Positions 1 to 64,000 of a stretch of DNA of 64,000 nt are shown one piece after another. Positions within the stretch are counted from its first letter, which is position 1. Each line of letters starts with the position of its first letter. The DNA is from Streptomyces durmitorensis (GTDB lineage Bacteria > Actinomycetota > Actinomycetes > Streptomycetales > Streptomycetaceae), in the NCBI RefSeq assembly GCF_023498005.1, contig NZ_CP097289.1, positions 6,944,001-7,008,000 of the forward strand, in the 5' to 3' direction. A model generated the notes under the pieces. That model had not been told where the DNA came from and ran no database searches. It saw only the letters and a program-made list of their open reading frames with translations. A program made the position numbers and the translations under genes.

Positions 1-524
1 GGGACACCTCTTTCCGTGAACCAGGTGCTCAGGGGCCAGTTGCCTGCGGCTTGGGCGAGGCTTCTGATGGCGGTGAGGGGGAGCTTCTCCACTGGTTTGC
101 CCAGGAGGCAGCCTGCTGCTCTGCCTAGCCAGGCGGCGTGCAGGCGGTGACGTAGGGCTTCTTTTTCCCCGCGGTGGCTCATCAGCGCGCTCCGCGCGCG
201 GGCGCCCCTTCCCGAAACCGCCTGCCGCGGGGCCTTGTTCTCCGGTGCGGGCCGGTGGGTGGCGTTGTGCCCACCCGTTCCGCCCTGCGGAACGCCTGCC
301 CACAACGCGGGCGGCTGCGACAGTTCGGTCAGTAGCTCCTCCGCCAAAGCCCGTAGCTGGGGAGCGGGGGGTGTTGGGGACGCGCCTGCTCTGGCTGGGG
401 CCAGGTGGCCGCCTGCCGTCAGCCAGCGGGACTTGATGGCCTCGACGTCCTTGCCCTCCTCCTCCGCCTGGCGGAGTTCGTGGCCCACCAAGTCCTCCGG
501 CTGGACCCAGGTGAGGCGGATCAT
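1..524 (-). CDS. ADP-ribosylglycohydrolase-family protein, 5' part only
   Basis: The frame starts at ATG 524 and stays open to the left window edge, giving about 174 residues. The start overlaps the stop of the upstream gene as ATGA, so it is the last visible gene of a four-gene operon. Residues 1-120 are a poorly conserved linker. After it comes AAWLGRAAGCLLGKPVEKL, which matches the first helix of the ARH/DraG fold in the subfamily where the usual GDxxG is replaced by GRxAGC. The linker holds stretches that look like dispersed repeats (266-282 is identical to 2869-2885; 204-214 resembles the repeat at 17231-17244). The C-terminal catalytic half is outside the window, so activity cannot be judged. 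Confidence 0.75.
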   Translation of the reverse strand, partial: MIRLTWVQPEDLVGHELRQAEEEGKDVEAIKSRWLTAGGHLAPARAGASPTPPAPQLRALAEELLTELSQPPALWAGVPQGGTGGHNATHRPAPENKAPRQAVSGRGARARSALMSHRGEKEALRHRLHAAWLGRAAGCLLGKPVEKLPLTAIRSLAQAAGNWPLSTWFTERGV

Positions 525-1708
525 GGGGTGGCCGTCAGGGTCGCGTAGGCCGACTCGTGGGCGCGGCGGCGCCGTACGTCGCGGGTGAAGATCTCCTGGG
601 TGACCTCCGTGAGCGTCCTCGCGGGGGCGTGCAGGTCCAGGCGGCTCGCCTCCGCGACCGTCTTCGCCCACTCGGGCGGTGCGCCCGAGCCCAGGGCGCC
701 CGCGATCGCGCCGCTCATCGTGGCGATGGAGTCGCAGTCGCGGCCGTAGTTGACCGAGCCGAGGACCGTGTGGCGGTAGTCGCCGTCGCCCACCAGGAGC
801 ATGCCGAGCGCGATCGGGAGTTCCTCGATGGCGTGCAGGCGGGAGGGGCGGCGGGCGCCGAGGGACGGGGCGCGGTAGTCCGTGCCGACCGTGTCGAAGG
901 GGGTGACCGCGGTGCGGAGGGGAACGAGCGCCGACTCGAAGTCCCGGTGGTGGGCGGCCACTTCGGCCACCGACTCGATCGCGGCCCGCGTTCCGTCCTT
1001 CGCGAGACAGAGCGCGGTGTCGATCACCGAGGTCGGCGTCGCACCCGGCGCGCAGGCCGCCGCCACCGCCGCCGCGAAGACCGCGGCCGCCTCACGTCCG
1101 TACGACGACTGGTGCGCGCCCGCGATGTCGAGGGCCTCGGCGTACGCACCCTCCGGGTTCGCGGCGTTGACCAGGCCGACCGGCGCCATGTACATCGCCG
1201 CACCGCAGTTGACGATGTTGCCGGTGCCCGCCTCGCGCGGGTCGACGTGGCCGTAGTGGATGCGGGCGACGATCCATTTCTCGGCGAGGAAGATCCGGTG
1301 GAGGGGGATCGTCTCCGATTCGAGTTCCGGGATCCAGCGGGGGTTCGTCATGAGGTCGGGGACCAGGTGGTCGGCGACCGCGTAGGCGTCCAAGTGGTCG
1401 CGGACGGCGGCGTACACGCGGATGAGCGCGTGCGTCATCAAGGTGTCGTCGGTGACGTTCCCGTCGCCCTTGTGGTACGGCGCGATGGGGCGGGCGGTGC
1501 GCCATCGGTCGCCGTTCCAGGGGCCGACGATGCCGTGTACGCGACCGCCGTGCCGCTCGACGATCTGCTCGGGGGAGTAGCCCTCGACCGGGCCGCCGAT
1601 TGCGTCGCCGACGGCGGCTCCTACCAGGCAGGCGGTGATGCGCTCGGGGAGGGGCAGGTCGGTGGGAGGCAGTTCAGCGGGGCGCGTCCGGGGCGTTGAT
1701 GGCGTCAT
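521..1708 (-). CDS. ADP-ribosylglycohydrolase (DraG/ARH family)
   Basis: This 395-residue protein should hydrolyse ADP-ribose from modified protein side chains or from small ADP-ribosyl compounds. The binuclear metal site looks intact: GDA at 34-36, TDDT at 86-89 and GRDCDS near residue 325, followed by the helix MSGAIAGAL. The length is normal for the family. There is no signal peptide, so it is cytoplasmic. The start at ATG 1708 lies 35 bp inside the upstream gene and the stop overlaps the next gene by 4 bp, indicating translational coupling. It is one of the two copies in the row with a full catalytic set. The substrate is unknown. Confidence 0.85.
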   Translation of the reverse strand: MTPSTPRTRPAELPPTDLPLPERITACLVGAAVGDAIGGPVEGYSPEQIVERHGGRVHGIVGPWNGDRWRTARPIAPYHKGDGNVTDDTLMTHALIRVYAAVRDHLDAYAVADHLVPDLMTNPRWIPELESETIPLHRIFLAEKWIVARIHYGHVDPREAGTGNIVNCGAAMYMAPVGLVNAANPEGAYAEALDIAGAHQSSYGREAAAVFAAAVAAACAPGATPTSVIDTALCLAKDGTRAAIESVAEVAAHHRDFESALVPLRTAVTPFDTVGTDYRAPSLGARRPSRLHAIEELPIALGMLLVGDGDYRHTVLGSVNYGRDCDSIATMSGAIAGALGSGAPPEWAKTVAEASRLDLHAPARTLTEVTQEIFTRDVRRRRAHESAYATLTATP

Positions 1709-2972
1709 GTCGGAATTGTCCTCCCGGAGTGGTCAGTTCCGTGGCTGCCAGGCGCCCGGCGAGTTCCACCAGGTCCGTGCCCGCGAGGCGGGGCAGGGCG
1801 CAGCCGGAGAGAGTGCGGCAGGCGTCGCGCCAGGCCTCGGGGATGGCGGAGGCCGTGCCGAGCGCACCGGTCAGCGCGCCGGCCAGGGCGGGGGCGGAGT
1901 CGGCCACGCGGGAGAGGCAGGCGGCGGCGGGCACCGCGTCGCGGATGCGGCCGCGGGCCGCGGTGGTCAGGGCGAGGGCGACCGGGACGGTCTCGGCGGC
2001 GGCGATGCCGTAGCTGTAGACGTGGTCGACGATCTGGTGTTCCAGGAGGGGGACGAGGCCGAACGCGCCGTCCTCCTCCGCCTGGGTGCGGGCGAGTTTG
2101 ACGGCGTGCCAGGCGTTGCGGCCGATCTCGGTGTGTTCGGGGAGCTGGGCAAGCGCGGCGTCCACCGTCGCGTCGACGTCCCAGCCGCCCAGTGCCGCCG
2201 CGATCGCCGCGGCCATGGCGCGGGCGCCGTGCACGCCGTCGCCGTCCTGGGTGTAGCGGGCGTCGAACTCGGCCAGTGCGGCGGCCTGTTCGGGGTCGCC
2301 CGGGTGGACCAGGGCGAGGACGCAGGCGCGTACGCAGGCGGCGTCGTCGAAGAAGTGGGGGTTGTCGTGACCGGTGGCGGGTGGGCGCAGTCCTGCGGCG
2401 AGGTTGCCGAGGCCTGCGCGGACGGAGATGCGGGCGCGGAGGGGGAGCACCGCGGACTCGACCTCGGGGGCGCGGGCCGCTGCTGCGGCGATTTCGCCGG
2501 CGAGGGTGTTCCAGGCGCGGTCCAGGGCCGCGTGGACCCTGCGGTCCCGGGGCAGCTGGGGGGCCGGCGTCCCGTCCGCTGCGCGGAGCAGTGCCTCGGC
2601 GGTGAAGGCCGCCCATTCGGCGTCGTCCGAGGGGCCGAGGCGGAGGGGTTCCGGGGGCTGGTTCAGGGCGATGGGGACGGGGAGGGTGGTGGTGGCGTTC
2701 TGCTCGGCGAAGGTGTCCAGCTCGCGGGTCAGCCTGCGGGTCCACTCGGGCATGCGGGCTGCGCGGTGCCTGGCCGCGGGCCAACCGGCGGCGTCGCCTG
2801 CGGCGAGGCCAAGGAGCAGGCCCGCGATTTTCTGAGCGCGTGGTTCATCGGCGCCCGGCATCAAGGGCTGTGCCCACCCGTTCCGTCGGCCCACAGCGGG
2901 GACGGCTGCGGGGTGAACGGGTGGGTGGGAGGGAGAGATCCGCCGCGAAGCGGCGGGCTTGTCCGCGCTCAC
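1674..2972 (-). CDS. ADP-ribosylglycohydrolase paralogue with a degenerate metal site
   Basis: The gene starts at GTG 2972, overlapping the previous stop as GTGA, and encodes 432 residues. The family fold is clear from GLLLGLAAGDAAG near residue 55 and from a C-terminal helix ALAGALTGALG. However, the TDDT motif has become SDDA, and the usual GRDADT has become SRVADS, so the first C-terminal metal-binding Asp is replaced by Val. It may be a catalytically weak or regulatory paralogue. The first 45 residues are Pro/His-rich and are encoded by DNA resembling the dispersed repeats at 22.1 kb (CCCACCCACCCGTTCACCCC type). The N-terminus is therefore probably not part of the enzyme. Confidence 0.75.
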   Translation of the reverse strand: MSADKPAASRRISPSHPPVHPAAVPAVGRRNGWAQPLMPGADEPRAQKIAGLLLGLAAGDAAGWPAARHRAARMPEWTRRLTRELDTFAEQNATTTLPVPIALNQPPEPLRLGPSDDAEWAAFTAEALLRAADGTPAPQLPRDRRVHAALDRAWNTLAGEIAAAAARAPEVESAVLPLRARISVRAGLGNLAAGLRPPATGHDNPHFFDDAACVRACVLALVHPGDPEQAAALAEFDARYTQDGDGVHGARAMAAAIAAALGGWDVDATVDAALAQLPEHTEIGRNAWHAVKLARTQAEEDGAFGLVPLLEHQIVDHVYSYGIAAAETVPVALALTTAARGRIRDAVPAAACLSRVADSAPALAGALTGALGTASAIPEAWRDACRTLSGCALPRLAGTDLVELAGRLAATELTTPGGQFRHDAINAPDAPR

Positions 2973-3958
2973 GAGACCCCCAGGTCAGAAACGAGCAACT
3001 CCGCCACATCCAGCACGTGGTGGCCCCGCATGGAAGGCAGGCAGCTGCCCCGCGCCGGGCCGATCGCCGCCGCCCACGGCAGGGGGATCGCCGAGACCCC
3101 GCAGGATGCGCCGGACAACGCCCCAGCCACAGCGGCAGTCGTATCCGCGTCCCGCCCCATGTTGACGGCGGTCAACACCGCGTCGGGGAACCGGCCCGAG
3201 GCCGACGCGTACGCCCCGAAGGCGAGCCCCACCGCCTCGGGGGCGAGGTCGGTCCAGGGATAGCCGCCGATCACCACGGCGGAGCGCACCGCCCGCTCCC
3301 CCCGATGCGCCACCGCTACCGCCCGCCGCAGCGAACGGGACGTCCAGCAGTCCATCGGGATGACGGACAGGGCCGCGGCCACCACGGAGTGCACCGGCGC
3401 CCCGCCCATCGCCGCCGCGACCCCCGCGGCCACCGCCTGCCCGCCGTAGATGCCCTCGCCGTCATGGCTGACCGAGCCGTCGATCGCGACGAGCCGGGCC
3501 GCTTCGGCCGGGCGGCCCGGGGCGAAGACCCCGAACGGGGCGGCCCGCATCGCGAGGCCGTCGCTCCACGCGTGCCGGTGCTGCGCCGAGATGGGCGCCG
3601 CGAGGCCGCGGCGCAGGTTCTCCAGCGTGCCGCGTTCGCTGAAGCCCGCGCCGCGGAAGGGGCCTTCGTCGAGGTCCGCGATCCACTCGTGCCAGGCCGC
3701 CTCGACATGCGCGACGGTGAGCGCGGAGCCGTGCCGGGCGAGGAGGAGCCCCGAGAAGATCGCGTACTCGGTGTCGTCCGTGCCCGCCGGATGTTCGGCG
3801 ACGTACCCGGTGATGCGTCCCCAACGGCGGCGGATCTCCGACGGCTTCATGTTCTCGGCGGGCGCGCCCAGCGCGTCGCCGACCGCGAGGCCGAGGAGGG
3901 CGCCGCGCGCCCGCTCGCTCAGGCCGATCGCTCCTGTCACACCGGTCAAGCTCGTCAT
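2969..3958 (-). CDS. ADP-ribosylglycohydrolase (DraG/ARH family), first gene of the operon
   Basis: This encodes 329 residues from ATG 3958, which is preceded by a GAGAGG Shine-Dalgarno sequence. An in-frame upstream extension to 4156 is open but has no family similarity and is not used here. The catalytic motifs are complete: GLAVGDALGAPAE near residue 20, GTDDTEYA near 50, a central HDGEGIYGGQ and NMGRDADT near the C-terminus. It leads a four-gene operon of paralogues running left and is transcribed away from the VIT/gltBD genes. The function is inferred to be removal of ADP-ribose; the target is not evident from sequence. Confidence 0.85.
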   Translation of the reverse strand: MTSLTGVTGAIGLSERARGALLGLAVGDALGAPAENMKPSEIRRRWGRITGYVAEHPAGTDDTEYAIFSGLLLARHGSALTVAHVEAAWHEWIADLDEGPFRGAGFSERGTLENLRRGLAAPISAQHRHAWSDGLAMRAAPFGVFAPGRPAEAARLVAIDGSVSHDGEGIYGGQAVAAGVAAAMGGAPVHSVVAAALSVIPMDCWTSRSLRRAVAVAHRGERAVRSAVVIGGYPWTDLAPEAVGLAFGAYASASGRFPDAVLTAVNMGRDADTTAAVAGALSGASCGVSAIPLPWAAAIGPARGSCLPSMRGHHVLDVAELLVSDLGVS

Positions 3959-4170
3959 GCTGTGCCTCTCTGGTGCCGAGACGTTGCGGGTATCTCTGCC
4001 ACGCGGCGCCCCTGAGGCGAGCATCCGTGCCGCCGACGTCACCCCTCCGACGCATGCGCTCACCGGTTCGACAGACGCTTGTTCATGCAGGTAAGTACGG
4101 CCTTCCTTGCTGGCGAGGGCGATTTTTCGCGCGTACTTTCGAGATCGTCCAAGCACTGAGGGGGCCCACC

Positions 4171-4902
4171 ATGGCGATCATCGAGACCGAAGCGACGCTG
4201 CACGAGGCGCATCGCGACAACCACACCCACCGCGACGTCAACGGCGGCTGGCTGCGCCCCGCCGTCTTCGGCGCGATGGACGGCCTGGTGTCCAACCTGG
4301 CCCTGATGACCGGTGTCGCGGGCGGAGCCGTCTCGCAGCAGACCATCGTCGTCACGGGCCTGGTCGGCCTCGCCGCGGGCGCCTTCTCCATGGCGGCGGG
4401 CGAGTACACCTCCGTCGCCTCGCAGCGTGAGCTCGTCCAGGCCGAACTCGACGTGGAGCGGCGGGAGTTGCGCAAGCACCCGGCGGACGAGGAGAAGGAG
4501 CTCGCCGCGCTGTACGAGTCGCGTGGCGTCGAGCCCGGACTCGCCCGCGAGGTCGCCAAGCAGCTGTCCAAGGATCCCGAGCAGGCCCTGGAGATCCACG
4601 CGCGCGAGGAGCTGGGCATCGATCCCGGCGATCTGCCCTCGCCGACCGTCGCCGCGGTCTCCTCCTTCGGCGCCTTCGCGCTCGGCGCCCTGCTTCCCGT
4701 ACTGCCGTATCTGCTCGGTGCCGACACGTTCCTGCCGGCGCTGCTTCTCGCGCTGATCGGGCTCTTCGCCTGCGGTGCGGTGGTGGCGAAGGTGACCGCG
4801 CGTTCCTGGTGGTTCAGCGGACTCCGGCAGCTCGCGCTCGGTGGCGCCGCGGCCGGTGTGACGTACGCCCTGGGCAGCTTGTTCGGTACCGCCGTAGGAT
4901 GA
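4171..4902 (+). CDS. VIT1/CCC1-family metal (Fe/Mn) transporter
   Basis: This is a 243-residue membrane protein. ATG 4171 follows GAGGGGGCCCACC. The N-terminal part holds GAMDGLVSNLALMTGVAGG and GLAAGAFSMAAGEYTSVASQ, the two signature helices of the vacuolar iron transporter family. A charged cytoplasmic helical segment (about residues 88-155, rich in Glu/Arg) follows, and then three hydrophobic helices. In the family the acidic segment binds Fe2+ or Mn2+ and the membrane part moves the metal out of the cytoplasm. It is divergent from the ARH operon; no metal-responsive box was recognised upstream. Confidence 0.88.
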   Translation: MAIIETEATLHEAHRDNHTHRDVNGGWLRPAVFGAMDGLVSNLALMTGVAGGAVSQQTIVVTGLVGLAAGAFSMAAGEYTSVASQRELVQAELDVERRELRKHPADEEKELAALYESRGVEPGLAREVAKQLSKDPEQALEIHAREELGIDPGDLPSPTVAAVSSFGAFALGALLPVLPYLLGADTFLPALLLALIGLFACGAVVAKVTARSWWFSGLRQLALGGAAAGVTYALGSLFGTAVG

Positions 4903-5211
4903 ACTCTTGCAGTCCTATGCGGGGCCATGCATAAGTAGTCGTTACTCGGCGGTTTCGAGTCCTTAACCACCGGGCATGAGCCGTAAGCGCTGCGGGCAAT
5001 GAGGCCTGTGCCGCTCTCGGGCCCTCGGTCATGGATCTGTCCGCGTTGGTCCCCTCTTTGTCGCTCTCCACACCTATGAGCGATGTCCACATGGTGGAAT
5101 GAGCTATCCGCTTTTCGAGAAGCGTTCCATCATGTAACCTGCACGAAATTTCGCCTGGGCCAACGTCGTCCCTCGCTTTTTGCCTATGCCACGACGACGA
5201 CGGGAGAGCCA
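4903..5211. other. Intergenic leader region upstream of gltB
   Basis: This is 309 bases without a credible gene. It contains the GlnR-like box at 5134-5149 and a weaker box-like array at 4941-4967 (GTTAC, GTTTC and TTAAC at 11-bp spacing). No convincing terminator for the VIT gene was found. The base composition is more AT-rich than the flanking coding DNA, as expected for a promoter region. Confidence 0.5.
5134..5149 (+). promoter_or_regulatory. Putative GlnR box upstream of gltB
   Basis: The sequence GTAAC-N6-GAAAT matches the published Streptomyces GlnR half-site pair gTnAc-N6-GaAAc at nine of ten positions. It lies 62 bp upstream of the gltB start. Nitrogen control of glutamate synthase would fit biologically. 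The second half-site pair seen in strong GlnR targets is not evident next to it. Confidence 0.45.
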
Positions 5212-9790
<4,579 letters not shown>

Positions 9791-9798
<8 letters not shown>

Positions 9799-11251
9799 TC
9801 CCAAGGGCTTTTTGAACCATGGCCGCGAGGTCGCGAAGACCCGCCCGGTCGGCGAGCGCGTCCAGGACTGGAACGAGGTCTACGTTCCGGGCTCCCTCCT
9901 CCCGATCATCTCCAAGCAGGCGTCGCGCTGCATGGACTGCGGCATCCCGTTCTGCCACCAGGGCTGTCCGCTGGGCAACCTGATCCCCGAGTGGAACGAC
10001 TTCGCGTACCGCGAGGACTGGTCGGCCGCCTCCGAGCGGCTGCACGCCACGAACAACTTCCCGGAGTTCACCGGGCGCCTGTGCCCGGCGCCCTGTGAGT
10101 CGGCGTGCGTGCTCGGCATCAACCAGCCCGCCGTCACCATCAAGAACGTCGAAGTCTCGATCATCGACAAGGCCTGGGACGCCAACGACGTGCTGCCCCA
10201 GGCGCCCGACCGGCTCTCCGGCAAGACCGTCGCCGTCATCGGCTCCGGCCCGGCCGGTCTGGCCGCCGCCCAGCAGCTGACCCGGGCCGGTCACACGGTC
10301 GTCGTGTACGAGCGCGCCGACCGCATCGGCGGCCTCCTGCGCTACGGCATCCCCGAGTTCAAGATGGAGAAGCGCCACATCAACCGCCGCATCGAGCAGA
10401 TGCGCGCGGAGGGCACCAAGTTCCGTACGGGCGTGGAGATCGGCCGCGACATCGACGCGGTGAAGCTGCGCAAGCGGCACGACGCGGTGGTCATCGCCGC
10501 GGGCGCCACGATGGCACGCGATCTCCCGGTCCCCGGCCGTGAGCTCAAGGGTGTCTACCAGGCGATGGAGTACCTGCCCCTGGCCAACAAGGTCCAGGAG
10601 GGCGACTACGTCACCACGCCCGTCTCCGCCGAGGGCAAGCACGTCGTGGTCATCGGCGGCGGCGACACCGGCGCGGACTGCGTGGGCACGGCGCACCGCC
10701 AGGGCGCGGCGTCCGTGACGCAGCTGGAGATCATGCCGCGGCCGGGCGAGGAGCGGAACCCGAACCAGCCGTGGCCGACCTTCCCGATGCTGTACAAGGT
10801 CACGTCCGCGCACGAGGAGGGCGGCGAGCGGGTCTACTCCGTCTCGACCACCCACTTCGAGGGCGACGAGGACGGCAACGTCCAGTTCCTGCACCTCATC
10901 GAGGTCGAGTTCATCGACGGCAAGCTGACGCAGAAGCCGGGCACGGAGCGCAAGATCCCCGCCCAGCTGGTCACCCTTGCGATGGGCTTCACGGGTACGG
11001 ACCGCGAGAACGGCCTGGTGGACCAGTTCTCCCTGGACCTCGACGAGCGGGGCAACGTCGCCCGCGACGCCGAGTTCCAGACGAACGTCCCCGGTGTCTT
11101 CGTGGCCGGTGACGCGGGCCGCGGGCAGTCGCTCATCGTCTGGGCGATCGCCGAGGGCCGTTCCGCCGCGCGGGGCGTGGACCGATTCCTGACCGGTGCG
11201 AGCGACCTGCCGTCGCCGATTCGACCCACGGACCGTTCTCTGATGGTCTAG
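9791..11251 (+). CDS. gltD: Glutamate synthase (NADPH) small subunit
   Basis: This 486-residue flavoprotein passes electrons from NADPH to GltB. N-terminal cysteines C47, C50, C55 and C59, then C98, C102 and C106, form the two 4Fe-4S sites typical of the family. A dinucleotide-binding loop GSGPAG lies at 151-156, a second GGGDTG occurs near residue 292, and the C-terminal FAD motif is [11 protein letters not shown]. The start lies inside the end of gltB (ATGGCTGA overlap), so the two subunits are translationally coupled. A strong hairpin follows. Confidence 0.97.
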
Positions 11252-11303
11252 TCCCTGCGGCACAACCCCATATTCGTCCCGTACAACGGCGTACGGAACT
11301 GAT

Positions 11304-11346
11304 GCGACGCCCGCCTTGTCCCCGACCGGACCAGGGCGGGCGTCGT
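11304..11346 (+). terminator. Terminator of gltBD
   Basis: GACGCCCGCC (11306-11315) pairs perfectly with GGCGGGCGTC (11335-11344), and flanking pairs extend the stem to about 12 bp around a 19-base loop. There is no clear U tract, as is common in Streptomyces. Confidence 0.6.
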
Positions 11347-11377
11347 GGCGTTTCCAGGCCGCGGTGGCGTACCCGTG

Positions 11378-11415
11378 CGTTGCAGTGCGCGCAACGTGCA
11401 TTGCTTGCAACGCAA
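11378..11415. promoter_or_regulatory. Tandem TTGC-N7-GCAA operators upstream of the sugar ABC importer
   Basis: Two copies of TTGC-N7-GCAA lie at 11380-11394 and 11401-11415, exactly 21 bp apart, or two helical turns. The first copy is extended to CGTTGC/GCAACG. They sit about 120-150 bp before the start of the solute-binding protein. The shape suits a LacI/GntR-type sugar repressor, but no regulator gene is adjacent. Confidence 0.5.
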
Positions 11416-11533
11416 ATCACGTTTCGGCCCCGCTTAGCCGAATGGGTCTAGACCGCACCGAGCCCCTGTGTCCACAATCGCTCCCACAAACGGATCGGCG
11501 CAGGAACCAGCACGAACCCATGAGGGGGCCGGT

Positions 11534-12835
11534 ATGAAGCGACGGGTCATCGCGGCAAGTATCGCCATGACGCTCGGACTGACCGCGACGGCATGCGGCA
11601 GCGATGACGGGAGCGACAGCGGCGACAAGGCCACCGACGGCAAGGGCAAGACCCTCACCGTATGGATCATGGAGGGGACCAACCCCGACGCCAGGCCCTT
11701 CTTCAAGGAGGCCGAGAAGGCGTTCCAGAAGAAGACCGGCGCCAAGATCCACGTCGAGTACCAGCAGTGGGCCACCGCGCAGAAGAAGTTCACCACCGCC
11801 ATCGAGGGCGGCGCGGACCAGGTCCCGGACGTGGCCGAGGTCGGTACGACCTGGGTGCCGCAGTTCGCCGAGACCGACGCGCTCGTCGACGTGACCGACG
11901 AGGTCAAGAAGTCGGGTCTCAACGACGACCTCGTCGAGGGCCTCGCGGACGCGGGCACGCTCGACGGCAAGCAGTACGGCATGCCGTGGTACGCGGGCGT
12001 ACGCAGCATCGTCTACCGCAAGGACATCTTCGAGAAGCACGACCTGAAGGCACCGACCACCTGGAAGGAGCTCCAGTCCGCGGCCAAGACGCTGAAGGAC
12101 AAGGAGCCCAAGATGATCCCCTTCCCGGTCGCGGGCGGCGCCGAAATGTTCGCCACCCCCTTCATCTGGGGCGCCGGAGGCGAACTCGCCACGGAGCAGG
12201 GCGGCAAGTGGAAGTCGGGGATCAACTCCCCGGAGGCCGTGAAGGGTATCGAGTTCTACACCGGCCTCGCCACCAAGGACAAGGTCTCCCCGGCCAAGGT
12301 CAACACCTGGACGGAGAAGGAGGTCGGCGACGCCTGGGGCAAGGGCGAGGTCGCCATGTCCGTCAACGGCAACTGGACCCCGAAGGCCATCGTCGAGGCC
12401 AACCCGGACCTCAAGGGCAAGCTCGGCGCCGTGCCGATCCCCGGCCAGAGTGGCGGCATGAGCAAGTCGTTCCTCGGCGGCTCCTACCTGTCCACGTTCA
12501 ACACGGACAAGAAGGACCTCGCCTGGGAGTTCGTGAAGATGCTGACCACCGGTGACTTCGCGGCCAAGTGGGCCGAGGAGACCAACTACTTCCCGGGTCA
12601 GAACTCCGAGCTGAAGAAGATCGAGGCGAAGAAGGACCCGCTGGTCGAGCCGTTCGCCAAGCAGATGCTGGAGGCCGGCGCGACCGTCCCCAAGACCAAG
12701 GCGTACGGCGAGATCCAGGCGTCGAAGGTCATCCCCGGCATGGTGCAGTCCATCCTGACCGGCAAGTCCTCCGTCCAGGAAGCGGCGGACAAGGCCGCCA
12801 AGGACATGGACGCCATCTTCGCCAAGGACAAGTAG
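11534..12835 (+). CDS. Sugar ABC transporter solute-binding lipoprotein
   Basis: This 433-residue lipoprotein belongs to the CUT1 (maltose-type) binding-protein family. ATG 11534 follows GAGGGGGCC and precedes the signal sequence MKRRVIAASIAMTLGL; the lipobox is TATAC-GS. The typical GKTLTVWIMEG, DVAEVGTTW and AMSVNGNW segments are present. It captures a mono- or oligosaccharide for the two permeases that follow in the same operon. There is no ATPase gene, so a shared MsiK-type ATPase is expected. The nearby chitosanase suggests an amino-sugar oligosaccharide, but the sequence does not decide the substrate. Confidence 0.9.
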   Translation: MKRRVIAASIAMTLGLTATACGSDDGSDSGDKATDGKGKTLTVWIMEGTNPDARPFFKEAEKAFQKKTGAKIHVEYQQWATAQKKFTTAIEGGADQVPDVAEVGTTWVPQFAETDALVDVTDEVKKSGLNDDLVEGLADAGTLDGKQYGMPWYAGVRSIVYRKDIFEKHDLKAPTTWKELQSAAKTLKDKEPKMIPFPVAGGAEMFATPFIWGAGGELATEQGGKWKSGINSPEAVKGIEFYTGLATKDKVSPAKVNTWTEKEVGDAWGKGEVAMSVNGNWTPKAIVEANPDLKGKLGAVPIPGQSGGMSKSFLGGSYLSTFNTDKKDLAWEFVKMLTTGDFAAKWAEETNYFPGQNSELKKIEAKKDPLVEPFAKQMLEAGATVPKTKAYGEIQASKVIPGMVQSILTGKSSVQEAADKAAKDMDAIFAKDK

Positions 12836-12854
12836 GCAGGGGCGAGTCGGCACT

Positions 12855-13847
12855 GTGAAAGACACGCTCGTCGGCGGCGGACCGAAGGAAGACGCCACGG
12901 ACCGCCGCCCCGCCACCCGGCCCGAACACACGGCAGCCCTCCGCAAGAAGAGGCTGGTCGGCCTCGCCCGGCCGTGGCTGCTCCTCGCACCGTCCCTCCT
13001 GGTCCTCGCGGGCCTGCTGCTCTGGCCGCTGATCCAGGTCGGCAAGCTCTCGATGCAGGACTACGCCGTCAAGTTCGGCGGCGGAGTCGGCACGTTCACC
13101 GGCTTCGACCACTACACGGACCTGCTCGGCAGCGCACTCCTGTGGAAGACGGTCCTGCCCAACACGGCGTTCTTCGCCATCGCCTGTGTCGGCCTGACCG
13201 TCGCACTCGGCACACTCGTCGCGCTGCTGCTCAACCGCCTCGGCCCGGCCTGGCGGCTGATCTGCTCCATCGCGGTCCTCGCCGCCTGGGCGATGCCGGC
13301 CGTCACCGGGACGTACGTCTGGATCTGGCTCTTCCAGCCGCAGGACGGCATGGTCAGCCAGATCGCGGGCTCGATGGGACTCATCGATCCCGAGACCACC
13401 AACTGGTTCACCGAGCGGGGGCCGTTCTACGCGATCGCGACCCTGAACGTCGTCCACCACGGCTTCCCGTTCGTCGCCATCACCGTCCTCGCGGGCCTGA
13501 TGACGATCCCCAAGGAGCTCTACGAAGCAGGGGAGTTGGACGGCGCCAACGCCTGGCAGCGGTTCTGGAAGATCACCGTGCCGACGATTCTGCCCGTCTT
13601 CCTCGTGGTGACCATCCTCTCCACCATCTGGGACTTCAAGGTCTTCACCCAGATCTATCTGATGCCGGGCGGCGACGGAGCCAACGAAGAGGTCTACAAC
13701 CTCGGCGTCTTCTCGTACATCCAGGCCTTCGCCAAGAACGACTACGGCACGGGCGCGGCAGCCGCGGTCCTGCTCACGCTGCTGCTCCTCGCCATCACGA
13801 TCGTCTACATCCGTACGCTGTTCCGGCAGGGGGAGGAGGACCAGTGA
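12855..13847 (+). CDS. Sugar ABC transporter permease (MalF type)
   Basis: This 330-residue inner-membrane permease starts at GTG 12855, 19 bp after the binding-protein gene. A cytoplasmic N-terminus of about 45 residues precedes six predicted helices, beginning at WLLLAPSLLVLAGLLLWPL. The ATPase-docking EAA loop reads EAGELDGANAWQRFWKITVP near residue 220. It forms a heterodimer with the next protein. The stop overlaps the next start as GTGA. Confidence 0.92.
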   Translation: MKDTLVGGGPKEDATDRRPATRPEHTAALRKKRLVGLARPWLLLAPSLLVLAGLLLWPLIQVGKLSMQDYAVKFGGGVGTFTGFDHYTDLLGSALLWKTVLPNTAFFAIACVGLTVALGTLVALLLNRLGPAWRLICSIAVLAAWAMPAVTGTYVWIWLFQPQDGMVSQIAGSMGLIDPETTNWFTERGPFYAIATLNVVHHGFPFVAITVLAGLMTIPKELYEAGELDGANAWQRFWKITVPTILPVFLVVTILSTIWDFKVFTQIYLMPGGDGANEEVYNLGVFSYIQAFAKNDYGTGAAAAVLLTLLLLAITIVYIRTLFRQGEEDQ

Positions 13848-14677
13848 GCGTCCGTCGCACCACACTCGCCGCGCGCATCGGCCTTCCCGTCGCGGTGGCC
13901 GCGCTCCTGCTCTTCGCGCTCTTCCCCGTGTACTGGATGATCTCCACGGCACTCGACCCGAAGGCGGTCACCCGCGGTTCGGACGTGCTGCCGAGCGGCT
14001 TCAGCTTCGAGCACTTCACCTACGTGTTCGAGAAGGGCAACTTCGGCACGTACCTCCTCAACTCGGCGATCGTCGGCTTCGGCACGATCCTGGCCGCCGG
14101 GGTGCTCTCGCTCTTCGCGGCGATCGCGGTGGCCCGCTTCAAGTTCCGGTTCCGCACCTCCGTACTGATCATGGTGCTTATCGTGCAGATGGTGCCGCTC
14201 GAGGCGCTCGTCATCCCGCTCTTCATCCAGATGCGGGACTACGACATGCTCAACTCGCTGCTCGGCCTGACGATCGTCTACGTCGCGCTCTCGCTCCCCT
14301 TCGCGATCTGGACCCTGCGCGGCTTCGTGCAGACCGTGCCGAAGGAGGTCGAGGAGGCGGCGTACATCGACGGGGCGTCCTGGTTCCGGATGTTCCGTTC
14401 GGTGCTGCTTCCGCTGGTGGCGCCCGGACTCGTCGCGACCTCGATTTTCGCCTTCATCACGGCGTGGAACGAGTTCGTCTTCGCGTACACCTTCATGAAG
14501 GGCAGCGACAAGTACACGGCCGCCGTGGGCATCTACCAGTTCTTCGGTGAGAACTCCACGGCCTGGGGCCCGGTCATGGCCAGCTCCACGCTGGTCACGG
14601 TGCCGGTGATGATCTTCTTCGTGATCGTGCACCGGAAGCTGGGCTCGGGCCTGGCGGCGGGAGCCGTCAAGGGCTGA
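13844..14677 (+). CDS. Sugar ABC transporter permease (MalG type)
   Basis: This 277-residue permease starts at GTG 13844, overlapping the previous stop by 4 bp. A longer reading of this frame upstream only mirrors the first permease gene. Six hydrophobic helices are seen, with the EAA motif EEAAYIDGASWFRMF near residue 170. It is the second transmembrane subunit of the CUT1 importer and the last gene of the operon. It converges on the chitosanase gene 39 bp away. Confidence 0.92.
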   Translation: MSVRRTTLAARIGLPVAVAALLLFALFPVYWMISTALDPKAVTRGSDVLPSGFSFEHFTYVFEKGNFGTYLLNSAIVGFGTILAAGVLSLFAAIAVARFKFRFRTSVLIMVLIVQMVPLEALVIPLFIQMRDYDMLNSLLGLTIVYVALSLPFAIWTLRGFVQTVPKEVEEAAYIDGASWFRMFRSVLLPLVAPGLVATSIFAFITAWNEFVFAYTFMKGSDKYTAAVGIYQFFGENSTAWGPVMASSTLVTVPVMIFFVIVHRKLGSGLAAGAVKG

Positions 14678-14716
14678 GGGCTGGGCTCCCGGGGGAGGCG
14701 TTCAGGGTTTCCGGGG

Positions 14717-15622
14717 TTACGGAACCTTGAACGTCTCCCCGTACACCTTCCAGGTCAGCGGTGTCTTCAGGCCCAGATTGCCGTCGTAGAGGAACTGCCG
14801 CTGCGCCGTGTCCACGCGCGTCGTGTCGCGGTGCGCCTTCTCGGACTTCATCGCCGTGCGGCGGATGTCCAGGAAGATGTCGAGGTACGCCTTCTCCTTG
14901 CCGCCCTGCGCGGGCGTGTTCGCCTCCTTCAGCGCCGCCTCGCGCAGGCCGTAGAAGCCGCGCGGTCCTGTGCCCGGGCCGTGCAGGACCATCGCGTCGT
15001 AGTAGATGAACTGGCCGAGCGTGCCGAGCCCGTCGAGCTTGGCGAGGCGGACCGCGGGGTCGAAGTAGATGCGGTCGCGCGCGCTGTTCTGGGCCTTGCG
15101 GAAGGCGGGCTCGTCGGCCTCCGCCTTCCAGGCCTTGGTGAAGCCGGGGTCCAGGCCCTCGTGCGAGTCGCTGCCGTCGACCTTGCGCAGGGCGGGCAGA
15201 TAGCGGGCCAGGCCGTTGTCCGGGTGGTCCTTCGTGTACCGCTCGACGAGGGTGAGCAGGTCGTGCGTGCCGGTGCAGAAGCCGATGATCCCGGCGGTAT
15301 AGCCGTGCCCGTCGTCGATGTCCTCGATGTAGCCGTACTGCCCGCGCCAGTTGAGCGTGGAGTTCTCCGCGCTCGTCACGAGCTTCTGTGCCAGCTCCTT
15401 CTTGGCGGGCGCCGCGAGGCCGGCAGGCAGGTCCGCGATCAGCTCGTCGTCGGCCTCGATCTCGGCCGCCGACTTGTCCTTGTCGTACGGACGCTGGGTG
15501 CCGGAAGGCATCCCGTCGGCTCCGGAGGCATCGCTGTCCGAGTCTCCGCCCAGGAGGTAGACCGCGACCGTGGCGACCGGGGCGACGGCGAGAAGAAGGA
15601 GGCCTGCACGTTTCATTCGCAC
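14717..15622 (-). CDS. csn: Chitosanase, glycoside hydrolase family 46
   Basis: This 301-residue exported endo-chitosanase cleaves GlcN-GlcN bonds. The start is GTG 15622, or ATG 15616 two codons later; neither has a strong Shine-Dalgarno sequence. A signal-anchor-like segment (4-24) precedes a variable Ser/Asp linker. The catalytic domain begins near residue 65. By comparison with the Streptomyces sp. N174 enzyme as I remember it, the acid is E86 in SAENSTLNW and the base is D104 in DIDDGHGY. RDRIYFDPAV and YDAMVLHGPG are also conserved. A perfect 15-bp palindrome lies 49 bp upstream. The CsnR-type GAAAGT box was not found. Confidence 0.93.
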   Translation of the reverse strand: MRMKRAGLLLLAVAPVATVAVYLLGGDSDSDASGADGMPSGTQRPYDKDKSAAEIEADDELIADLPAGLAAPAKKELAQKLVTSAENSTLNWRGQYGYIEDIDDGHGYTAGIIGFCTGTHDLLTLVERYTKDHPDNGLARYLPALRKVDGSDSHEGLDPGFTKAWKAEADEPAFRKAQNSARDRIYFDPAVRLAKLDGLGTLGQFIYYDAMVLHGPGTGPRGFYGLREAALKEANTPAQGGKEKAYLDIFLDIRRTAMKSEKAHRDTTRVDTAQRQFLYDGNLGLKTPLTWKVYGETFKVP

Positions 15623-15670
15623 AAGATTACGGGTGGTTTTGCGGTAGCGCGCCTTCCGGATCCGACTCTA

Positions 15671-15685
15671 TTGACTAATAGTCAA
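15671..15685. promoter_or_regulatory. Perfect 15-bp palindrome between divergent genes
   Basis: TTGACTA-A-TAGTCAA is a perfect palindrome in the 119-bp region between the chitosanase and the divergent small gene. It is AT-rich against the local background. It looks like a MarR- or ROK-type operator, or a shared pair of -35 elements, one per strand. Confidence 0.45.
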
Positions 15686-15741
15686 TTTCGCATCAGTCTC
15701 GGGGGCGATCCGTACCGGTCGTGATGGTCATGGGAGGCCCT

Positions 15742-15960
15742 ATGAGCACCGAAGCGCGGGAGCAGCTGAGCAAGGAGCTGCGGGACGAACCACCGGAATC
15801 CTTCGGGCAGTTGGCACCCGAGCGCCTGACTCTGCTGGCCGACGCGCTGAAGCGGGAACGCGAGAGCCGCGCGTCGGGCCTGAACGAGGCCGCGGAGGAG
15901 GCGCTGAAGCTGGTGCCCGCCCTCGCCCGGGGTCCCGTACGCCGGATTCTGTTCCGCTAG
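15742..15960 (+). CDS. Small protein of unknown function (72 aa)
   Basis: This 72-residue highly charged helical protein starts at ATG 15742 after GGGAGG. It is rich in Glu, Arg and Leu (for example LLADALKRERESRASGLNEAAEEAL), with no signal or membrane segment. It is followed after 21 bp by a 366-residue unknown, so the two are probably co-transcribed. I do not recognise the family. A coiled-coil or adaptor role is possible but not shown. Confidence 0.6.
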   Translation: MSTEAREQLSKELRDEPPESFGQLAPERLTLLADALKRERESRASGLNEAAEEALKLVPALARGPVRRILFR

Positions 15961-15981
15961 GGGATGGGGAGGGAGCAGGCC

Positions 15982-17082
15982 ATGGACAAGCTGCGGAACA
16001 GGGCGGAGACCCTGAAGATCGCGCGATTGCTGGACGTGGAGCCGGACGAGCTCGCCTTCCTGGCGACGCTTCCCGTCGAGGACGTACGCCGCTTCCGCGA
16101 GAGTTGCGTCGCGGCGCTCTTCGACCGTACGCCCGAGATGCTGGACCGGATCGCGTCCGCGACGAAGCTGGTGCCGGCCGGGGTCGCGGCCGCGATCTCG
16201 CAGAAGGCGCTGGGCCCGCGGCTCGCCGCAGGGGTCGCGGGACGCCTCGAACCGGCACGGGCCGCGGACATCATCGAGAAGCTGCCGGTGCCGTTCACGG
16301 CGGAGTCGTGCGGGCATCTCGACCCGCGCAGGATCAAGGGCATCGTCGACCGGCTCGACGAGGGCCTGGTGGTGCGGATCGCGGTGGCGCTCGCCGAGCG
16401 GGGCGACCACCTGACGATGGGCCGCTTCGTCGGCTACCTCCGGGACTCCTCGCTGAGCCGGATCCTGCCGCAGGTGGACGACGCGGCCGTCCTGCGGACC
16501 GGCTTCACGATCGACGTGCCGCAGCGGCTCGGCCAGATCATCGAGCTGATGGGCGCGGAGCGGCTCGCGTCGGTCATCGCGTCGGCGTCGGGGGAGGGGC
16601 TGTGGCCGGAGGCGCTGGCCGTTGCCGGCATGGTGACGGGCGAGCAGCGGAGTCGCATCGCCTCGCTGGCTGCCGCGCAGCCGCAGGACCGGCTCGACTC
16701 GCTGGTCGTGACGGTGGCGGAGCAGGACCTGTGGGAGTCGCTGCTGCCGCTGGTCGCGCTCCTTGGGGACGAGGAGCGGCGGGCCGTCGCGGTGCTGCCT
16801 TCCCTGCGGGATGCGGGGGTTCTTGGCGGGGTGGTCCGGGCGGTGGTGGCGACTGGGTTGTGGGCGGAGTTCTTGCCGCTGGTGGGTGTGCTGCCGGAGG
16901 AGTCCCGCAAGGTCGTCGCCGACGCTGCGGGGGCGCTGCCCGCGCCTGACCTGGATGCGCTTGCCCTGGAGGTGGACAAGCAGGACCTGTGGGAGCTGGT
17001 CATGCCGCTGGTCGAGCTGATGGACGATGAGGCCAAGACGCGGATCTTTGAGTTGCCGGCGTTTCAGGGGCAGGTGGGGTAA
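15982..17082 (+). CDS. Unknown cytoplasmic helical-repeat protein
   Basis: This 366-residue protein starts at ATG 15982 after GGGAGCAGG. It has no membrane segment or signal. The sequence is built from helical units of roughly 35 residues with recurring patterns such as LPVEDV, LEPARAADIIEKLP, LDPRRIKGIVDRL and VPQRLGQIIELM. These resemble the MgtE N-terminal or HEAT-like superhelix, without an attached channel or CBS domain. It pairs with the preceding 72-residue gene. The later third of the gene has less biased codon use (runs of GGG and TTG), but the frame is intact. The function is unknown. Confidence 0.6.
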   Translation: MDKLRNRAETLKIARLLDVEPDELAFLATLPVEDVRRFRESCVAALFDRTPEMLDRIASATKLVPAGVAAAISQKALGPRLAAGVAGRLEPARAADIIEKLPVPFTAESCGHLDPRRIKGIVDRLDEGLVVRIAVALAERGDHLTMGRFVGYLRDSSLSRILPQVDDAAVLRTGFTIDVPQRLGQIIELMGAERLASVIASASGEGLWPEALAVAGMVTGEQRSRIASLAAAQPQDRLDSLVVTVAEQDLWESLLPLVALLGDEERRAVAVLPSLRDAGVLGGVVRAVVATGLWAEFLPLVGVLPEESRKVVADAAGALPAPDLDALALEVDKQDLWELVMPLVELMDDEAKTRIFELPAFQGQVG

Positions 17083-17103
17083 GGGCGATTTCTTGTCCCC
17101 AAC

Positions 17104-17244
17104 CCCGCCCCTTCCCGGCTGCATCTATTGGCGGCTCCGCCGAGTTCGTCCTCAAACGCCGGCCGGGCTATATCTAGCCCGGCCGGCGTTTGAGGCCATC
17201 TTGTCGGGGTCTGGGGCGGAGCCCCAGTTTCGGGAAGGGGCGGG
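17104..17244. repeat. Composite Streptomyces extragenic repeat
   Basis: An outer inverted repeat CCCGCCCCTTCCCG (17104-17117) / CGGGAAGGGGCGGG (17231-17244) encloses the 21-bp-stem palindrome at 17150-17195 and a small hairpin CTGGGGC-GGA-GCCCCAG (17211-17227). The segment 17133-17154 recurs upstream of the palindrome at 58849-58870. Confidence 0.7.
17150..17195. terminator. Perfect hairpin between convergent genes
   Basis: A 21-bp perfect stem (17150-17170 / 17175-17195) has a TATC loop. It probably acts as a bidirectional terminator or mRNA-end stabiliser between the 366-residue unknown and the SDR gene. Confidence 0.65.
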
Positions 17245-17272
17245 ATTGGGGAAAGCCCCGCAGGGACCGCCC

Positions 17273-18007
17273 TTACCCAGCCGTCGACCCGCCGTCCACC
17301 GCGAACTCCGCTCCCGTGATGTACGACGACGCCTCCGACGCGAGGAAGAGGACCAGCTCCCCGACCTCCTCGGGGCGGCCCATCCTGCCGAGCGGCAGGT
17401 GCGACCAGTCCCGCCCGGCGGAGGCCGAGGAGATCATCGGGGTGTCGACGGCCCCCGGATGCACGGAGTTGACCCGCACCCCGTACCCCGCCAGATCCAG
17501 CGCCGCGCTCCGCGTCAGCCCCCGCAACCCGAACTTCGTCGACCCGTACGCCGCATGCCCCCGTATCCCCACGAGCCCCGCCGTCGACGAGACGTTCACG
17601 ATCGAACCGCCGCCCACCTCCCGCAGCGCGGGCAGCACCGCCTGGATCCCCAGGAACGGGCCAAGGAGATTGACCCGGACCAGAGTCTCGAAGTTCTCGT
17701 ACGTCTCGTCCTCCACGGAAGCCGTCCGCCACAGCGCCGCGTTGTTCACGAGCGCGTCCAGGCGGCCGAAGGCCTCGAGGCCGGCCGCCACGGCCGACGC
17801 CCAGCTCTCCGCCTCCGTGACGTCATGGCGTACGAAGAGGCCTTGCCCGCCAAGGGACTTGGCGACAGCGCGCCCTTCCTCCTCCCGCACGTCCGTGACG
17901 ACGACCCGCGCCCCGGCCTCCGCGAAGAGCCGCGCCTCGGCCGCCCCTTGCCCGCGGCCCGCACCGGTGATCAGGACGGCCTTGCCCTCAAGTCCGTAGG
18001 AGATCAC
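17273..18007 (-). CDS. Short-chain dehydrogenase/reductase
   Basis: This 244-residue classical SDR starts at GTG 18007. The NAD(P) loop TGAGRGQG is at 14-21 and NNAA lies near residue 88. The catalytic set is Ser in VNVSSTAG and Tyr/Lys in YGSTK (YxxxK), and PG-AVDTPM follows. Asp in VVVTDVREEEG at the end of the second strand suggests NAD preference. It resembles 3-alpha/20-beta-hydroxysteroid dehydrogenase-type proteins, but the substrate is unknown. It is divergent from the VWA gene. Confidence 0.88.
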   Translation of the reverse strand: MISYGLEGKAVLITGAGRGQGAAEARLFAEAGARVVVTDVREEEGRAVAKSLGGQGLFVRHDVTEAESWASAVAAGLEAFGRLDALVNNAALWRTASVEDETYENFETLVRVNLLGPFLGIQAVLPALREVGGGSIVNVSSTAGLVGIRGHAAYGSTKFGLRGLTRSAALDLAGYGVRVNSVHPGAVDTPMISSASAGRDWSHLPLGRMGRPEEVGELVLFLASEASSYITGAEFAVDGGSTAG

Positions 18008-18075
18008 TTCACACCACCGGCCTCTCCCGTAACCTCGGCTCCTCGGAACGGACGGACGGGAGAGTGGAGCGGCAC

Positions 18076-18801
18076 ATGGGACCGGCGATCAGCCTCAGCA
18101 AGGTGGAAGAGGCGGCGCCCGCCCTCGTCAGCCTCTACAAGTCCGCGGGCGTCAGCCTCCGCAAGCACGGCCTGGAGGGTGAGCGCGCCGCCGTCTACCT
18201 CGTCGTCGACTACTCCGGTTCCATGAAGCCGTACTACAAGGACGGCACCGTCCAAGCCCTCGCCGACCGGGTCCTCGGCCTGTCCGCGAACCTCGACGAC
18301 GACGGCACCGTGCCCACGGTCTTCTTCTCCACGGACGTCGACGCCGTCACGGAGATCGCGCTCGACCGGCACCACGGGCGGATCGACGAGATCGTCGCCG
18401 GGCTCGGCCACATGGGAAAGACCAGCTACCACCTGGCGATGGATGCCGTGATCGACCACTACGTGGACAGCGGTTCCACGGCACCGGCCCTGGTCGTCTT
18501 CCAGACCGACGGCGGCCCCATCAACAAGCTCGCCGCCGAGCGGTATCTGTGCAAGGCGTCGAAGCTGCCGCTGTTCTGGCAGTTCATCGGGTTCGGTGAC
18601 GCGAAGAGCAAGCAGTTCGACTACCTTCGCAAGCTCGACGAACTGGCCGTCCCCGCCAAGCGCGCCGTCGACAACGCGGGGTTCTTCCACGCGGGTCACG
18701 ACCCCCGGACCGTGCCGGACGACCGGCTGTACGACCAGCTGGTGGGGGAGTTCCCGACCTGGCTCACGGCCGCGCGGGCGCAGGGCATCGTGACGGCGTG
18801 A
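18076..18801 (+). CDS. VWA-domain protein (TerF/TerY-like)
   Basis: This 241-residue cytoplasmic protein is essentially one von Willebrand factor A domain. ATG 18076 is preferred because GGAG ends six bases before it; a GTG at 18064 would place that GGAG inside the gene. The metal-ion-dependent adhesion site reads DYSGSM, the threonine loop GKTSY and the acidic loop QTDGGP. Similar proteins occur with tellurium-resistance (Ter) systems, but no TerD or TerC gene is nearby. A divalent metal-dependent scaffolding role is inferred. Confidence 0.85.
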   Translation: MGPAISLSKVEEAAPALVSLYKSAGVSLRKHGLEGERAAVYLVVDYSGSMKPYYKDGTVQALADRVLGLSANLDDDGTVPTVFFSTDVDAVTEIALDRHHGRIDEIVAGLGHMGKTSYHLAMDAVIDHYVDSGSTAPALVVFQTDGGPINKLAAERYLCKASKLPLFWQFIGFGDAKSKQFDYLRKLDELAVPAKRAVDNAGFFHAGHDPRTVPDDRLYDQLVGEFPTWLTAARAQGIVTA

Positions 18802-18802
18802 C

Positions 18803-19753
18803 CTAGTCGACCATCCGCTCCCGCAGCGCGAGAATCGTCCGCGTATCAAGCCCGAGTCCCTTCCTCAGATAGCCGCCCAGACTCCCGTACTTGTCCTTCA
18901 CCTCGTCCAGCGCCGTCTCCAGATAGCCGGTGCGGACCTCCTGGAGCGGGATCAGCAGATCGGGGTTCTGCATCAGACCGCTCTGCTTCAGGCCCTCGCG
19001 CACCTTCGCGTCGTACGCGGCCCGGTAGGTGTTGGAGGCCAGGAAGTCGCCCACGGCGGTCCGCTCGGGGACGCCGATGGCACGCAGCAGCAGATAACTG
19101 GTCCAGCCGGTGCGGTCCTTGCCCGCCGTGCAGTGGTAGAGCAGCGGTGACTTCTTGCCGCCGTGGGCGATGTCGCGCAGCGTCGCCGCGAACTGCGCGC
19201 GGTTCGCGCCGTCGGCGACGAAGGTGCGGTAGACCTCGCGCATGAAGGCGTCCGCCTTGCCGTTGCCCAGCATCTCCTCCTGCTTGACCGGATCCCTGGA
19301 GCCGATCACGGTCATCAGCGTCGTGAAGAGGCCGTTGTCGTTGATGGCCCGGGACGTCGGGGTGAGTCCGGCGGGCAGCCGGTCGGGCCCGTCGTACTGG
19401 ACCTCGGCGGGCACCCGGAAGTCGACGACCTTCTTCAGGCCGAGCCCGCCGAGGGTGGCCACGTCGGCGTCGGTGAGCTTCGCCAGGGCGTCGGCACGGA
19501 AGACCTGGCCGTAGCGGACGCGCTCCCCGTCGTAGGTGCGGTAGCCGCCCAGGTCCCTTACGTTGACGGCCCCTTGGAGGGGTATCTGGCGTACGCCGTC
19601 GGATGCGGGGCGGGAGTGGTGCTGCGGGGCGTGCAGGGCCGTGCCGCGCTCGGGTGCAAAGGGCTCGGCGTGGGCCGCCCAGGCGGGCAGGGTGCCCAGG
19701 GCGAGCGCGGAGACCGCGACTCCGACCGCCGTACGTGTGCGGGTGATGCGCAT
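18803..19753 (-). CDS. Secreted tyrosine/phosphoinositide-type phosphatase
   Basis: This 316-residue exported protein starts at ATG 19753 after GAGGAAGG; open frame further upstream is not used. The signal peptide (about 1-29) ends near WAAHA. The P-loop is HCTAGKDRTGW, giving Cys nucleophile and Arg in CxxGKDR. This matches the Tyr_phosphatase3/SerH family, which acts on phosphotyrosine and often phosphoinositides. NVRDLGGYRT near residue 65 is the conserved family entry motif. A TetR-like operator lies 44 bp upstream. The gene converges on the VWA gene with one base between stops. Confidence 0.92.
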   Translation of the reverse strand: MRITRTRTAVGVAVSALALGTLPAWAAHAEPFAPERGTALHAPQHHSRPASDGVRQIPLQGAVNVRDLGGYRTYDGERVRYGQVFRADALAKLTDADVATLGGLGLKKVVDFRVPAEVQYDGPDRLPAGLTPTSRAINDNGLFTTLMTVIGSRDPVKQEEMLGNGKADAFMREVYRTFVADGANRAQFAATLRDIAHGGKKSPLLYHCTAGKDRTGWTSYLLLRAIGVPERTAVGDFLASNTYRAAYDAKVREGLKQSGLMQNPDLLIPLQEVRTGYLETALDEVKDKYGSLGGYLRKGLGLDTRTILALRERMVD

Positions 19754-19796
19754 TGGGCCGCCTTCCTCGGTAGCGGTCGCCATGGCCACTCGTCGC

Positions 19797-19820
19797 TCAA
19801 CCAAGCGATTGTTTGGTTGA
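19797..19820. promoter_or_regulatory. TetR-type operator upstream of the phosphatase
   Basis: TCAACCAA-N8-TTGGTTGA has perfect 8-bp arms. The spacing and the AACCAA...TTGGTT pattern are typical of TetR-family operators. It is placed to overlap the phosphatase promoter. No TetR gene is close by. Confidence 0.5.
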
Positions 19821-20149
19821 AGGTAGCGGGGTGCCCTGACAGGAGGAAGGTGCGTGCGCCAGGTATCTGGCCCCGGTGGTCCGCCCCGCCGGTGGCGCGG
19901 CGAGTGGAGTAAGGGGGGTCCGCTCCCTCCCCGCCCGGCCCGCGGGGACCCTGAAACGAGGGGTCCCTCGTCCGTGTTAGGCTTATGCGTCGCAGTTTTG
20001 GTACCCATGAACTTTATGTGCGCCTGACGGGAATGTTCCGAAGGCGCATTATTGTTTTTCTCCGGTCTCTCCGGGATGGGGGTCATTGCAGCGCTTGGAA
20101 TCCACAATTCCGTGGTTTTCCTTACTCTGCCCCTGTTGAGGAGATTGAC
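19821..20149 (+). promoter_or_regulatory. Promoter and long leader of the cold-shock gene
   Basis: With the operator this makes a 396-base gap between genes. From about 19975 the DNA is unusually AT-rich for this genome and holds TAGGCT as a possible -10 element at 19978, then a leader of about 165 bases. The leader has no in-frame stop before the cold-shock start and a small GGAAT/ATTCC hairpin. AGGAG precedes the start. Long structured leaders are known for cold-shock genes; the fold here is not computed. Confidence 0.4.
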
Positions 20150-20353
20150 ATGGCAACTGGCACCGTTAAGTGGTTCAACGCAGAAAAGGGCTTCGGCTTC
20201 ATCGAGCAGGACGGCGGCGGCCCCGACGTCTTCGCCCACTACTCGAACATCGCGTCCTCGGGCTTCCGTGAGCTCCTCGAGGGCCAGAAGGTCTCCTTCG
20301 ACGTCACGCAGGGCCAGAAGGGCCTGCAGGCCGAGAACATCGTTCCCGCCTGA
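20150..20353 (+). CDS. Cold-shock protein (CspA family)
   Basis: This 67-residue single cold-shock domain starts at ATG 20150 after GAGGAG. RNP1 reads KGFGFI and RNP2 reads DVFAHY, the surfaces that bind single-stranded RNA or DNA; the latter has Ala where many members have Val. It acts as an RNA chaperone. It ends in a strong terminator, and a DEAD-box helicase follows in the same direction, a functionally sensible RNA-remodelling neighbour. Confidence 0.96.
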
Positions 20354-20376
20354 TCGTCGTAGCACGCGAACCTCAT

Positions 20377-20413
20377 AGCCGGGGCCCGCACCGGAAAGGT
20401 GCGGGTCCCGGCT
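20377..20413 (+). terminator. Terminator of the cold-shock gene
   Basis: A 16-bp stem with one G-U pair (20377-20392 / 20398-20413) has a GGAAA loop. It separates the cold-shock gene from the helicase gene. Confidence 0.75.
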
Positions 20414-20447
20414 TGTGCTGTCACCAGGTCCAGGAAGGCATTTCCGT

Positions 20448-22070
20448 ATGAATCGCTCCGAACGCCCCGCACGTCCTGCCCGCGGGCGCTCCACGAACGC
20501 ACGCGGAAAGGCCCCGGTGGCCGGCGGCGGCCAGGCGAGGGGCGCCGCGAAGAAGCCCGGCCGCGCCAAGCCGAGGCCTGTCGGCGGCGAATTCGCGCTG
20601 CCCGAGAGCATCACGCCCGCGCTGCCCTCGGTCGAGGCGTTCGCCGACCTGGACATGCCCGAGGCCCTTCTGAAGACGCTGGCGGCACAGGGCGTGACCG
20701 AGCCCTTCCCGATCCAGGCAGCCACGCTCCCCAACTCCCTCGCGGGCCGCGACATCCTCGGCCGTGGCCGCACCGGCTCCGGCAAGACCCTCGCCTTCGG
20801 CCTCGCGCTGCTCGCCCGCACCGCGGGCCGCCGCGCCGAGCCGCGTTCGCCCCTCGCCCTGGTCCTGGTCCCCACGCGTGAGCTCGCGCAGCAGGTGACG
20901 GACGCCCTGACGCCGTACGCGACGTCCGTGAACCTCCGGATGTCGACGGTGGTCGGCGGCCTCTCCATCACCAAGCAGGCGGGCACGCTCCGCCGCGGCG
21001 CCGAGATCATGGTGGCGACCCCCGGCCGTCTCAAGGACCTCATCGAGCGCGGCGACGCCGATCTCTCGCAGGTGCGGACGACGGTCCTCGACGAGGCCGA
21101 CCAGATGGCCGACATGGGCTTCATGCCGCAGGTCACCGCGCTCCTGAAGCAGGTGGAACAGGGCGGCCAGACGATGCTCTTCTCCGCCACGCTCGACAAG
21201 AACATCGACCGCCTGGTCCGGATGTTCCTGACGGATCCGGTGGTGCACTCGGTCGACCCGTCCGCGGGCGCGGTCACGACGATGGAACACCACGTCCTGT
21301 ACGTCGCCGACGAGACCGACAAGAAGGCCGTGGCCCTCCGTATCGCCGCCCGAGAGGGCCGGGTGATCATGTTCCTGGACACCAAGCGCGCGGTGGACCG
21401 CTTCACCAAGCGGCTGCTCGCCAACGGCGTACGGGCCTCCGGTCTGCACGGCGGCCGTTCGCAGCCGCAGCGCAACCGGACCCTGGACCAGTTCAAGACC
21501 GGGCAGGTCACCGCCCTTGTCGCCACGAACGTGGCGGCCCGCGGCATCCACGTCGACGACCTCGACCTGGTCGTGAACGTCGACCCGCCCACCGACCACA
21601 AGGACTACCTGCACCGCGGCGGCCGTACGGCCCGCGCAGGTGAGTCCGGCAGTGTCGTCACGCTTGTCCTTCCGGACGAGAAGCGGGAGATGACGCGTCT
21701 GATGTCCGACGCGGAGATCAGCCCGAAGACGGCGCGAGTGAAGTCCACGGACGAGGAGCTGTCCCGCATCACCGGTGCGCGGGAGCCGTCCGGGGTGCCG
21801 GTGGTCATCGAGGTGCCCCAGCAGCAGCAGGCTTCGCCGCAGCGGGGGCGGAGGCGGCCCGCCGGGAGCGGTGGCGGCCAGGGGCAGGGCCAGCGGAGGT
21901 CTCGCCCCCAGGGGCAGTCGCAGTCCTCCCAGGGCGGAGGCCAGCCCCGGTCCCAGTCGCAGGGTGGCGGTCGTCCCTCCGGTGGTGGCCAGGGCCGCCC
22001 CTCCGGCGGGGGCGGTGGCGCCGGGCGTGCTCGTCGTAGCGGCGGGGGCGCGGGGCGCCGGGCGGCGTAG
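20448..22070 (+). CDS. DEAD-box ATP-dependent RNA helicase
   Basis: This 540-residue helicase starts at ATG 20448 after AGGAAGG. A basic N-terminal segment precedes the core: Q motif PFPIQAATLP, Walker A GRTGSGKT, PTREL, DEAD in LDEADQMADMG, SAT, and in the second RecA domain the RGIHVDDLD and HRGGRTARAG motifs. Residues from about 435 form a Gly/Arg/Gln/Ser-rich low-complexity tail typical of RNA-binding or condensate-forming helicase tails. It is predicted to unwind structured RNA, probably in cold adaptation given its neighbour. Confidence 0.95.
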   Translation: MNRSERPARPARGRSTNARGKAPVAGGGQARGAAKKPGRAKPRPVGGEFALPESITPALPSVEAFADLDMPEALLKTLAAQGVTEPFPIQAATLPNSLAGRDILGRGRTGSGKTLAFGLALLARTAGRRAEPRSPLALVLVPTRELAQQVTDALTPYATSVNLRMSTVVGGLSITKQAGTLRRGAEIMVATPGRLKDLIERGDADLSQVRTTVLDEADQMADMGFMPQVTALLKQVEQGGQTMLFSATLDKNIDRLVRMFLTDPVVHSVDPSAGAVTTMEHHVLYVADETDKKAVALRIAAREGRVIMFLDTKRAVDRFTKRLLANGVRASGLHGGRSQPQRNRTLDQFKTGQVTALVATNVAARGIHVDDLDLVVNVDPPTDHKDYLHRGGRTARAGESGSVVTLVLPDEKREMTRLMSDAEISPKTARVKSTDEELSRITGAREPSGVPVVIEVPQQQQASPQRGRRRPAGSGGGQGQGQRRSRPQGQSQSSQGGGQPRSQSQGGGRPSGGGQGRPSGGGGGAGRARRSGGGAGRRAA

Positions 22071-22079
22071 CGCCTGCTT

Positions 22080-22104
22080 GGCGGCGGGGCCTTTCCCCGC
22101 CGCC
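22080..22104 (+). terminator. Terminator of the helicase gene
   Basis: GGCGGCGGGG (22080-22089) pairs with CCCCGCCGCC (22095-22104) around a five-base loop. It begins 10 bp after the helicase stop. Confidence 0.6.
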
Positions 22105-22125
22105 GGGCGGGCCTCTCCCACCCAC

Positions 22126-22230
22126 CCGCCCGACACTCCGCATCCGACCCTGGACGAACAGGCTTTTCCCGCCCACCCGCCCGTTCACCCCGCATCCGAC
22201 CCTGGACGAACTTGCTTTCCCGCCCGCCCA
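22126..22230. repeat. Two 52-bp tandem repeat units plus a partial third
   Basis: The 22-mer beginning CCGCATCCGACC occurs identically at 22138-22159 and 22190-22211. Each copy is set in a unit that starts with CCCACCCGCCCG, and a shortened third unit follows. This and the next element fill the 354-base gap 22071-22424; no gene is seen there. Related CCCACCC sequences occur inside the ARH gene at 2.9 kb. Confidence 0.7.
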
Positions 22231-22252
22231 CCCGTTGCCCGGTAGTCGGGAG

Positions 22253-22362
22253 CGCTCGTGAGGGGGCGTGGCGGTATGTCCGCCCGGAGCACGGTTCGCG
22301 GCGCTCCGGGGCCGAAGCAGCAAGCGCGGCCACCGGACGATAGCGAGGACGGACATACCGCC
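22253..22362. repeat. MITE-like element with internal inverted repeat (copy A)
   Basis: GGCGGTATGTCCG (22270-22282) is perfectly inverted at 22350-22362. The part 22253-22318 is repeated in reverse orientation at 25481-25546 with 59 of 66 positions identical by hand alignment. No transposase is present, so it is a non-autonomous dispersed repeat. Confidence 0.7.
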
Positions 22363-22424
22363 GCGGCCCCGCCCCCACAGACGGACCGGCCCCGCAGCAC
22401 CAGCCACGGCCTGAGGGAGGCCCC

Positions 22425-23300
22425 ATGAGTGAGAAGCGCCCCCAGGCCGAGGCCCAGCCCCAGCGCCGGCCGCTGCCCCTGGCCGGCGACGACCGCCACG
22501 ACCGCCACGACCTGCGCGCCGACTGCGGCAACTGCTTCGGGCTCTGCTGCGTGGCCCTCACCTTCTCCAAGTCCTCGGACTTCCCCGTCAACAAGGCCGC
22601 AGGCACCCCCTGCACCAACCTCCAGCAGGACTTCCGCTGCGGCATCCACCAGAAGCTGCGCCAGAAGGGCTTCTCCGGCTGCACGGTCTACGACTGCTTC
22701 GGCGCCGGCCAGAAGGTCTCCCAGACCACCTACGGCGGCACCGACTGGCGGCAGGACCCCGACACGGCCCGCCAGATGTTCGACGTGTTCCCGGTGATGC
22801 GCCAACTCCACGAACTGCTCTGGTACTTGACCGAGGCGCTCACCCTGCCGCAGACCCGCCCGATCAGGGCCGAGCTCCAGAGCGCGCTGGAGAAGACCGA
22901 GCACCTCACTCAGGGCACCCCCGCCACCGTCGCCGAGACAGACGTGGCCGCACACCGTGAGGACATCAGCATCCTCCTTCTCCGCACCAGCGAACTCGTC
23001 CGTACAGGCATCCGCCAGAAGAAGAAGGACCGCCGCGGCGCCGACCTCTTCGGCGCCCGCCTCAAGGGCGCCGACCTCCGAGGTGTCACCCTCCGCGGCG
23101 CCTACCTCATCGCCGCCGACCTCCGCGGTGCCGACCTCCGCCAGGCCGACCTGATCGGCGCGGACCTCCGGGACGCGGACCTGCGGGGAGCGGACCTCAC
23201 CGGCAGCATCTTCCTGACCCAGTCGCAGGTGAACGCGGCGAAGGGCGACGCGGAGACGAAGCTGCCGCAGTCCCTGACGCGCCCCGCGCACTGGGGCTAG
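22425..23300 (+). CDS. Cys-rich domain fused to pentapeptide repeats
   Basis: This 291-residue protein starts at ATG 22425 after GAGGGAGGCCCC. Residues 30-110 carry a cysteine cluster (CGNCFGLCC, then single Cys in GTPCTN, FRCG, SGC and YDCFG), which suggests a metal-binding domain of the CxxCxxCC type. The middle is helical. The last 80 residues are pentapeptide repeats of the A(D/N)LxG type ([20 protein letters not shown]), which form a right-handed beta-helix. Some pentapeptide proteins mimic DNA and protect gyrase, but here the Cys domain points elsewhere. No function is assigned. Confidence 0.8.
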
Positions 23301-23339
23301 CGGCACTGGGGCCAGCGGCACCGCAAGCACGCACGCGCC

Positions 23340-24254
23340 CTACGTGTCGCACTCCAGCACCGTCCGGCACAACGTGCACCGCGCCCGCATCCGCCCCCGA
23401 GCCGGCAACCGGATCCGCTGCTGACACGTGGGGCAGGGGAACGAGACCCGCAGCGGCTCGGCGCCACCCCGCGACGGTGGGGTGAACGAGTACGCACCGC
23501 CCCGGGGCGCCACCCCCGCTCCACCGGAGCCACGCTCCTGCGCGTACCGCCGGTCCTTCGCGTACCGCCGCCGCCCCGCCCACCCCGCAGCCGTCAACGG
23601 CGGCTGCTGCTCGTCGCGTCGGGCCTGCGCGAGCCCCTTCGTGTAGGCGGTGTACGCCTGCGCGCTGGTGAACCACGTCTCCGGTGCCTCCCCGAAGGCG
23701 ATGGCCCGCTTGGCCAGTACGTACCCGAACTCCTCCGGCGTGAGATAGCCGAGCTTCTGCGACGATGCGCCGTCCTCCCGGAAGGCGTCCAGGAGGAGCC
23801 ACCCCGCCCCCAGGTAGGTGGTCGCGGTGTCCGTGAGGATCTCGTTGTCGCGTGTGCCGGGGAACGCCAGATCAAGCCGGTGCAGATACACGTGCATGAC
23901 CTCGTGGGCGAGCGCCGCGCCGATGTCCCTGCGGTGCGTGCGGAACCGGTCGTTGAGTTCGATGAAGTACTCGGGCCCCGCGGCGAGTTCGACGTACGCC
24001 GCGTGTTCCATCTCGCGGAAGCTGACGATCACGCGGGCGTCCGGCAGCCGCAGGTGCCGCACCATCTCGCGGGCCACGCGCTGCACGCCCAGATGCAGGT
24101 CGTCCTGGTCGGAGAAGGCGACGTCGGCGGGGGTGATGCTGGTTTCGAAGGTGTGGACGGTGTCGTACGACAGGCGTTTGTAGAGCGCGGTGATCGCGGA
24201 GCGCACCGTCTCCAGGTGGGGGTAGCCGTGCACCACAGGCCCGCCGTCCGTCAC
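23340..24254 (-). CDS. HExxHxxxH metallopeptidase with C-terminal zinc ribbon
   Basis: This 304-residue protein starts at GTG 24254 after GGGGGG; the longer open frame upstream runs through a simple tandem repeat and is not used. HEVMHVYLH near residue 140 is a zinc-metallopeptidase motif with a third His. SFREMEHAAYVE and YFIELNDR precede it. The C-terminus ends in CPTC-N15-CTLC, a zinc ribbon. There is no signal peptide, so it should act in the cytoplasm. It converges on the pentapeptide gene. The substrate is unknown. Confidence 0.75.
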   Translation of the reverse strand: MTDGGPVVHGYPHLETVRSAITALYKRLSYDTVHTFETSITPADVAFSDQDDLHLGVQRVAREMVRHLRLPDARVIVSFREMEHAAYVELAAGPEYFIELNDRFRTHRRDIGAALAHEVMHVYLHRLDLAFPGTRDNEILTDTATTYLGAGWLLLDAFREDGASSQKLGYLTPEEFGYVLAKRAIAFGEAPETWFTSAQAYTAYTKGLAQARRDEQQPPLTAAGWAGRRRYAKDRRYAQERGSGGAGVAPRGGAYSFTPPSRGGAEPLRVSFPCPTCQQRIRLPARGRMRARCTLCRTVLECDT

Positions 24255-24280
24255 GTGCGCACCCCCCAGGAGATGTCCGC

Positions 24281-24331
24281 GTCGTATCGAGTCGCATCGA
24301 GTCGTGTCGGCCCCGTGTCGGCCCGTGTCGA
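24281..24331. repeat. Five imperfect 10-bp tandem repeats
   Basis: Consecutive decamers of the type GTCGTATCGA / GTCGCATCGA / GTCGTGTCGG lie 27 bp upstream of the metallopeptidase start. The period equals one helical turn. Confidence 0.55.
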
Positions 24332-24435
24332 GCAGGAGCGAGTCGTCTCGGCTCACCTCAACTCGATTCCACTGTAAGGCGCACTCCCGCACCCGGAACC
24401 AGCCCACGCGTGGGTCCGTGGCCGAAAACCGCCCC

Positions 24436-25394
<959 letters not shown>

Positions 25395-25419
25395 GTTTCG
25401 CCGCACGCCGCACGCTGGG

Positions 25420-25456
25420 ACGCGGGGCTGGACCGGTTGACGGTCCGGCCCCGCGT
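25420..25456 (+). terminator. Terminator of the trypsin gene
   Basis: A 16-bp stem with one G-U pair (25420-25435 / 25441-25456) has a GTTGA loop, 25 bp after the stop codon. Confidence 0.7.
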
Positions 25457-25480
25457 TCGTGCTTGCGGCGCTGCGGGGCT

Positions 25481-25546
25481 GCTTCGGCGCCGGAGTCCTG
25501 CGAACCGTGCTCCGGGCAGACATACCGGCACGTCCCCTCACGAGCG
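25481..25546. repeat. MITE-like element, inverted copy B
   Basis: This is the reverse complement of 22253-22318 with seven differences in 66 positions. It carries the same core, CGAACCGTGCTCCGGGC. A weak hairpin (GCAGCCA/TGGCTGC) and a TGGGTGGGAG tail follow at 25555-25610. With the operator at 25641 this accounts for the 337-base gap before GH101. Confidence 0.7.
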
Positions 25547-25640
25547 TCGCCGACTGCAGCCAATCGGTGGTGGCTGCGGCGTAATCGGGCTGGTGGGTGG
25601 GAGAGGGCTGTGTGGCGCCGGCAGGTAGGGGGTGGCGTTA

Positions 25641-25670
25641 GTCCAAGACCTGGGTCGCCTTTGTCCATGG
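25641..25670 (+). promoter_or_regulatory. Putative AraC-type operator upstream of GH101
   Basis: GTCCAA-N13-TTTGTCCATGG places two GTCCA half-sites 22 bp apart, ending 61 bp before the GH101 start. The 12-mer CTTTGTCCATGG (25659-25670) is identical to the one upstream of GH35 (30717-30728, minus strand), in the same orientation relative to its gene. Confidence 0.5.
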
Positions 25671-25731
25671 GCGCAGAAGTCCCTCCCGGCGCAGGGTGAC
25701 CGCACCGAGATCCGTCCCACGGAGGGGTGCC

Positions 25732-28700
25732 ATGCAGCCGTCAGACACGTCCGGCCCGAGCCGCAGAACCGTAGTCGCCACGGGCGCGCTGGCCGGCGTC
25801 ACCGTCGCCGTCGGCCTCGGGGGCGCCGTACCCGCCTCGGCGAGGCCCGCGGCCGCGGGCGAAGCCGTCCTCCGCTCCGCCGACCTCGACGTACGCGTCG
25901 CCACCGACTTCCCCCGCGTCATCTCGTACACCGACCGCGCCACCAAGGCGGTCCTGCACGCACAGTCGGAGCCCGTCACCACGCTCCTGGTGGACGACGT
26001 GACGCACACCCCGAAGGTGACCGTCACCGCCACCGGTGACGACCGGGTCGCGTATCTCCTCGCCCTCGACGGGGGCGCCACCATCCGCGTCGAGATCGCC
26101 CTCAAGGGGCGTCAAGTGCAGTGGCGGGTCACGGAGATCGACGACAGCGATGACCTGCGCGTCGGCACCCTTCGTATCCCCGGGCTCGCCCTTCTCGCGG
26201 TGCGGAGCGATCAGCCCGGCGCCACCCTCCTCGCCGCCAAGATCCAGCTCGACAAGGCCAAGAGCGGGGACACCGAGGTCAGGCTCGCGCCGGACACCGC
26301 CGCCGAGGCGGCCACCGGATGTGCCTACGCCGTCGTCGCGCACGACGCGCTGGGCGGCGCCGTCGAGACCAACACCGTCTACGACAAGCCCACCACCGAG
26401 GCCGGAACCACCTGGGACAACGGCCGGCTCTGGCGGGAGACCGTCAAGAGGAGCGGGTACGTGGAGGCCCGGCTGACCCCTGGCCAGTGGACGCACCGCG
26501 CGGCCACCGCGGCCGTCGGCGACACCGAGCCCCTTCCGTACGCCACCGTCGTCGTCACCGGTGACCGCAACGGCGACGGCAAGGTCGACTGGCAGGACGC
26601 CGCGATCGCGTTCCGCGACATCATGGTGAAGCCGCTGGGCGCGGACGAGCAGCATCTGCGCGTCGTCCCGCACATTCCGTTCAACTTCGCCTCGCAGGCC
26701 ACGAACCCGTTCCTCGCGACCCTCGACAACGTCAAGCGGATCCACCTGGCCACGGACGGCCTGCGGCAGTACACGCTCCTCAAGGGCTATCAGTCGGAGG
26801 GGCATGATTCCGCGCACCCCGACTACGCGGGGAACTACAACACGCGCGCGGGCGGTCTTGACGACCTCAACACCCTGGTCAGGGAAGGCAAGAAGTGGAA
26901 CAGCGACTTCAGTGTGCATGTGAATGCCACCGAGTCCTATCCCGTCGCGAATTCGTTCTCCGAAAAGCTCGTCGACAAGGGAAATGAGCAGTGGGACTGG
27001 CTCGATCAGAGCTATCGCATCGATCAGCGGCGTGACCTGGTGTCCGGTGACATCATCGAGCGGTTCGCCGACCTTCGGGGCGATGCCGACGGTGCGCTCA
27101 ATGCTCTTTACATCGATGTGTTCCGGGAGTCCGGGTGGAACTCCGACCGGCTTCAGCGCGCCCTGCGCGAGCAGGGCTGGATCGTCACCAGCGAGTGGGG
27201 GCACGGCTTCGAGCGCTCGTCCGTCTGGTCGCACTGGGCGACGGAGCCTGATTACGGTCCCGATACGTCGCGCGGCATCAATTCGCGGCTGATCCGCTTC
27301 ATCCGCAACCATCAGAAGGACGTCTTCGCCGACAAATGGCCGACCCTTCTGGGCATCGCCCGCATGGGGAATTTCGAAGGGTGGGTCGGGAAGACCGACT
27401 GGGCCTACTTCTACGATCTGATCTGGACCGACTCGCTGCCCGCCAAGTATCTCCAGGCCCATCCCATCAAGTCGTGGGGCGAGCACGAGATCAGTTTCTT
27501 CGGGGAAGGGCAGACGAAGGTCTCCGACACCGGAGGCACCCGTCGGGTCGTCACCGACGGCCGTGTCGTCTATGACGGGGGGAGCTATCTGCTTCCCTGG
27601 GAACCCCGTAAGGCCACCGATCCCGCGAAGCTCTATCACTACAACCCGAAGGGTGGAAAGGGGAGTTGGCAGCTGCCGCGCGGGTGGTCCGGGCTCGGCA
27701 AGGTCGCGTTGTACCGGCTCACCGATCAGGGGCGCGTCTTCGTCGCCGATGTTCCGGTGCGCGGGGGGAAGGTGACCCTCGACGCCAAGGCCAAGCAGCC
27801 CTACGTCCTGTACCGCTCGCGTGCCGCCGCCGTGCCCGATCCCGGCTGGGGGCAGGGCACGCCTCTGTACGACCCGGGATTCAACTCCGGCTCCCTGCAC
27901 GGCTGGAAGGTCTCCGGACCGGCCTCCGTCGAGCTCAGCAAGCTCGGTGACCACGAACTCGTCATCGCGTCGGGCGGCAAGGCCGCCGTCGGCCAGCGGC
28001 TGCGGCGTCTGAAGGCAGGGGCGTACGTCGCCTCCGTGCAGGTCGAGGTCGGGGAGAAGGCGGGAGACGAGCGGAAGGCCACCTTGGAGGTGCGCACCGC
28101 CGACGGTGTCACCGCCGCCAACTGGACGCGGACGTCCACCGCGGGCAACTACGTGGCGGCCGACCGCAAGCACGGCACCCGCTTCCAGCGGATGTCCGTT
28201 CCCTTCACCGTCCCCGACGGCGGCGGCACGGCCGAGCTGACGCTCCGGGCCGACGCGGGCCACGCGCGCGTGCGCTTCGACAACGTGCGCATCGTCTCCG
28301 CCACGGGCGCGGGCGCCCCCGGTGGTGGCACGCTCGCCGCCGAGGACTTCGAGCACGTGCCGCAGGGATGGGGGCCGTTCGTGAAGGGGGACGCCGGAGA
28401 CGTCACCGACCCGCGTACGCATATCGCGCAGCGGCACGCCCCGTTCACCCAGCGGGGCTGGAACGGCAAGGTCATCGACGACGTCATCGACGGCGCGCAG
28501 TCCCTCAAGTCCCGTGGCGAGAACGCCGGGCTCGTCTACCGCACGGTCCCGCACACCGCCCGTTTCGAGGCAGGCAAGCGCTACCGCGTCTCCTTCCGGT
28601 ACGAGAACGAGAAGGCGGGGCAGTACGCGTGGATCACCGCCGTCGACGAACCCGCGGCTCGTGAGATCGACCGCAAGGAGCTGCCCGTGGCGACCGAGCC

Positions 28701-28824
28701 GACCGCTCTGACGTACGAGTTCACCGCCCCCGCCAAGGGTGAGGCGTGGGTCGGGCTGCGCAAGAGCGGGGACGACGGCACGGCGGAGTTCGTCCTGGAC
28801 GCCTTCGAGGTGCGGGAGGTCTGA
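25732..28824 (+). CDS. Endo-alpha-N-acetylgalactosaminidase-type enzyme (GH101)
   Basis: This 1030-residue enzyme is expected to release the Gal-beta-1,3-GalNAc disaccharide from Ser/Thr of mucin-type glycoproteins. ATG 25732 follows GGAGGGG. A twin-arginine signal (SRRTVVATGALAG) ends near PASA. A beta-sandwich leads to DRNGDGKVDWQDA at residue 278, a calcium-loop-like motif common in GH101. The barrel follows, with likely nucleophile D462 (YIDVF) and acid/base E488 (TSEWGHG). C-terminal galactose-binding-like beta domains run from about 710 to the end. The catalytic assignments are inferred from family patterns. It shares an upstream operator with GH35. Confidence 0.85.
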   Translation: MQPSDTSGPSRRTVVATGALAGVTVAVGLGGAVPASARPAAAGEAVLRSADLDVRVATDFPRVISYTDRATKAVLHAQSEPVTTLLVDDVTHTPKVTVTATGDDRVAYLLALDGGATIRVEIALKGRQVQWRVTEIDDSDDLRVGTLRIPGLALLAVRSDQPGATLLAAKIQLDKAKSGDTEVRLAPDTAAEAATGCAYAVVAHDALGGAVETNTVYDKPTTEAGTTWDNGRLWRETVKRSGYVEARLTPGQWTHRAATAAVGDTEPLPYATVVVTGDRNGDGKVDWQDAAIAFRDIMVKPLGADEQHLRVVPHIPFNFASQATNPFLATLDNVKRIHLATDGLRQYTLLKGYQSEGHDSAHPDYAGNYNTRAGGLDDLNTLVREGKKWNSDFSVHVNATESYPVANSFSEKLVDKGNEQWDWLDQSYRIDQRRDLVSGDIIERFADLRGDADGALNALYIDVFRESGWNSDRLQRALREQGWIVTSEWGHGFERSSVWSHWATEPDYGPDTSRGINSRLIRFIRNHQKDVFADKWPTLLGIARMGNFEGWVGKTDWAYFYDLIWTDSLPAKYLQAHPIKSWGEHEISFFGEGQTKVSDTGGTRRVVTDGRVVYDGGSYLLPWEPRKATDPAKLYHYNPKGGKGSWQLPRGWSGLGKVALYRLTDQGRVFVADVPVRGGKVTLDAKAKQPYVLYRSRAAAVPDPGWGQGTPLYDPGFNSGSLHGWKVSGPASVELSKLGDHELVIASGGKAAVGQRLRRLKAGAYVASVQVEVGEKAGDERKATLEVRTADGVTAANWTRTSTAGNYVAADRKHGTRFQRMSVPFTVPDGGGTAELTLRADAGHARVRFDNVRIVSATGAGAPGGGTLAAEDFEHVPQGWGPFVKGDAGDVTDPRTHIAQRHAPFTQRGWNGKVIDDVIDGAQSLKSRGENAGLVYRTVPHTARFEAGKRYRVSFRYENEKAGQYAWITAVDEPAAREIDRKELPVATEPTALTYEFTAPAKGEAWVGLRKSGDDGTAEFVLDAFEVREV

Positions 28825-28838
28825 GGAGACCTGAGGGA

Positions 28839-28868
28839 GCCGGAGAGGCTGTTCACAGCCTCTCCGGC
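28839..28868. terminator. Bidirectional terminator between GH101 and GH35
   Basis: GCCGGAGAGGCT pairs perfectly with AGCCTCTCCGGC (12 bp) around a six-base loop, between the convergent stop codons. The arm sequence GCCTCTCCGGCGG is repeated at 28884-28896 inside the end of the GH35 gene. Confidence 0.7.
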
Positions 28869-28878
28869 GGAACGGTAC

Positions 28879-30651
28879 TTACTGCCTCTCCGGCGGGACC
28901 GGGGCGAGCGAGACCGTTTCCCCTTCCGTCCCTTCCAGCTCAAGCACCCACACCTCGTTCACGCCCTCCCGCAGCACAGGACCGGGAACGAACAGCGAGG
29001 TCTGCGGACCCGCCGACCAGTAGCGGCCCAGATTGAAGCCGTTCACCCACACGAACCCCCGCGTCCAGGAGGGAAGCTGGAGCGTGGCGTCGCCCGGGCC
29101 GTGCACCTCTGCCGTGCCGCGGTACAGGCCGGGGCGGCCCGACGCTGCTTCTGAGGACGCCGGAACCCCCCGCACGGCCTGCGCCGAGGAGAACGCGTCC
29201 AGCCGCAGCCCCTGGGCCCGCACCCCGTGCAAGTACTGCCGCTCGTGCAGCACCCCGCCGGTGATGCCCTTCGTCTCGCCGGTCCGCGGCCCGTAGTTGA
29301 CCCGCCCCAGGGACTCCACCCACAGCTCCACGCGCGCGTGCCCCGCGACAGGCTCGGGGAGGGACGGCTCCTCCTCGGTGAGGACACCGGCCCGCACCCC
29401 GTCCACGTACACCACGGCCCGGTCCCGCAGCCCCCGCACGCTCAGCGGGTACGGCCGCCGCGGGCCCGGCACCGTCACCGTGTACCGGACCAGGCCGCGG
29501 TCGACGTCGAGCTCTTCGAAGGTGGGCGGTACGGCGTGTTCCGCATCGGGGCCGCCGAGCGACTCCATGACCGCGGACAGCGGCGCCCACCGGGAGAGGT
29601 CCGCCGCCGCGGGCGCCCCGAGCTGCTGCGGTGGCGCGGGCAGCTCCGGCAGCGGTCCTTGCGCGTACGGGGCGAGCACCTCGCGAAAGCGCCAGAACTT
29701 CTCCGTGGGGCGCCCGAACTCGTCGATGGGCGCGTCGTAGTCGTAGGACGTGACGTCCGGCTCAAGGACGCCGTCGTGCAGCGCGCCACCGCCCCGGTTC
29801 GCCCCCGCCCACCCGGCGAAGTTCGTGCCGCCGTGCGCCATGTAGAGGTTGACCGAGGCCCCGCACTCCAGGATCTCGCGCAACGCGTCCGCGGCATCCG
29901 CCGCGTCCCGCACGACATGCTCGGCGCCCCAGTGGTCGAACCAGCCGCACCAGAACTCCATGCACATCAGCGGCCCCTTGGGGCGGTGCCCCCGCAGCGT
30001 CTCGAAGGCCGTGCGGGCCTGCGAGCCGAAGTTGGCCGTCGCCAGGACGCCGGGGACACAGCCGCCGGTGAGCATGTGGTCCTCGGGGCCGTCCGACGTG
30101 AACAGCGGTGCGGTCACGCCCTCGAAGCGCAGCAGGTCGGCGAGGTGGCGGAGGTAGACCTGGTCCGAGCCGTAGCTGCCGTACTCGTTCTCCACCTGCA
30201 CCATGATCACCGGTCCGCCCCGGTCGTGCTGGCGCGGGACGACCTCCGTCATGAGGCGGCCGAACCAGCGGTCCACGTGCCCCAGGTACTCCGTGTCGCG
30301 GGTACGCGCGCGTGCCCCCACCGCGCCCGTCAGCCAGTGCGGAAGGCCGCCGTTCTCCCACTCGGCGCAGATGTACGGTCCCGGCCGGACGATCGCCCAC
30401 AGGCCCGCCTCGTGGGCGGCGTCCAGGAAGCGGCCGAGCGCCTCGACGTCGCTGAACTCCCCGGGGTGCGGCTCGTGCAGGTTCCACGGGACGTACGTCT
30501 CCACGCAGTTGAGCCCCATCGCGCGCAGCATCGCGAGGCGGTGGCCCCACTGCGCCTCGTGCACCCGGAAGTAGTGCAGCGCGCCGGAGAGCAGCCGTAC
30601 GGGCCGCCCGTCCAGTTCGAAATCGTCCTCGCCCACCCTGAAGCCGTTCAT
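28879..30651 (-). CDS. Beta-galactosidase, glycoside hydrolase family 35
   Basis: This 590-residue enzyme removes terminal beta-galactose. ATG 30651 follows AGGGACACG. The TIM barrel contains GPYICAEWENGG (91-102), the acid/base region VENEYG (153-158) and the nucleophile E232 in CMEFWCGWFDHWG. Two beta-sandwich domains follow, ending with the typical GFVWVNGFNLGRYW. There is no signal peptide, so it is cytoplasmic and would need an imported oligosaccharide. It is divergent from the AraC-type regulator, with the shared operator between them. Confidence 0.93.
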   Translation of the reverse strand: MNGFRVGEDDFELDGRPVRLLSGALHYFRVHEAQWGHRLAMLRAMGLNCVETYVPWNLHEPHPGEFSDVEALGRFLDAAHEAGLWAIVRPGPYICAEWENGGLPHWLTGAVGARARTRDTEYLGHVDRWFGRLMTEVVPRQHDRGGPVIMVQVENEYGSYGSDQVYLRHLADLLRFEGVTAPLFTSDGPEDHMLTGGCVPGVLATANFGSQARTAFETLRGHRPKGPLMCMEFWCGWFDHWGAEHVVRDAADAADALREILECGASVNLYMAHGGTNFAGWAGANRGGGALHDGVLEPDVTSYDYDAPIDEFGRPTEKFWRFREVLAPYAQGPLPELPAPPQQLGAPAAADLSRWAPLSAVMESLGGPDAEHAVPPTFEELDVDRGLVRYTVTVPGPRRPYPLSVRGLRDRAVVYVDGVRAGVLTEEEPSLPEPVAGHARVELWVESLGRVNYGPRTGETKGITGGVLHERQYLHGVRAQGLRLDAFSSAQAVRGVPASSEAASGRPGLYRGTAEVHGPGDATLQLPSWTRGFVWVNGFNLGRYWSAGPQTSLFVPGPVLREGVNEVWVLELEGTEGETVSLAPVPPERQ

Positions 30652-30716
30652 CGTGTCCCTGAATCCCTCTCGCTCACCACTGATCAGCCACGATCACCTC
30701 TGGCGGGCAGCAGGGT

Positions 30717-30745
30717 CCATGGACAAAGATCTAGGCGGGTTGGAC
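30717..30745 (-). promoter_or_regulatory. Putative AraC-type operator between GH35 and araC-like gene
   Basis: Read on the minus strand this is GTCCAA-N12-TTTGTCCATGG, with GTCCA half-sites 21 bp apart. It ends 65 bp before the GH35 start and 43 bp before the regulator start. The core GTCCATGGAC is itself palindromic. It is nearly the same as the site upstream of GH101. Confidence 0.5.
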
Positions 30746-30788
30746 GCAGCGAGCGGGGCCGCGGCCCGGACGGAAGGGGCACAAGCGG

Positions 30789-31697
30789 ATGTACCACACG
30801 TGGATGCGGTATTTCACGCCGAGCCCGGCCCACCACCGCCTCGGCCTGGCCTGCCTCGGGGTCGGCCTGCAGCACGGCGCCCTGCCGACCGTGGGCCCGC
30901 GCACCCTCGACCACCACGTCGCCGTGGTCGTGAGCGCGGGCGGCGGCTGGTTCCAGGGGCCCGACGGCAGACGTACGACGGTCACGGCGCCCGCCCTGAT
31001 CTGGCTCACCCCCGGAGTGCGCCACCACTACGGGCCCGACCCGGAGAGCGGCTGGGACGAGTGCTTCGTCGACTTCACGGGGCCCGCCACGGCGACGTAC
31101 ACCGAGCTCGGCTACATCGAACCCACCCGGCCGGTGGTGCCGCTCTCCGACGCGACCGGCGCGCGGGCCGCCGTCGGGCGCATCGCGCGCGCGGCGCGGC
31201 GCGGCAACCCGCTCCTGGAGGTCGAGACGGGCGCGGCCGTCCACGAACTCCTCGTCGCGCTCCGCCGGGCCCGCGCCGACATCGCCCCCGACGGCGACCC
31301 GGTGCTCCAGGCGCTCGCCCGCGACGCCTTCCAGCCACTTTCCGTCGCCGAGCACGCGGCACGGCACGGCATGACGCCCGCGGAGCTGCGCACGGCGGTG
31401 CGCCGGGGCGCGGGCTGCAGTCCCAAGGACTACCTCCTCGGCATCCGTCTCGGGCGCGCCAAGGAGCTGCTCGCCGCCACGGAGCTGCCGGTGGCGGCCG
31501 TCGCGCGCCGGGTCGGCTACGACGACCCGGCGTACTTCTCGCGGCTCTTCACGCGCCGCGTCGGCATGGCGCCCGTCCGCTTCCGTGAGCAGCAGGGACG
31601 CGCGGTACCCGGCGGCTGGTCGCAGCAGATTCCCGACCCCGACCACCCGCCGATTTTGCGCTCTTCCGCCGTCGGTGGCGAAGGACCGGCAACGTAG
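30789..31697 (+). CDS. AraC-family transcriptional regulator
   Basis: This 302-residue regulator starts at ATG 30789 after GGAAGGGGC. The N-terminal half is a cupin-like sugar-sensing domain (LDHHVAVVVSAGGGWF, LIWLTPGVRHHYG). Residues about 190-285 hold the double helix-turn-helix, with PLSVAEHAARHGMTPAEL and VAAVARRVGYDDPAYFSRLF as the two recognition units. Divergence from GH35 and the intergenic repeat make it the likely activator of GH35, and of GH101 5 kb away through the second copy of the site. Confidence 0.9.
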   Translation: MYHTWMRYFTPSPAHHRLGLACLGVGLQHGALPTVGPRTLDHHVAVVVSAGGGWFQGPDGRRTTVTAPALIWLTPGVRHHYGPDPESGWDECFVDFTGPATATYTELGYIEPTRPVVPLSDATGARAAVGRIARAARRGNPLLEVETGAAVHELLVALRRARADIAPDGDPVLQALARDAFQPLSVAEHAARHGMTPAELRTAVRRGAGCSPKDYLLGIRLGRAKELLAATELPVAAVARRVGYDDPAYFSRLFTRRVGMAPVRFREQQGRAVPGGWSQQIPDPDHPPILRSSAVGGEGPAT

Positions 31698-31708
31698 GCT
31701 CGTCGACC

Positions 31709-32044
31709 ATGACCACCAGCCACACAAGTGACGCCAACGGAGCCGGGCCCGCGGACGAGGCCGTGCGCGCCGAGCTGTCCCGCCTGCGCGACAGCATCGA
31801 CAACATCGACGCGGCCGTCGTCCACATGCTCGCCGAGCGCTTCAAGTGCACCCAGCAGGTCGGCCATCTCAAGGCCAACCACCACCTCCCGCCCGCCGAC
31901 CCGGACCGAGAGGCCCGCCAGATCGCCCGCCTGCGCGAGCTCGCGGAGAGCGCGAAGCTGGATCCGGCGTTCGCCGAGAAGCTCCTGAACTTCATCATCG
32001 CCGAGGTCATCCGCCACCACGAGACGATCGCCAAGTCGGCGTGA
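31709..32044 (+). CDS. Chorismate mutase, AroQ type
   Basis: This 111-residue all-helical protein starts at ATG 31709, 11 bp after the araC-like gene. The AroQ pattern is clear: LRDSIDNIDAAVVHMLAERF, then VGHLKA and DPDREARQIARL, the Arg and Lys residues that hold chorismate. It converts chorismate to prephenate for Phe/Tyr synthesis. There is no signal peptide, so it is cytoplasmic. It may be read through from the regulator gene, although the jobs look unrelated. Confidence 0.93.
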   Translation: MTTSHTSDANGAGPADEAVRAELSRLRDSIDNIDAAVVHMLAERFKCTQQVGHLKANHHLPPADPDREARQIARLRELAESAKLDPAFAEKLLNFIIAEVIRHHETIAKSA

Positions 32045-32131
32045 GGCGCGGGCGCGAGACCGCTCAGGGCCGAGTCCGCCGATATCCGGGGCTCCCGCAC
32101 CGTTGTCAGTGACATCAGGCAGCATGGACCC

Positions 32132-34657
32132 ATGTCCGTATTGACGCGCGACGAAGCGCAGACCCGAGCCCGGCTCCTCGACGTCCACCGGTACAGCGTG
32201 GAGCTGGACCTGACCACGGGAGCCGAGACCTTCGACTCCCGTACGGTCATCCGCTTCACGGTGCTCGGGGAGCCCGCGGACGGCTCCGCACCCGCGGTCG
32301 ACACCTTCGTCGAGGTCAAGCCCGCCGAGCTGCGCTCCGTCACCCTCGACGGGCAGCCGGTCGACCCCGCGGGCCTCGTCGAGAACCGCCTCGCGCTCAC
32401 CGGACTCACCGCGGGCGAGCACGAACTGCGCGTCGACGCGGGCATGCGCTACTCGCACACCGGCGAGGGCATGCACCGCTTCACCGACCCCACGGACGGC
32501 GAGACGTATGCGTACACGCAGCTGTTCATGGAGGACGTGCAGCGCGTCTTCGCGGCCTTCGACCAGCCCGACCTGAAGTCCGTCTTCGAGCTGACCGTCA
32601 CCGCCCCGGAGGGCTGGACCGTCCTGGCGAACGGCGTGACCGAGCACGTGGGCGGCGGCACCTGGCGGGCCGCGGCCACCCCGCTGATCTCCACGTACCT
32701 CGTCGCCGTCGCCGCGGGCCCCTGGCACTCGGTCCGCACCGAACACCGCGGACTGCCCTTCGGCATCCACTGCCGCCGCTCGCTGGCGCCCTTCCTGGAC
32801 GCCGACGCCGACGAGATCCTCGACGTCACGCGCGCGTGCTACGACCGGTATCACGAGAAGTTCGACGAGCCCTACCCCTTCGACTCGTACGACCAGGCGT
32901 TCGTCCCCGAGTTCAACGCCGGAGCGATGGAGAACCCCGGACTCGTCACCTTCCGCGACGAGTTCATCTACCGCTCCGCCGTCACCGAGACCGAGCGGCA
33001 GACCCGCGCCATGGTCATCTCGCACGAGATGGCCCACATGTGGTTCGGCGACCTCGTCACGCTCAGGTGGTGGGACGACATCTGGCTGAACGAATCCTTC
33101 GCCGAGTACATGGGCTTCCAGACCACGGCCGAAGCCACCCGCTTCCGGGACACCTGGACCGACTTCGGCGTCGCCCGCAAGGCCTGGGGGTACGACGCCG
33201 ACCAGCGCCCCTCCACCCACCCCGTCGCGCCCGACCCGGACGCCGTGCCCGACACCGCGTCCGCGATGCTCAACTTCGACGGCATCTCGTACGCCAAGGG
33301 CGCATCCGCCCTGCGTCAACTGGTCGCCTGGCTCGGCGAGAAGGACTTCCTCGCCGGCATCAACACCCACATCGCCCGGCACAAGTTCGCCAACGCCACC
33401 CTCGCCGACTTCATCGATTCGCTCGCGCACAACACCGACCGCGACGTGCACGGATGGGCCGAGGCCTGGCTGCGCACGACCGGCGTCGACACGCTCACCT
33501 CGACGGTCACGCACGACGCCCGTGAGTGGACCCTCGCCGTCGACCGCGAGGGCAGCCGCCCGCACCGCGTCGCCGTCGGGGTGTTCGACCGCGACCTCAC
33601 CGACCCCCAGGGCCTGGTCCTGCGCGAGCGGTACGAGACGGACGTCCCGCACTCCGGCCCCTCCGCGCCGAGCGACGGCGGGCGGCCCGCTCTGATCGTG
33701 CCGAACGACCAGGACCTCACGTACGCCAAGATCCGCCTCGACGACGTCTCCATGGAGACGGCCCTGCGCAGCCTCTCCCGCGTCCCCGACGCCCTCACCC
33801 GCGCCGTCCTGTGGAACAGCCTGCGCGACATGGTCCGCGACGGCGAACTCGACGGCACCGCCTATCTGGAGACGGCCCGCGCGCACCTCCCCGACGAGAC
33901 CGACCTCGCCCTCGTCCAGGGCGTCCTCGCCTTCGCCACCACCCACGTCGCGGGCCGCTTCCTGCCTCCGACCCGGCGGACCTCCGCCCTCACCACCCTC
34001 ACCGAACTGTGCCGCGACCTGATCCGGCGCACGGAGGACGGCTCGCACCCGGGCCTGCGGCTCACCGCCGTGCGCGGCTTCATCGACGTGGCGACGCGCC
34101 CCGACCCGCTCCAGGAATGGCTCTCCGAGGGCACTGTCCCCGGCGGCCCCGAACTCGACCCCGAGCTGCGCTGGCGCGTCCTGACCCGCCTCGCCGTCCT
34201 CGGCGCCGCCGACGAGTCCGCGATCGCCGCCGAGCTGGAGCGCGACCCCAGCGCCACCGGGCAGGAAGGCGCGGCCCGCTGCCGTGCCGCGCTGCCGGAC
34301 CCGGCGGCCAAGCGCCGCGCCTGGGAGGCGATGTTCGCCTCGGACGACCTCTCCAACTACCTCCTCACTGCCACCGCCCAGGGCTTCTGGCAGCCCGAAC
34401 ACGCCGATCTCGTACGGGAGTACATCCCCCGGTACTACGAGGACGCGGTCGCCGTCGCGGCCCGGCGCGGCCCCGCCATCGCCGACGTCGCCGGACGGTG
34501 GGCCTTCCCCGCCGCATCGGTGGACGCCGAGACGCTCCGCCTCGGCCGGGAGTGCCTCCGCGACGCCGACCCCATTCCCGCCCTGCGCCGCAAGCTGGCC
34601 GACCAACTGGACGACCTGGAGCGGGCGTTGAAGGTGCGGGAGGCGGCCAAGGCCTAG
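32132..34657 (+). CDS. pepN: Aminopeptidase N (M1 family)
   Basis: This 841-residue cytoplasmic zinc aminopeptidase starts at ATG 32132. The N-terminal beta domain precedes the substrate motif GAMEN at 264-268 and the zinc site HEMAH at 298-302, with E321 (NESFAEY) as third ligand. The C-terminal half is the ERAP1-like helical bowl. Size and motifs match the Streptomyces lividans PepN type. It trims N-terminal residues in peptide turnover. An 18-bp hairpin follows the stop. Confidence 0.97.
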   Translation: MSVLTRDEAQTRARLLDVHRYSVELDLTTGAETFDSRTVIRFTVLGEPADGSAPAVDTFVEVKPAELRSVTLDGQPVDPAGLVENRLALTGLTAGEHELRVDAGMRYSHTGEGMHRFTDPTDGETYAYTQLFMEDVQRVFAAFDQPDLKSVFELTVTAPEGWTVLANGVTEHVGGGTWRAAATPLISTYLVAVAAGPWHSVRTEHRGLPFGIHCRRSLAPFLDADADEILDVTRACYDRYHEKFDEPYPFDSYDQAFVPEFNAGAMENPGLVTFRDEFIYRSAVTETERQTRAMVISHEMAHMWFGDLVTLRWWDDIWLNESFAEYMGFQTTAEATRFRDTWTDFGVARKAWGYDADQRPSTHPVAPDPDAVPDTASAMLNFDGISYAKGASALRQLVAWLGEKDFLAGINTHIARHKFANATLADFIDSLAHNTDRDVHGWAEAWLRTTGVDTLTSTVTHDAREWTLAVDREGSRPHRVAVGVFDRDLTDPQGLVLRERYETDVPHSGPSAPSDGGRPALIVPNDQDLTYAKIRLDDVSMETALRSLSRVPDALTRAVLWNSLRDMVRDGELDGTAYLETARAHLPDETDLALVQGVLAFATTHVAGRFLPPTRRTSALTTLTELCRDLIRRTEDGSHPGLRLTAVRGFIDVATRPDPLQEWLSEGTVPGGPELDPELRWRVLTRLAVLGAADESAIAAELERDPSATGQEGAARCRAALPDPAAKRRAWEAMFASDDLSNYLLTATAQGFWQPEHADLVREYIPRYYEDAVAVAARRGPAIADVAGRWAFPAASVDAETLRLGRECLRDADPIPALRRKLADQLDDLERALKVREAAKA

Positions 34658-34666
34658 TCCCCGGCC

Positions 34667-34712
34667 CGGCTGGGACTAGGTCCGCGGACCTACACGGACC
34701 TGGTCCCAGCCG
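34667..34712 (+). terminator. Terminator of pepN
   Basis: An 18-bp stem with one G-U pair (34667-34684 / 34695-34712) has a ten-base loop, 10 bp after the pepN stop. Confidence 0.7.
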
Positions 34713-34779
34713 ACGATCCAGCGGACCCGCACACCGCCCTAGGCTCGAAGATCCAGCACGAGATCCCTAGGAGCCCTCC

Positions 34780-35631
34780 GTGATCGTCGCCACCGGTGCC
34801 ACCGGAAACGTGGGCCGCGCCCTCGTCACCCAGCTCGCCGCCGCACAGACCCCCGTCCGCGCGCTGACCCGCGACCCGCGCCGTGCGCAGTTGCCCCCGG
34901 GTGCCGAGGTGGCGCGCTTCGACCCCGCCGCCGAACCGGCCGCCCTCGCCCCGCTGTTCGACGGCGCGTCCGCGCTGTTCCTGCACATGGCGGCCGTCGG
35001 TGAGCATGCCGACGCGGTACTCAAGGCGGCCCGCGAGGGCGGCGTCGAGCACGTCGTCATGCTGTCGTCGGGCATCATCGAGGACGGCGCCGACGAGACC
35101 CACCCCATCTACGTCGCGCACGCGGACCTGGAGGAGCGGGTGCGCAGGGGCGGCTTCGACTGGACCTTCCTGCGCCCCAACGCCTTCGCCACCAACTCCC
35201 TCCAGTGGGCGGACCAGATCCGCGCGGGCGACACCGTGCGCGGCCCCTTCGCGGGAGCGCTCACCGCGCCGATCCACGAGGCCGACATCGCCGCCGTCGC
35301 CGCCCGCGCCCTCCTCGACGACGGACACCGGGGCGCCGTCCACCGCCTCACCGGGCCCACCGCGGTGTCGACCGAGGAGCAGATCCACGCCATAGGCCAG
35401 GCGCTCGGCCGCGACGTGCGGTTCGTCGAGGTGCCGCCGGAGGAGGTGACCGAGGAGATGTTCCCGCACGTCCCCGCGGGGATGCTGCCGGCCATCCTGG
35501 GATCCTTCGCCGAGGCCGTGGGCGTCGCACCGGAGATCACCACCACCGTGGAGTCGGTGACGGGCGCACCGGCAAGGACGTTCACGGACTGGGCAAGGGA
35601 CCACAAGGCGGACTTCACCCAAAACACCTGA
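34780..35631 (+). CDS. NmrA-like NAD(P)-binding reductase
   Basis: This 283-residue atypical SDR starts at GTG 34780 after TAGGAG. The N-terminal GATGNVG loop binds NAD(P). LSSGI replaces the catalytic Ser segment, and there is no YxxxK motif. It resembles NmrA/quinone-oxidoreductase-2 type proteins, which act as redox sensors or quinone and isoflavone reductases. There is no signal. No co-transcribed partner is evident; a dispersed repeat follows the stop. Confidence 0.8.
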   Translation: MIVATGATGNVGRALVTQLAAAQTPVRALTRDPRRAQLPPGAEVARFDPAAEPAALAPLFDGASALFLHMAAVGEHADAVLKAAREGGVEHVVMLSSGIIEDGADETHPIYVAHADLEERVRRGGFDWTFLRPNAFATNSLQWADQIRAGDTVRGPFAGALTAPIHEADIAAVAARALLDDGHRGAVHRLTGPTAVSTEEQIHAIGQALGRDVRFVEVPPEEVTEEMFPHVPAGMLPAILGSFAEAVGVAPEITTTVESVTGAPARTFTDWARDHKADFTQNT

Positions 35632-35633
35632 GG

Positions 35634-35693
35634 GACGCCCCGAAGGGGGCGCGGGGAACGGCGCGAGCAACCACGACGCACCCGCAGCCAAAA
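35634..35693. repeat. Dispersed Streptomyces 3'-end element
   Basis: It contains a CGCCCC-GAAG-GGGGCG hairpin (35636-35651), then GCGGGGAACGGCGCGAGCAA and an ACCCGCAG tail. From memory, near-identical elements are scattered behind many Streptomyces genes. It probably acts as a terminator for the NmrA-like gene. Confidence 0.55.
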
Positions 35694-35856
35694 TCCGCCC
35701 ACCCCGCGGAGCACCTAGCACTGCTGCCCCCGCCAACACGCTTTCTCCGCACGGCAGTACCACTTTCGGGTTCGGATCGTTGAGCTCTCCGGGCGTGCCG
35801 CCTGCTCGGCAGACAGGCTGGTGACCCCGCCCGCGTGCACCCGAAGGACGTCGCCC

Positions 35857-37248
35857 ATGAGCACTCCGCCGCCCCTCGCCGGAGGCGCCCAAGGACCCGA
35901 TGCGCTGCGGCCGTTGCTCTCCGCGGCCCTGGACGCCCTGCGCACCGGGGCGACCGCGCGCGGGGGGCCGCTCCCCGCGGGCGGCCCCACCGCCGTCGCC
36001 GCCCGGGTGCGCGAGGCCGCAGGCGAAATCCTGCCCGCCCGGGGCGAGGGCTGCGAACCGGCCCTGCGCACACTGGTCCACGCACTCGCCGAGGGCGCCG
36101 CCGACCCCGCGGACGCGCTGTGCGCCGCCCACCTCCACTGCCCGCCGCTCGCACTCGCCGTCGCCGCCGATCTGGCCGCGTCCGCGCTCAACCCCTCCAT
36201 GGACTCCTGGGACCAGGCGCCCGCGGCCTCGGAGGTCGAGACCCTGGTCACGCGCGCCCTCGCCGCGGAGGCCTACGGCACCGGCAGGGGAGACGCCCTC
36301 GTCACCACCGGCGGCACCGAGTCCAACCAGCTCGCCCTGCTCCTCGCCCGCGAGCGCACCGCCGCGCACGGCCCCGTCCAGCTCGTCGTCGGCGAGAACG
36401 CCCACCACTCGCTCGGCCGCGCCGCCTGGCTGCTCGGCATGCCGGAACCGGTCACCGTCCCCGCGCCCGCCGGCGTCCTCGACCCGGCCGCGCTCGACGA
36501 AGCCCTCTCCCACCTCACCGGCCCGCCCGGCACGTTCCTCGTCTCCGCCACCGCGGGCACCACCGACGCCGGGCTCATCGACCCCCTCGACCAGGTCGCC
36601 GACCTCTGCGCGCGCCACGGCGCCCGTCTGCACATCGACGCCGCGTACGGCGGTCCGCTGCTCTTCAGCGACGTACGAAGAGCGCTTGTGCACGGCATGG
36701 AGCGCGCCGACAGCGTCACGTTCGACCTGCACAAGCTCGGCTGGCAGCCCGTCGCCGCCGGGCTGCTCCTGGTCCGTGACGGCGACGACCTCGCGGCGCT
36801 CGGCCATCACGCCGACTACCTCAACGCGGGCGACGACACCGAAGCGGGCCTGCCCGACCTCCTGGGCCGCTCCCTGCGCACCACGCGCCGCCCCGACGTA
36901 CTGAAGATCGCCGTCACGCTCAAGGCCCTCGGGCGGCAGGGGATCGGCGCGCTCGTCGACCAAGTCTGCGCACAGGCACAGGAGTTCGCCGCCCTCGTCG
37001 CCGCGCACCCCGGCTTCGAGCTGTACGACCGGCCCGTCATCAGCACGGTCCTGTTCCGGCCCGTCGGCGCCGACGACGACCACATCGCGTACGTCCGGCG
37101 CGAGCTGCTCGGCCAGGGCCGTGCCGTGCTCGGGCGGGCCAGGATCGACGGACGCCGCTGGCTCAAGGCCACTCTGCTCAACCCGCACACCCGGCCCGGC
37201 GACCTCGCCGAGCTCCTGAAGCTCGTGGAAGGAACCACCCCCCGATGA
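35857..37248 (+). CDS. PLP-dependent group II decarboxylase (diamine-forming)
   Basis: This 463-residue decarboxylase starts at ATG 35857 after GAAGGACG. Conserved landmarks are LNPSMDSWDQAP, TTGGTESNQLALL, the stacking His in ENAHHS, DAAYGG, and K293 in DLHKLGW, which binds PLP. Group II enzymes of this size decarboxylate lysine, ornithine or diaminobutyrate. The ATGA overlap with an N-hydroxylase strongly suggests it supplies cadaverine or putrescine for a hydroxamate. It is not a close match to my memory of DesA. No iron box was seen upstream. Confidence 0.85.
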   Translation: MSTPPPLAGGAQGPDALRPLLSAALDALRTGATARGGPLPAGGPTAVAARVREAAGEILPARGEGCEPALRTLVHALAEGAADPADALCAAHLHCPPLALAVAADLAASALNPSMDSWDQAPAASEVETLVTRALAAEAYGTGRGDALVTTGGTESNQLALLLARERTAAHGPVQLVVGENAHHSLGRAAWLLGMPEPVTVPAPAGVLDPAALDEALSHLTGPPGTFLVSATAGTTDAGLIDPLDQVADLCARHGARLHIDAAYGGPLLFSDVRRALVHGMERADSVTFDLHKLGWQPVAAGLLLVRDGDDLAALGHHADYLNAGDDTEAGLPDLLGRSLRTTRRPDVLKIAVTLKALGRQGIGALVDQVCAQAQEFAALVAAHPGFELYDRPVISTVLFRPVGADDDHIAYVRRELLGQGRAVLGRARIDGRRWLKATLLNPHTRPGDLAELLKLVEGTTPR

Positions 37249-38678
37249 CCGGCCAGAACGACAAGCCCGCCCCGCCGCTCACCACCCCCGAGGAACCCCG
37301 GGACCTGGTCGGCATCGGCATCGGCCCCTTCAACCTCTCCCTCGCCGCCCTCGCCCAGCCCCTGGCCGGTCTCGACGCCGCCTTCTACGAACAGCGGCCC
37401 GCCTTCCACTGGCACCCGGGGCTCCTCATCGACGGCGCCAGCCTCCAAGTGCCCTTCCTCGCCGACCTGGTGACCCTCGCCGACCCGGCGAACCCCTGGT
37501 CCTTCCTCAGTTACCTCAGGACCCGCGAGCGGCTCTTCCCCTTCTACTTCGCCGAGCGGTTCCACATCCGGCGCGCCGAGTACGACGCGTACTGCCGCTG
37601 GGTCAGCGAGAACCTGCCCGCGCTGCACTTCGGGCACCAGGTCGACGCGGTGCGCTGGAACCCCGAACGGGACCTCTTCGAGGTCGACTTCACGCAGCTC
37701 GACGCCGAGGGGGAGGCCGAGGCGCTCGGCCGCACGTACACGAAGAACGTCGCCGTCGGCGTCGGCACCGAGCCCCACGTACCCGAGCCCTTGAAGCCCC
37801 TCGCGGACGCCCCCGCCGTCCCCGTGATCCACTCCGCGGACTACCTCCTGCACCGCGACCGGCTGCTCGCCGCCGACCACATCACCGTCATCGGCTCGGG
37901 CCAGTCCGGCGCCGAGGTCTTCCTCGACCTGCTCAAGCACCGCCCGGTGGGCGCGGAGAAGATCCACTGGCTCGCCCGCACCGAGGCGTTCGCGCCCATG
38001 GAGTACTCCAAGCTCGGCCTGGAGCACTTCACCCCGGACTACACCCGCTACTTCCACTCCCTGCCCGAAACCGTGCGCGACGGCCTCGTCCCCCACCAGT
38101 GGCAGCTCCACAAGGGCATCGACGCCGACACCATCGCCGCCATCCACGACGAGCTCTACCAGCGCACCCTGCACGGCGGCTGGCCCGACGCCGTCCTCAC
38201 TCCGGGCGTCAGTGTGCGCACCGCGGGCCGCGTCGCCACCACCCGCGTGGAACTCCACCTGGAACACCTCCAGCAGGGCACACGCTCCCGCCTCACCACG
38301 GACGCGGTCGTCCTCGCCACGGGCTACCGCGAGCGCCCCCTCGACCAGGTGCTCGGGGGCCTCGACGCCTACATCCGCCGGGACTCCTCGGAGCGCCCCC
38401 GCATCGACGAGCAGTACCGCCTCGTCCTCGACCCCTCCGTCACCGGCGGCGTGTACGTCCAGAACGCCGAACGCCACACCCACGGCGTCGGCGCCCCCGA
38501 CCTGGGCCTCGCCGCCTGGCGCAGCGCCACGATCCTCAACACCCTGACGGGCACGTCCCCCTACCCGCTCCCGCAGCGCACCGCGTTCACCAGCTTCGGC
38601 CTCCAGGACACCCAGGCCCGCCGCGCCACCGGCCTCATCGGCGAGCAGCGCGGCAACCTGGTACCCCTCAAGAACTGA
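37245..38678 (+). CDS. L-lysine/L-ornithine/diamine N-monooxygenase
   Basis: This 477-residue flavoprotein overlaps the decarboxylase stop by 4 bp (ATGA). The FAD motif is GIGIGPFNLSLAAL (24-37), the NADPH motif is VIGSGQSGAEVF near residue 210, and the C-terminal ATGYRERP and HTHGVGAPDLGL segments are typical of IucD/PvdA/DesB enzymes. It hydroxylates a side-chain or diamine nitrogen, the first committed step to hydroxamate siderophores. The acyltransferase and NIS synthetase normally found next are absent: a nucleotidase gene converges 6 bp after its stop. Confidence 0.9.
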   Translation: MTGQNDKPAPPLTTPEEPRDLVGIGIGPFNLSLAALAQPLAGLDAAFYEQRPAFHWHPGLLIDGASLQVPFLADLVTLADPANPWSFLSYLRTRERLFPFYFAERFHIRRAEYDAYCRWVSENLPALHFGHQVDAVRWNPERDLFEVDFTQLDAEGEAEALGRTYTKNVAVGVGTEPHVPEPLKPLADAPAVPVIHSADYLLHRDRLLAADHITVIGSGQSGAEVFLDLLKHRPVGAEKIHWLARTEAFAPMEYSKLGLEHFTPDYTRYFHSLPETVRDGLVPHQWQLHKGIDADTIAAIHDELYQRTLHGGWPDAVLTPGVSVRTAGRVATTRVELHLEHLQQGTRSRLTTDAVVLATGYRERPLDQVLGGLDAYIRRDSSERPRIDEQYRLVLDPSVTGGVYVQNAERHTHGVGAPDLGLAAWRSATILNTLTGTSPYPLPQRTAFTSFGLQDTQARRATGLIGEQRGNLVPLKN

Positions 38679-38684
38679 CGGGGG

Positions 38685-40490
38685 TCAGAAGACCGGAGTG
38701 CCGTCCCGGGTCAGCTTCCAGTCCACCGACGCGAACTGGGCCGGGTCGACCGTTCCCTTCGCCCGGACCCACTGGATGATCGTGTTCCGGATCTCGTCCG
38801 AGTTCGCCCACAGCTGCTTGGCGGCCGGCACGTGCGGGAAGTTGCCGCCGCCGCTGGCACGGTAGTTGTTGACCGCGAGCACGAACTCGGCCTTGGGGTC
38901 GACGTCCGAGCCGCCGAAGCTCAGCTTCGCGATGCGGGAACCCACGGGCTTGGCGATGTCGATCTCGTACGTCACGCCGTACAGCGCGTCGTAGTTGTAG
39001 TCCGGGGTGTTGTCCGCGTTCGTCAGCTTCGCCGGGTCGACCGGGGCGCCGGCCGCCGTCCGCACGTAGTAGCGCGCCGAGAACTCCAGGTACTCCTTGA
39101 GCTGCGCGCCCGTGACGAGCCGCGCCTCAAGGGTGTTCTCGAAGGGGTAGAGCCCCGCCGCGTCCTTGATCGTCACCTCGCCCGCAGGGATGCCCGCCGT
39201 GCGCGAGAAGCACGAGGCCTGCGAGAGCACGGGGAGCGCCGCGTACTGCCCGCCCTTGAGCGCCTCCTTGACCGTCTCCGCCTGGACATGGCTGATCAGG
39301 TCGATGATCGCGACATCCTTGTACGGGCCTTCGGCCGTGCTCATCGCCTGCGTCGAGGTGCCGATGACCTGGTTGACGTACGCGACGACCTTCTTGTGCT
39401 CGTCCGCGAGGAGCCCGGTGACCTTCTTGTCCTCCGCCGCCGTATTGGAGTTGAGGACCTTCGCGCCGACCTTCTCCACCGTCCAGCGGCCCTTGGCCCA
39501 CACCAGGTCGAAGTCGAAGAGGGTCAGGCGCTGGCCCCACTTCAGCGGCTCGGACAGGACGACCTTCTTGCCGGTCTCCTTGTTCTGAACGAAGTACTCG
39601 GGGATCTCCGTGTGCGCGTGCCCGACGAGGATCGCGTCGATGCCGGGCACCTGCTCGGCCACCAGACCCGCCGCGTTCTCGATGTACGGGAGCTGGTCAC
39701 CGTACGAAGAGGTGCCGCTGGACCCGGAGTGGGCCGAGACGATCACGACGTCGGCGCCCATGGACCGCAGCTTGGGCACCCACTTCGCCGCCTGCTCCTC
39801 CAGACCCGGGAACGTCATCTTGCCCTGGACGTTGGCCTTGTCCCAGATCGCGATGCCGGGGTTCGTCAGGCCGAGGACCGCCACCTTCACGTCGCGGCCG
39901 TGCGGGGTGCGCAGCCGCTTCATGAAGTACGGCGGGAATGCGGGCTTCTGCGTCTTCGCGTCGAGGGCGTTGGCGCCGAGCAGCGGGAAGTCGCACTGCT
40001 CCTCGAATTTCCGCAGGACCGGAATGCCGTAGTTGAACTCGTGATTGCCGAGCGCAGCCGCGTCGTAGCCGATGCTGTTCATCGCCTGTGCCATCGGATG
40101 GACCGGCCCGCGCGCGGCGGTGATCGGGTCGATCTTGGCGTAGTAGTAGGAGAGCTGGGTGCCCTGAATGGTGTCGCCCGCGTCGATGAGAAGCGTGTTG
40201 CGGCGGCCTCTCTCCTCGCGGATCTCGTTCACGAGGGTGGAGATCTTCGCAAGGCCCACGTCGTTGTGGTCCTTGTCGTCGAATTCCTTGTCCGTGAAGT
40301 AGTCCCAGTTGAAGACATTGCCGTGCAGGTCCGTCGTGCCCATGACGGTGAACGAGTACCGCTTCTTCCGCTTGGCGGGCTTCTGGGACGCCCGCGCCGA
40401 CGCGGAGGGCGCGGCGGCCACGCCGCCCGCGAGGGCCACACCCGTGGCTGCGGCGGACTTGCCCAGGAACTTCCGGCGGTTCAGCGGCAT
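38685..40490 (-). CDS. Tat-exported 5'-nucleotidase / 2',3'-cyclic phosphodiesterase
   Basis: This 601-residue metallophosphoesterase starts at ATG 40490. A twin-arginine leader (NRRKFLGKSAAATGVALAGG) directs export. The dinuclear metal site is seen in TTDLHGN, DAGDTIQG, GNHEFNYG and a GHAHTE near residue 295. The C-terminal substrate domain contains ATGAQLKEYLE and a final FVLAVNNYRASGGGNFP. It hydrolyses extracellular nucleotides so that nucleosides and phosphate can be taken up. No PHO box was recognised in its promoter. Confidence 0.93.
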   Translation of the reverse strand: MPLNRRKFLGKSAAATGVALAGGVAAAPSASARASQKPAKRKKRYSFTVMGTTDLHGNVFNWDYFTDKEFDDKDHNDVGLAKISTLVNEIREERGRRNTLLIDAGDTIQGTQLSYYYAKIDPITAARGPVHPMAQAMNSIGYDAAALGNHEFNYGIPVLRKFEEQCDFPLLGANALDAKTQKPAFPPYFMKRLRTPHGRDVKVAVLGLTNPGIAIWDKANVQGKMTFPGLEEQAAKWVPKLRSMGADVVIVSAHSGSSGTSSYGDQLPYIENAAGLVAEQVPGIDAILVGHAHTEIPEYFVQNKETGKKVVLSEPLKWGQRLTLFDFDLVWAKGRWTVEKVGAKVLNSNTAAEDKKVTGLLADEHKKVVAYVNQVIGTSTQAMSTAEGPYKDVAIIDLISHVQAETVKEALKGGQYAALPVLSQASCFSRTAGIPAGEVTIKDAAGLYPFENTLEARLVTGAQLKEYLEFSARYYVRTAAGAPVDPAKLTNADNTPDYNYDALYGVTYEIDIAKPVGSRIAKLSFGGSDVDPKAEFVLAVNNYRASGGGNFPHVPAAKQLWANSDEIRNTIIQWVRAKGTVDPAQFASVDWKLTRDGTPVF

Positions 40491-40627
40491 TTCGTACTCC
40501 CCTTGGACCCTTGGTCGATCGATGTAACGCGCGTAGATTCTGACCCCGACCGCACCACCGGCAACAGACCCCGCAGGTTTCGATCCGATGACTGTCCGGT
40601 GCCGTCCGCCAGTGCGAGAGTGGCCGC

Positions 40628-41341
40628 ATGGACGAGACGACCCCCACTCCGGCCCCCTACGGCACCCCGGACGCCCCGCGCCTGGCCGTCAAGGGCGAGG
40701 CGCACCTCGAAGTCGACCCCGAGATCGCCCGCATCGGCATCACGGTCAGTGCGCGTGGCACCGATCGGCGCGACGCCCTGAACGACCTCACGCGCCGCAA
40801 CGCAGGCGTCATCGACCTCGTGAAGGCCTACGGCGAAGCCGTCGAGACGCTGGAGACCGGCGCCTTCTCCATCAGCCCCGAACTGACCAAGCACGGCCGC
40901 GGCGAACGCGTCCGTGCCTACCACGGCCGGGTCCACATCACCGCGGAGCTCACCGACTTCACCGCGCTCGGCGAGCTCACCACGCGCCTCGCGGACCTCG
41001 AACTGACCCGCGTCGACGGCCCCTACTGGGCCCTGCGCCCCGACTCGCCCACCCACCGCGACGCCCGCCAGCACGCGGTCAGGGAAGCGGTGCAGCGGGG
41101 CCGGGAGTACGCGCAGGCGCTGGGGACCACGCTGGCCGCCCTCGTCGAACTCGCCGACATCGGCGCCGAGAACGCCCAGCCGTACGGCTACGGCGGCCCG
41201 ACGCCCGCCATGCGCACCGTCGCGTACGGCGGCGCGGCCGACCCGTACCAGGAAGCCGCCCCCCTCGACCTCGAACCCCAGCGGCAACACGTGTACGCAC
41301 AGGTCAATGCGCGCTTCACGATGACACCGCCGCAGCTGTAG
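40628..41341 (+). CDS. SIMPL-domain (DUF541) protein
   Basis: This 237-residue protein starts at ATG 40628 and has no signal peptide. The family pattern is clear: LAVKGEAHLEVDPEIARIGITVSARG near the N-terminus, then YHGRVHITAELTDFTALGEL, and AVREAVQRGREYAQALG in the C-terminal helix. SIMPL proteins (BP26/YggE relatives) form oligomeric rings and are linked to oxidative stress or signalling, but the molecular role is unsettled. Most relatives are exported; this one appears cytoplasmic. Confidence 0.88.
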   Translation: MDETTPTPAPYGTPDAPRLAVKGEAHLEVDPEIARIGITVSARGTDRRDALNDLTRRNAGVIDLVKAYGEAVETLETGAFSISPELTKHGRGERVRAYHGRVHITAELTDFTALGELTTRLADLELTRVDGPYWALRPDSPTHRDARQHAVREAVQRGREYAQALGTTLAALVELADIGAENAQPYGYGGPTPAMRTVAYGGAADPYQEAAPLDLEPQRQHVYAQVNARFTMTPPQL

Positions 41342-41418
41342 CCACGGAGGGGATTTACACGGCGGGGCGCCCGGTAAATCGCTCATCAGAGCAGCGCCCC
41401 GCACAATTCAACACTTGT

Positions 41419-41445
41419 CAATAACCTTTCATGCAAAGGTTGTTG
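41419..41445. promoter_or_regulatory. Palindromic operator upstream of pyk
   Basis: CAATAACCTTT-N5-AAAGGTTGTTG has 11-bp arms with one mismatch and ends 53 bp before the pyruvate kinase start. It is far more AT-rich than its surroundings and overlaps the expected promoter region. Confidence 0.5.
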
Positions 41446-41498
41446 AGTAGTCACGCTCAGCCAATTCTCTACCGGCCGGTAAGGCCTAGGCTCGAAGC

Positions 41499-42935
41499 AT
41501 GCGCCGAGCGAAAATCGTCTGCACCCTGGGCCCCGCCACCGACTCGTACGACCAGATCAAGGCACTGGTCGAAGCCGGAATGGACGTGGCCCGCTTCAAC
41601 CTCAGCCACGGCACGTACGCCGAACACGAGGAGCGCTATCAGCGCGTACGGAAGGCTTCCGACGAGACCGGCCGCAGCGTCGGCGTCCTCGCGGACCTTC
41701 AAGGCCCGAAGATCCGCCTCGGCCGCTTCAGCGAAGGACCCGTACTCCTTGAACGCGGTGACGAGTTCACCATCACCGTCGAGGAGGGCGTCCAGGGCGA
41801 CCGGCAGACCTGCGGCACGACCTACGACGGCCTCGCCGAGGACGTCACTCCCGGTGAGCGCATCCTCGTCGACGACGGCAAAGTGACCCTGGAGGTCACC
41901 GCGGTCGACGGTCCCCGTGTCACCACCACCGTGGTCGAGGGAGGCATGGTCTCCGACCACAAGGGGCTCAACCTCCCCGGCGTCGCCGTCTCCGTCCCCG
42001 CCCTCTCCGACAAGGACGAGGCGGACCTGCGCTGGGCCCTGCGTTCAGGATTCGACGTCATCGCCCTGTCGTTCGTCCGCAGTGGCCGCGACATCGAGGA
42101 CGTGCACCGCATCATGGACGAGGAGGGCCGCCGCCTCCCCGTCATCGCCAAGGTGGAGAAGCCGCAGGCCGTCGAGAACATCGACGACATCGTCGCCGCC
42201 TTCGACGCGATCATGGTCGCCCGCGGTGACCTGGGCGTCGAGATGCCCCTCGAACAGGTGCCGATCGTCCAGAAGCGCGCGATCAAGCTCGCCAAGCGGA
42301 ACGCGAAGCCGGTCATCGTCGCGACCCAGATGCTCGACTCGATGATCGACAACTCCCGCCCCACGCGCGCGGAGGCCTCGGACGTCGCGAACGCCGTCAT
42401 CGACGGCACGGACGCGGTCATGCTCTCCGGCGAGACCAGCGTCGGCAAGTACCCCATCGAGACGGTCCGCACGATGGGCCGCATCGTCGAGGCCGCCGAG
42501 GAGGACATCCTCGCCAAGGGCCTTCCGCCGCTGACCGAGCGGAACAAGCCCCGCACCCAAGGCGGCGCCGTGGCCCGTGCCGCCGCCGAGATGGGCGACT
42601 TCCTCGGCGCCAAGTTCCTCGTGGCCTTCACACAGTCCGGCGACACGGTCCGCCGCCTCTCGCGCTACCGCTCGCCGATCCCGCTGCTCGCCTTCACCCC
42701 GGACCGGGCGACGCGCTCGCAGCTGAACCTCACCTGGGGCGTGGAGACGTTCCTCGGCCCGCACGTCGAATCCACCGACGCCATGGTCCGCCAGGTCGAC
42801 GAGCTGCTCCTGAAGTACGGCCGCTGCGAGAAGGGCGACGTGGTGGTCATCACCGCGGGATCCCCGCCCGGAGTCGCGGGCTCCACCAACCTCGTACGCA
42901 TCCATCACATCGGCGAGGACGACAGCCCCGAGTAG
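41499..42935 (+). CDS. pyk: Pyruvate kinase
   Basis: This 478-residue glycolytic enzyme converts phosphoenolpyruvate and ADP to pyruvate and ATP. It begins MRRAKIVCTLGPA at ATG 41499. The active-site helix MVARGDLGVEMPLEQVP and the K+/Mg2+-binding IAKVEKPQAVENID are complete, and ATQMLDSMIDNSRPTRAE is conserved. The C-terminal allosteric domain is present. Streptomyces usually carry two pyk genes; only one is in the window. A palindromic operator precedes it and a hairpin follows. Confidence 0.98.
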   Translation: MRRAKIVCTLGPATDSYDQIKALVEAGMDVARFNLSHGTYAEHEERYQRVRKASDETGRSVGVLADLQGPKIRLGRFSEGPVLLERGDEFTITVEEGVQGDRQTCGTTYDGLAEDVTPGERILVDDGKVTLEVTAVDGPRVTTTVVEGGMVSDHKGLNLPGVAVSVPALSDKDEADLRWALRSGFDVIALSFVRSGRDIEDVHRIMDEEGRRLPVIAKVEKPQAVENIDDIVAAFDAIMVARGDLGVEMPLEQVPIVQKRAIKLAKRNAKPVIVATQMLDSMIDNSRPTRAEASDVANAVIDGTDAVMLSGETSVGKYPIETVRTMGRIVEAAEEDILAKGLPPLTERNKPRTQGGAVARAAAEMGDFLGAKFLVAFTQSGDTVRRLSRYRSPIPLLAFTPDRATRSQLNLTWGVETFLGPHVESTDAMVRQVDELLLKYGRCEKGDVVVITAGSPPGVAGSTNLVRIHHIGEDDSPE

Positions 42936-42958
42936 GCGGACCGCGTACGTGGAACGAA

Positions 42959-42990
42959 GGGCCGCTCCGGGGGGAGCGGCCCCTCGCTTT
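42959..42990 (+). terminator. Terminator of pyk
   Basis: GGGCCGCTCC (42959-42968) pairs with GGAGCGGCCC (42973-42982) across a GGGG loop and is followed by CTCGCTTTTG, a short T-rich tract. Confidence 0.75.
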
Positions 42991-43003
42991 TGTGCGAGCG
43001 TGT

Positions 43004-44908
43004 CTAGGGCGTCACGATCGCGAAATTCGGGTCCGGCTTGTCCACCACGCCGAGCAGCTCGGCGAGGAGTTTCGCGTCCCCCTCGACCTTGATGTCACCG
43101 AGCCCCTTGCCGCCCAGCATCGCGAGCAGCTGGGGCTTGGTCATCGTCAGCGTGACGCCCGCCTCCGGGTCCTTCTTCGCGTCGCTGCGGTACGTCAACA
43201 CGCCGCTCTGCAAGGTCAGATGCCAGATCTTCCCCAGCGCCGGAAGGCTCCAGTCCATCCGCAGCTTCAGGTCCCACGCCTTCGGGCCGTTCACACGGAT
43301 CGCCACCGAGTCGATCAGCTGGTCCACCGAGAGCGCCATCAGCATGTCCGTGCTCGCCACGGTCGTCGGGGACGTCTGCACGCCCTCGCGCAGCTCCTGG
43401 GCGCCCATCAGATAGAAGTTCCGCCACACGGCGTTCTCCGATGCCTGCCCCAACTTCACGTACAGCTTGGCGAGTTCCGACTTGGCGGCCTTGTGGCCGG
43501 GGTCCGCGAACACCACGTGGTTGAGCAGCGTCACCGCGAACCGCGGATCGCCGTCGCGCGCGAACGCCCTGGCCTTCGCGACCGTGGCCGTACGGCCGCC
43601 CATGGCCTTGACGTACCGCTTGGCCTCCTCGACGGGCGGGTGCTCCCACAGGTGCGCGGGGTTGCCGTCGAACCAGCCCATGTACCGCTGATAGATGCCC
43701 TTGACGTTGTGGCTCAGGGACCCGTAATACCCGCGGTTCGCCCAGACACCGGCCAGTGCGGGCGGCAGCTCGATCTCCTCGGCTATCTCCCGCCCGGTCA
43801 TCCCCTTGTTGATCATCCGCAGCGTCTGGTCGTGCATGTACGCGTACAGGTCCCGCTGCTGTTCGAGCAGCTCGACGATCGTCTCCCCGCCCCACGTCGG
43901 CCAGTGGTGCGAGGCGAAGGCGACATCCACCCGCCCGTCGAAGAGGACAACCGACTCGTTGAGGTAGTGCGCCCACTGCCGTGCGTCCCGCACCTGCGCG
44001 CCGCGCAGCGTGATGATGTTGTGCATCGTGTGCGTCGCGTTCTCCGCCATGCAGACGGCACGCAGCTCGGGGAGCACGAAGTTCATCTCCGCGGCCGCCT
44101 CGGTCCCCGGCGTCATCTGGAACTCGAACCTCACGCCGTCGACCGTCTCGACCTGACCGGTCTTCGTGATGTCCTTGGTCGGCGGGATCAGCCCGATCGA
44201 CCCCACCGAGACGCTCTGCCCGAGACCGCAACCGATCTGTCCCGCGGGGGACTTGGGGAGCAGCGCGCCGTACATGTAGCCGGAGCGCCGCTGCATCGCC
44301 GTACCGGCGTACACGTTCTCCGACACGGCGTGCTCCATGAAGCCCTCGGGCGCGAGGATCGGCACGTCGCCCGCGCCGTCCGGCAGCACGCCGCGGCAGC
44401 CGCCGAAGTGGTCGACGTGGGGGTGGGTGTAGATGAGCCCGGTGACCTTCTTCTTCCCGCGGTGCTCGCGGAACAGCTTCAGGGCGGCGGCCGCGGTCTC
44501 CGCGGAGATCAGGGGATCGATCACGACGATGCCGGTGTCGCCCTCGATGATCGTCATGTTCGACAGGTCGAGGCCGCGCACCTGGTAGACACGGTCCGTG
44601 ACCTTGTAGAGCCCCTGCTTCGACACGAGCTGCGACTGGCGCCACAGGCTCTTGTCCGCGGTCCTGGGGGCGTCGCCCTTGAGGAAGCCGTACGCGTCGT
44701 TGTCCCAGACGACCTGCCCCTTGGCGTTCTTCACCACCCCGGGGGTGAGGGCGGCGATGAACCCCTTGTCGGCGTCGGCGAAGTCGTCACCGCCCTGGTC
44801 GGTGCCTTCGCGGTCGACCGCGAAGGCGGTGTGAGGATTCATGGCCACGGCCGCCGCGGCGGCACCCGCGGCCGCGGCGACGAAGGTGCGGCGGTTCAAG
44901 GGAGTCAT
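43004..44908 (-). CDS. Tat-exported alkylsulfatase-like metallo-beta-lactamase-fold enzyme
   Basis: This 634-residue protein starts at ATG 44908. A twin-arginine leader (NRRTFVAAAAGAAAAA) is followed by the MBL domain with THPHVDHFGG (H162, H164, D166, H167) and a C-terminal region with helical dimerisation and sterol-carrier-like domains. This architecture is that of SdsA1-type primary alkyl-sulfate hydrolases, which release sulfate and alcohol from sulfate esters. It converges on pyk. The 233 bases upstream to the tRNA contain no gene. Confidence 0.88.
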   Translation of the reverse strand: MTPLNRRTFVAAAAGAAAAAVAMNPHTAFAVDREGTDQGGDDFADADKGFIAALTPGVVKNAKGQVVWDNDAYGFLKGDAPRTADKSLWRQSQLVSKQGLYKVTDRVYQVRGLDLSNMTIIEGDTGIVVIDPLISAETAAAALKLFREHRGKKKVTGLIYTHPHVDHFGGCRGVLPDGAGDVPILAPEGFMEHAVSENVYAGTAMQRRSGYMYGALLPKSPAGQIGCGLGQSVSVGSIGLIPPTKDITKTGQVETVDGVRFEFQMTPGTEAAAEMNFVLPELRAVCMAENATHTMHNIITLRGAQVRDARQWAHYLNESVVLFDGRVDVAFASHHWPTWGGETIVELLEQQRDLYAYMHDQTLRMINKGMTGREIAEEIELPPALAGVWANRGYYGSLSHNVKGIYQRYMGWFDGNPAHLWEHPPVEEAKRYVKAMGGRTATVAKARAFARDGDPRFAVTLLNHVVFADPGHKAAKSELAKLYVKLGQASENAVWRNFYLMGAQELREGVQTSPTTVASTDMLMALSVDQLIDSVAIRVNGPKAWDLKLRMDWSLPALGKIWHLTLQSGVLTYRSDAKKDPEAGVTLTMTKPQLLAMLGGKGLGDIKVEGDAKLLAELLGVVDKPDPNFAIVTP

Positions 44909-45092
44909 GCGGCCGAAGATCGCAGCGGGGAACGGGGCGGGGCAAGGGTTTGCCGGGGATTTGGGGCAGCTCCCAGGGAGGGCGGGAGAGGGGAGTGACG
45001 CGTCATATTGCGCGGGCGGCGCGGGACGGGTGCCGGGTCGGGAGCCGAGACCGTCGGGCTACTGTCCGTAATGAAAGATGGCGTTACGTAGC

Positions 45093-45129
45093 AAAAAAGC
45101 GGGTGCTCACGCAGTCGTGAGCACCCGCT
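45093..45129 (-). terminator. Intrinsic terminator of tRNA-Leu
   Basis: A perfect 13-bp stem (45098-45110 / 45117-45129) is followed on the minus strand by a run of T (45098-45093). It is a classical factor-independent terminator just after the tRNA. Confidence 0.85.
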
Positions 45130-45141
45130 TTTCCTTCGATG

Positions 45142-45224
45142 TGCCGGGTGCGGGACTCGAACCCGCAAGCCCTTTCAGGCAGAGGTGTTTGAGACCTCCG
45201 TGTATACCGTTCCACCAACCCGGC
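45142..45224 (-). tRNA. tRNA-Leu (anticodon CAA)
   Basis: This is an 83-nt class-II tRNA. The acceptor stem GCCGGGT/ACCCGGC pairs fully. The anticodon stem GAGGT/ACCTC holds the loop CTCAAAC, giving anticodon CAA for UUG codons. There is a long variable arm, and the T stem GCGGG/CCCGC has loop TTCGAGT. The 3' CCA is not encoded. It is not the bldA tRNA, which reads UUA. Confidence 0.93.
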
Positions 45225-45237
45225 AGGCACTGCCGGA

Positions 45238-45243
45238 ACTATA
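45238..45243 (-). promoter_or_regulatory. -10 element of tRNA-Leu
   Basis: On the minus strand TATAGT lies 13 bp before the mature 5' end of the tRNA. No good -35 element was found at the usual distance. Confidence 0.4.
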
Positions 45244-45321
45244 CCGGGTCACCGCCGGACGCTGCAGCTAGGTAGGCTGCAGAGGCAGCAGTACCTGCCC
45301 GGCCCGCAACAAGGAGCCCCC

Positions 45322-45978
45322 GTGACTTCCCCCGAGTCGCCCCAGCCCGTAGCCGATGACGACGACAAGTCGCACGTGCCTCCGCTGACGACCCGTGTCG
45401 TCATCGCCGAGGACGAGGCTCTCATCCGGCTCGACCTCAAGGAGATGCTTGAGGAAGAGGGTTACACCGTCGTAGGCGAGGCCGGTGACGGTGAGAAAGC
45501 CGTCGAGCTGGCCCGTGAGCACAAGCCGGACCTGGTGATCCTTGACGTGAAGATGCCCGTCATGGACGGCATCTCGGCGGCCGAGAAGATCGCCGAGGAG
45601 TCCATCGCCCCGGTGCTCATGCTGACCGCGTTCTCGCAGCGTGACCTGGTCGAGCGGGCCAGGGACGCCGGCGCGATGGCGTACCTGGTCAAGCCGTTCA
45701 GCAAGACCGACGTGGTGCCCGCCATCGAGATGGCCGTCTCGCGCTACACGGAGCTGAAGACGCTGGAGAGCGAGGTCGCCGACCTCACCCTGCGTCTGGA
45801 GACGCGCAAGCTGGTGGACCGCGCGAAGTCGATCCTTCAGACGGAGTACGGCCTCACCGAGCCCGCCGCGTTCCGCTGGATCCAGAAGACGTCGATGGAC
45901 CGGCGCCTTTCGATGCAGCAGGTCGCGGAAGCGGTCATCGAGGACGCCGACGAGAAGAAGGCGGCCAAGGGGCAGTAG
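45322..45978 (+). CDS. pdtaR: ANTAR-domain response regulator
   Basis: This 218-residue regulator starts at GTG 45322 after AAGGAGCC. The receiver domain has the acidic pair in IAEDEAL, phospho-acceptor D75 in VILDVKMP, Thr in MLTAFS and Lys in VKPFS. A coiled linker leads to the C-terminal ANTAR domain (RAKSILQTEYGLTEPAAFRWIQKTSMDRR region), which binds paired RNA hairpins and prevents termination. It matches mycobacterial PdtaR in layout. The partner kinase PdtaS is not nearby. Confidence 0.93.
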   Translation: MTSPESPQPVADDDDKSHVPPLTTRVVIAEDEALIRLDLKEMLEEEGYTVVGEAGDGEKAVELAREHKPDLVILDVKMPVMDGISAAEKIAEESIAPVLMLTAFSQRDLVERARDAGAMAYLVKPFSKTDVVPAIEMAVSRYTELKTLESEVADLTLRLETRKLVDRAKSILQTEYGLTEPAAFRWIQKTSMDRRLSMQQVAEAVIEDADEKKAAKGQ

Positions 45979-45993
45979 GCCCCGGACCGCACA

Positions 45994-46037
45994 CGAGGAA
46001 GGCCCGCACCCCGGCTTCGGGGTGCGGGCCTTCCTCG
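45994..46037. terminator. Bidirectional terminator between pdtaR and livF
   Basis: A perfect 19-bp stem (45994-46012 / 46019-46037) has a six-base loop, between convergent genes. Each strand has only short T runs. Confidence 0.8.
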
Positions 46038-46053
46038 TACGTACGCGAAGTGC

Positions 46054-46770
46054 CTAGTCCTCGCCGAGGTACGCCTTGCGCACGGACTCGTCGTGCAGCA
46101 GGTCGTTCCCCGAACCGGAAAGGACGATCTTGCCGACCTCCATGACATGACCGTGGTCGGCGAGCGAGAGCGCCGCCTGGGCGTTCTGTTCGACGAGCAG
46201 AATGGTCGTGCCCTGCGACTTGAGCTCGGAGATGGTCGCCATGATCTTCTGCATCATGATCGGCGAAAGGCCCATGGAGGGTTCGTCGAGCATGAGCAGT
46301 TTGGGCTGGGACATGAGCGCGCGTCCCATGGCGAGCATTTGCTGCTCGCCGCCCGAGAGCGTGCCGGCCGCCTGCTTTCTGCGCTCCCCGAGAATGGGGA
46401 AGAGCTCATAGGCGCGCGCGATGTCCTTTTCGATGGCCGATTTGTCGCTGCGCAGATATGCGCCGAGCCGCAGATTGTTCTCGATCGTCATGCGCGGGAA
46501 GATGTGCCGGCCCTCGGGGGAGTGGGCGAGGCCGAGCGCCACGATCTGGTCGGCGCGGTATTTCCGCAGCGTTTTTCCGTTGAATTTGATGGAGCCGCCG
46601 ACCGGCTTGAGCAGTCCGGAGAGCGTGCGCAGCGTGGTGGTCTTGCCTGCGCCGTTCGTGCCGATCAGGGTGACGACCTCGCCGGCCTCGACCTTGAAAG
46701 AGATGCCCTTGACGGCTTCGATCTTGCCGTAGGCGACCTTGAGGTCCTCGACCTCGAGCAGTGCGGTCAT
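46054..46770 (-). CDS. livF: Branched-chain amino-acid ABC transporter ATPase LivF
   Basis: This 238-residue ATPase has Walker A in GTNGAGKTT, signature LSGGEQQML, Walker B in LLMLDEPSMGL and switch His in VEQNAQ context. The length and the LivF-type ending (ESVRKAYLGED) fit. It pairs with LivG to drive uptake of Leu/Ile/Val or related amino acids. Its ATG shares one base with the livG stop. It is the last gene of livJHMGF and meets a strong bidirectional terminator. Confidence 0.96.
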   Translation of the reverse strand: MTALLEVEDLKVAYGKIEAVKGISFKVEAGEVVTLIGTNGAGKTTTLRTLSGLLKPVGGSIKFNGKTLRKYRADQIVALGLAHSPEGRHIFPRMTIENNLRLGAYLRSDKSAIEKDIARAYELFPILGERRKQAAGTLSGGEQQMLAMGRALMSQPKLLMLDEPSMGLSPIMMQKIMATISELKSQGTTILLVEQNAQAALSLADHGHVMEVGKIVLSGSGNDLLHDESVRKAYLGED

Positions 46771-47636
46771 CAGCTGGTCTCCTCGTTGCCCGTCGCGTCG
46801 GCCTCTGTGCTGCCGGGGGCACCTTCGAAGGGCTCGCCCAGGTAGGCGGCGATGACGCGGTCGTCCTGCTGGACGGTCTCACTGCTGCCCTCGACGAGTT
46901 TCTCGCCCTGGACGAGTACGGCCACGCGGTCGCACAGGTTGAAGATGAAGCGCATGTCGTGCTCGATGACGAGGATGGCGATGCCCATGTCCCGGATGGC
47001 CAGGACGAGTTCCTCGGTGGCGCGGGTCTCCTGCGGGTTCATGCCCGCGGTCGGCTCGTCCAGGAGGAGCAGGCCCGGCTCGCTCGCGAGTGCCCGGGCG
47101 ATCTCCAGCTTGCGCTGCTCGCCGTAGGGCAGGTTGCGGGAGAGGTGCTCCGCCTTCTCGGCGAGGCCGACGAATTCGAGCAGCTCCAGGGCGCGGGCCT
47201 TGGACTTGGCCTCCGCCTTGTGGAAGCCGGGGCCGCGCAGGAGGGCCGACCAGAGGCCTTCCTTCGTACGCGTGTGGCGCCCCACGAGGACGTTCTCCAG
47301 GACCGTCATGTTGGCGAACAGACGGATGTTCTGGAAGGTGCGGGCCACGCCCGCCGCGGTGACCTTGAAGGACTTGCTGGGCAGGACCGTGCCCTTGTAC
47401 CGGACTTCGCCCTCGGTGGGGATGTACAGGCCGGTGAGGCAGTTGAAGAAGGTGGTCTTGCCCGCGCCGTTGGGGCCGATGAGGCCGACGATCTCGCCGC
47501 TGTTGACGGTGAGGTCGACGGAGCGCACGGCGGTCAGGCCGCCGAAGCGCATCGTGACGCCCTTGGCGTCCAGGACAGTCTCTCCGGCCGGCGTCGCGGC
47601 CGGGCTGTCCTTGCTGGTGGTGGTGTCGGTGGTCAT
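46770..47636 (-). CDS. livG: Branched-chain amino-acid ABC transporter ATPase LivG
   Basis: This 288-residue ATPase has Walker A in GPNGAGKTT, the LivG-type signature YGEQRKLEIARAL and Walker B LLLLDEPTAGMN. The C-terminal His switch is in LVIEHDM. A short N-terminal extension rich in Thr/Ser/Asp (about 20 residues) is not part of the fold. It starts 3 bp after livM and runs into livF, so all are translated from one mRNA. Confidence 0.96.
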   Translation of the reverse strand: MTTDTTTSKDSPAATPAGETVLDAKGVTMRFGGLTAVRSVDLTVNSGEIVGLIGPNGAGKTTFFNCLTGLYIPTEGEVRYKGTVLPSKSFKVTAAGVARTFQNIRLFANMTVLENVLVGRHTRTKEGLWSALLRGPGFHKAEAKSKARALELLEFVGLAEKAEHLSRNLPYGEQRKLEIARALASEPGLLLLDEPTAGMNPQETRATEELVLAIRDMGIAILVIEHDMRFIFNLCDRVAVLVQGEKLVEGSSETVQQDDRVIAAYLGEPFEGAPGSTEADATGNEETS

Positions 47637-47639
47637 GGC

Positions 47640-49493
47640 TCAGGCCCCTGTCTTGCTGAGGACTGTGGGTGGCGGCGTGTCGCCGGGAGCCAGATCGGCC
47701 TCGTGGAACTCGAGCTGGCGGCGGCGGTTGGGGATGAGGCCCTCGGGGCGGAAGCGCATGAGCAGCACGAGCGCGAGGCCGAAGGCGAAGAGCTGGTAGT
47801 CGCCCAGGAACGAGAGCTTGCTCGGGATGAGGTAGAGCAGCGCGGCGCCGACGAGGGGTCCGCTGATGGTGCCCATGCCGCCGAGGACGACGGCGGCGAG
47901 CAGGAACGCCGAGTTCGGCGGGACCGTGTTGGCGAACTGGTACTGCTCGGGCGTCACGGTGTAGGTGACGTGCGCCTGCACCGTGCCCGCGAGTCCGGCG
48001 AGCGTGGCGCCGAGCGCGAAGGCGATGAGCTTCACGCGGAAGCCGTTGATGCCCATGGCGAGCGCCGCGGTCTCGTCCTCTCGGATGGCGACCCAGGCGC
48101 GCCCGATGCGGGAGTCGCCGCTGCGCCGGAAGACCAGCACGACGACGAGGGTGATGAGCAGCATCAGGAAGAAGTAGTTCGCGAATCGGCCGATGGTGAC
48201 GCCGAAGATGGTGTGCTCGAGGCCGAAGTCGAAGCCGAGGATCTTGAGGTTCGGGATCGAGGAGATGCCGTTCGAGCCGTTCGTGATGTCCGGGCCCGAG
48301 GTGCCGTCGGAGTTCATCGCGACGAGCCGGAAGATCTCTCCGAAGCCGAGGGTGACGATGGCGAGGTAGTCGCCGCGCAGCCTCAGTGTCGGGGCGCCGA
48401 TGAGCACACCGAAGATGAGCGATGCGCTCGCGCCGACCAGGATCGCGCCCCAGAACGGCAGATGGACGTCGAAGGGCGAGGACGGCGACCCGGAGACCAT
48501 GGACGCCGCGTAGGCGCCGACGCCGAGGAAGGCGACGTATCCGAGGTCGAGGAGTCCGGCGAGGCCGACGACGATGTTCAGGCCGAGCGCGACGGTGGCG
48601 AAGATGAGGATGTAGACGCCGATGGTGGCGTACTGGTCGTCGCTCTGCGTGAACGGGAAGGCCGCCGCTGCGGCGAAGGCACCGCCGAGTGTGATGTTGC
48701 GGTGCCGCGCGGTGTACGTGGAGACCTGGGCGACGAGCCCCGCCTTGGACAGCGCGGCGAAGCTGAACGCCACGGTGACCAGGAAGCCGACGAAGAGCTC
48801 GTCGTACTCGGTGCCGATGCCGTAGGTGAAGACCACCAGGCCCACGGCGAGCGCGGCGACGATGATCAGGATCTCGACGTAGCTGGGGAGCTTGCGCGGC
48901 GTGGGCGGGGCCTCGGCGGCGAACGCGCCCTTGAAGACGACGAGGCCGTTGCGCATGCGGTGCTTGAACTGCTCGCTGCCGCTGTCCTCGGTGTCGACCG
49001 CGTAGGTGTGCGGCCGGGTGAAGGGCAGGGCGAGGGCGCCGACGAAGGAGCCGAGGGTGGCGATCGCGGCGACCCAGCCGCCGACCTCGAGGTTGGCGAG
49101 GCCGCCGAGCTGGTAGCTGATCGAGATGATCGTGTACCAGGTGGTGGCGAAGGCGGCGAGCGACGCGTACTTCAGCGCGGCGTCGGCTCCGCCGGGAGCC
49201 AGCGCCCGTACGCCCTTGACGCCGTACGAGGCGAGGCCGAAGAGCGTCGTCAGGATGCCGGCGATCAGGACGAGGACCTGGAGGCCGCCGGGGTAGCCGT
49301 AGACGGTGAGGTCACCGGGGAACGCCGAGGTCCAGGTCCAGGCGAGGAACGTGGAGATGATCGTGAGGATGCCGCCGCCGGTGGCCAGTGCGCGGGCGGG
49401 GGCCTCGGGGATGGCGATGAGACCGGTGGGGGTGAGGTCCTGCTTAGGGCTGGGCGCGTCGGCCGCAGTGGTCTGTGTGGTCATGGTTGTCAC
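47640..49493 (-). CDS. livM: Branched-chain amino-acid ABC permease LivM with long N-terminal extension
   Basis: This 617-residue permease is read from GTG 49493, which overlaps the livH stop as GTGA; ATG 49484 three codons later is an alternative. The typical LivM core starts near residue 290 (YATIGVYILIFATVALGLNI) and contains the EAA-like RIGRAWVAIREDE loop. The first 290 residues add several more hydrophobic helices, with a charged loop around residues 160-205. This makes the protein almost twice the size of enteric LivM. The frame extends upstream of 49493, but that part only mirrors livH. Confidence 0.92.
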   Translation of the reverse strand: MTTMTTQTTAADAPSPKQDLTPTGLIAIPEAPARALATGGGILTIISTFLAWTWTSAFPGDLTVYGYPGGLQVLVLIAGILTTLFGLASYGVKGVRALAPGGADAALKYASLAAFATTWYTIISISYQLGGLANLEVGGWVAAIATLGSFVGALALPFTRPHTYAVDTEDSGSEQFKHRMRNGLVVFKGAFAAEAPPTPRKLPSYVEILIIVAALAVGLVVFTYGIGTEYDELFVGFLVTVAFSFAALSKAGLVAQVSTYTARHRNITLGGAFAAAAAFPFTQSDDQYATIGVYILIFATVALGLNIVVGLAGLLDLGYVAFLGVGAYAASMVSGSPSSPFDVHLPFWGAILVGASASLIFGVLIGAPTLRLRGDYLAIVTLGFGEIFRLVAMNSDGTSGPDITNGSNGISSIPNLKILGFDFGLEHTIFGVTIGRFANYFFLMLLITLVVVLVFRRSGDSRIGRAWVAIREDETAALAMGINGFRVKLIAFALGATLAGLAGTVQAHVTYTVTPEQYQFANTVPPNSAFLLAAVVLGGMGTISGPLVGAALLYLIPSKLSFLGDYQLFAFGLALVLLMRFRPEGLIPNRRRQLEFHEADLAPGDTPPPTVLSKTGA

Positions 49494-50419
49494 GCCCTGT
49501 CCGCGACGCGCTCGCCAAGGAGACCTTGTGGCCTGACGAGGAGTACGACGATGAGGAGTACGAAGGCCCAGACGTCGGCCCAGGACTGCCCGCCGAGCTG
49601 GCTCATGCCGGGGATGTCGTTCATGTAGGCGGTGGCCATGGCTTCGGCGACGCCGAGGACGAGGCCGCCGAGCATCGCGCCGTAGATGTTGCCGATGCCT
49701 CCGAGCACGGCCGCGGTGAAGGCCTTGAGGCCCCACAGGAAGCCCATGCGGAACTGGACTTCTCCGTAGCGGAAGCCGTAGGCGACGGCGGCGATGCCGG
49801 CGAAGGCGGCGCCGATCGCGAAGGCCACGACGATGACGCGGTCGGTGTTGACACCCATGAGCTTGGCGGTGTCGGGGTCCTGTGCGGTGGCCTGCATGCC
49901 GCGTCCCACGCGGGTCTTCATCACGAAGTAGCCGAGGGCGAACATGCAGATCGGGGCGGTGATCAGCAGGAAGATGTCGCCGGGCTGGATGGTGACGGAG
50001 CCCATGTGGATGGAGTCGCCGGGCATCTCGGGGAAGGTGCGGGACGACTTCGCGTTGGGGTACCAGGCCCAGACGGCCTGCTGCAGCGCGAGGGAGAGGC
50101 CGATCGCGGTGATGAGAGGGGCGAGGCGGGGTGCGCCGCGCAACGGGCGGTAGGCGAAGCGTTCGGCTCCGACCGCTATGAGGGTCGAGACGATGACGGC
50201 GCCTATGAGCATGAGTGGCAGTGCGAGCCACATGCTGGTGCCGCCCGGCAGCCAGAGCCAGACGGTGAGGGCGCCGAAGCCGCCGACCATGAAGATCTCG
50301 CCATGGGCGAAGTTGATGAGCTGGACGATGCCGTAGACCATTGTGTAGCCGATGGCGATCAGGCCGTACATGGATCCCAGTAGCAGGCCGTTGACCAGCT
50401 GTTGCGGCAGTTCGTGCAC
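49490..50419 (-). CDS. livH: Branched-chain amino-acid ABC permease LivH
   Basis: This 309-residue membrane permease starts at GTG 50419. The N-terminal QQLVNGLLLGSMYGLIAIGYTM and the repeated glycine-rich helices are typical. The ATPase-contact loop GRGMQATAQDPDTAKLMG is near residue 190. It forms the channel with LivM. A strong hairpin lies between it and the upstream livJ gene, so its expression may be lower than that of livJ. Confidence 0.96.
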   Translation of the reverse strand: MHELPQQLVNGLLLGSMYGLIAIGYTMVYGIVQLINFAHGEIFMVGGFGALTVWLWLPGGTSMWLALPLMLIGAVIVSTLIAVGAERFAYRPLRGAPRLAPLITAIGLSLALQQAVWAWYPNAKSSRTFPEMPGDSIHMGSVTIQPGDIFLLITAPICMFALGYFVMKTRVGRGMQATAQDPDTAKLMGVNTDRVIVVAFAIGAAFAGIAAVAYGFRYGEVQFRMGFLWGLKAFTAAVLGGIGNIYGAMLGGLVLGVAEAMATAYMNDIPGMSQLGGQSWADVWAFVLLIVVLLVRPQGLLGERVADRA

Positions 50420-50510
50420 CGCAGGTCCTCCGAGTCTTTCGGTGTCGTGCGGCCTGCGTGCGGTGGCTGTGGGCCCCGCCGGCCGAACGGCTTAGGTGAC
50501 GGATGCGACG

Positions 50511-50546
50511 CCGCGCGGGGCGCTGCAGAGGCAGCGCCCCGCGCGG
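50511..50546 (-). terminator. Intercistronic hairpin between livJ and livH
   Basis: CCGCGCGGGGCGCTGC pairs perfectly with GCAGCGCCCCGCGCGG (16 bp) around an AGAG loop. It lacks a T run. The position suggests partial termination or 3'-end protection of the livJ message. Confidence 0.6.
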
Positions 50547-50568
50547 TGGTGTCGTGCTGCGGGGTGGA

Positions 50569-51816
50569 TCAGCCGGTGAAGGTGCCGGACTTGACCGGCT
50601 CCCAGCCCTTGGTCGGGTCCTCGGTGGACTTCACCTGGTACACGGTGAGCTGCTTGTTGGTCGCGTCGCCGTACTCGTCGAAGGAGACCTTGCCGGTCAC
50701 ACCGTCGAAGGAGACGTCCTGCATGGCCTCGACGATCTTGGCGCGAGCGTCGTCGGGCAGCTTGCCGTCGTTGTCCTCGACGACCTTCTTGACCGCTTCG
50801 ATGATCGCCCAGGCCGAGTCGTACGAGTAGCCGCCGTAGGCCTCGTAGGCCTCCTTGAAGCCGGCCTTCTTGTAGTTCGCGATGAACTCCTTGGCGGACG
50901 GCAGCTTCTCGACGGGCTGACCGATCGAGGTCGCCATGTCGCCCTTGCCCTCCTTGCCGGCGAGCTTGACGAAGTCGGCGCTGTAGATGCCGTCACCGCC
51001 GACGAGCGGGATCTTGGCACCTGCCTTCTTCATCTGCTTGCTGAGCGGGCCGGCTGCGGGGTACTCGCCGCCGTAGTAGACGACGTCGGCGTCAGAGTTC
51101 TTGATCTTGGTGGCGACGGCGCCGAAGTCCTTGGTGTCCGGGTTCACGTGCTCGGTGCCGGCGACCTTGCCGCCGAGCTTGGTGAACTCGTCCTTGAAGG
51201 TGGCGGCCAGACCGGCGCCGTAGGTCTTCTTGTCGTCGACCACGAAGACCTTCTTCTTCTTCGCGTCGTTGTACAGGTACTGCGCGGCGAACGGGCCCTG
51301 GATGGCGTCCGTGGTGGCCGTACGGAAGTAGGCCTTGTACGGGCGCACCTTCTTGCCGCCGTTCCAGTCCTGGCCCTGGGTCATGGCCGGGTTGGTGTTG
51401 GCGGGGGAGACCTGGACGAGCTTCGCGTCGTCGAAGACCTTCTGCATCGACTCGCCGACGGAGGAGTTCAGGGGCCCGACGGCGCCGAGGATGTCCTTGT
51501 TGGCGACGAACTTGGTCGCGTTGGTCTGGCCCGATGCGGGCTGGCCCTGGTCGTCGGCGGCTTCGATCTTGAAGGTGATGCCGTCGACGTACTTCTTCGC
51601 GTTGGCCTGCTTGGCGGCGAGATCCACGGAGTTGCGGATACCGAGGCCCAGCGCGGACAGGTCGCCGGTCAGCGGCGCGTCGACGCCGATGACCACGGTG
51701 GTACCGCCACCCCCGGCGTCGTCCTTGTCCTTGTCGTCGCGTGAGCCACAGGCGGTGAGGGTGAGTGCCCCCGCGGTGAATGCAGCGGTGATGGCTATGA
51801 GCGAACGTTGACGCAC
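50569..51816 (-). CDS. livJ: Branched-chain amino-acid binding lipoprotein LivJ
   Basis: This 415-residue type-I periplasmic-binding-fold lipoprotein starts at GTG 51816 after GGAAAGGACT; the longer open frame to 52044 lacks a signal. The signal peptide ends in lipobox LTAC-GS. VVIGVDAPLTGDLSALG and AVGPLNSSVGESMQKVFDD are the usual amino-acid-binding segments. It delivers substrate to LivHM. The 255 bases upstream carry its promoter region, where no clear operator was recognised. Confidence 0.94.
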   Translation of the reverse strand: MRQRSLIAITAAFTAGALTLTACGSRDDKDKDDAGGGGTTVVIGVDAPLTGDLSALGLGIRNSVDLAAKQANAKKYVDGITFKIEAADDQGQPASGQTNATKFVANKDILGAVGPLNSSVGESMQKVFDDAKLVQVSPANTNPAMTQGQDWNGGKKVRPYKAYFRTATTDAIQGPFAAQYLYNDAKKKKVFVVDDKKTYGAGLAATFKDEFTKLGGKVAGTEHVNPDTKDFGAVATKIKNSDADVVYYGGEYPAAGPLSKQMKKAGAKIPLVGGDGIYSADFVKLAGKEGKGDMATSIGQPVEKLPSAKEFIANYKKAGFKEAYEAYGGYSYDSAWAIIEAVKKVVEDNDGKLPDDARAKIVEAMQDVSFDGVTGKVSFDEYGDATNKQLTVYQVKSTEDPTKGWEPVKSGTFTG

Positions 51817-52071
51817 GATCAGTCCTTTCCCCTGGCACGGCCGTCCCCTGTTGGGTGGCCGAGTCGAGCGCAGAACCGAACTGACAGGAATCCGGTGGGC
51901 GCGGTGACTGGCCGTGACTCTAAGGGCCGCTTTGTTCCTGGTGGAGTGGTCAGGCCAAAGGTGTGACGCTCTTGTTATGCCACGGAGTATTCCGCGCTGG
52001 AACTCAGGGGGCGGTTGGGGCGGAATGCGCCACCTTCGGCGCATCCCGCATGCTGAGAACTTGCAGGACTG

Positions 52072-52695
52072 TCAGGGTGTTTTACTCATGACATCAGTGT
52101 TCGGGGGGCATGCGGCTGTCAGGGCCTCGGAAAGATCTTTTGCGTACGCCGAACCGAGGATGAAGCTCTGCGTCTGCTTTGCGCGCACATTACGCAGTGT
52201 TACATCCAGGAAAGGGAGTCCGGCATTCCGTGGCACATTTCCACATTCGCGAATGTGCATGGAAATACGTGCCGTCCGAGGGCTTCCGCTTTTCACTGTG
52301 AATGGGGTATGGGGGGCGACGGTGACCGACAGCGCCGCAGACGGCTGGCCGATCCGTCGGACGGACACGGGCGGCCCCGAGTCCTGGCCGAGGCCGACGG
52401 TGAAGCTGAACGTGCGGTCGCCTGCCTCTGGGCGCGTCATGTCGCCCTTGTACGTCACGGACACGGTCTGCGACGGATAGGGCGGTGGCGGCGGCGCCGG
52501 GGGCCGGGGACGGGTCAGGTAGAGGCTGAGTCCCGCGGCCCCGACGACCGCGGCGATGGCGAGGGCCAGGGCGGTGCGGCGGTGACGGGTGAGCGGCGGG
52601 CGGGGCCTGACGGGGTGTGCGGCGATGCGGTCCGGGGAGGCGGTGCGGGCGTCGTAGGTGTGGTCGCCCGGCTCGATGGGGCCGATGGCGTTCAC
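52072..52695 (-). CDS. Unknown single-pass membrane protein
   Basis: This 207-residue protein starts at GTG 52695, overlapping the previous stop by 4 bp. A cytoplasmic Pro/Arg-rich N-terminus of about 45 residues precedes one transmembrane helix (TALALAIAAVVGAAGLSLYL). A proline tract follows, and then an extracytoplasmic beta-rich domain (SQTVSVTYKGDM to the end) with two Cys that could form a disulfide (ECGN, AACPPN). I do not recognise the family. It is translationally coupled to the upstream lipoprotein, so the two probably work together at the cell surface. Confidence 0.65.
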   Translation of the reverse strand: MNAIGPIEPGDHTYDARTASPDRIAAHPVRPRPPLTRHRRTALALAIAAVVGAAGLSLYLTRPRPPAPPPPPYPSQTVSVTYKGDMTRPEAGDRTFSFTVGLGQDSGPPVSVRRIGQPSAALSVTVAPHTPFTVKSGSPRTARISMHIRECGNVPRNAGLPFLDVTLRNVRAKQTQSFILGSAYAKDLSEALTAACPPNTDVMSKTP

Positions 52696-53078
52696 ACCCA
52701 CGGCCCGCCGCTCGGCTGCCCGTGGCGGTAGCGCTTCTCGCACCGCTCGCGGGCCTCGCGGGTGAGCAACTTCCGCCCCGCGTCGGCTCCGTGGCGCTCG
52801 CGCTCGGCGCGGGCCAGGTCGAGGGTGTCCCGCAGGATCATGTACTGCCCGTTGGAGAGGCCCATCGACTGGTAGTCGCCGTAGGTCTCCTTGCCCGAGT
52901 CGTAGATCTGCCGCCCCCACTTGGTGATCAGGGCCGTGCAGAGGTCCTCGGGGGACGTGGTGGCGGGGGAGGGCCCGGGGGTGTCACCGGAAGGGGAGCT
53001 CCCGCATCCGGTGGCGGCGAAGAGGGTAGTGAGGAGGGCGGTGCAGGCGAGCGCACAGAGCGGCTTCCAGTGCCTCAT
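52692..53078 (-). CDS. Small lipoprotein of unknown function
   Basis: This 128-residue protein starts at ATG 53078. The signal peptide ends in AATGC-GS, a plausible lipobox. A Pro/Ser/Thr linker (27-41) precedes a compact helical domain with two Cys (DLCTALI and RERCEKRY), probably a disulfide, and a GDYQSMGLSNGQY segment. Its stop overlaps the start of the membrane protein that follows. The function is unknown. Confidence 0.7.
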   Translation of the reverse strand: MRHWKPLCALACTALLTTLFAATGCGSSPSGDTPGPSPATTSPEDLCTALITKWGRQIYDSGKETYGDYQSMGLSNGQYMILRDTLDLARAERERHGADAGRKLLTREARERCEKRYRHGQPSGGPWV

Positions 53079-53140
53079 GCCCAGAAGCTAGACCGGCGCC
53101 CCACGCTCCGACAATGCGTAGGGCGCCGCCTTCAACTCCC

Positions 53141-53614
53141 TCAGCCGGCGGTGCCGTTGGGCTGAACCTCGCGCAGCAGACAGGTCAGCCGCGCGGTGCA
53201 CACCCGCTTGTCCTGCTCGTCGGTGATGACGATCTCGTACGTCGCCGTGGAGCGGCCCCGGTGCACGGGCGTCGCCACGCCGGTGACCAGGCCCGAACGC
53301 GCCCCGCGGTGGTGGGTGCAGTTCAGGTCGACGCCGACGGCGAGCTTCCCGCTCCCGCCGTGCAGCATCGAGCCGACCGAACCGAGGGTCTCGGCGAGGA
53401 CGGCGGACGCGCCGCCGTGCAGCAGGCCGTACGGCTGGGTGTTGCCCTCGACCGGCATGGTGCCGACGACGCGGTCGGCGGAGGCCTCGACGATCTGGAC
53501 GCCCATCCGGACGCCCAGATCCCCGGCGGAGAACAGGGCGGGCAGGTCGATGCCGAGCGCGGCGTACTCGTCGATGACCTCTTGCGGGAACTTCACGCTG
53601 TGCTGCTCACCCAT
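53141..53614 (-). CDS. PaaI-type hotdog-fold thioesterase
   Basis: This 157-residue cytoplasmic protein starts at ATG 53614. The hotdog motif HGGASAVLAETLGS places the catalytic Asn/Asp-Glu site in the usual PaaI arrangement. NCTHHRGARSGLVTGVATPVHRGRSTATYEI is the paired strand region. It hydrolyses aryl- or acyl-CoA thioesters, with substrate undetermined. It lies between the molybdoenzyme and the lipoprotein pair on the same strand, 46 bp after the molybdoenzyme. Confidence 0.9.
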   Translation of the reverse strand: MGEQHSVKFPQEVIDEYAALGIDLPALFSAGDLGVRMGVQIVEASADRVVGTMPVEGNTQPYGLLHGGASAVLAETLGSVGSMLHGGSGKLAVGVDLNCTHHRGARSGLVTGVATPVHRGRSTATYEIVITDEQDKRVCTARLTCLLREVQPNGTAG

Positions 53615-53660
53615 GGGGCCCGGCTCCGTTCTTCGTCCTCACCAGTCGCTGAGCGAACGC

Positions 53661-55940
53661 TCAGTCGGTGCCTGATTGTTCCAGGCGCACGACGACGGAC
53701 TTGCTGGCGGGGGTGTTGCTCGTGTCGGCCGTCGCATCCAGCGGGACCAGGACGTTCGTCTCCGGGTAGTACGCCGCGGCACAGCCACGGGCGGTGGGAT
53801 AGTGCACGACCCGGAAACCGGGCGCGCGCCGCTCGACGCCGTCCCGCCACTCGCTCACGAGGTCCACGTACGACCCGTCGGCGAGGCTCAGCTCGCGGGC
53901 GTCGTCGGGGTTGACCAGGACGACCCTGCGGCCGTTCTTGATGCCCCGGTAGCGGTCGTCCAGGCCGTAGATCGTGGTGTTGTACTGGTCGTGCGAGCGC
54001 AGCGTCTGCAGCAGGAGGCGGCCCTTCGGCAGGGCAGGGAACTCCACCGGCGCCGCGGTGAAGTTCGCCTTGCCGGTGGCCGTGGGGAAGCGCCGCTCGT
54101 CGCGCGGGGCGTGCGGCAGGGCGAAGCCCGCCGGGTCGGCCACGCGCGCGTTGAAGTCCTCGAAGCCGGGGATCACGCGCGCGATGCGGTCGCGCACCGT
54201 GGCGTAGTCCTTCTCGAACTCCTCCCAGGGGGTGGCCGATTCGGGGCCGAGGACGCGGCGGGCGAGGCGGCACACGATGGCCGGCTCGGAGAGCAGATGC
54301 GGGCTCGCGGGCTCCAGACGGCCGCGCGAGGCGTGCACCATGCCCATGGAGTCCTCGACGGTCACGAACTGCTCACCGCCGCCCTGAAGATCCCGCTCGG
54401 TGCGGCCGAGCGTCGGCAGGATCAGCGCCCGCGCGCCCGTGACGGCGTGCGAGCGGTTCAGCTTCGTCGACACGTGGACGGTCAGGCGGGCCTTGCGCAT
54501 CGCCGCCTCCGTCACCTCCGTGTCGGGCGACGCCGCCACGAAGTTGCCGCCCATCGCGAAGAACACCTTCGCGTCGCCGTCCCGCAGCGCCTTGATCGCG
54601 CGCACGACGTCCAGGCCGTGCTCGCGCGGCGGCGCGAAGCCGAACTCCTTCTCCAGGGCGTCCAGGAAGGCCGGAGCGGGCCGTTCGAAGATGCCCATCG
54701 TGCGGTCGCCCTGCACGTTCGAGTGTCCGCGCACCGGGCACACGCCCGCGCCGGGACGGCCGATGTTGCCGCGCAGCAGAAGGAAGTTGACGACCTCGCG
54801 GATGGTCGGCACGGCGTGCTTGTGCTGGGTCAGGCCCATCGCCCAGCACACGACGGTGCGCTTGGAGGCAAGCACCATGGCGAGCGCTTCCTCGATGCGG
54901 TCGCGGCTGAGACCGGTCGCCGTCAGCGTCTCGTCCCAGTCGGCGTCCCGCGCGGCCTCGGTGAACTCCTCGTACCCATGGGTGTGTTCGCGGACGAACT
55001 CCTCGTCGACCGCGCCCTCCGTGTCGAGGATCAGCTTGTTGAGCAGCCGGAACAGGGCCTGGTCGCCGCCCAGGCGGATCTGCAGGAAGAGGTCGGTCAG
55101 GGCGGTGCCCTTGAACATGCCCTGCGGGGTCTGCGGGTTCTTGAACCGCTCCAGGCCAGCCTCGGGCAGCGGATTGACCGTGATGATCTTCGCGCCGTTG
55201 TTCTTCGCCTTCTCCAGGGCGGAGAGCATGCGCGGATGGTTCGTGCCCGGGTTCTGCCCGGCGACGATGATCAGGTCCGACTTGTAGAGGTCCTCCAGGA
55301 GGACGCTGCCCTTGCCGATACCGATGGTCTCCGTGAGGGCGGAGCCGGACGACTCATGGCACATGTTCGAACAGTCGGGCAGATTGTTCGTGCCCAGCTC
55401 GCGGGCGAACAGCTGGTAGAGGAACGCCGCTTCGTTGCTGGTGCGGCCCGAGGTGTAATAGACGGACTCGTCCGGACTGTCCAGGGCGGCCAGTTCCTCG
55501 CCGATGATGTCGAAGGCCCGCTCCCAGGGCACGGGTTCATAGCGCTCGGCGCCCTCCGCCAGATACATCGGGTGGGTGAGGCGGCCCTGCTGCCCCAGCC
55601 AGTACCCACTGCGGGTGGCGAGGTCGGCCACGGGGTGCGCGGCGAAGAAGTCCGGGGTGACGCGGCGCAGCGTGGCCTCTTCGGCGACCGCCTTCGCGCC
55701 GTTCTCGCAGAACTCCGCCTTGTGCCGGTGCTCCGGCTCGGGCCAGGCGCAGCCGGGGCAGTCGAAGCCGTCCTTCTGATTGACCCGCAGCAGCGTCAGC
55801 GCCGTGCGGCGCACGCCCATCTGCTGCTGGGCCATGCGCAGCGTGTGCCCGATGGCGGGAAGCCCCGCCGCGGCGTGCTGCACCTCGGCGACCTGCGGCG
55901 CGTCCTGGACCGGATCACCCTTGGGCGACTTCCTTGCCAT
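53661..55940 (-). CDS. FdhF/YdeP-family molybdopterin oxidoreductase
   Basis: This 759-residue protein starts at ATG 55940 after GGGGAG. CPGCAWPEP near residue 60 and a later Cys correspond to the YdeP-type N-terminus, which keeps only a partial cluster motif compared with true formate dehydrogenase. Molybdopterin-contact segments include YYTSGRTSNEAAFLYQ, CHESSGSAL, GQNPGTNHPRM and RGHSNVQGDRT. The C-terminal cofactor cap (HDQYNTTIYGLDDRYRG) is present. There is no signal, so it is cytoplasmic. The physiological substrate of this group is not settled; formate or a stress role is possible. Confidence 0.88.
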   Translation of the reverse strand: MARKSPKGDPVQDAPQVAEVQHAAAGLPAIGHTLRMAQQQMGVRRTALTLLRVNQKDGFDCPGCAWPEPEHRHKAEFCENGAKAVAEEATLRRVTPDFFAAHPVADLATRSGYWLGQQGRLTHPMYLAEGAERYEPVPWERAFDIIGEELAALDSPDESVYYTSGRTSNEAAFLYQLFARELGTNNLPDCSNMCHESSGSALTETIGIGKGSVLLEDLYKSDLIIVAGQNPGTNHPRMLSALEKAKNNGAKIITVNPLPEAGLERFKNPQTPQGMFKGTALTDLFLQIRLGGDQALFRLLNKLILDTEGAVDEEFVREHTHGYEEFTEAARDADWDETLTATGLSRDRIEEALAMVLASKRTVVCWAMGLTQHKHAVPTIREVVNFLLLRGNIGRPGAGVCPVRGHSNVQGDRTMGIFERPAPAFLDALEKEFGFAPPREHGLDVVRAIKALRDGDAKVFFAMGGNFVAASPDTEVTEAAMRKARLTVHVSTKLNRSHAVTGARALILPTLGRTERDLQGGGEQFVTVEDSMGMVHASRGRLEPASPHLLSEPAIVCRLARRVLGPESATPWEEFEKDYATVRDRIARVIPGFEDFNARVADPAGFALPHAPRDERRFPTATGKANFTAAPVEFPALPKGRLLLQTLRSHDQYNTTIYGLDDRYRGIKNGRRVVLVNPDDARELSLADGSYVDLVSEWRDGVERRAPGFRVVHYPTARGCAAAYYPETNVLVPLDATADTSNTPASKSVVVRLEQSGTD

Positions 55941-56062
55941 GATCGGCTCCCCTTCGAGCACGTGCGTGAGCTACGCCTTCGATCCTCCCACGCGGCAGTG
56001 ACGGCGCGGTCGCGGGTGAGGGTTGGGCCTGAGTGTCAGTGGGGCGTGGCAGGATCGGGGAC

Positions 56063-58804
56063 GTGGCAGAAAAAGCAGCGAAGAAGAAGTCCGAGACCGC
56101 GACGAAGCCGAGTGGCGAGCAGCGTCCGCGCCTGCTCCTCATGGACGGGCACTCCCTGGCCTATCGGGCGTTCTTCGCGCTGCCCGCGGAGAACTTCACG
56201 ACCGCGACGGGCCAGCCGACGAACGCGATCTACGGCTTCGCGTCGATGCTGGCGAACACCCTGCGCGACGAGGCGCCCACGCACTTCGCGGTGGCCTTCG
56301 ACGTCTCGCGCAAGACGTGGCGCTCCTCGGAGTTCCCGGAGTACAAGGCGAACCGCTCCAAGACCCCGGACGAGTTCAAGGGCCAGGTCGAGCTGATCGG
56401 CGAGGTCCTGGACGCGATGAACGCGGTGCGGTTCGCGGTGGACGGCTTCGAGGCGGACGACGTCATCGCCACGCTCGCCACCCAGGCCGAGGCGGCAGGA
56501 TTCGACGTCCTGATCGTCACCGGCGACCGCGACTCCTTCCAGCTGATCACCGACCACGTGACGGTGCTGTACCCCACGAAGGGCGTCTCCGAGCTGACGC
56601 GCTTCACGCCGGAGAAGGTCGAGGAGAAGTACGGCCTCACGCCCAGCCAGTATCCCGACTTCGCGGCCCTGCGCGGCGACCCGTCGGACAACCTCCCCGG
56701 CATCCCCGGAGTCGGCGAGAAGACCGCCGCGAAGTGGATCAACCAGTTCGGCTCCTTCGCGGACCTCGTCGAGCGCGCCGAAGAGGTCAAGGGCAAGGCC
56801 GGGCAGAACTTCCGCGACCACCTGGACGCGGTGAAGCTCAACCGCCGCCTCACGGAGATGGTGCGCGACGTCGAGCTCCCCAAGGCGGTCACCGACCTGG
56901 AGCGCGCTCCGTACGACCGCACGGCCCTCGCCCTGGTCCTGGACACCCTGGAGATCCGCAACCCCTCGCTGCGCGAGCGGCTCCTGGCCGTCGACCCCGG
57001 CGCGGAGGAGGCCGACCAGACCCCGGCCGAGCCGGGCGTGGAGCTGGACGGCTCGGTGCTCGGCGCGGGTGAGGTCGCGCCGTGGCTCGCCGAGCACGGC
57101 AAGGCGGTCCTCGGCGTGGCCACGGTCGACACCTGGCAGCTCGGCACGGGCTCGGTGACCGAGGTCGCCCTCGCCGCGGCCGGTGGAGCGGCGGCCTGGT
57201 TCGACCCGACCGGCCTGGACGAGGCCGACGAGAACGCGTTCGCGGCCTGGATCGCCGACCCGGACAAGCCCAAGGTCCTGCACAACGCCAAGGCCACGAT
57301 GCGGGTCTTCCCCGAGCACGGCTGGAGTGTGGACGGCGTCACCATGGACACGGCGCTCGCCGCGTACCTGGTCAAGCCGGGCCGCCGCTCCTTCGCCCTG
57401 GACGCCCTGTCCCTGGAGTACCTGGGCCGTGAGCTGGCCCCCGCCGGCGCGGCCGACGGACAGCTCGCCTTCGGCACGGAGGAGGACGACCAGGCCGAGG
57501 CCGAGTCGCTGATGGCGCAGGCCCGCACGATCCTCGACCTGGGCACCGCCTTCGGGGAGAAGCTGAAGGAGGTCGGCGCCGGTGACCTCCTGACGGACAT
57601 CGAACTGCCGACGTCCATCCTCCTGGCCCGCCTGGAGCGCCACGGCATCGCGGCGGACCGCGCCCATCTGGAGGCGATGGAGCAGCAGTTCGCCGGCGCG
57701 GTGCAGCAGGCGGTGAAGGAGGCGCACGAGGCAGCGGGCCACGAGTTCAACCTCGGCTCGCCCAAGCAGCTCCAGGAGGTCCTCTTCGGCGAGCTGAACC
57801 TCCCCAAGACGAAGAAGACCAAGACCGGGTACACCACGGACGCGGACGCCCTGGCCTGGCTCGCCGCCCAGACCGAGAACGAACTGCCGGTCATCATGCT
57901 GCGCCACCGCGAGCAGGCGAAGCTGCGCGTCACGGTCGAGGGCCTGATCAAGGCGATCGCCGCGGACACCCGCATCCACACGACGTTCAACCAGACGGTC
58001 GCGGCGACGGGCCGCCTGTCCTCCACCGACCCGAACCTCCAGAACATCCCGGTCCGCACGGACGAGGGCCGGGCGATCCGCCGCGGCTTCGTGGTCGGCG
58101 AGGGCTTCGAGTCCCTGATGACCGCGGACTACAGCCAGATCGAGCTGCGCGTGATGGCCCACCTCTCCGAGGACGAGGGCCTCCTGGAGGCCTTCAGCTC
58201 GGGCGAGGACCTGCACACGACGGTCGCCTCCCAGGTCTTCTCCGTCGAGGGCTCCGCCGTCGACGCCGAGATGCGCCGCAAGATCAAGGCCATGTCGTAC
58301 GGCTTGGCGTACGGCCTCTCCGCGTTCGGTCTCTCGCAGCAGCTGAACATCGAGGCGGGCGAGGCCCGTTCGCTGATGGACACCTACTTCGAGCGGTTCG
58401 GCGGCGTACGCGACTATCTGCGCCGAGCCGTCGACGAGGCCCGCGCGACGGGGTACACGGAGACGATGCTGGGCCGCCGCCGGTATCTCCCCGACCTCAA
58501 CAGCGACAACCGCCAGCGCCGCGAGATGGCCGAGCGGATGGCCCTGAACGCGCCCATCCAGGGCACGGCCGCGGACATCGTCAAGATCGCCATGCTGAAC
58601 GTGCACCGCGCGCTCACGGAGGCGAAGCTCGACTCCCGCATGCTGCTCCAGGTCCACGACGAAATCGTCCTGGAGATCGCTCCGGGCGAGCGCGCCAAGG
58701 TCGAGGAGCTCGTCCGTCGCGAGATGGCGGGCGCGGTGTCGCTGCGGGCCCCGCTGGACGTGTCGGTGGGCGTGGGGGCGGACTGGGAGTCCGCCGCGCA
58801 CTGA
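56063..58804 (+). CDS. polA: DNA polymerase I
   Basis: This 913-residue repair polymerase is read from GTG 56063 after AGGATCGGGG. It has a 5'-nuclease domain (about 30-300; MDGHSLAYRAFFALP, GFEADD, TGDRDSFQL). The central 3'-5' exonuclease-like domain lacks the catalytic DxE pair: ATVDTWQLG stands where FDTE is expected. The polymerase domain (about 530-913) has motif A DYSQIELR (D689), motif B with RRKIKAMSYGLAYG and motif C VHDE (D866). Okazaki processing and gap repair are expected, with proofreading probably absent. It diverges from the molybdoenzyme. Confidence 0.97.
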   Translation: MAEKAAKKKSETATKPSGEQRPRLLLMDGHSLAYRAFFALPAENFTTATGQPTNAIYGFASMLANTLRDEAPTHFAVAFDVSRKTWRSSEFPEYKANRSKTPDEFKGQVELIGEVLDAMNAVRFAVDGFEADDVIATLATQAEAAGFDVLIVTGDRDSFQLITDHVTVLYPTKGVSELTRFTPEKVEEKYGLTPSQYPDFAALRGDPSDNLPGIPGVGEKTAAKWINQFGSFADLVERAEEVKGKAGQNFRDHLDAVKLNRRLTEMVRDVELPKAVTDLERAPYDRTALALVLDTLEIRNPSLRERLLAVDPGAEEADQTPAEPGVELDGSVLGAGEVAPWLAEHGKAVLGVATVDTWQLGTGSVTEVALAAAGGAAAWFDPTGLDEADENAFAAWIADPDKPKVLHNAKATMRVFPEHGWSVDGVTMDTALAAYLVKPGRRSFALDALSLEYLGRELAPAGAADGQLAFGTEEDDQAEAESLMAQARTILDLGTAFGEKLKEVGAGDLLTDIELPTSILLARLERHGIAADRAHLEAMEQQFAGAVQQAVKEAHEAAGHEFNLGSPKQLQEVLFGELNLPKTKKTKTGYTTDADALAWLAAQTENELPVIMLRHREQAKLRVTVEGLIKAIAADTRIHTTFNQTVAATGRLSSTDPNLQNIPVRTDEGRAIRRGFVVGEGFESLMTADYSQIELRVMAHLSEDEGLLEAFSSGEDLHTTVASQVFSVEGSAVDAEMRRKIKAMSYGLAYGLSAFGLSQQLNIEAGEARSLMDTYFERFGGVRDYLRRAVDEARATGYTETMLGRRRYLPDLNSDNRQRREMAERMALNAPIQGTAADIVKIAMLNVHRALTEAKLDSRMLLQVHDEIVLEIAPGERAKVEELVRREMAGAVSLRAPLDVSVGVGADWESAAH

Positions 58805-58848
58805 CTGCGTCGGGCTTGAGCACACCCTCGGGCGCACCGGAGATCACC

Positions 58849-58915
58849 GGCTCCGCCGAGTTCGTCCTCACACGCCGGACGGGCTGGAACATCCAGCCCG
58901 TCCGGCGTGTGAGGA
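58849..58915. repeat. Extragenic palindrome downstream of polA
   Basis: A perfect 24-bp stem (58865-58888 / 58892-58915) has a three-base loop. The preceding 22 bases (58849-58870) are identical to 17133-17154, so this is a second copy of the same repeat family. It probably serves as terminator for polA. Confidence 0.75.
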
Positions 58916-58995
58916 CATCCTGTACAGAACTCCGCTCTCACCCTTGTGGCCCTCGCCCCCGAGCCCCGCAAAGATGCCACGGCCACGATGACCGC

Positions 58996-59994
58996 ATGGC
59001 CCTTCACCTGCGAAAGTGCCGCATAGCGATAGCCACGGCACTGCTCACCACCCTCCTCACCCCCCTCCCGGCGACCGCCGCTCACGCCAGCGCGGCGCAA
59101 CGCGCGCAACGCGCGGCCTCCTGCACAGCCCGCAGCGATTCCGCCCTCGCCGCCCAGCTCTCCCGCGACATCCGCGCCGTCCTGACCGCCCGGCGTGGCA
59201 CCGTCTCCGTGGCCCTCCACGACCCCGCGACCGGACTCAGCTGCACCTTCGGCAGCAGCCACCGCTACGACACCGCGAGCGTCGCCAAAGTCATGATCAT
59301 GGAGGCCGCCCTGCGCCGCGCACAGGACTGGGGGCGCGGGCTCACCGCCTGGGAGCGCCGCAAGATACGCCCGATGATCATCCGCTCGGACAACACCGCG
59401 GCCCGGCGCCTCTTCGACGACCTGGGCCAGTCCTACATCGCCCGCTTCCTCGGCCGCGCGGGCACCACGGCCACCACGCTCAACCCCTACGGCCTCTGGG
59501 GCCTGACCCGCACCTCCGCGGCCGACCAGCTCCGCCTCCTCGGCGTCCTCACCGGAGCCAGGGCCCGCGCCCTGCTGAGCCCGACGTCACGTGCGTACGG
59601 CCTGAAGCAGCTGAACGAGGTGCGGCGCGACCAGCGCTGGGGCGTGCCCGCCGGAATGCCGCGCGGCACCAAGGCGTACCTCAAGAACGGCTGGCTGCCC
59701 CGGTCCACGCACGGCTGGCGGGTGCACAGCATCGGCGCGTTCACCGGAACCGGCGCACAGAAGGGCGGCCGTACGTACCGCATCGCCGTTCTCTCGCACG
59801 ACAACCCCACGATGAAGTACGGAGTCCGTACCATCGAACGCGTTGCCCAGGTCGTGCACCGCGCGCTCAACAAGGGCCGCTCCGCGGCGCAGGAGCTCAC
59901 TCCGGAGAGCGAGATCAGCGAAGTGCCCGACGGATCGGTCCCGACCGAGGCCCTGCCCGAGGCCCCGCCCGAACAGGACGAGGCCAACCGGTGA
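58996..59994 (+). CDS. Exported beta-lactamase-like serine hydrolase
   Basis: This 332-residue protein starts at ATG 58996; frame further upstream crosses the polA palindrome and is not used. A Sec signal (about 1-32) ends near AAHA. The penicillin-recognising triad is present as S95-VAK98, S131-D132-N133 and K230-N231-G232, the last in place of KTG. The Glu of the class A omega loop was not recognised, so peptidase or carboxypeptidase activity is as likely as beta-lactamase. The C-terminal 30 residues are an acidic, Pro-rich tail. Confidence 0.85.
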   Translation: MALHLRKCRIAIATALLTTLLTPLPATAAHASAAQRAQRAASCTARSDSALAAQLSRDIRAVLTARRGTVSVALHDPATGLSCTFGSSHRYDTASVAKVMIMEAALRRAQDWGRGLTAWERRKIRPMIIRSDNTAARRLFDDLGQSYIARFLGRAGTTATTLNPYGLWGLTRTSAADQLRLLGVLTGARARALLSPTSRAYGLKQLNEVRRDQRWGVPAGMPRGTKAYLKNGWLPRSTHGWRVHSIGAFTGTGAQKGGRTYRIAVLSHDNPTMKYGVRTIERVAQVVHRALNKGRSAAQELTPESEISEVPDGSVPTEALPEAPPEQDEANR

Positions 59995-60037
59995 AAATCG
60001 GGCACGAACGGGTGTCTGGGCGCCGTAAGTTGTCGTA

Positions 60038-60100
60038 GTGTCGCCTGAGTCGGCCCGCTGGGGAGCACAACGGGGAGCACAACAGAGCGGGCGGCGACAC
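60038..60100 (+). promoter_or_regulatory. Structured leader with tandem 12-mer upstream of the transglycosylase
   Basis: An outer stem GTGTCGCC/GGCGACAC (60038-60045 / 60093-60100) and an inner stem GCCCGCT/AGCGGGC (60053-60059 / 60086-60092) enclose the exact tandem repeat GGGGAGCACAAC (60060-60071, 60072-60083). It ends 31 bp before the start codon. It could be a cis-acting RNA or a protein-binding site. Confidence 0.5.
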
Positions 60101-60131
60101 ACACAGTCGTCAAGGGGAGGGGTTCACGGTC

Positions 60132-61838
60132 ATGGCGGCGGTATTCGGCAGGCGGTTGCGCAGGGGAGCGGTGACCACCGCGGTGGCAGCCGCGGCGGTG
60201 GCGGCGCTCGCGGCGTCCCAGGCCCCGGGCGTGACGGACGTCCCTCGCGACGAGCGGGCGGGGGCATCCGGCGCCACGCCGCCACCCGAGAACTCCGCGA
60301 CCGGCAACTCCCCCTATTACACCGACCTGCCGCCCCTGAACACCCCGGTCCCGCCGACCGGAGCGCCCAACGGCGGCGACGACGAGACCGAGGCGGGCCT
60401 CCCGGCCACGGTCCTCGACGCGTACAAGCAGGCCGAGGCGTCCCTCGCCACCTCCAAGCCCGGCTGCAAGCTGCCCTGGCAGCTGCTCGCCGCGATAGGC
60501 AAGGTCGAGTCGGGCCAGGCGCGTGGCGGTCGCGTGGACGCGAACGGCACGACGCTCGCACCGATCCTCGGCCCGGTCCTGAACGGCAACGGCTTCGCGA
60601 AGATCACCGACACCGACGGCGGCGCGTACGACGGCGACAAGACGCACGACCGCGCGGTCGGCCCCATGCAGTTCATCCCCTCGACGTGGGACACCTGGGC
60701 GCAGGACGGCAACGCGGACGGCAAGAAGGACCCGAACAACATCTACGACGCCGCGCTCGCCGCAGGGCGCTATCTCTGCGCGAACGACCGCGACCTGTCC
60801 GTCGACGCCGATCTGCGCAAGGCGATCCTCAGCTACAACCGCTCGACGGACTACCTGAACACGGTCCTGTCGTGGCTGGAGTACTACCGCAAGGGCACCC
60901 ACGAGGTCCCCGACGGCACGGGCGTCCTGCCGAACGACCGCAGCGACAGCAACGGCCCGAGCACGAGCCCGAGTCCCACGCCCCCGGCGTCCGGTTCGCC
61001 CTCGCCCTCGCCGAAGCCGTCGAAGCCCTCCAGGCCCGGCGACGACAAGCCGTCCGAGCCCGGCAACGGCGGCGGCAGCGGCAGCCCGTCCACACCGCCG
61101 TCGACCGGCGGTGGCTCCGAGACCCCGAAGCCCACCCCTCCGCCCACCGACCGGGTCGCGAGCCTGAAGGACGCCGGCACCGGCAAGCTCTCCGCGACGG
61201 CGGGCGACGCCTTCGCCGAGCGCGTCGAGGTGCGCACGCAGTCCGCGTCGGGCTCGGCCGTGGCCAAGGCCAAGGTGAGGTTCGCGATCGTCGGTGACAC
61301 CGACGCGCGCTTCCCTGACGGCGCCACCAGCGCGACCGTCACCACGAGCGCCGCGGGCAAGGCCACCGCCCCGGCGCTCAAGGCGGGCGAGAAGACGGGT
61401 GAGTTCACGGTCAGGGCCACGGTCGTCGGCCGCTCGCTGCCCGGCCTCGACTACACGGCGACGGTCACCGCGCGTCAGGCCGACACCCTGGCCAGGACCA
61501 GCGACAAGGCGCTGACCTGCGCGCCGGGCGGGGAGTTCGCCGACCAGGTCGAGGTCAAGGCGACGTACAAGGGAGAGGCCGCCGACCGCGTCGCGGCCAC
61601 CGCGACCATGATCAAGTCGGCGGCCGACGCCACGGCCAACGACAAGGGCCCGTACTTCAAGGACGCGGACGGCAAGCCGGTCCGCACCCTCAAGGCCCTG
61701 AAGACGGACGCGAACGGCGTGCTCAAGCTCCCCAAGATGTACGCCGACGACGCGGCGGGCACGTACCTGCTCCGCGTCACCACCGCGGGCGGTGCGACGC
61801 TCACGGTCGAACTGAAGGTGGCGGCACCCGCGGCCTAG
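60132..61838 (+). CDS. Secreted lytic transglycosylase with Ig-like C-terminal domains
   Basis: This 568-residue protein starts at ATG 60132 after GGGGAGGGG. After the signal peptide (about 1-29), residues 90-260 form a lysozyme-like transglycosylase domain: catalytic E126 in AIGKVESG, then VGPMQFIPSTW and AILSYNRS. A Ser/Pro/Thr linker (about 265-335) leads to two beta-rich, Ig/BIG-like repeats that probably hold the enzyme in the wall or extend it. It cleaves peptidoglycan glycan strands. The structured leader upstream may regulate it. Confidence 0.88.
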   Translation: MAAVFGRRLRRGAVTTAVAAAAVAALAASQAPGVTDVPRDERAGASGATPPPENSATGNSPYYTDLPPLNTPVPPTGAPNGGDDETEAGLPATVLDAYKQAEASLATSKPGCKLPWQLLAAIGKVESGQARGGRVDANGTTLAPILGPVLNGNGFAKITDTDGGAYDGDKTHDRAVGPMQFIPSTWDTWAQDGNADGKKDPNNIYDAALAAGRYLCANDRDLSVDADLRKAILSYNRSTDYLNTVLSWLEYYRKGTHEVPDGTGVLPNDRSDSNGPSTSPSPTPPASGSPSPSPKPSKPSRPGDDKPSEPGNGGGSGSPSTPPSTGGGSETPKPTPPPTDRVASLKDAGTGKLSATAGDAFAERVEVRTQSASGSAVAKAKVRFAIVGDTDARFPDGATSATVTTSAAGKATAPALKAGEKTGEFTVRATVVGRSLPGLDYTATVTARQADTLARTSDKALTCAPGGEFADQVEVKATYKGEAADRVAATATMIKSAADATANDKGPYFKDADGKPVRTLKALKTDANGVLKLPKMYADDAAGTYLLRVTTAGGATLTVELKVAAPAA

Positions 61839-61885
61839 CCGCACGCACAGCACGCACACACAGCACAACCGCACATCCTGAACGC

Positions 61886-61918
61886 AACGCTCCTGCGCCC
61901 GCTCGGCGCAGGGGCGTT
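61886..61918 (+). terminator. Terminator of the transglycosylase gene
   Basis: AACGCTCCTGCGCC (61886-61899) pairs with GGCGCAGGGGCGTT (61905-61918), 14 bp with one G-U pair, 47 bp after the stop. Confidence 0.65.
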
Positions 61919-62041
61919 CGTGTGTGTGCAACGTGTTCTCATCTGGCCGCCGCGTTGCTACGGTGCCCCAGCCCTGACGCCCTGTCAGTTCATGGCCGGC
62001 GTCCAGGACACCGTCAGATTTCCCGCCTCGGGAGGATCCGC

Positions 62042-62176
62042 ATGCGCGCTCTCATCGCCGCCGCGACCGGTCTTGCCGTCGCCTTCGCCCTGGTCCTTGC
62101 GATCACGGCGATGGGGGCCCCGCCCGGCGAGACATCGCCCGAGCCGCTGCTCACCACCGTCCCCAAGCACCCGTAG
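62042..62176 (+). CDS. 44-residue membrane microprotein
   Basis: The ATG at 62042 is preceded by GGGAGGATCCGC, a strong ribosome-binding site. The product is one hydrophobic helix (LIAAATGLAVAFALVLAI) with a short Pro/Ser/Thr-rich exterior tail ending in TTVPKHP. It lies 14 bp before the DUF3068 gene and is probably co-transcribed with it. No cleavage site or lipobox is seen. The function is unknown. Confidence 0.6.
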   Translation: MRALIAAATGLAVAFALVLAITAMGAPPGETSPEPLLTTVPKHP

Positions 62177-62190
62177 GGAGGGCCGCCGCG

Positions 62191-63183
62191 ATGCGCCGCA
62201 AGGCCAGCCTGATCCTGCTCGCCTTCGCCGTGTTCTTCACGGCGATGTCCCCGCTCATGCGCTGGTACGCCTTCCCGCGCCTCGCCAAGATCCCGCCGAG
62301 CCAGTACCAGGAGGCGGTCCTGGAGGCGAAGAACCCGACGCTCATCGACTACGGCTCGATGAAGGCCAAGAAGGTCGACAAGGTCACCATCGTGCAGACG
62401 CTCAAGGGCAACGTGGAAGCGTCCGAGAAGATCGAGAAGACGGCGGACCGCGACGTCGTCGTCTGGGACGCCCTCTCCTACGTCCAGGACGCCGACGGCA
62501 AGATGGTCTCCAAGGTCCCCGAGCGCTACATATTCGACGCGCACAGCCAGGAACCGGTGCACGCGAAGGGCGAGATGGTCGACGGCGATGCGGTCAAGCG
62601 CGAGGGCATCGAGTTCAAGTGGCCCTTCCTGACCGAGAAGCGGGACTACGAGTACTTCGACGCGCAGGCCCGCGTCACCAAGCCCATCCACTACAAGGGC
62701 ACGCAGACGTTCCGCGGCGTGGACGTCTACTACTTCGAGCAGACCATCCCCTGGACCAAGGTGCCCTTCCCCAAGACCATGCCGGTCAAGGGCATCACCC
62801 CGGAGTCCCTCGCCAAGACGGGCACCACGCGCTGGTACACCACCGTCCGCAAGTTCTGGGTCGACCCGACCACCGGGGCGCCGGTCTACGGCGAGGAGAT
62901 CCAGAAGAACGAGCTGCGCGGCGGCACGCTCCTTGGCGGCCGCGACAAGGTCACCGTGTTCGAGGGCCACGTGAAGATGCGCGAGGACTACATCGAGAGC
63001 ACGGTCGACCTGGTGAAGTCCCAGCGCGTCCTGGTGCTCCTCCTGACGTCCTATCTCCCCTGGGGCTTCCTGGGCCTCGGCCTGCTCCTGCTCGCCCTCT
63101 CCCTGTGGCTGGAGGCCCGCAGCCGCAGGCCCGGTGATCCGGAGGCCACGGCGGCGCCAGAGCCGGAGCCGGTCAACGCCTGA
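62191..63183 (+). CDS. DUF3068 (PorA-family) membrane protein
   Basis: This 330-residue protein starts at ATG 62191 after GGGAGGG. An N-terminal helix (SLILLAFAVFFTAMSPLM) and a C-terminal helix (VLVLLLTSYLPWGFLGLGLLLLAL) flank an exported beta-rich domain containing RYIFDAHSQEPVHA, FKWPFLTEKRDYEYFD, YYFEQTIPWTKVP and KFWVDPTTGAPVYGEE. These match the DUF3068 family, which Pfam links to the PorA name. The role in Streptomyces, which has no mycolate outer membrane, is unknown. Its last 11 bp overlap the convergent helicase gene. Confidence 0.85.
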   Translation: MRRKASLILLAFAVFFTAMSPLMRWYAFPRLAKIPPSQYQEAVLEAKNPTLIDYGSMKAKKVDKVTIVQTLKGNVEASEKIEKTADRDVVVWDALSYVQDADGKMVSKVPERYIFDAHSQEPVHAKGEMVDGDAVKREGIEFKWPFLTEKRDYEYFDAQARVTKPIHYKGTQTFRGVDVYYFEQTIPWTKVPFPKTMPVKGITPESLAKTGTTRWYTTVRKFWVDPTTGAPVYGEEIQKNELRGGTLLGGRDKVTVFEGHVKMREDYIESTVDLVKSQRVLVLLLTSYLPWGFLGLGLLLLALSLWLEARSRRPGDPEATAAPEPEPVNA

Positions 63184-64000
63184 GCCGCGCGTTGGTGAAC
63201 CGCGTCGCCTGGGCCGCCGCCGGATCCTCCGGCCACGGATGCTTCGGATACCGCCCGCGCAGCTCCGCCCGCACCGCCCGGTAGCCGTCCCGCCAGAAGG
63301 AGGCGAGATCGGCGGTGACGGCGGCGGGGCGTCCGGCGGGGGACAGCAGATGCACGAGGACGGGCACACCGCCGTCCGCGATCCGCGGGGTCTCGGCGAG
63401 CCCGAACATCTCCTGCAACTTCACGGCGAGCACGGGCTGTTCGGGATCGGAGTAGTCGATCCGGATCCTGGAACCGCTGGGCACGGCCACCCGCTCCGGA
63501 GCGAGCGCGTCGAGCCGGGTGGCTTCGCCGGTCGCCCACGGCAGGAGCCGGCCCAGCGCCTGTCCCGCGTCGATGCGCCGCAGGTCGGCCCGGCGCCGCG
63601 CCTTCGACAGCTCGGGCTCCAACCACTCGTCCACGCGCGCGTGGAGGGCGCTTTCGGAGACGTCGGGCCAGGGAGCCCCGATATGCCGGTGCAGAAAGGC
63701 GAGCCGCTCCCGCAGCTCCCGGGCGCCCTGGGACCAGTGCAGCAGTGAGGTCCCCTCCTCCTTGAGCCCGGCCAACAGCCCTTCGCGTACGAGTCCGGGG
63801 GCGGGCTTCTTGAGGGGCCGCACCGCCAGCTCCACGGCACCGAGCCGCTCGACGTGGCGTGCGACGAGATCCCCGTCCGCCCAGGCGACCTCGTCCCCCT
63901 CGCTGTACAGGGACGCCGCCGCGCTCCGGGCCACGTCCCCGTCGATGTGCCCGCCGAGCAGCACGCGCGCGTGCCCGGCACCCACCGGCCGGTCGGCCAC
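63173..64000 (-). CDS. hrpB: ATP-dependent helicase HrpB, C-terminal part
   Basis: The frame enters from the right window edge and ends at 63173, leaving about 275 residues. RPVGAGHARVLLGG, DALAPERVAVPSGSRIRIDY and the final RGRYPKHPWPEDP are the C-terminal signature of HrpB-type DEAH helicases. The helicase motor domains lie outside the window. The stop overlaps the DUF3068 stop region by 11 bp in convergent orientation. The cellular role of HrpB is not well defined. Confidence 0.9.
   Translation of the reverse strand: MADRPVGAGHARVLLGGHIDGDVARSAAASLYSEGDEVAWADGDLVARHVERLGAVELAVRPLKKPAPGLVREGLLAGLKEEGTSLLHWSQGARELRERLAFLHRHIGAPWPDVSESALHARVDEWLEPELSKARRRADLRRIDAGQALGRLLPWATGEATRLDALAPERVAVPSGSRIRIDYSDPEQPVLAVKLQEMFGLAETPRIADGGVPVLVHLLSPAGRPAAVTADLASFWRDGYRAVRAELRGRYPKHPWPEDPAAAQATRFTNARLRR

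Follow-up and report, generated by a model that had tools for sequence, protein, structure and literature searches.

In Escherichia coli, AraC acts on araBAD through araI1-I2, direct half-sites about 21 bp apart of which the proximal one lies in the -35 region, and the divergent regulator gene has a promoter that overlaps the sites. AraC-family members with a sugar-sensing cupin domain are mostly activators. In Clostridium perfringens, the gene for BgaR stands beside a beta-galactosidase gene, and in Streptomyces the global regulator AdpA recognises a short, degenerate sequence. A mucin-induced Streptomyces endo-alpha-N-acetylgalactosaminidase was reportedly purified around 1990, and the lacto-/galacto-N-biose route of Bifidobacterium is a phosphorylase route. 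According to PMC4746261, use of these disaccharides in Bifidobacterium is regulated by NagR, a member of the ROK family. Here, we describe a regulatory switch at promoters, retained in many Streptomyces, by means of which the AraC-type regulator encoded nearby probably activates a GH101 and a GH35 enzyme; the two enzymes take apart the core sugars of mucin-like glycoproteins.

The Operators and Adjoining Genes

The window, i.e., the whole 64,000-nt stretch of Streptomyces durmitorensis DNA that was analysed, encodes a GH101 endo-alpha-N-acetylgalactosaminidase of 1030 aa (25732..28824, + strand) with five Pfam domains, namely the catalytic PF12905 plus the accessory PF18080, PF17974, PF17451, and PF21466. 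Its relatives with solved structures include EngBF and SpGH101, and its N-terminus, judged by eye, resembles a twin-arginine export signal. The GH35 beta-galactosidase, of 590 aa (28879..30651, - strand), carries the catalytic domain PF01301 (363 bits), and its nearest solved structures are GH35 beta-galactosidases. No export signal was seen by eye in this protein, which is therefore probably cytoplasmic.

Each gene is preceded by a two-part operator with a direct GTCCAW repeat. The GH101 copy, GTCCAA-N13-TTTGTCCATGG (25641..25670, +), has half-sites 22 bp apart and ends 61 nt before the ATG at 25732; the GH35 copy, GTCCAA-N12-TTTGTCCATGG (30717..30745, -), has half-sites 21 bp apart, ends 65 nt before the ATG at 30651, and is intergenic, flanked by GH35 and an araC-type gene in divergent orientation (30789..31697, +). 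The initial annotation had reported this pair with its common 12-mer, the 61- and 65-bp gaps, half-sites 21-22 bp apart, and a regulator gene adjoining the second copy; sequences, coordinates, strands, and spacers proved correct to the base, and all distances were reproduced upon recomputation.

The regulator, a protein of 302 aa, combines a cupin sensor domain (PF02311, AraC_binding) with two C-terminal HTH motifs, PF12833 (HTH_18) and PF00165 scoring above cut-off as expected of an AraC/XylS DNA-binding domain. In a structure model with a mean pLDDT of 69, the helices of both HTH motifs are present and match YesN, AdpA, and MarA, and the sensor fold matches BgaR, RhaR, and AraC. The closest of these is BgaR, at 14% identity, a match that fixes no ligand. 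Against NF007860, the NCBIfam equivalog model for E. coli AraC, the protein scores 61.4 bits, below the cut-off of 208.

Promoter Geometry

A predicted -10 stands 21 nt after each operator, CAGGGT (25692..25697, +) for GH101 and GATCGT (30690..30695, -) for GH35, placing the predicted transcription starts near 25704 (+) and 30683 (-), respectively. This spacing recurs in other species: an xANNNT hexamer lies 20 or 21 nt past ...CCATGG in 77/77 GH101 regions and in 59/66 GH35 regions (seven GH35 promoters have none at the expected offsets), and a -10 hexamer is found at 20-21 nt in all 21 further sites. As a consequence of this spacing, the 3' half-site falls near -44 to -34, i.e., the proximal half-site lies in the -35 region at a fixed distance from the predicted -10, and neither promoter has a recognisable -35 of its own. 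In these predicted promoters, such placement fits class II AraC-type activators, and the element is best read as a candidate activator site coupled to a -10 at fixed distance.

The block GCCAGAGG, conserved between the operator and the GH35 -10, was considered and rejected as a GH35 -35 on two grounds: only a few bases separate it from that -10, and it persists (as CTGGCG, read from the araC side) in some loci without GH35. From its conservation across loci, CTGGCG (30700..30705, +) is instead the predicted -35 of the araC-type gene, accompanied by a predicted -10, AAAGAT (30725..30730, +), within the GH35 operator and a predicted transcription start near 30737 (+). This element is conserved in 53/66 loci that have GH35; of the loci lacking GH35, 15/27 retain it when up to one mismatch over its full length is allowed. 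The divergent regulator gene thus probably has a promoter of its own that overlaps the GH35 site. At loci without a nearby GH35, the operator copy beside araC decays, which weakens the case for strong selection on araC autorepression.

Conservation within the Genus

The initial annotation had set its proposal against two possible outcomes, a motif occurring at chance frequency and a lack of conservation in front of GH101 and GH35 orthologues. Neither holds. The exact pattern occurs twice in the whole 9.86-Mb genome, at the GH101 and GH35 sites only, and is present in 172/392 Streptomyces genomes, as opposed to no match for the reversed control in either search; 100 dinucleotide shuffles of the window likewise produced none. 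Upstream of GH101, the operator was recovered with zero to two mismatches in all 77 testable orthologues, and the GH35 operator is conserved as well: among 43 loci fetched only through GH101, 40 carry it exactly, two with one mismatch, and one with two. Comparison of promoters across species further indicates that the half-sites are conserved and the spacer and flanks variable, with the spacer type kept per promoter (mostly N13 for GH101, 64/77; mostly N12 for GH35, 62/66).

A close orthologue of the regulator was found in 209 of the 392 genomes sampled. Exact sites occur in 167 of these 209 and in 1/163 genomes without the orthologue, as counted genome by genome irrespective of kinship; the relaxed pattern found no match in 20 of the 42 regulator-positive genomes without an exact site. 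One regulator-negative genome (G276) nonetheless has exact sites, its assembly consisting of 1,770 contigs, and another (G114), with no detected regulator, carries a GH101 gene whose site has one mismatch, on a contig that stops 43 nt past that gene. At loci without GH35, the regulator is still linked to GH101, and in a diverged clade the site is present only at loci retaining the regulator.

Extent of the Predicted Regulon

In S. durmitorensis, the predicted regulon is two sites and three genes (GH101, GH35, and araC), with no transporter. The candidate three-gene regulon of the initial annotation is supported; the search it had suggested for a transporter with a site in the same genome found none, either with relaxed N12/N13 patterns or at the nearest relative of the MFS target seen elsewhere, which is 53% identical, compared with 80-91% among the sited MFS proteins themselves. 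A large regulon is likewise unsupported. With up to three mismatches, the N13 pattern gave no further match in the whole genome, and the N12 pattern gave 10, all weak, versus three for the control. All 10 lie inside open frames of more than 150 codons, of which nine appear coding from their third-position GC and the tenth does not; at two of the 10, an xANNNT hexamer happens to fall at the expected spacing. A second, reversed repeat, TTGGACT-N15-TTGGACT, is also unsupported as part of this regulon, having no exact copy in the genome and 55 matches with up to three mismatches, i.e., control level (73 for the control).

It is tempting, if speculative, to suggest that one AraC-type sensor of the mucin core-1 disaccharide governs a trans-acting regulon in which an AGTCCAA-like half-site is used in two geometries. 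Class II forward sites in the -35 region would serve GH101, GH35, an MFS transporter, a sulfatase, and a beta-helix protein, and a class I reversed site, followed 26 nt further on by a strong TTGAC -35, would serve an unlinked second GH101 lineage. Regulation may thereby have been retained while the enzyme gene and the site orientation were replaced.

Proposed Mechanism and Alternatives

We consider it very likely that the regulator (30789-31697) would bind both operators, with one subunit on each direct GTCCAW half-site and the promoter-proximal subunit next to RNA polymerase at about -44 to -34, and would activate the GH101 and GH35 promoters, which lack a good -35, in a class II manner. It would probably repress its own promoter, whose predicted -10 is inside the GH35 site, and would probably respond to Gal-beta1,3-GalNAc or a related beta-galactoside as its inducer. 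Once exported, GH101 would free Gal-beta1,3-GalNAc from mucin-type O-glycoproteins, a putative transporter would bring it into the cell, and intracellular GH35, of putative beta1,3 specificity, would cleave it there.

The same regulator and sites could also keep GH101 and GH35 repressed until the ligand comes, as the 3' half-site overlaps the -35 region and bound protein could block RNA polymerase; this is unlikely given the missing -35 elements, the fixed 20-21 nt spacing to the -10, and the activating habit of cupin-bearing relatives. Less likely still is that a different protein occupies these operators, with the araC-type gene being a mere neighbour. The regulator is indeed tied to the sites by co-occurrence and position only, but exact sites are nearly confined to genomes that have it, its linkage to GH101 survives the absence of GH35, and in the diverged clade site and regulator go together. 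That just two copies exist in S. durmitorensis might suggest chance likeness or one recently duplicated promoter, a reading that deserves almost no weight: conserved half-sites amid varying spacers and flanks, and a spacer type specific to each promoter across species, oppose it, and chance is rejected by the shuffles, the genome count, the 392-genome survey, and the GH101 orthologues. Activation by the neighbouring regulator remains our preferred reading. Under it, two annotated enzymes and an anonymous AraC gene become parts of a defined regulon that can be tested, with predictions as to inducer, promoter mechanism, and a co-regulated transporter in other species. The site is rare enough for genome-wide target finding. 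Since the regulator has a close copy in 209 of 392 genomes, many of these bacteria, most of which live in soil, apparently keep a dedicated switch for mucin-type O-glycan breakdown; if its ligand is Gal-beta1,3-GalNAc, the regulator could be used to sense the T-antigen disaccharide.

Relation to Known Systems

No description of a GTCCAA/TTTGTCCATGG regulon was found in the open-licence literature, including the accessible parts of PMC9120202, PMC5583593, and PMC4746261; the regulon is new, and its type of regulation is already known. Bifidobacterium NagR likewise governs use of the same disaccharide class, with a ROK rather than an AraC-type regulator and a phosphorylase rather than a GH35 route. 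Unlike AdpA (PDB 3w6v), the present regulator carries a cupin sensor domain, and its predicted site is long and rare. It shares its sensor-domain fold with BgaR, the C. perfringens lactose sensor (PDB 6nwh and others), but at 14% identity and in a different phylum, and neither a GH101 partner nor this operator is known for BgaR. A close parallel in architecture is E. coli AraC at araBAD. Both systems have a direct pair of half-sites spaced by about 21 bp with the proximal member in the -35 region, sites overlapped by the promoter of a divergent regulator gene, and a regulator in which a cupin is joined to two HTH motifs; in the present system, the half-site and target genes differ, and there is no sign of a distant looping site.

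Operator and Conservation

The operator system of the GH101 locus is real, specific, and conserved. The initial annotation had placed two GTCCA half-sites before the GH101 gene (25641-25670, + strand, N13 spacer) and again before the GH35 gene (30717-30745, - strand, N12 spacer), and re-reading of the sequence bore out the strands, spacers, and distances to both genes. The genes encode a GH101 endo-alpha-N-acetylgalactosaminidase, a GH35 beta-galactosidase, and an AraC-family regulator. A trypsin-like protease gene (24513-25394) and an M1 aminopeptidase gene (32132-34657) are neighbors of the locus, and neither is preceded by the operator in the window.

The 9.86-Mb genome contains exactly two copies of the full pattern and none of the reversed control, which answers the concern that the motif might occur at chance frequency. 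With up to three mismatches allowed, the N12 form gave 10 extra genomic matches, relative to 3 for the control, and the N13 form gave none. All 10 lie inside open frames that exceed 150 codons; the third-position GC content is coding-like in nine of them but not in the frame at locus L119.

The proposed check of orthologous promoters likewise came out in favor of the operator, with a site of no more than two mismatches upstream of GH101 in 77/77 regions and of GH35 in 66/66. The GH101 loci were the best 80 of 143, picked from named genomes solely on protein similarity, with three set aside for too little upstream sequence. The best site had 0 mismatches in 49 regions, 1 in 24, and 2 in 4; choosing the best match per region raises this conservation somewhat, and the opposite strand of the same 77 stretches, where the best match had 4 to 8 mismatches, gauges how little. 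GTCCAA and GTCCAT stand at 99-100% in these regions, and no base exceeds 55% at positions -15 to -6; the half-sites are conserved and their surroundings are not. Among the 66 GH35 regions (L055, a near copy of locus L004, omitted), some of which were fetched via the motif itself, the site was exact in 63, with one mismatch in two and two in one; the 43 fetched only through GH101 gave 40, 2, and 1, respectively. Viewed from araC, an exact site lies within 500 bp in 61 of 66 divergent loci, and three more have 1-2 mismatches; in L010 and L036, araC is 1.1 kb away and an exact site still adjoins GH35.

Co-occurrence with the Regulator

The exact pattern was present in 172 of 392 Streptomyces genomes, with the control giving 0 in every row. 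Using our cut-offs for the AraC orthologue (close, E of 1e-130 or better; absent, E above 1e-50; the rest intermediate), exact sites occurred in 167 of 209 genomes with a close AraC, in 4 of 20 intermediates, and in 1 of 163 without it (genome G276, in 1,770 contigs), an association with a Fisher p of 9e-64, kinship being ignored. A slightly relaxed pattern matched 12 of the 42 AraC-positive genomes lacking an exact site and 0 of the 38 AraC-negative genomes run alongside; from the other 30 positives, all ten araC upstream regions read had a one-mismatch site. Against the association, genome G114 (classed as AraC-negative, outside the set of 38) has a one-mismatch site at GH101, though its AraC may sit in an assembly gap since the contig stops 43 nt past that gene. 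An order-wide scan matched 126/293 genomes, with 1/20 outside the genus Streptomyces; this lone match has the site between divergent AraC (61% identical) and GH35 (58%) genes.

GH101 was found in 155/392 genomes, 8 of them without a close AraC, and more distant GH101 genes also occur besides the orthologues. Eleven loci were read in a diverged clade with an AraC 65-69% identical near a GH101 43-47% identical: GTCCAG-N13-TTTGTCCATGG precedes GH101 in all nine that have a linked AraC, and the two lacking AraC show no site. Across six AraC-less genomes carrying a distant GH101 (7 loci, including one fragment), the best match in each locus had at least 4 mismatches. Regulator, site, and enzyme have thus remained associated despite considerable divergence, one base of the site having changed.

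Further Targets and a Second Repeat

The suggested search before glycosidases and transporters held for GH101 and GH35 and, in other genomes, for transporters; the window's own genome has no sited transporter. Elsewhere in Streptomyces, the site precedes a Cmx/AraJ-like MFS transporter gene that is far from the AraC locus (L003, L015, L017, L019, L020, L028, L123-L126, L129-L136, L242), a secreted-looking right-handed beta-helix protein gene in two genomes (L012/L141 in G081; L137 in G289), and, in one genome, a sulfatase-like gene (by eye) followed by a GH3-like gene (L138, G208). These extra targets were chosen among the matches listed for the exact pattern as not beside a listed AraC. No close MFS orthologue was found in the window's genome either. 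In the window together with 1.70 Mb of fetched loci, sites with 2-3 mismatches fell only at known promoters, their decayed remnants, loci fetched on their account, and one place elsewhere.

A different repeat, TTGGACT-N15-TTGGACT, is conserved in a second, unlinked GH101 lineage (46-52% identical): of 28 loci read, 27 carry it with no more than one mismatch, one of these having N14 (L160-L166, L174-L193; relatives, outside the window). A -35 TTGAC begins 26 nt past the repeat in 26 of the 27 and 25 nt past it in one. The exact repeat occurs in 53/392 genomes, namely 49 with close AraC, 3 intermediate, and 1 without (G276), giving P 1.2e-12 with kinship ignored. On the opposite strand its half-site reads AGTCCAA, identical to the 5' half at GH101. 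Assigning this repeat to the same AraC regulon is a bold reading and not a result, and we consider it rather doubtful. Three of 54 listed repeat places are not before a GH101 (G280, G284, G320). At the G320 place (L226), the repeat and -35 stand amid neighbors that flank the unlinked GH101 in relatives and no GH101 was found; apparently the gene was lost and its operator left behind. In the window's own genome, outside the window, a one-mismatch copy (L228, G000:C1:2546124-2546153) precedes a secreted GH92-like protein (by eye), with a divergent sugar-binding-protein-like gene alongside; this copy may be due to chance.

Promoter Architecture and Comparison with Known Systems

Upstream of araC, CTGGCG-N18/19-xAAGAT, taken as its putative promoter, occurs with 0 mismatches in 53 of 66 GH35-containing loci; shuffled sequences never gave fewer than two mismatches, but the consensus was itself derived from the loci tested. 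The predicted -10, AAAGAT (30725-30730, +), falls within the GH35 operator; this overlap would account for the GATC at the end of the GH35 spacer (98-100% per base), which is missing from the end of the GH101 spacer. Bound regulator would block its own araC promoter. Of 27 loci without GH35 in the stretch examined, 15 keep the promoter with at most one mismatch and 12 lack it, and the operator beside araC has decayed in such loci, suggesting that this blocking is not strongly kept. In lineages without a nearby GH35, araC follows GH101 at a short distance in the same orientation (L060, L069, L072, L073, L076, L078, L096, L097, L103, and others).

A -10-like xANNNT follows ...CCATGG at offset 21 or 20 in 77/77 GH101 and 59/66 GH35 regions, with no more than 6 hexamers of this form at the other offsets between 10 and 31, and in all 21 further targets read (18 MFS transporter genes, 2 beta-helix proteins, 1 sulfatase). 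The predicted -10 elements at this offset are CAGGGT for GH101 (25692-25697, +) and GATCGT for GH35 (30695-30690, -). Many MFS genes have their ATG only a few bases past the hexamer, which suggests that these transcripts are leaderless.

A literature search of open-licence papers gave no description of the regulon, which the initial annotation had not recognized as described either. Local AraC-family regulons are well known, making this one ordinary in kind, though the proposal is directly testable. Taking the hexamer A as -11, TTTGTCCATGG would span roughly -44 to -34, with GTCCAA at roughly -63 to -57. This predicted layout is like that of araI1-I2, in which the half-sites form a direct repeat and the -35 region contains the proximal one.
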